DNA of 20,620 bases from Anaerolineae bacterium (GTDB lineage Bacteria > Chloroflexota > Anaerolineae > JAFGEY01). This document shows, piece after piece, positions 1 to 20,620 of this stretch. Position 1 is the stretch's first letter. Each line of letters starts with the position of its first letter. A program made the position numbers and the translations under genes. The notes under the pieces are model-generated. The model saw only the letters and a program-made list of their open reading frames with translations, was not told the DNA's origin and did not search any database. The DNA is taken from assembly GCA_016929205.1 (NCBI GenBank), contig JAFGJF010000133.1:1-20620 (forward strand), given 5' to 3'.

Positions 1-1
1 G

Positions 2-1063
2 TGCCGCTACATGAACTCGACCTGCGTCGAGATCACGCCGTCGGGTGCAAGCAACGTCTGGGTAGCGTCACCCTACTATAACACATGCGGCCTGCTGCTC
101 GACGAGATTGCCGCCCAGGTGGACGAACCAGCCTCGACATTTGAGGCTTTTGTCGAACGGTATCGTCAACGCCTTGCTTCTGCGATCGCAGAGGGCGTGG
201 CCCAACAAAACGAATGGCGACGGCAGCGGCAAACACACTGCCGACGGCCGCTGCAGAGTGTCTTTACCCGTGACTGCATCACCCGTGGATGCGACATCGA
301 AGATGGTGGCGCGATCTATAACTGGGCCGAGTGTTCGTTCATCGGCCTGGCCAACCTCGCCGATTCACTGCACGTGATTCGCCAGGAAATCTATCAACGC
401 CAGCAGATGACGATGGCCGAGTTGAAGGCTGTGCTTGACGCCAATTTTGCGGATCGGGAGATGGTCCGCCAGCGTTTTCTGAACGGATATCCAAAATATG
501 GGCAGGGCAGCGCCATACTAGATGACCTGTTTGGTGAGACGGTACGCTTTGTAGCCCAAACGTGCGCTCGCTTTACCGTTGCCCCGGATGAGAGCCCCTA
601 CGTGCCGGGCGCGTTCGCGTGGGTGATGCACGAGCGGTTGGGACGCGAGACCGGAGCGACGCCGGACGGGCGGCATGCCGGCGTGCCCTTTGCCGACGGC
701 TGCGGACCAGCGCAGGGCCGCGAGCGTATGGGACCAACGGCGGCAACGCTGTCGGTCGTCAGTTGGGATCACTGCCCGATGATCGGCGGCCTGGCCTACA
801 ATCTCAAATTCAATAGCTCACTCTTCCGTGCACAGGAAGGCTTTGATGGATTAAAGGCGTTGTTGTTGACGTTTTTGCGACAGGGTGGATTTGAAGCCCA
901 GGTCAACGTGGTAGACAACGAGACATTAAAGCGGGCACAAGCCGATCCCGAATCATATCGCGACCTGGTCGTGCGCATTGGAGGATACTGTGACTATTTT
1001 GTGCGCCTATCGCCCGAGATGCAGGCCGAGCTGATCCAGCGCACCGGGTTTGCCACCTTTTAG
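2..1063 (+). CDS. Glycyl-radical enzyme (PFL/diol-dehydratase-like), 3' part
   Basis: The reading frame is open at the left edge, so this is the C-terminal portion of a larger glycyl-radical enzyme (family members are usually about 780-850 residues). Two catalytic elements are visible. A Cys-Val-Glu (Cys codon 23-25, Glu codon 29-31) matches the thiyl-radical Cys and the nearby Glu base of the diol-dehydratase/choline-lyase/hydroxyproline-dehydratase branch. Near the end is RIGGY (974-988), the glycyl-radical loop, whose second Gly (983-985) would carry the stored radical. Between them lies the family block ATPDGRHAGVPFADG. The CxE arrangement points to an eliminase or dehydratase rather than pyruvate formate-lyase, but the substrate cannot be told from this fragment. 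A radical-SAM activase is required and is not in the window; it may lie upstream. The gene ends TAG and faces nudC tail to tail. Confidence 0.93.
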   Translation, partial: CRYMNSTCVEITPSGASNVWVASPYYNTCGLLLDEIAAQVDEPASTFEAFVERYRQRLASAIAEGVAQQNEWRRQRQTHCRRPLQSVFTRDCITRGCDIEDGGAIYNWAECSFIGLANLADSLHVIRQEIYQRQQMTMAELKAVLDANFADREMVRQRFLNGYPKYGQGSAILDDLFGETVRFVAQTCARFTVAPDESPYVPGAFAWVMHERLGRETGATPDGRHAGVPFADGCGPAQGRERMGPTAATLSVVSWDHCPMIGGLAYNLKFNSSLFRAQEGFDGLKALLLTFLRQGGFEAQVNVVDNETLKRAQADPESYRDLVVRIGGYCDYFVRLSPEMQAELIQRTGFATF

Positions 1064-1075
1064 GCCCAAAATCAA

Positions 1076-1108
1076 CGAACGCCAGGGTTGCCCAGGCCCT
1101 GGCGTTCG
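1076..1108. terminator. Perfect 12-bp hairpin between convergent genes
   Basis: CGAACGCCAGGG (1076-1087) and its exact reverse complement (1097-1108) flank a 9-nt loop, starting 13 bp after the glycyl-radical enzyme stop. The plus-strand side is followed by an A-run, not a T-run. On the minus strand the hairpin is followed by TTGATTTT. It is therefore a likely transcript end or stabiliser for one or both convergent genes, but not a textbook intrinsic terminator. Confidence 0.5.
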
Positions 1109-1219
1109 CAAAAAAGGAGGAGAAGATTATTATTATTATACAACGATCTCTTTTTCCTGGCTTGACGGTTTCCATACGCTTTCTTGACGATTCACCGTCA
1201 GGTTTGGGTCCACATCAAA

Positions 1220-2182
1220 TCAGTCTGGGATAATCTCTTTCAGCGAACCGAGCTGGCCTTCATCAAACCAACCTTCGATCAAGCGGTGGGATACCGAGAT
1301 ATTCGGCGGCAGTTGAAGGCTCTTTTCCATCAACCCGGACCGGATCTGCTCGCGCATGAACCATTGTACGTCCTGCAATTCGTCTTGATCCTCTACCCGG
1401 ATCGTGCTGTCCGCTGCCCGGGCCCTGAACCCCAACATCAACGAACTGGGAAAGGGCCACGGCTGCGAGGACTGGTAGAACATTTCGCCGACCTGAACGC
1501 CGGTTTCCTCGCGTACCTCGCGGATCACGGCAGTCTCGATGCACTCTCCCGGTTCGACAAACCCGGCAATGGTCGAGTACATTCCTTCCGGCCATGATGG
1601 TTTGCGGCCCAACAGGCAGCGATTTTCTGATTCAACCAGGACAATGATTGCTGGATCGGAGCGCGGGAAATGATGCTGTGCACACTGCGCGTTGCTGCAC
1701 ACCCGCAGGTAGCCGCCTTCACGCGACTCGGTCGGACTGCCACAGTCGCCGCAGAAACGATGACGCTGGTGCCAATAAGCCATTGCTCTGGCGTGGGCCA
1801 ATAGCGCAGCATCCGGCGCGTCGAGCAGCGCTGCGACCTGCCGCAGTTCTCGAAACTGCCCCAACTCTGTCAGACTGTCCGGGACAGCAGCTATCGACGC
1901 AGGCAGATTGGCCGCAAAATAGCTCCGGTTTTCGCCGACGCCCAGGAACATAGGCATTCCCATGTCGTCAACACGCTCGTGCAGCTCCTGGGGAGACAGG
2001 AAAACGGGTCTGAGCTGCGGTTCCCGCGCCACCAAGTGCAAAAGCCGCCAGATCAGCACAAAGCGCGTGGTGGGGGCGTTTTGTTGTGCAGCCAGCCACT
2101 GCTCATCCCGTCTCCGGTCTGAGGCGCGGTCGAGAGGAGACGCGGTAAAGAGGTTGTGTAAAGAGCGTTGGTAGTGATCCAT
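1220..2182 (-). CDS. nudC: NAD(H) pyrophosphatase NudC (Nudix hydrolase)
   Basis: A 320-residue protein with the full NudC architecture. There is an N-terminal domain, then a four-Cys zinc ribbon (C144, C147, C162, C167). The Nudix box follows from G207 (G-x5-E with E213, then REVREETGV at 221-229), with metal-binding Glu at 222, 225 and 226. Next is SQPWPFP (239-245), the motif that separates NADH pyrophosphatases from other Nudix enzymes. The family hydrolyses NAD(H) to NMN(H) and AMP and removes NAD caps from RNA. The ATG at 2180-2182 has a GAGAGG ribosome site 5 nt upstream. It lies 38 bp downstream of the hybrid kinase gene in the same direction, so it may be co-transcribed with it. Nothing is truncated or unusual. 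Confidence 0.95.
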   Translation of the reverse strand: MDHYQRSLHNLFTASPLDRASDRRRDEQWLAAQQNAPTTRFVLIWRLLHLVAREPQLRPVFLSPQELHERVDDMGMPMFLGVGENRSYFAANLPASIAAVPDSLTELGQFRELRQVAALLDAPDAALLAHARAMAYWHQRHRFCGDCGSPTESREGGYLRVCSNAQCAQHHFPRSDPAIIVLVESENRCLLGRKPSWPEGMYSTIAGFVEPGECIETAVIREVREETGVQVGEMFYQSSQPWPFPSSLMLGFRARAADSTIRVEDQDELQDVQWFMREQIRSGLMEKSLQLPPNISVSHRLIEGWFDEGQLGSLKEIIPD

Positions 2183-2220
2183 TTGTCCTCTCGTGTTCGC
2201 ATGATCAATCCGGTAAATGG

Positions 2221-5200
2221 TTAATCCGGGGTTGGAGGCGGAAGCAGGTCCATAATTCTGTCAAACTCAAAATCGCTCACCAACTGGGCCATGATCTCTG
2301 CCTGGGTCGGATAGTCAGGCCGAATCTGCTCGATCAGAGCCATCATCTCGGTCAAATCGCCCATGATTGCCGCCTGGCGCATGTGCTTTTGCCAGATTGC
2401 AGTAAAGCTGTCCAGTGAAAGCGCCTGGATCAAGTGTTGCTGGCCTTGCACTGTCTCCTCGTACGCAAACTGTACACCAAGGTACTTGGTTAATAACTCG
2501 AAAAGGCTTTGAGGTTTAAAAGGCTTGCTCAAAAAATCATCACACCCGGTCGAAAGCATAACGGCCCGTTCCGCATTGAAACGGCTGGCCGTCAAAGCAA
2601 TGATCACGGGTGCTTGATCAAGCTGCGCCTTGATGCGGCGAGCTGCATCGTAACCATCCATCGCGAGCATCCGAATATCCATACAAACCAGGTGTGGGCG
2701 CCAAGCCAGTGTCAGGTCAATCGCCGCCTGCTCGTTTTCCGCCTCCCGCACATGAAACCCCAATGGTTCGAGCAGCTTGACGATCAGACGACGATCGCTC
2801 CATCGATCGTCAACGACCAAGATCCGGTAATGGGGCTGTTCGGGCACCAACCCGATCACTCTGCGTTCGGATTCAGCAGAGCGTATATCCTCGGCGCTGA
2901 CGACAGCAATCGGAGTGACGAACTCAAAACAGGTGCCATGCCCTACCTGGCTGCGCACACCAAGATCTGCACCCATCAGTTGGGCAAACCGCCGGCTGAT
3001 CGTCATTCCCAGGCCCGTCCCTTGCTGAGATTGCCGGCCAGTCGATGTCTGTACAAAAGCGTCAAAAACACGATCCAGTTCATCGGCAGCGATGCCAGGG
3101 CCGGTGTCGGAAACAGAAAATACGAGCGTCGAAACCAAAGTGGATGCATCTGCAAGGACGGGTGGCAATGGCACGTTTTCGTTCTGAACCTTTACGCTTA
3201 CCTTAATGCCACCTTGATCCGTAAACTTGGATGCATTGCCCAACAAGTTGATCAGCACCTGGCGCAATTTGACCTCATCGGTGCGAATGTATTGCGGCAC
3301 ATCGGAAGCACGTTCGAACTCGAGTAACAAACCTTTTTCAATTACACTCTGATAAAACATACTCTCCAGATCGTCCAGCAGGCTATAGAGATCGAAATTG
3401 CTTGTATCGAGCGTTACACGTCCTGCCTCAATCTTGGACATCTCGAGCACTTGATTGATGAGCGACAACAAGTGTTCCCCACTTCTGTTTATGATTTCGA
3501 CATTCTCTCGCTGGTGAACGGGCAAGGCGGCGTCAAGCTGCAGCATCTGGCTAAAGCCGAGGATGGCGCTGAGCGGTGTGCGTAGCTCGTGGCTCATATG
3601 CGCCAGGAAAGCGCTTTTGGCCCTGTTGGCAGTCTCGGCCAGGCGTCGCGCCTGCTCTGCCGCTTCTTTGGCCTGCTGCAGGGCATCTTGCGCACGCATT
3701 CGTTCGGCGATTTCTTGCCTCAGCCGTTCGTTCACCAGCATCGTACTGATCTGTTCTCCCATCCACCTGTACACTTGGCCATCTCGCGACCCGGCTTCAA
3801 ACAAGGCAAACCCAAGTTGTTGCTGTCGAAAGTGGAGAGGGATAGCAGCCAGTATTTGGGGATCATCCAGGGACAACAATCCATCCGGCACCAGTTGATG
3901 TGACAGAAAGGGTTGTCCATCAAGTTCGAGACATTCATGCCCATTAAAGGCGAATATCAATCTGGACCATTTGGGCGCCGGATGCGGGTATGTGTACAGT
4001 TGTGGGTTCAAGTACAAAGCCAGGTAACAACTCGAAATACTCAGCCTCGGTAATGCAGCAACGATCGCCTCCGCCAGATCGGCCAGATCTGATGCCGTCA
4101 TCAGCCCATTGCCCAAATCGTCCCACACATAGTCCTGATCTTCTATTTCCAGTCTGCGGCATAACTCTTGCCTTTGCATTTCTCGGTCAACAACGATACG
4201 CGCCTGCTGCAACAAGATCTGGCTTTGTGAGACCATATGCCCATCATTGGTCAGATGCGGAATGGCATGGCGGTGCAATGCATCCAGCACCTTGTGCACC
4301 AAGCTCACATCCTCCCTCTCTGCCGATATCTCTTGCAGAACATTTTCGACCGCGAACAAGAATCCACGTCGCGATATCGACCTCGCCTCGGACTCGACGA
4401 GCAATTCCGCCAAGAGGGCATCCAGCAACCGTGCCGCCCACCCGGTGGCTTTTCCAGGCAGTTCCGGAGATATGGTCAGTTGAGCCATAGTAGAAAGCAC
4501 TTGGCCACGCCATTCAAACGACGCTATTGTGCGCGGGATAACGTTTCCCGATGACGTTCCCGGCGGCAACACACAACAACTGTCTTGCCTATACAGTGGG
4601 ACGGACAAAGGCACTACATTTTGCATGTCGGCTGGCCAACAACCGCACGAACGGCGTACAATCAGCTCGGCAGGCACAACCATACGGTCCGGAACCGGCT
4701 TGTTTTGCAACAAATCCAACACCATCTCGACAGCCTTATATCCTGATTCGTAGAATGGCTTGCGCATAACAGTGACGGGAGGCATCGTTGCTCTGGCTCT
4801 GAGGTTGTCATTGAACCCAACGACCGCCACGTCGCTCGGCACGTGCATCCCGCGCGCCTGCAACACACTTATCGCCCCACAGGCGTATTCGACCTCGGTT
4901 CCCGCTACGGCCAAATCTGGCCCCGGGCGCACCTTGCGCTCGTCCAGCAGCAGGCGCACCATCTCAGCTCCAGCTTCTGGCCCCCACCTGGTTGGCGGGC
5001 AGACGAGATCGGGATCGAACGGCAAGCCGTACTCGGCCAGAGTCTCAATGTACGCCTGATATCGCTCCTGGCTCTCAAAATGCTCTGCCGGGCCCCGGAT
5101 AAGGGCGATGCGGCGGCAGGCATGCTTTTCAATCAGGTGAGCCAAAAGCACTCGCATCGCTGCCCGCGTATCCGTGAACACGCTGGGAATGCCGTCGACC

Positions 5201-5523
5201 ACTTTCTCATAGTTGACGATGGGAAGAGAACGGTATTGGGCAAAGAACGCATCCATCTCGTCTTGATCGAAATGAGTGCCCAAGCCCGCTCCGCTCCCGG
5301 CCCAAGTCACCAGCCCATCCAACCGCTCGACGCTCGCCAGGCCATAGAGATTATTGGACTGAACGACATCAGGATCGATCGGCCCGCTCAAAAATGAAAT
5401 CAGGTTGACATGATGTTCCCGGGCAGCATCGACTGCACCCAGCCACAAAGTCTGATGTCGATGCATCGTCGAGCCCAATAAGCCGATCGTTGGGCGTGCG
5501 TTTGGTTGTTGGCTATCAGTCAT
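2221..5523 (-). CDS. Soluble LacI-sensor hybrid histidine kinase with receiver domain
   Basis: 1100 residues with no hydrophobic segment long enough to cross the membrane. Residues about 10-295 form a periplasmic-binding-like sensor of the LacI/GalR type (IGLLGS near 13, AVVGFND at 233-239, RRSCGCW at 290-296) but without the DNA-binding helix-turn-helix. Residues about 330-600 are a linker with a GAF-like stretch. A coiled coil (about 600-635) leads into HisKA with SHELRTP and phospho-acceptor His645. The ATPase domain shows the N box (Asn763), DTGPGI (806-811) and GTGLGM (835-840). A receiver domain follows with the acidic pair D905/D906, phospho-acceptor Asp949 and Lys1000, then a 70-residue helical tail. 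It probably senses a cytoplasmic sugar or other small ligand and passes phosphate to an unlinked output protein; the receiver has no DNA-binding domain. A promoter candidate lies at 5557-5585. The ribosome site before the ATG is weak (GAGAG). Confidence 0.93.
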   Translation of the reverse strand: MTDSQQPNARPTIGLLGSTMHRHQTLWLGAVDAAREHHVNLISFLSGPIDPDVVQSNNLYGLASVERLDGLVTWAGSGAGLGTHFDQDEMDAFFAQYRSLPIVNYEKVVDGIPSVFTDTRAAMRVLLAHLIEKHACRRIALIRGPAEHFESQERYQAYIETLAEYGLPFDPDLVCPPTRWGPEAGAEMVRLLLDERKVRPGPDLAVAGTEVEYACGAISVLQARGMHVPSDVAVVGFNDNLRARATMPPVTVMRKPFYESGYKAVEMVLDLLQNKPVPDRMVVPAELIVRRSCGCWPADMQNVVPLSVPLYRQDSCCVLPPGTSSGNVIPRTIASFEWRGQVLSTMAQLTISPELPGKATGWAARLLDALLAELLVESEARSISRRGFLFAVENVLQEISAEREDVSLVHKVLDALHRHAIPHLTNDGHMVSQSQILLQQARIVVDREMQRQELCRRLEIEDQDYVWDDLGNGLMTASDLADLAEAIVAALPRLSISSCYLALYLNPQLYTYPHPAPKWSRLIFAFNGHECLELDGQPFLSHQLVPDGLLSLDDPQILAAIPLHFRQQQLGFALFEAGSRDGQVYRWMGEQISTMLVNERLRQEIAERMRAQDALQQAKEAAEQARRLAETANRAKSAFLAHMSHELRTPLSAILGFSQMLQLDAALPVHQRENVEIINRSGEHLLSLINQVLEMSKIEAGRVTLDTSNFDLYSLLDDLESMFYQSVIEKGLLLEFERASDVPQYIRTDEVKLRQVLINLLGNASKFTDQGGIKVSVKVQNENVPLPPVLADASTLVSTLVFSVSDTGPGIAADELDRVFDAFVQTSTGRQSQQGTGLGMTISRRFAQLMGADLGVRSQVGHGTCFEFVTPIAVVSAEDIRSAESERRVIGLVPEQPHYRILVVDDRWSDRRLIVKLLEPLGFHVREAENEQAAIDLTLAWRPHLVCMDIRMLAMDGYDAARRIKAQLDQAPVIIALTASRFNAERAVMLSTGCDDFLSKPFKPQSLFELLTKYLGVQFAYEETVQGQQHLIQALSLDSFTAIWQKHMRQAAIMGDLTEMMALIEQIRPDYPTQAEIMAQLVSDFEFDRIMDLLPPPTPD

Positions 5524-5556
5524 GGTCTCAATCTCTCGGAAAAATGATTTGACCTT

Positions 5557-5585
5557 ATCCTATACTTAAACACGCAAATTGGCAA
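5557..5585 (-). promoter_or_regulatory. Sigma-70-type promoter for the hybrid kinase
   Basis: On the minus strand TTGCCA (5580-5585; 5 of 6 match to TTGACA) is followed after 17 bp by TAGGAT (5557-5562; 4 of 6 match to TATAAT). This lies 34 bp upstream of the kinase ATG. It abuts the oppositely directed promoter, so the two genes probably share control. Confidence 0.5.
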
Positions 5586-5586
5586 C

Positions 5587-5615
5587 TTGGTTGCATTTCC
5601 AACCAGTGGTATAAT
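5587..5615 (+). promoter_or_regulatory. Extended -10 promoter for the oxidoreductase/aldehyde dehydrogenase pair
   Basis: A perfect TATAAT (5610-5615) is preceded by TGG, giving an extended -10. A weak -35, TTGGTT (5587-5592), lies 17 bp upstream. The oxidoreductase ATG is about 105 bp downstream, leaving a leader of roughly 100 nt. Confidence 0.6.
5588..5605. promoter_or_regulatory. Candidate operator: inverted repeat TGGTTG-N6-CAACCA
   Basis: A perfect 6-bp inverted repeat (5588-5593 and 5600-5605) lies between the -35 and -10 of the plus-strand promoter and immediately outside the minus-strand -35. That placement suits a repressor or activator site controlling both divergent genes. The binding protein is unknown. 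The kinase itself lacks a DNA-binding domain. Confidence 0.35.
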
Positions 5616-5720
5616 TTCGGTTGTAAAGATCGGGGTAACCCCAGCACGCCGCGGTCAAAATCAATAACAGATCTGTGCATCTCGGAATACGGCTTGCGTT
5701 CTGGAACAAAGGAAAACCGT

Positions 5721-7253
5721 ATGGAAAAATCGATCTTGATCATCGGTGCCGGCATCGCCGGCCTATCCTGTGGCTGCTATGCCCAGATGAACGGTTATCG
5801 TTCGCACATTCTAGAGTTGCACAGCATTCCCGGCGGGTTGTGCACCTCTTGGAAAAGGCGTGATTACCTCTTTGACGGCGCGATCCGCTATCTGAGCGGC
5901 ACCTATCCACAATCCAAGGTCTACCGGCTTTGGCAAGAACTCGGCGTTTTGCAGGAGCGGCAGATTTACTACTATGATGAGTTTGAGCGTTTCGAAGGCG
6001 AAGACGGGCGCACCTTTATCATGTATACCGACATCGATCGCCTCGAAGCACACATGCTCGATCTTGCGCCACAAGATCGCGAAACGATCCTCGATTTTAT
6101 TGGGGCGCTGCGCGATTTCACCGAGATGGAACTGCCCGTCGATATCACTCCCACCGACCCCCTCGAAGCATTGGAGCTCGGGCAGAGTATGATGCCGGTG
6201 CTGATACCGGTGCTGCGTTGGCGCAACGTCACAATCAAGGAATTCGCACAGCGTTTTCAGGATCCCTTGCTGCGCAAAGCCTTCCCCGAATTCTTTCAGT
6301 TTTCGCGCGCTGACTTTCCAATGATGCTGCTGTTGACCACGCTGGCCAACATGAACGACCGCGAGGCCGGCTACCCAATCGGCGGTTCTTTGCGCTTTGC
6401 CGAGGATCTGGCCCAACGCTACCTGGCCCTGGGAGGCGAGATCAGCTACAAATCACGTGTGACCGAGATCCTGACCGAACCAAGCCCAGGATTGGGTCTG
6501 GGGAACAGCCGGGCCGTGGGCGTGCGCCTCGAAGATGACAGCGAACACAAGGCCGATATGGTGATCTCGGCTGCTGATGGGCACGCGACGATCTTTGACT
6601 TGCTGCAAGGGCATTTCCTCAATCCCAAGATCGAGTCCTACTATCGCAACCTGCCCATTGCTCACTCGATCTTGCAGATCTCGCTTGGCGTCGATCTCGA
6701 CTTTAGCGACGAACCGCCGGCGATCAGCTTTCCTTTGCGCCAGGTCATCGGTCTGGGTAACGTGTGGCTGGACCGGCTGATGCTCAAGCACTACTCGTTC
6801 GATCCGACTATGGCCCCGCCAAACAAATCGGTGCTTAGCCTGTGGTGTGAGGCCGATTATGACTACTGGAAGGGGCTGCACACCAACCGCAAGCAGTACC
6901 GCGCGGCCAAGCAGCGGGCAGCCGCCAAAGTGATTGCCGCTCTTGACGAACGGTATCCCGGCCTTGCCACCAAAGTCGAGGTGATCGACGTCGCCACACC
7001 GGTCACTTATGAACGGTATACGGCCAACTGGCGCGGCGCTTTTGCCGGCTGGGCGTTAACCACACAAAAAATGGGGATGATGATGAGTGGAGGCATGAAA
7101 AAAACCTTGCCCGGGTTGGATGATTTTTATATGATTGGACAATGGGTCGAGCCAGGCGGCAATGTCGAGCTTTCCGCAGCTTCAGGGCGGGATGTGATCA
7201 AGGACATCTGCAAGGAGCAAGGCCAGCCCTTCAAGACAGGAGCAGACCAGTGA
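5721..7253 (+). CDS. CrtI-like NAD(P)/FAD-dependent oxidoreductase
   Basis: 510 residues. The N-terminus has a Rossmann FAD-binding fold: GAGIAG (9-14), Glu32 at the end of the second strand, and IPGG (36-39). RRDYLFDGAIRYLSG follows, the pattern of the phytoene desaturase/carotenoid isomerase superfamily (COG1233-like). The C-terminal block (GLDDFYMIGQWVEPGG, then SGRDVI) closes the FAD site as in that family. The family includes carotene desaturases, isomerases and saturases plus many uncharacterised lipid oxidoreductases, so the substrate is not assignable. No other carotenoid gene is present here. The ATG at 5721 was chosen over 5694 because AAAGGA lies 7 nt upstream and the Rossmann strand then starts at residue 4. 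The stop overlaps the next gene's start by four bases, so the two are translationally coupled. Confidence 0.85.
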   Translation: MEKSILIIGAGIAGLSCGCYAQMNGYRSHILELHSIPGGLCTSWKRRDYLFDGAIRYLSGTYPQSKVYRLWQELGVLQERQIYYYDEFERFEGEDGRTFIMYTDIDRLEAHMLDLAPQDRETILDFIGALRDFTEMELPVDITPTDPLEALELGQSMMPVLIPVLRWRNVTIKEFAQRFQDPLLRKAFPEFFQFSRADFPMMLLLTTLANMNDREAGYPIGGSLRFAEDLAQRYLALGGEISYKSRVTEILTEPSPGLGLGNSRAVGVRLEDDSEHKADMVISAADGHATIFDLLQGHFLNPKIESYYRNLPIAHSILQISLGVDLDFSDEPPAISFPLRQVIGLGNVWLDRLMLKHYSFDPTMAPPNKSVLSLWCEADYDYWKGLHTNRKQYRAAKQRAAAKVIAALDERYPGLATKVEVIDVATPVTYERYTANWRGAFAGWALTTQKMGMMMSGGMKKTLPGLDDFYMIGQWVEPGGNVELSAASGRDVIKDICKEQGQPFKTGADQ

Positions 7254-8704
7254 GCGACATTCTCAAAAACTATATCAACGGCCAATGGGTCTCCTCGACA
7301 TCGATCGAGACGCTACCCGTCGACAATCCGGCAACGGGAGAGATCATCGCTCGCGTGCCTCTATCCACATCCGATGAGGTAAATCAAGCCGTCACCTCGG
7401 CGCGAGGTGCGTTTTGGCGATGGCGCGAGACGCCGCCCGCCGTTCGCGCCCGTTATATGTTCCGCCTCAAAGCCTTGATGGATGCACGAGCCGAGGATCT
7501 GGCGCGAACCATTGTCCGCGAGCACGGCAAAGTCTTGCCCGAAGCGCGCGGCGAGGTCAGGCGAGCGATCGAAAACGTCGAGGTGGCAGCAGGCGTGCCG
7601 TCGCTGATGATGGGCTACAATGCCGAGGACGTGGCTGAGGGGATCGACGAAACCTGCCTGCTGCAGCCAGCCGGCGTATTCGCCTGTGTTGCGCCGTTCA
7701 ACTTTCCGGCTATGGTCCCCTTTTGGTTTTTGCCTTATGCCATCGCCTGCGGTAACACCTATATCGTCAAACCCTCGGAAAGCTGTCCGATGAGCCAGAA
7801 CCTGCTCTTTGAGCTCCTGGAAGAAGCCGGCCTGCCGTCGGGCGTGGTCAATTTGGTGAACGGGGCCAAAGACGTCGTCGACGCGCTGCTTGTTCATCCC
7901 GGAGTGACGGGCATCTCTTTTGTCGGCTCAACACCCGTTGCCCGGCACATCTACCACACCGCGTCGGCCAACAACAAGCGGGTGCAGTGCCAGGGCGGAG
8001 CTAAAAACGGCCTGGTCGTCATGCCCGACGCCGTTCTCGATCAAGCAGTGCCCAACATTCTCAACTCGGCTTTTGGCAACGCCGGGCAGCGCTGCCTGGC
8101 TGGGTCACTGGTCGTCGCCGTGGGCGAGGCCTACGAGCCGCTCAAGGCACACCTGGTTGCCAGCGCCTCACAACTCAAGGTCGGCGATGGTATGGATGAA
8201 TCGGTTCAGGTCGGGCCGGTGGTCTCGGCAAAAGCGCGGGAGCGCATCCTGGGCTACGTCGAGCAGGGCCTGGCCGAAGGCGCCAAGCTGCTGCTCGACG
8301 GCCGCGGCGTGCAAGTGGCAGGCTGTCCCAATGGACATTTCGTCGGTCCGACGATCCTCGATGGCGTGTCCCCCGACATGACCGTGGCTCGGGAAGAAAT
8401 TTTTGGTCCGGTGCTGGGCATCATCCGCGTCTCTGATTTTGAGGAGGCACTGGCCGTGATCGAGGGCATTCGCTACGGCAACGCAGCGACGCTGTACACC
8501 GAAAGCGGCAAGTGGGCGCGCGAATTTGCCTACCGGGTCCGCTGTGGTAATATCGGGATCAATGTCGGTGTCGCCGCGCCGGTGGCTGCGTTTCCCTTTG
8601 CCGGGATGAAAGACTCGTTCCTGGGCGACCTGCACGGGCAAGGACGGGACGCGATCCAGTTTTTCACCGACCGCAAGGTGGTCATTGAACGCTGGTTCGG
8701 ATAG
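7250..8704 (+). CDS. CoA-acylating methylmalonate-semialdehyde dehydrogenase-type ALDH
   Basis: 484 residues from the GTG at 7250, the usual length for MmsA/IolA-type enzymes. Family marks are APFNFPAMVP (148-157), FVGSTPVARHIY (224-235) and the catalytic motif GNAGQRCLAGS with nucleophile Cys282. Residues 248-253 (QGGAKN) lack the general-base Glu found in hydrolytic aldehyde dehydrogenases, as in the CoA-dependent branch. The family oxidises methylmalonate or malonate semialdehyde with NAD+ and CoA to propionyl- or acetyl-CoA in valine, inositol or beta-alanine breakdown. No inositol or valine genes accompany it, so another short-chain semialdehyde is possible. The GTG start lies inside the previous stop (GTGA overlap), and AGGAG-like bases near 7238-7243 could serve as ribosome site. 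An in-frame ATG further upstream would run deep into the oxidoreductase gene and is not credible. Confidence 0.9.
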   Translation: MSDILKNYINGQWVSSTSIETLPVDNPATGEIIARVPLSTSDEVNQAVTSARGAFWRWRETPPAVRARYMFRLKALMDARAEDLARTIVREHGKVLPEARGEVRRAIENVEVAAGVPSLMMGYNAEDVAEGIDETCLLQPAGVFACVAPFNFPAMVPFWFLPYAIACGNTYIVKPSESCPMSQNLLFELLEEAGLPSGVVNLVNGAKDVVDALLVHPGVTGISFVGSTPVARHIYHTASANNKRVQCQGGAKNGLVVMPDAVLDQAVPNILNSAFGNAGQRCLAGSLVVAVGEAYEPLKAHLVASASQLKVGDGMDESVQVGPVVSAKARERILGYVEQGLAEGAKLLLDGRGVQVAGCPNGHFVGPTILDGVSPDMTVAREEIFGPVLGIIRVSDFEEALAVIEGIRYGNAATLYTESGKWAREFAYRVRCGNIGINVGVAAPVAAFPFAGMKDSFLGDLHGQGRDAIQFFTDRKVVIERWFG

Positions 8705-8751
8705 GACCTGCTCAGAAAATCGGGAAGAGCAGCCTGCTCATCTACAGGTGT

Positions 8752-8959
8752 CTAGGTTCTGTTGACGTTTTGGATGACGCTTGGACTGTCATGCCCGAAT
8801 GTCTCTATCGGGCATCCACATATCTCTATCGGGCATCCACACACACAAAAGAAGCTGGATTCCCGCTAAACCCATGCGAGAATGACATACGCTCGCCGGT
8901 ATTCATATCGTGAAAGATGGCAAACTGAGCCGTCTATGTCAAATGTCAACAGAACCTAG
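8752..8959. mobile_element. MITE-like element with 15-bp terminal inverted repeats
   Basis: CTAGGTTCTGTTGAC at 8752-8766 is the exact reverse complement of 8945-8959, bounding 208 bp with no coding capacity. The outermost CTAG is palindromic, so the mobile unit may be GGTTCTGTTGAC...GTCAACAGAACC flanked by a TA or CTAG target duplication, as for IS630- or IS5-type elements. Inside are a perfect 8-bp hairpin ATGCCCGA/TCGGGCAT (8791-8814), a 21-bp tandem duplication, and an imperfect hairpin ATTCCCGC/GCGAGAAT. The right end lies inside the 3' end of the minus-strand kinase gene. Without a second copy in view, mobility is inferred from structure. Confidence 0.65.
8800..8841 (+). repeat. 21-bp tandem duplication inside the MITE-like element
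   Basis: Two adjacent 21-bp units (8800-8820 and 8821-8841) differ at one position; 19 bp are identical (TCTCTATCGGGCATCCACA). Each carries the TCGGGCAT arm that can pair with ATGCCCGA at 8791-8798, so two alternative hairpins are possible. Confidence 0.8.
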
Positions 8960-9934
8960 CCCAGATAGCTCTTTGAGCAACTGGCTGCGCGCCCAGTTCT
9001 CCTGATCCTGGGTTTCGTATTGCCGGTAGGCGCACTCGATGACCATGATCAGGTACAGGTAAATGTTGTACAGCGTGCGCCGGCAGATCTGCTCGTTGGT
9101 GACGAGCATCTGTCCGCCATATCCTTCGGCGTACGCGCTGTGCGGGTCGCGGAACCCAAACAAACATTCCATCAACGGGTCCCCCCACAGGGCACGTTCA
9201 AAATCGACGACGCCGTTGATGCGCTTGGTTGTGGGATCGACAAAAATGTTGCCATCCCACAAGTCCCAGTGCACGAGTTGTGGGACAACAATTTCATCCA
9301 GAACATGATAAAATGACACCAGCCTGTCTTGCAGCTCATCGTAGGGCACAGAAAGGTCGACACCCATCTCGATGCCGTCAGCCAACACGCCGGACAGCAT
9401 CGCACCAAACGCCTCGCGCCAGGAGGAAAAAAGATCGTCGGGTTGTGTGGGATGCTCAACATCCGCATAGTACCCAAAATGCGAACCCCTGACGGCATTG
9501 ATTTGCCGCGTCAGCTGCCCGGCCTCCCGGTCGATCGTCTGCTGTTCGGCGTCGGTCAGATCTTTACGCAGCTTGTTCAGCGGAGTGCCGGGGATGAAAG
9601 CCATGCCGTAAAAATCGTTGTCGATGATCTGCCGCGAGGGATCATAAAAGTAAATCTCGGGAACGGGCAGGTCTGTCTGCGCGCCAACCAGGCGCATCAC
9701 CTCAACCTCGGCTTGCATAATGTTCTTTTCATAACGCATCACACGTACATCATCTGCTGGCGCAACCTTGAGGACACAGTTGAGGCCATCATCCAGTTCG
9801 ACCCGGAAAGCGGCATTGAAGAGACCGTCTGTCAGTTCTTCAAACGAATCGATGGTGCGTTCACAACCAAAATGATGGCGGACGATGTCTTGAATAGCTT
9901 CCGACGAAATAGTTGTTTTAGAAAGGCTGTACAT
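8939..9934 (-). CDS. Aminoglycoside phosphotransferase (APH)-family kinase
   Basis: 331 residues with the APH/choline-kinase-like fold: a likely ATP-binding Lys56 (CVLKVAP), the catalytic loop VHWDLWDGNIF (221-231; Asp224, Asn229) and metal-binding Asp244 (VVDFERALWGDP). The family phosphorylates small molecules such as aminoglycosides, choline, homoserine or sugars; no subfamily could be fixed and there is no reason to call it a resistance gene. The ATG at 9932-9934 has AAGGAG 12 nt upstream, which is long; the longer frame to 10024 is not favoured. The last five residues (GSVDI) and the stop codon come from the MITE-like element. Reading across the reconstructed empty site gives a tail DTCR and stop, so the insertion changed little. 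It lies 111 bp downstream of the AraC-type regulator on the same strand. Confidence 0.85.
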   Translation of the reverse strand: MYSLSKTTISSEAIQDIVRHHFGCERTIDSFEELTDGLFNAAFRVELDDGLNCVLKVAPADDVRVMRYEKNIMQAEVEVMRLVGAQTDLPVPEIYFYDPSRQIIDNDFYGMAFIPGTPLNKLRKDLTDAEQQTIDREAGQLTRQINAVRGSHFGYYADVEHPTQPDDLFSSWREAFGAMLSGVLADGIEMGVDLSVPYDELQDRLVSFYHVLDEIVVPQLVHWDLWDGNIFVDPTTKRINGVVDFERALWGDPLMECLFGFRDPHSAYAEGYGGQMLVTNEQICRRTLYNIYLYLIMVIECAYRQYETQDQENWARSQLLKELSGLGSVDI

Positions 9935-10045
9935 CCGCAGTCTATTCTCCTTGTCCCGGATTTTTTGGGCTGCGATCCTACTCGGTGCGTCCGGCGCTGT
10001 GCTCGATCTGGCTGGAGATCGCATTCCAACCCGGCAACAAAAACG

Positions 10046-11065
10046 CTATCGATTCTGGACAGCCGTGGGCGTCGATCCTGTCCATCGCTTGAACGCGTGG
10101 TTGAAAGCGCTTTGCTCTGAGAATCCCAGGAGAAAAGCGAGGTCACAGATCGCCACGTCACCTTTTTCCAGGTAACCAAACGCGATCTCTTTTCTCACCT
10201 CGTCAAGCAGTGCGCGGTAGGTGACGCCCTCTTGTTTCAACTTGTTTTGCAGATGCCGCGTGCTAAGCGCCTGGTCGTGCGAAATCGCGCCGATGGTTGG
10301 TTTTTCTCCCCGCAATAACATCTTGGCAATCAGACGTGTGACCTTGTCCGCCCAACTGTCCGGTGCATACAACCGAACGAACTGCTCTTGCGCAAATTGC
10401 TCCAGTCTTTCCAAGAGCGCGGGGTTGGCGAAAAAGATGGTCAGATCCAGATCGATACGCCTGAACACCAACTCGTTCCGCCGCTGTTCAAAGACCAGCG
10501 GAGTGCAAAATATACGGCGATGCTCCGTGATATCTGGCGGTCGCGGGTGGCTGAAACGGATTTCCGAAAACCTTATCTGATTGTCCGTCAAACCACGCAA
10601 CGTAAAAACGAGCCCGCCCAGGACAGCCTCTGCGTAATGGCGCTCGAGTGCGAGATGGATGTGTGCTGGTTCCAATGTATAGTAGGCTTTATCCCCCTGC
10701 CGGCGCAGTTCGAGACGGACACAATCCGTCGCCAGACCGTGATAGCGTGCCAGTTTTTGCATCGCATCCCCCACAGTCGGACAGTTCGCTATTACAGCAG
10801 ACAACACATCGCCCCCTCCGAAAAGCGAACGGCGCGACCATTCAGCAAAATGCAGGCCAAAGTCTGGATCGTCCGCCCTGAGCGCAATTTTGCTCCCCAG
10901 GGCGTTAAAGCACGAAAAGGACAGCCTTGATTCTACATCGTTCAGCCGACCGGTATCCACACCAAGCGAATCGCAAAGCGCTTCGGGATCGATGCCGATG
11001 CTGGAAGCATACTTGAGCAGCACGCGTACCAGGCCCGTCGAAACGGTTGCATAAGACTTTTCCAT
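10046..11065 (-). CDS. AraC-family transcriptional regulator with AraC-type N-terminal ligand domain
   Basis: 339 residues. Residues about 20-200 match the N-terminal sensing domain of OruR/ArgR-like AraC regulators (LLKYASSIGIDPEAL, then DPDFGLHFAE). The C-terminal 90 residues carry the double helix-turn-helix, with the second helix pair and signature at IAFGYLEKGDVAICDLAFLLGF and SEQSAFNHAFKRWTG. It probably binds direct or inverted repeats near its target promoters in response to a small ligand. The ATG at 11063-11065 is preferred to the adjacent GTG (11066-11068), with AAGG 9 nt upstream. It is divergent from the MerB-like selenoprotein gene; the 118-bp gap holds repeats that are plausible binding sites. 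It may also control the APH-family kinase gene behind it. Confidence 0.9.
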   Translation of the reverse strand: MEKSYATVSTGLVRVLLKYASSIGIDPEALCDSLGVDTGRLNDVESRLSFSCFNALGSKIALRADDPDFGLHFAEWSRRSLFGGGDVLSAVIANCPTVGDAMQKLARYHGLATDCVRLELRRQGDKAYYTLEPAHIHLALERHYAEAVLGGLVFTLRGLTDNQIRFSEIRFSHPRPPDITEHRRIFCTPLVFEQRRNELVFRRIDLDLTIFFANPALLERLEQFAQEQFVRLYAPDSWADKVTRLIAKMLLRGEKPTIGAISHDQALSTRHLQNKLKQEGVTYRALLDEVRKEIAFGYLEKGDVAICDLAFLLGFSEQSAFNHAFKRWTGSTPTAVQNR

Positions 11066-11104
11066 CACCCACGACCTTGATTTCGCAAAAAATCAAACTT
11101 TATG

Positions 11105-11129
11105 CGCCAAACGGCAAGACATTTTGGCG
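11105..11129. promoter_or_regulatory. Inverted repeat CGCCAAA-N11-TTTGGCG in the araC/merB-like divergent region
   Basis: CGCCAAA at 11105-11111 is perfectly complementary to 11123-11129. It lies between the two divergent starts and just upstream of a TATACT (11132-11137) that could be a -10 for the plus-strand gene, although no good -35 accompanies it. It is a possible regulator site. Confidence 0.35.
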
Positions 11130-11148
11130 ATTATACTGTATCCTTGCA

Positions 11149-11184
11149 TTGACGACAAACCATTGACGAGAGGAAATTTGACGA
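11149..11184 (+). repeat. Three TTGACGA direct repeats, 14-15 bp apart
   Basis: TTGACGA occurs at 11149-11155, 11163-11169 and 11178-11184; the first two copies extend to CATTGACGA. The last copy runs into the ATG, and the repeats bracket the GAGAGG ribosome site. AraC-type proteins commonly bind direct repeats, so the adjacent regulator is the obvious candidate binder; this is inference. Confidence 0.5.
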
Positions 11185-11912
11185 TGAATAACAGTTTGCT
11201 GTTGGGGATATGGCGTTACATGGTGCCCATTCCCCGCCCGGTATGGCAGAGCCAGGTCCGTGCGGACGCCGACCTTGGGTTTATGTCGGAAGCACATCAC
11301 CGGGTGCGCAATTTTGTGGTCGAGGAACTGCCGCGCGTGGGCCAACCGCTATCGCCCGAACAGATCGCCCGGGCTCTAGACCTGCCCCTGGCGCGGACGA
11401 TCGACATCCTCGACGATTTGGAACAGCATATGGCCTTTCTGTTCAGAAACGATGGTCGAGCGGTGACGTGGGCCTACCCGGTGACGGCCGAACCGACGCC
11501 GCACCACGTGACCTTTGACACGGGGGAGCAGATCTATGCCGCTTGAGCGATCGACGCGATCGCGGTGCCCTTCGTGCAAGGGCATTTACGGAATGAAAAG
11601 CTCTCGTGTACCATCGAGACCGAGTGTGGGCACTGCCGCCAGCCGCTTCACATCGAGATCGACAGCGACCTGAACTATCGCGTCCTGGAAGCCGGCGCCA
11701 AGCCGTTGATTCACGTACCGATGGCGGATCCGAAAAAACTGGATGCCCCAAGCATCATCGACGGCTTTTGAAAGAAATCCATTTTCTTCTGGTCAGAAGA
11801 ACATGCCAGGCAATACCGGCGCAGCGCCAACGGAGAACGCGGCCTTTATATGACCCTATCCCAAAGCGTGTATATCACACCCAGGATCCAGGGTCCGCTA
11901 TTTGGCTTTTAG
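11184..11912 (+). CDS. MerB-like (organomercurial lyase family) protein with two predicted selenocysteines
   Basis: Read through two in-frame TGAs (11544-11546 and 11769-11771), the frame encodes 242 residues ending TAG. Residues about 35-100 form the MerB winged-helix region (PLSPEQIARALDLPLARTIDIL). The first TGA (residue 121) lies in FDTGEQIYAA-U-AID, matching the VYAWC96ALD99 block of classical MerB, with Asp124 at the Asp99 position. The second (residue 196) lies in IIDGF-U-KKSIFFWSEEHA, matching FC159CHVHFF; the distance to FF is identical. MerB breaks C-Hg bonds with C96, D99 and C159, so both thiols would become selenols. C148 and C151 (CGHC) are an extra Cys pair. SECIS-like hairpins follow both TGAs. 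Start: ATG with GAGAGG 10 nt upstream. The gene is divergent from araC and convergent with the flavodoxin-like gene. No sel genes are in view. The alternative is a gene broken by two stops, which by chance would rarely hit both catalytic codons. Confidence 0.85.
11566..11584 (+). promoter_or_regulatory. Candidate bacterial SECIS for Sec121
   Basis: TGCCCTT/AAGGGCA forms a perfect 7-bp stem, extendable by G-U pairs, closed by the 5-nt loop CGTGC. The loop starts 26 nt after the TGA and has G at its second position followed by U. This agrees with the general bacterial SECIS pattern (short upper stem, small loop with an early G, roughly 16-37 nt from the UGA). A competing 7-bp hairpin, GCGATCG-ACG-CGATCGC (11547-11563), starts right after the TGA but has its loop too close for SelB use. 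Confidence 0.6.
11784..11801 (+). promoter_or_regulatory. Candidate bacterial SECIS for Sec196
   Basis: TTCTTCT/AGAAGAA forms a perfect 7-bp stem closed by the tetraloop GGTC, which starts 19 nt after the TGA. The GGUC loop resembles the SelB-recognised apical loop of E. coli fdhF. The hairpin sits within the codons for FFWSEE, so it is under both protein and RNA constraint. Confidence 0.72.
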
Positions 11913-11914
11913 GA

Positions 11915-12451
11915 TCAAGCGCTGACGTCCAGCAGCCTGGGTCGTAACTGCTCGGTCCAGGCACGGATCGCCTCCCAATCGCGGTGGTCCGGCGTACTTT
12001 CAGCCATCGCCTTGACAGGAATTTTCAAAAGCGGAAACAGGTGTTTAAATTCCGGTGTATCACCCAACACCGCACCGCCAAAGAGTCCTTCGTCCACGGG
12101 CTTGACCCCTGGCGCGGCTTTGCGCAAGGGGTTAAGGTATGCTGCCGCTGTACGGCGGTTTTCCTCCGTGTCCTCGCTCATGGTCAAACACACACAAAAA
12201 TAGGCCACCGGCACCTGTTCCAGCGCCCGGCGATGGCGACTGACAAAGCGGCGGATCTCGCCCGGCACCCTCCCGGCGTGCACCGACGTGCCCACGAGCA
12301 CCGCCCGGTAAGGACTGACATCCTGGACTTGTTTTGCACGGCAGACGTCGACTCTTGTGTCCGCATCGCGCAAAGCATCGCCCATCGCCTCGGCTACCCC
12401 ACGCGTAGCGCCGGTCCAGGTCGCGTAAACGATCAGGATTTCATTGCTCAT
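11915..12451 (-). CDS. Flavodoxin-domain protein (HemG-like)
   Basis: 178 residues with a flavodoxin fold. The N-terminal strand ends in the FMN-phosphate loop [16 protein letters not shown] (9-24). [20 protein letters not shown] follows, as in the HemG/protoporphyrinogen-dehydrogenase-like group. Such proteins bind FMN and transfer electrons or oxidise small substrates. There is no signal peptide or membrane segment. The ATG at 12449-12451 was chosen over a longer frame to 12508 because AAAGGA lies 7 nt upstream and the fold then starts at residue 4. The TGA stop is only 2 bp from the end of the convergent MerB-like gene, so their transcripts must overlap. A functional link between the two is possible but not shown, and no heme genes are nearby. 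Confidence 0.87.
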
Positions 12452-13045
12452 TACTCTATCCTTTCCAAAAACCGTATCTGCGCTCTTGGCATCGAGCACG
12501 AACATCACCCGGTGTTCCCGTTCCGGTCAATCGACAAACGGCTGGGCGAAACGTTTTGCGATTCGCCTCTTCGGGCATCAAGCGGACACCCTCACAGCCG
12601 CCCTTGACAATCGTCCCCAGGTACGGGGACCCCAGCCGCGCGGCAAACCATCAAAAACAGTCAATCGAGACGGCGGTACGACGCGCACACCAGGAGGAGG
12701 AGCCAGCTCCCGAGCATATTGAACCCAATCTGGTTCATATACGTCAAGTGTTCTTGTACTGTTTCAAAGGGCAGCGACCATCGGGATCGAACAAAGCAAC
12801 GTATTTTATCATGTGACCGGCCAGTGAACAAAAGGCTGCCTTAACGGTAGGGTTTTGTTAAAATTGCGCGTTGCCGGGGATAGACAGACATGGTATAATG
12901 CCTTACGAGTCGCACATGGCCTAAAGCGGCGTCACCCGCGAACAAGACATAGCCAACTATCTTACCAGCCGACGCACATGATGCCATCTGTCACCGAGAT
13001 CGTGCCCTGAATCGTGTTCGATCCACACAAAAAAAGGAGATAACC
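12452..13045. other. Gene-free stretch with promoter and long leader
   Basis: No credible coding frame was found on either strand; several short minus-strand fragments read like degraded coding sequence but have stops in every frame. A 6-bp hairpin GTCCCC/GGGGAC (12613-12630) has no T-run. A promoter lies at 12871-12899. It is followed by about 140 nt of leader ending in an excellent AAGGAGAT ribosome site 5 nt before the ATG at 13046. The leader has small potential stems but no riboswitch class that I recognise, and no tRNA was seen. Confidence 0.6.
12871..12899 (+). promoter_or_regulatory. Extended -10 promoter for the 4Fe-4S membrane protein
   Basis: TTGCCG (12871-12876), a 17-bp spacer, then TGG-TATAAT (12891-12899) with a perfect -10 and TG extension. 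Transcription would start near 12906, giving a leader of about 140 nt. Confidence 0.7.
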
Positions 13046-13804
13046 ATGGCCAAGGTCAAGGTCAAGCAGCTGCCAACACGGCAAAGGCTCAGAAAAGGTC
13101 TGCTCTTTGGCTCATTCTTGCTTTTTCCCATCACCCTCTATTACATGTCGCCCTATATCATTGTCATAGGTGCTTCGGAAGGGGTCATCAATGGCAGCTT
13201 GATCGTCTTTGGGCTGATGTTCCTTGCTTCGCTGTTCTTGGGACGGTTGTGGTGCGGATGGGTCTGCCCGGCGGGGGCAATGCAAGAATTCGGCCTGTCG
13301 ATCAATAACCGGCGCGTCCGGGGTAAACGGATCGACTGGGTCAAGTGGGCGATCTGGATCCCATGGCTCAGCATCATTGTTGTTATGGCCGTCCGGGCCG
13401 GCGGCTATCACAGCATAGAACCATTCTACCAGTTGGAAAGCGGTATCACCCTGCTCCAACCTGGTTGGTATATGGTCTACTATGTCGTCCTCTTGCTCTT
13501 TGCCATTATCGCCATCGTGGTTGGCCGGCGGGCGAGCTGCCATACGATTTGCTGGATGGCACCCTTTATGATCCTTGGGCGGCGCATCCGCAACATCACC
13601 AAATGGCCGTCGCTGCGTCTAGAGGCCGATGCGGACCAGTGTATCGACTGCAAACAATGCACGCGGGATTGCCCAATGAGCCTGGATGTCAACCAGATGG
13701 TGCGTTCCGGGGATATGGAGAACGACGAATGTATCCTGTGTGCTACCTGTGCCGATACCTGTCCCAAAAATGTGATCGGTGTTCTCTTTAACACCCGCAA
13801 GTAA
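13046..13804 (+). CDS. Polytopic 4Fe-4S ferredoxin-domain membrane protein (NapH/NosR-like)
   Basis: 252 residues. About four membrane segments (roughly 18-40, 50-68, 101-118, 142-161) precede a C-terminal double ferredoxin domain with two CxxCxxCxxxC motifs (C199/202/205/209 and C229/232/235/239). CGWVCP (C70, C74) and CHTIC (C165, C169) are further cysteine pairs, as in the NapH/NosR/CcoG group, where they sit near the membrane face. The family passes electrons between quinol or cytoplasmic donors and a partner enzyme. No nitrate, nitrous-oxide or cytochrome oxidase genes are nearby, so the partner is unknown. Start is clear: AAGGAGAT 5 nt before the ATG. It appears monocistronic, with its own promoter upstream and another promoter before the next gene. 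Confidence 0.88.
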   Translation: MAKVKVKQLPTRQRLRKGLLFGSFLLFPITLYYMSPYIIVIGASEGVINGSLIVFGLMFLASLFLGRLWCGWVCPAGAMQEFGLSINNRRVRGKRIDWVKWAIWIPWLSIIVVMAVRAGGYHSIEPFYQLESGITLLQPGWYMVYYVVLLLFAIIAIVVGRRASCHTICWMAPFMILGRRIRNITKWPSLRLEADADQCIDCKQCTRDCPMSLDVNQMVRSGDMENDECILCATCADTCPKNVIGVLFNTRK

Positions 13805-13855
13805 GGCTTTGGGCAGAGACGATTTTCGATCGCTTACCATGATCGTTCCTCTCAT

Positions 13856-13884
13856 TTGGGCTCACGGCAAATCCATGCTATGAT
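13856..13884 (+). promoter_or_regulatory. Promoter for the first MFS carrier
   Basis: TTGGGC (13856-13861), 17-bp spacer, TATGAT (13879-13884) preceded by TGC, an extended -10. It lies about 48 bp before the ATG at 13933. Confidence 0.55.
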
Positions 13885-13932
13885 TACTGTGTTTCTTTCT
13901 CCTAGAACGTCAGGTTCCTACAAGGAGTGTGC

Positions 13933-15354
13933 ATGGAACGACCTACCCGCTGGTACGACACGATCACGATCAACATCTATTGGTTTGCCCTGACGACACG
14001 CGCTCAGGTTCTGACACCCCTGGTCATCCCCCTGCTGGTTCAACAGTTTGTGGGGGAGGAAAACAAGGGCACCTATTATGGGATCATTCGCCTTTGGGCC
14101 TTGATGGCTGCCGTCCTGTTCCAGGCCATGATGGGGCTACTCTCCGATCGCAGCACGCTGCGTTGGGGACGTCGCCGCCCGTTCATTGCCGCCGGCACGA
14201 TCGGCAGTCTGATCGTGATAGCGCTGATCGGCTTTTCATCCAAACTCGAGGGCATGGCTGGCTATTGGGTTCTGCTCGTTCTCTATCTGTTTTCGATGGC
14301 CACATCCGATACCGCGCATGCCGCGACGCAGGGACTGATCCCTGACCTGGTGCCCGAGGAAAAGAGGGGATTCTTTTCCGGGGTCAAGGCTTTGCTCGAG
14401 CTCCCGGTGCCGCTCGTCTTTGTTTCTTTTGTGATTGGCAAGCTGATCAGCGAGGGCAACCTGTGGGGCGCTTTGCTGGCGCTGATGGCCGTTTTGGCCG
14501 TCTGTATGGTACTCGCCATGTTTGTCCGCGAACAACCCCAGGAAACGCCTCCCTTTCCCTTTGACTGGAATGCCATCCTGCGCCTGGTCCTGATGACTGG
14601 CGTCTTTGCCCTGATCATCCTCGGAACGGGCGAATCGGTCAAATGGGTACTAGGCCAGATCTCTGATTCACCCCTCGGCATCGTACTCACCGGAGTGATT
14701 GGTGCCGTCGTCGCAGCCTTGCTCGGCGTCTGGGTCAGCGTTCGTATTGGCGTTGGTCAGGACATTCACAAGCATCCATCCTATACTTGGTGGGTGATCA
14801 ATCGACTGATTTTTATGACCGCCATCTTTGGACTATCGGGATTTATGCTCTACTTTTTGCAGGAACGGTTCCCGGAGCTACAGGGCGAGAGTGCAGCCGG
14901 ACCGTCGGCCACGATCATGATGTTTGTGGGAATTTTCATCCTGATCACTTCGCTGCCCAGTGGATGGCTTGCCGATCGTTTCGGAAAAAAGCGCCTGATC
15001 ACTATCGCCAGCGTCGTTGCCACCTTGGGGATGATCGTCATTTTGCTGGTTCCAAATCCAGGGGCGCTCAACATTGGCGGCTGCTTGATCGGAGCAGCGA
15101 TGGGTCTATTCTATGCCGCAAGCTGGGCACTTGGGACCCAGATCGTGCCCCAGGATCAAGCCGCACGCTACCTGGGCCTGGCCAACCTGGCCGGCGCCGG
15201 GTCGGGCGCAATTGGCGCCTACATTGGCGGCCCAATCGCGGATACCACCAGCTATGTGTTGCTGTTTACCATCTATGGCACGCTTTTCCTACTGTCTACA
15301 TTGAGCCTGATTGGCATCCAGGAAAAAAAAAGCATCGTAATCCACGATCCTTGA
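13933..15354 (+). CDS. MFS transporter, GPH/SLC45-like
   Basis: 473 residues with about 12 hydrophobic segments across the whole length. The loop after segment 2 reads GLLSDRSTLRWGRRRPFI, the motif-A variant of sugar:cation symporters (GPH family) and eukaryotic SLC45 carriers. The second half repeats it as GWLADRFGKKRLI. The cargo is probably a sugar or glycoside, by family only. The ATG at 13933 is preferred to GTG 13927 because AAGGAG (13922-13927) then has a 5-nt spacing. A hairpin with a T-run follows the stop, so the transcript probably ends before or attenuates ahead of the aldo/keto reductase gene. Confidence 0.87.
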   Translation: MERPTRWYDTITINIYWFALTTRAQVLTPLVIPLLVQQFVGEENKGTYYGIIRLWALMAAVLFQAMMGLLSDRSTLRWGRRRPFIAAGTIGSLIVIALIGFSSKLEGMAGYWVLLVLYLFSMATSDTAHAATQGLIPDLVPEEKRGFFSGVKALLELPVPLVFVSFVIGKLISEGNLWGALLALMAVLAVCMVLAMFVREQPQETPPFPFDWNAILRLVLMTGVFALIILGTGESVKWVLGQISDSPLGIVLTGVIGAVVAALLGVWVSVRIGVGQDIHKHPSYTWWVINRLIFMTAIFGLSGFMLYFLQERFPELQGESAAGPSATIMMFVGIFILITSLPSGWLADRFGKKRLITIASVVATLGMIVILLVPNPGALNIGGCLIGAAMGLFYAASWALGTQIVPQDQAARYLGLANLAGAGSGAIGAYIGGPIADTTSYVLLFTIYGTLFLLSTLSLIGIQEKKSIVIHDP

Positions 15355-15363
15355 CAAGTACGC

Positions 15364-15388
15364 ATGACCCGCCGTATGGTCGTTTTTT
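15364..15388 (+). terminator. Candidate intrinsic terminator after the MFS gene
   Basis: ATGACC (15364-15369) pairs with GGTCGT (15378-15383, one G-U) around an 8-nt loop, and a run of five to six T follows. The stem is short, so partial termination is likely. Confidence 0.4.
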
Positions 15389-15405
15389 AGCGAGAGGAGA
15401 GCAAC

Positions 15406-16407
15406 ATGGAATATACCACACTCGGACGATCCAACCTGGTCGTCAGCAAGATCTGCCTGGGCACAATGCACTTTGGCAGCAAGACCTCGCAAGCCGATGC
15501 CTTTGCCGTTATGGACGCGGCATTGGACATGGGCATCAACTTTTTTGATACCGCCAACGTCTACGGCGGGCGGCCCCACACCGGGCGAACCGAGGAAATC
15601 ATGGGCAACTGGTTTGCACAAGGCGGCGGGCGGCGCGATCAGGTCGTCCTGGCTTCCAAGGTCTATGGGCAGATGACGCCCGAAGTACTGCCCAACGAAG
15701 CCGGCGGCATCTCGGCTTACAAAGTGCGCAAGCACCTCGCCGCATCCCTGCGCCGGCTGCAAACCGACCACCTTGACCTGTACCAGGTGCACCACATCGA
15801 TCGCCACATCACCCTGGAAGAATTTTGGCGCACCTTTGGGCGATTGGTCGACAACGGCGACGTGCTCTATATCGGCACCAGCAATTTTCCCGGCTGGGGT
15901 CTGGCCAAGTTCCAGATGTACGCCCGGCAGCAAGGACTGGTAGGCATTGTCTCGGAGCAGACGCAATACAACTTGCTGAACCGCATTCCCGAACTCGAAG
16001 TCCTGCCCGCCGCGCACGACTTTGGGATCGGTGTTTTGGCCTACATGCCCCTGGGCGGTGGCCTGTTGACCGGCAAAAAAGCGACGGTCGAAGGCTCGCG
16101 AACACAAAGTGTCGAGCGGGAATACGAGATCACACCGCAGCGCCAACCGCAGTTTAACGCCTTTTCAGACCTGTGCCGCGAGATCGGGGAACCAGAACAC
16201 ATCGTCGCCATCGCCTGGACCCTGGCCCATCCGGCCGTCGCTTCGGCCATCGTCGGCGTGCGAACCCTGGCACATTTGCAGGGACTTGAACGCGCGGCTG
16301 CGCTTCAACTCGACGCCGGGGTGATGAAAAAGCTGGACACCATTTTTGACATCAATCACGGCCGTCCGCTTCAACCGGGTCCTGCGCCAGAGGCCTATGC
16401 GTGGTAA
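15406..16407 (+). CDS. Aldo/keto reductase
   Basis: 333 residues, a standard (beta/alpha)8 NADPH-dependent aldo/keto reductase. The catalytic tetrad is visible: Asp48 and Tyr53 (FFDTANVYGG), Lys85 (LASKVYG) and His129 (LYQVHHID). The NADP-binding end reads ASAIVGVRTLAHL. It resembles the YhdN/Tas-like group that reduces aldehydes, ketones or sugar derivatives; the substrate is not determined. GAGGAG lies 6 nt before the ATG. It is followed after 32 bp by the second MFS gene, so the two are likely one unit. Confidence 0.93.
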   Translation: MEYTTLGRSNLVVSKICLGTMHFGSKTSQADAFAVMDAALDMGINFFDTANVYGGRPHTGRTEEIMGNWFAQGGGRRDQVVLASKVYGQMTPEVLPNEAGGISAYKVRKHLAASLRRLQTDHLDLYQVHHIDRHITLEEFWRTFGRLVDNGDVLYIGTSNFPGWGLAKFQMYARQQGLVGIVSEQTQYNLLNRIPELEVLPAAHDFGIGVLAYMPLGGGLLTGKKATVEGSRTQSVEREYEITPQRQPQFNAFSDLCREIGEPEHIVAIAWTLAHPAVASAIVGVRTLAHLQGLERAAALQLDAGVMKKLDTIFDINHGRPLQPGPAPEAYAW

Positions 16408-16439
16408 CGAGACACTAGTGCGCGATAGAAAGAGCAACG

Positions 16440-17669
16440 ATGACGACCCAAGGCATCCCGCGTCCGTGGCGGTCCACCTTTGACGCGCTCAAAAATCGTC
16501 ATTTCCGTTGGTATTGGATAGGTATGCTGGCTTCCTCTTCCACGATGCAGATGGGCAGCGTCGGCCAGGGATGGCTGGTCTACGAACTCACCGGCTCGGC
16601 CTTTGCCCTGGGCTGGGTGAGCGCCGGCTGGAGCATTTCCAACTCGGTCCTCTCTCCCTGGGGCGGTGTCATCTCGGATCGCGTGGAAAAGCGCGCCCTG
16701 CTGCTCTGGGTGCGGGGGTTGATGACCCTCGCCGCCCTGGCGATCACGGTCTTGGTCGCAATGGACCTCGTTCAAATCTGGCACCTGGCCGCCTACTCGT
16801 TGTTCCGGGGTGTGCTCTTTGCCGTACTGATGCCCGCCCAAAACGCCTACCTGGCGGAACTGGTCGATCGTAAAACGTTGCTCAACGCCGTATCGCTCAA
16901 TTCTGTGGGGATGGGCCTGGCCGGCATCTTTGCCGCTCCCCTGGCCGGGTACTTGATCGACATCATTGGTATCGAGGCCGTTTATTTTAGCATTGCCATA
17001 CTCTATGTAGCCGTTTTTTTGGCCATGCTCAAGCTGCCGCTGACTGGCACCACCGATCCGGGAACACGTTCGGTGTGGGCCGACATCGTCGACGGCGCAA
17101 AATATATCCGGTGCAACGCTGTCGCTATCCCCTTGCTGGGTCTCGTTTTTGCCAGAGGGTTTCTGGCTATGCCCTACCAGACGATGATGCCCAAGTATGC
17201 AAATGACATCATGGGTCTGGATGCCAGCGGGCTGGGCATCCTGATCGCAGCGCCGGGCGTTGGCTCCTTGATCAGTTCGCTGATCATGGCCTCACGAGGC
17301 GACTTTAGAGGCAAGGGCAAGATCCTGCTCGGGTCGGGCATTGTGATGGGACTGGCCCTGGTCTGGTTTGCCAACACCCAGGTTTTCCTGCTCGTGTTGA
17401 TCCTGCTGTCCATTGTGGGCGCGACAAGCAACATCTGCATGGTCACCAATCGCACCTTGCTGCAGTTAACCTGTGATTCATCCTACCTGGGTCGCGTCAT
17501 GAGCGCTTACATGATGATGTTTGGCCTGACCCAGTTGGGCACCATGCCGGCCGGGGCAATCGCCGACCGCTGGGGTGTGCCCCTGGTGATCACCACACAA
17601 GGCGTGCTCTTTGCCTTGACTCTCTTTCTGGTCTGGCTGACCCAGCCCAGGCTCAAAGAGCTGGAATGA
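16440..17669 (+). CDS. MFS transporter, EntS/MFS_3-like exporter group
   Basis: 409 residues with about 12 membrane segments. Motif A appears as GGVISDRVEKRALL after segment 2, and the N-terminal FDALKNRHFRWYWIGML is typical of the MFS_3 (DHA3-like) group, which contains siderophore and drug exporters. Cargo is unknown. It follows the aldo/keto reductase by 32 bp with only a weak ribosome site (AAAGAG), and ends TGA. The following 152 bp hold a new promoter. Confidence 0.88.
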   Translation: MTTQGIPRPWRSTFDALKNRHFRWYWIGMLASSSTMQMGSVGQGWLVYELTGSAFALGWVSAGWSISNSVLSPWGGVISDRVEKRALLLWVRGLMTLAALAITVLVAMDLVQIWHLAAYSLFRGVLFAVLMPAQNAYLAELVDRKTLLNAVSLNSVGMGLAGIFAAPLAGYLIDIIGIEAVYFSIAILYVAVFLAMLKLPLTGTTDPGTRSVWADIVDGAKYIRCNAVAIPLLGLVFARGFLAMPYQTMMPKYANDIMGLDASGLGILIAAPGVGSLISSLIMASRGDFRGKGKILLGSGIVMGLALVWFANTQVFLLVLILLSIVGATSNICMVTNRTLLQLTCDSSYLGRVMSAYMMMFGLTQLGTMPAGAIADRWGVPLVITTQGVLFALTLFLVWLTQPRLKELE

Positions 17670-17751
17670 GCCCACAGAGGTGAAAGTGATGCGCGACAGC
17701 GGTATCTCAGCACCCGATCCACCCAATCGATTGCCCTTCCGGCAACAACAG

Positions 17752-17781
17752 TTGGCGATTTTCTGGGACATAGGGTAGAAT
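17752..17781 (+). promoter_or_regulatory. Promoter for the PHP-kptA-MBL group
   Basis: TTGGCG (17752-17757), 18-bp spacer, TAGAAT (17776-17781; 5 of 6). It lies 40 bp before the PHP gene ATG, which has a GGAGGAAG ribosome site. Confidence 0.55.
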
Positions 17782-17821
17782 AGGTACCGGATACGTCCTG
17801 AACCCAAATCGGGAGGAAGTA

Positions 17822-18589
17822 ATGAACGATGACACGAACCGTTCGCCAACCTCATCGCAAAAAAGCGGACCGGATTTTTCTCTCGTTGACCTGCACGCGC
17901 ACCTGACCAAAAGTTTGACCATTGAACAAATGGTACAGCTCGCTCAGAAACGAAACGTCAAGCTCGGCATCGTCGAACACGTCGGCGCCAACCAGCACAT
18001 TGGCGACGACGACGCGTTGCTGCGCTACGTCGAGATGCTGGACCCATACCCTGTCTACAAGGGCATCCAGGCTGAAGGTCAAGATTGGGCCGCTCACTTT
18101 ACGCCTTCCATCCTGGATCGGCTCGATTACGTCCTCTCGGACGCCCTCACTTTTCCCGAGCGAGACGGGCGGCTGGTTCGCCTGTGGACGCCAGAGGCAC
18201 ATATCGACGACACAACCAGGTCGATACAGGATTTTATGGACCGCTATGTTAATTTTAACGTCCGGGTTATGGCCCTGTCGATCGACATCCTGGCCAACCC
18301 TACCTTTTTGCCCGCCGTCATCGCCCACCGGTACGACGAACTGTGGACCGAAGAGCGCATGCACAAGGTCATTGCCGCTGCGACACGCCACAGCGTGGCG
18401 ATCGAGATCAATGCCCGATACCGGATCCCGAGCGCAACGTTCATCCGCCTGGCCAAAACAAAAGGCGTCCGTTTTTCTTTTGGATCGAACGAACACGGCC
18501 AAGACGTTGGCCAACTGGCCTACTGTCAACAAATGATTGAGCAATGCGACCTGACCCAGTCCGACATCTACCTGCCGCAAAAAGATTAA
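17822..18589 (+). CDS. PHP-domain phosphoesterase-like protein
   Basis: 255 residues. The N-terminal LVDLHAHLTKS (His25, His27) and GIVEHVG (Glu52, His53), then Glu85 and the C-terminal SFGSNEHGQDVG, match the metal-binding motifs of the PHP superfamily, which holds histidinol phosphatases, DNA polymerase exonuclease domains and nucleotide or cyclic-phosphate phosphoesterases. The exact substrate is unknown, and no histidine genes are nearby. GGAGGAAG lies immediately before the ATG. The kptA ATG is 34 bp after its stop, so the two are likely co-transcribed. Confidence 0.78.
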   Translation: MNDDTNRSPTSSQKSGPDFSLVDLHAHLTKSLTIEQMVQLAQKRNVKLGIVEHVGANQHIGDDDALLRYVEMLDPYPVYKGIQAEGQDWAAHFTPSILDRLDYVLSDALTFPERDGRLVRLWTPEAHIDDTTRSIQDFMDRYVNFNVRVMALSIDILANPTFLPAVIAHRYDELWTEERMHKVIAAATRHSVAIEINARYRIPSATFIRLAKTKGVRFSFGSNEHGQDVGQLAYCQQMIEQCDLTQSDIYLPQKD

Positions 18590-18623
18590 CAGAGTGGGCA
18601 TCCTGCCCGCAGCCAGGTATTCA

Positions 18624-19154
18624 ATGAGCAAAAAGCTCTCCAAATTCCTAAGCCTAATACTGCGACACGAACCCGAAAAGATCGGGCTTGTTCTCGATCC
18701 GGCCGGTTGGGCAGATGTGGACGAATTCATTGCTGCTGCCAACCTAGCTGGGGTATACCTGGACAGAGCTTTGCTAAGCTGCATAGTCGAACAAAACGAC
18801 AAGCAGCGCTTTTCGCTCAGCGAGGATGGCACGCGCATCCGGGCCAATCACGGGCACTCGATCCCGGTCGACCTGAACCTGACACCGTTGACACCACCAG
18901 ATCTGCTCTACCACGGTACGGCGACGCGTTTTCTGTCTTCCGTTTTTAGCCAGGGTCTCTTGCCACAGGCGCGGCGCTATGTGCATTTGTCAGTTGACGA
19001 GCCAACAGCCGTCTCGGTCGGTCAACGACACGGCAAGCCAGTTGTTCTGACCGTACAGGCCGGACAGATGTATGACAACGGATTTATCTTTTACCAATCG
19101 GATAGTGGGATTTGGCTGACAGAGCGCGTACCAGCAGAGTACATTTCTCTTTGA
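18624..19154 (+). CDS. kptA: RNA 2'-phosphotransferase KptA/Tpt1
   Basis: 176 residues, normal for the family. It starts SKKLSKFLSLILRHEPEKIGLVLDPAGW (the N-terminal LRH block with a catalytic Arg), then RFSLSEDGTRIRANHGHSIPV (the RAxxGHS block), LYHGT and RRYVHLS. Tpt1/KptA enzymes remove an internal RNA 2'-phosphate using NAD+, releasing nicotinamide and ADP-ribose cyclic phosphate. In bacteria, which lack the eukaryotic-type splicing that makes the 2'-phosphate, the role is open. The ATG at 18624 is preferred to GTG 18594 because the conserved block then begins at residue 2; its ribosome site is weak. The MBL gene follows after 11 bp. Confidence 0.92.
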   Translation: MSKKLSKFLSLILRHEPEKIGLVLDPAGWADVDEFIAAANLAGVYLDRALLSCIVEQNDKQRFSLSEDGTRIRANHGHSIPVDLNLTPLTPPDLLYHGTATRFLSSVFSQGLLPQARRYVHLSVDEPTAVSVGQRHGKPVVLTVQAGQMYDNGFIFYQSDSGIWLTERVPAEYISL

Positions 19155-19165
19155 AAAAGTCGTAT

Positions 19166-19993
19166 ATGACGAACGATCTTGATGTAAAAACAGCAGGCTG
19201 GTTCAAAACGCGGCACATCGCTCCCCAAACCTGGGCGATCGACGACGGCGGGCAGGACATCGTCTACCTCCTATACGGGCAGGCGCGGTGCCTGCTGATC
19301 GATACCGGCTGGGGGGCCGGCGATCTACCGGCCCTGGTCGCGTCTTTGTGTTCATTGCCCCTGTCCGTCGCCAACACTCACAGCCACCCCGACCATACCT
19401 TTGGCAACTATCAATTCGACCGGGTATACATCCACCGCGTCGACGCGCCCTATGTGAGCCAGGTGCCATCCCTTGAGGCCCGGCAGCGGCTGGTCAAGGG
19501 GCTGCCCCTCCCTCTGCCGCAGAGCTTTTGTTTTGACTCTTGGGCCGCTTCCGTGCCCGAGATCGTGCCGGTGGAAGAAGGCTTTGTATTCGACCTCGGC
19601 AAGCGCGCGCTGGAGGTAATCTCAATTCCCGGCCACTCGCCGGGCTCGATCTGCCTGCTCGACCGCAAGACACGCTCGCTGTTTAGTGGAGACTCGATCC
19701 ATTCGGGCACGGTGTGGCTCCATCTCAAGCACTCGCTGCCCCTGCGCCAGTTCCGGGCCAATCTTGAACACGTGCGCAGCTTTGGCATCGAGTTCGACCA
19801 CGTTTTGCCAGCCCACATCCCCGACCTGGACGACTTGCCCTTGCCCAAGTGCACCCTCGACGACCTGATCGCCGGCATCGAGCGCATCCTGGATGGCCAG
19901 ATCGTTGGCTATGCCGAACACACCTTTGCCGGCGATGGCCTGCGCTGCGATTTCGACCGTTGCAGCATCATCTATAACCCCGAACGCCTCTAA
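19166..19993 (+). CDS. MBL-fold metallo-hydrolase
   Basis: 275 residues with the metallo-beta-lactamase fold: THSHPDH (71-77; His72, His74, Asp76, His77), a third ligand in IPGHSPGS, Asp in LFSGDSIHSG, and the final His in LPAHIPDL. It binds one or two zinc ions and hydrolyses an ester or similar bond; the substrate is unknown. The ATG at 19166 starts 11 bp after kptA; the longer frame from 19112 overlaps kptA and is less likely. Ribosome site is weak, suggesting coupling to kptA translation. No signal peptide. Confidence 0.88.
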   Translation: MTNDLDVKTAGWFKTRHIAPQTWAIDDGGQDIVYLLYGQARCLLIDTGWGAGDLPALVASLCSLPLSVANTHSHPDHTFGNYQFDRVYIHRVDAPYVSQVPSLEARQRLVKGLPLPLPQSFCFDSWAASVPEIVPVEEGFVFDLGKRALEVISIPGHSPGSICLLDRKTRSLFSGDSIHSGTVWLHLKHSLPLRQFRANLEHVRSFGIEFDHVLPAHIPDLDDLPLPKCTLDDLIAGIERILDGQIVGYAEHTFAGDGLRCDFDRCSIIYNPERL

Positions 19994-20032
19994 TCCTCCC
20001 TGCAGGAAAAAGGAGGCCGAGGGTCAATACTC

Positions 20033-20063
20033 CCCCTCCCGATTGGAGGGGCCGGGGGGAGGG
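20033..20063 (+). repeat. REP-like GC-rich palindrome with G-runs
   Basis: CCCCTCC/GGAGGGG (20033-20039 and 20045-20051) form a 7-bp stem with a 5-nt loop, followed by GGGGGG and GGG runs (to 20063). The layout resembles the C-rich/G-rich intergenic repeats common in many environmental genomes. The G-runs overlap the ribosome site of the next gene. Confidence 0.5.
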
Positions 20064-20073
20064 TGAATCCAAC

Positions 20074-20620
20074 ATGCAAACAACCGACTTTGAGCGCGAA
20101 AAACACTGGTGGAACGCCAAAGCTGCAACAGAAGAGCAAGATCGCCAGGACGAGGCGATCAACCGCGCCCTGCGCTGGCGCGAGATCGAGCGCCACCTCG
20201 ATGGCGTGGAGACGATCCTCACCGTCGGCGGTGGAACGGGCGTCTTTTCGATCCCCCTCGCCGCGCGGGGATACCGGGTCACTCATCTCGACCTCGCACC
20301 GGCGATGATCGAGATCGCCCGCGCCAGGGCCGGCGGGCTGGAGACGATCCGATTTATAGAGGGCAACGCCACAGACCTGCGCTTTCCCGATCGCGCCTTT
20401 GACCTGGTGCTCAACATGGACGGCGCAATCTCGTTCTGCGGCGATGGGGCCGAACGGGCGCTGAAGGAGAGCTGCCGCGTTGCCAGGCACAAGTTGATCG
20501 TCACCGTCTCCAACCGGGCCATGATGAGCGCCGTGTGGGCATCGGAAAGCCTGCAAACAGTCGGACGCCTCACCCCGGCAGTCGGGGCGATGCTCGAGCG
20601 CGGCGAATGGCACCAGGATA
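20074..20620 (+). CDS. SAM-dependent class I methyltransferase, 5' part
   Basis: The frame from the ATG at 20074 is open to the right edge, giving 182 residues. The SAM-binding motif I is ILTVGGGTGVFSIPLA (about 48-63), the acidic residue that binds the ribose is in THLDLAP, and IRFIEGNATDLRFP and FDLVLNMDG follow as motifs II-III. It is a Methyltransf_11/25-like enzyme of unknown substrate. GGGAGGG, the end of the G-rich repeat, lies about 9 nt before the ATG and probably serves as ribosome site. The gap from the MBL gene is 80 bp. Confidence 0.88.
   Translation, partial: MQTTDFEREKHWWNAKAATEEQDRQDEAINRALRWREIERHLDGVETILTVGGGTGVFSIPLAARGYRVTHLDLAPAMIEIARARAGGLETIRFIEGNATDLRFPDRAFDLVLNMDGAISFCGDGAERALKESCRVARHKLIVTVSNRAMMSAVWASESLQTVGRLTPAVGAMLERGEWHQD

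Follow-up and report, generated by a model that had tools for sequence, protein, structure and literature searches.

A MerB-family gene with predicted selenocysteine at both catalytic cysteine positions, encoding a candidate organometal lyase

The two-TGA gene and its surroundings

The stretch of DNA analysed here, referred to as the window, comprises 20,620 nucleotides of contig JAFGJF010000133.1 from an Anaerolineae bacterium (GCA_016929205.1). On its forward strand lies a MerB-like gene of 242 codons (positions 11184–11912) with an ATG start and a TAG stop, preceded by a probable ribosome-binding site read from the sequence (GAGAGGA, 11168–11174, same strand). An earlier note on this DNA had described a frame interrupted by TGA at codons 121 and 196 alone, and translation of 11184–11912 reproduces it. 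The read-through protein matches the Pfam MerB domain (PF03243) with 65.8 bits against a gathering cut-off of 27 (E 4.7e-18) over residues 101–229, a span that includes both TGA codons, and a structure model predicts the MerB fold. Alignment by phmmer with MerB from the PDB (1s6l, 3f2g) placed codon 121 (11544–11546) at Cys96, the Asp124 codon (11553–11555) at Asp99 and codon 196 (11769–11771) at Cys159, the MerB residue numbers being counted by hand along the printed alignment. Moreover, FF lies five residues beyond codon 196, as it does beyond Cys159, which bears out the catalytic match that the note had proposed. In MerB these three residues are reported to hold mercury (PMC4525700). The local motifs of the window protein read AAU-AID at the first site and GFU-KKS at the second. 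In a 65-row alignment (A1) Asp124 is invariant, as is Cys148, whilst Cys151 is nearly so; together these cysteines form a conserved additional C148-x-x-C151 pair (11625–11636), in which Cys148 falls opposite Cys117 of MerB. The equivalent of Cys151 is absent from the distant two-TGA rows L098–L100, where TGA/Asp/TGA is retained.

The gene is flanked by a divergent AraC-type regulator (Arabinose_bd and HTH_18 by Pfam; 10046–11068, reverse strand) about 115 bases away, and by a convergent flavodoxin-domain protein (Flavodoxin_5 by Pfam; 11915–12508, reverse strand) that lies 2 bases past its end. An APH/fructosamine-kinase-like gene (8939–10024, reverse strand) adjoins the regulator and shares its frame, with a TAG between the two and 368 codons open after it. 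Further away, a hybrid histidine kinase (2221–5523, reverse strand) carries an N-terminal LacI-type periplasmic-binding-protein-like domain. Among 13 window ORFs scanned with Pfam, a subset of the whole, there were no mer genes and no ABC transporter or thioredoxin-like gene.

To look at the neighbours of the family we also clustered 825 simple ORFs taken from 81 sequences that differ in length (the window and the 80 loci described below). A conserved operon was rejected: leaving aside fragments of the two-TGA gene and overlapping frames on the antisense strand, the most frequent partner, an ABC-type ATPase, occurred in 9/81. Immediately upstream, and in the same orientation, six loci (L018, L024, L028, L029, L035 and L038) have a MerR-like regulator and seven others (L037, L046, L063, L066, L068, L070 and L080) a MarR-like one, Pfam having been run on one of each. 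Mercury-sensing MerR has three spaced cysteines. The six MerR-like neighbours have at most two, and since they are without the spaced cysteines of the mercury sensor they give no clue to substrate.

Conservation of the TGA codons and their downstream hairpins

GTDB genomes were scanned with the read-through protein, yielding 95 encoded relatives of which the best 80 were retained. At codons 121 and 196, 78 of these 80 loci have TGA/TGA and the other two (L057 and L079) TGC/TGA; neither TAA nor TAG was seen at either codon in the 80. With the window included, codon 196 is TGA in 81/81 DNA sequences, and no further in-frame stop was found in the aligned codons of these 81. TGA is nonetheless an ordinary terminator here, as had been claimed before: it closes 7 of the 15 window ORFs checked, including the three named in the earlier note, and 36 of the 80 family genes with a readable end, the remainder ending in TAG (22) or TAA (22).

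According to record titles, carriers include Anaerolineae and other Chloroflexi, Deltaproteobacteria, Desulfobacterales, Acidobacteria, Nitrospirae, Binatia, Rokuibacteriota, KSB1 and Spirochaetes, among others, although individual assignments may be wrong because nearly all are metagenome bins. Two-TGA relatives occurred in 8/150 genomes sampled from the class of G045, where one further genome (G152) gave a match with a single TGA; in 10/147 from the class of G038; and in 3/199 from the phylum of G047, together with one single-TGA match cut at the contig side. The farthest two-TGA relatives read have about 31–36% identity to the window protein and keep both TGA codons. Two of ten fetched stretches (L091 and L096) had no match at 1e-3 and were left out. 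Plasmid carriage was rejected, as all 24 plasmid records matched at below 60% identity and the 12 listed were MerB-type, at most 30%. The top-ranked plasmid match (L101, from a Simkania negevensis plasmid; 29.9% identity) is annotated as MerA and has a MerB-like part at its C-terminus.

In protein databases the family is largely hidden. Among the 120 homologues listed out of 135 found, 85 end just ahead of codon 121, 25 show Trp at both sites, four have Cys at 121 and end just ahead of 196, two (P0021 and P0026) carry Trp at 121 and run only as far as 195, and four are single other cases, including P0011 (Gly/Leu) and P0042 (Ser/Cys). The simplest reading of these odd forms is truncation at TGA or gene calling with TGA as Trp. 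P0042, P0011, P0021 and P0026 may reflect loss of the Sec pair, a contig end or an error. Since the records mostly end at codon 120 or show Trp, merB surveys built on called genes would likely miss the family. The earlier note had suggested looking for homologues of the C/C, U/C and U/U classes; U/U (78/80) and C/U (2/80) were both recovered, whilst no Cys/Cys homologue was present among the 120 listed of 135.

Both TGA codons are followed on the forward strand by a predicted SECIS hairpin. The first (GCCCTT-CGTGC-AAGGGC, 11567–11583) starts 21 bases past its TGA and the second (TTCTTCT-GGTC-AGAAGAA, 11784–11801) 12 bases past. Codons 129–133 (CCC TTC GTG CAA GGG) and 201–206 (TTC TTC TGG TCA GAA GAA) are each used in 93–100% of rows with the residue retained (94–100% for codons 129–133), whereas conserved amino acids elsewhere in the family are generally written with mixed codons. 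Nine of 60 conserved degenerate columns reach 93% use of a single codon and all nine fall in the two hairpin regions, a selection made post hoc. Pairs were counted by script over the 80 loci and the window. The six core pairs of hairpin 1 are intact in 69–79 of 79 TGA rows, with its outer pairs unconserved, and G-C, T-A and C-G each occur at positions 24–40. The seven pairs of hairpin 2 are intact in 81/81 sequences. For the window copies, folding of hairpin 1 gave a z of -3.1 (2/200 shuffles equally good); that of hairpin 2 gave -1.0, and this hairpin is absent from the best 45-base fold. Its loop is GGTC. A GGUC loop is also present, at a similar distance, in the fdhF element of E. coli. Moreover, L095 and L097, two C/U relatives that fall outside the family, have C-G in place of the loop-closing T-A pair of hairpin 2, a compensating change. 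Of the two loci with TGC at the first site, L079 has lost the frozen site-1 codons and L057 still has them. Curated Rfam SECIS families gave no match. Judged by conservation, both TGA sites are predicted to carry a SECIS-like hairpin; by folding energy, site 1 alone stands out.

We then surveyed selenocysteine genes in 50 genomes of the 80 loci (48 U/U and 2 C/U). SelA was above cut-off in 49, SelB in 45 and SelD in 49, most of the SelD matches themselves containing one TGA. In 42/50 a tRNA-Sec scored 61 bits or more, with at most 67 candidates scored per genome; this threshold was used because the Rfam cut-off was also passed by 5/14 controls. The chromosome record CP070746.1 (G038) has selA, selB, selD and tRNA-Sec, and CP070639.1 (G045) has selA, selB, tRNA-Sec and a partial selD. 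Among the 50, five lacked SelB above cut-off, one of which (G011) also lacked SelA; G029 had no SelD above cut-off, and a strong tRNA-Sec was missing in eight. Genomes with missing genes are mostly draft bins. A further carrier from the phylum of G047 (G444) had no SelA at 1e-60. SelA alone is a weak discriminator because it is common in the same groups: it was found in 131/150 genomes of the G045 class, including all eight two-TGA carriers, and at 1e-60 in 130/199 of the G047 phylum. The selenocysteine genes of relatives therefore serve as a consistency check on the Sec reading, short of proof.

Relation to MerB and to known selenoproteins

The likeness to MerB (PF03243, NF009710, NF033555) lies in the modelled fold, the Pfam domain and the positions of Cys96, Asp99 and Cys159. 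However, where MerB has Cys at 96 and 159 the window gene has TGA at both, with the Asp retained. It scores 52.9 and 49.4 bits with the MerB NCBIfam models, below their curated cut-offs of 193 and 200, and its N-terminus is longer. The hosts of the two-TGA family also differ in being mostly without MerA.

A 2026 review (PMC13188914), in the portions accessible, counts 119 selenoprotein families and subfamilies; SaoL, given a single Sec and the motif CU, is the sole MerB-like entry of its Table 1. SaoL (NF040728, SAO system organometallic lyase) resembles the window protein in being a MerB-like selenoprotein and in having Sec where MerB has Cys159. One of our sequences, L092, is SaoL by the NCBIfam cut-off (165.2 against 140 bits). 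It reads SCU-NVMNFF, with TGA at the Cys159 position, a Cys ahead of the Sec and Cys at the Cys96 position, whereas the window gene has TGA at both catalytic codons. Membership of SaoL was ruled out by score (52.3 for the window against 140) and by motif (no CU and no first-site Cys); the two-TGA rows L073, L098 and L099 scored 56.1, 40.9 and 48.2. Because L092 keeps Cys96 and the window fails the SaoL cut-off, the listed MerB-like selenoprotein is C/U and the window family U/U. The SaoL gene of L092 occupies 564–1205 on the reverse strand; its TGA is residue 166, and the 159 positions of NF040728 stop one residue ahead of that codon, leaving only the pre-Sec part modelled.

A second C/U MerB-like group has two members, L095 (237–914, reverse strand) and L097 (579–1259, forward strand). 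As in the window gene, the codon at the Cys159 position is TGA and a GGTC-looped hairpin comes after it; the Cys96 position, however, is occupied by Cys. Both members fall below the SaoL cut-off (47.8 and 52.6 bits). The window protein shares with MbdU (NF045648), described in PMC13188914 as a double-Sec bacterial protein named as metal-binding, the presence of two predicted Sec in one bacterial protein; the MbdU model had no match in it at E up to 1. We found no mention of a two-Sec MerB in the accessible portions of the literature, including PMC13188914, PMC2398784, PMC12013277, PMC5029168 and PMC9312934, and the papers on SaoL and MbdU (Haft and colleagues 2023, 2025) may mention one.

In a quick tree of 95 rows the Cys121 members are nested among U/U sequences, L079 next to L076 (support 100) and L057 within a clade of four rows (100), so that a change to Cys at position 121 appears to have happened on several occasions. 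As codon 196 is always TGA in the 81 DNA sequences, Sec196 seems the position least given up; one database protein record (P0042) has Cys there. The placement of SaoL, L095, L097, MerB and P0042 is unsure, owing to long branches.

Proposed function and alternative readings

Taken together, these data support the two-Sec, lyase-like reading of the earlier note through the alignment, the conserved TGA codons, the frozen hairpins, the Sec genes of relatives and the MerB fold. That the gene encodes a two-Sec protein we regard as nearly certain, and the prediction is about as strong as sequence by itself permits. MerB chemistry is suggested by the two chalcogen ligands and the proton-delivering Asp, and we hypothesise a two-Sec MerB-family enzyme that likely cleaves carbon–metal bonds of soft organometals such as methylmercury, a reading to which we assign a probability of roughly 0.6. 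Taken separately, lyase-type chemistry on an organometal is probable, and methylmercury as the natural substrate stands a little below even odds. SelB and tRNA-Sec would place Sec at codons 121 and 196; both selenolates would bind the metal of R-M, Asp124 would give a proton to the carbon and R-H would depart. M(II) would then be bridged by Sec121 and Sec196 until removed by cellular thiols or sulfide. Turnover would need such an acceptor, because a bis-selenolate would hold Hg(II) very tightly. Mercury is reported to have high affinity for bio-selenols (PMC5039623), and this strong binding could give faster attack on R-Hg and slower release.

Whether mercury genes accompany the family was addressed in the same 50 hosts. 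MerA was above cut-off in two, with at most 25 candidates scored per genome; 35 more had matches below cut-off at 1e-100 that are probably other flavoprotein disulfide reductases. Given its presence above cut-off in 2/50 hosts only, MerA probably does not usually take over after this enzyme. MerB of the ordinary kind has also been reported in the absence of MerA (PMC8261052). HgcA, the mercury-methylating protein, was above cut-off in 16/50 hosts, and in the class of G038 it occurs in 8/10 two-TGA carriers against 54/137 others (Fisher two-sided p 0.018, a post hoc test that ignores kinship). This co-occurrence points weakly to methylmercury.

A two-Sec protein with the MerB fold might instead act on another organometal or metalloid, or serve as a tight metal trap or carrier without turnover. 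The tighter binding of Hg(II) by selenolates than by thiolates would suit a trap, and the rarity of MerA (2/50), the MerR-like neighbours with at most two cysteines and the failure to find a mer operon all fit such a role or another substrate. However, the proton-donating Asp, invariant in A1, would be needless in a simple trap, and HgcA weakly favours methylmercury; we consider this reading unlikely. Rather less plausible is a selenium redox or thiol-exchange enzyme that uses the MerB scaffold and bridges positions 121 and 196 and C148-x-x-C151 through Se-Se or Se-S. Such a role would agree with the additional CxxC of the main family and with the view, expressed in PMC13188914, that a redox role is likely for most of the prokaryotic selenoproteins yet to be characterised. 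Against it, the second Cys of the CxxC is gone in L098–L100 though TGA/Asp/TGA stays, and no recurrent thioredoxin-type neighbour was found among the 81 sequences. We found no evidence in this analysis favouring trapping or Se-Se redox over lyase chemistry. Lastly, we reject as highly improbable that the gene has decayed, that the TGA codons are sequencing errors, or that they are decoded as Trp or Cys: the Trp at both sites in 25/120 gene calls is most simply a TGA=Trp code having been applied, whereas both codons are common to independent assemblies, neither TAA nor TAG was found there, TGA is the final stop of 36/80 family genes and in-frame at the catalytic positions only, the hairpins are frozen at synonymous sites, and most hosts have Sec genes.

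Returning to the two-Sec lyase, we tentatively extend the hypothesis, at less than even odds, to a widespread group of bis-Sec lyases, hidden in databases, that would demethylate methylmercury through Sec/Asp/Sec and pass Hg(II) to thiols or sulfide and not to MerA, in hosts some of which are themselves methylators. If true, this could explain some of the demethylation that proceeds independently of MerA in anoxic habitats. If borne out, the two-Sec enzyme would be, to judge from the accessible literature, the first of MerB type in which the entire catalytic Cys pair has been replaced by selenium, and it would allow a direct test of why selenium serves carbon–metal cleavage. The series from C/C (MerB) through C/U (SaoL and the second group) to U/U (the two-TGA family), together with the apparent recurrent switch of position 121 to Cys, makes the role of each position testable. 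Moreover, if these proteins are active on methylmercury, they would add one more enzyme to the mercury cycle.
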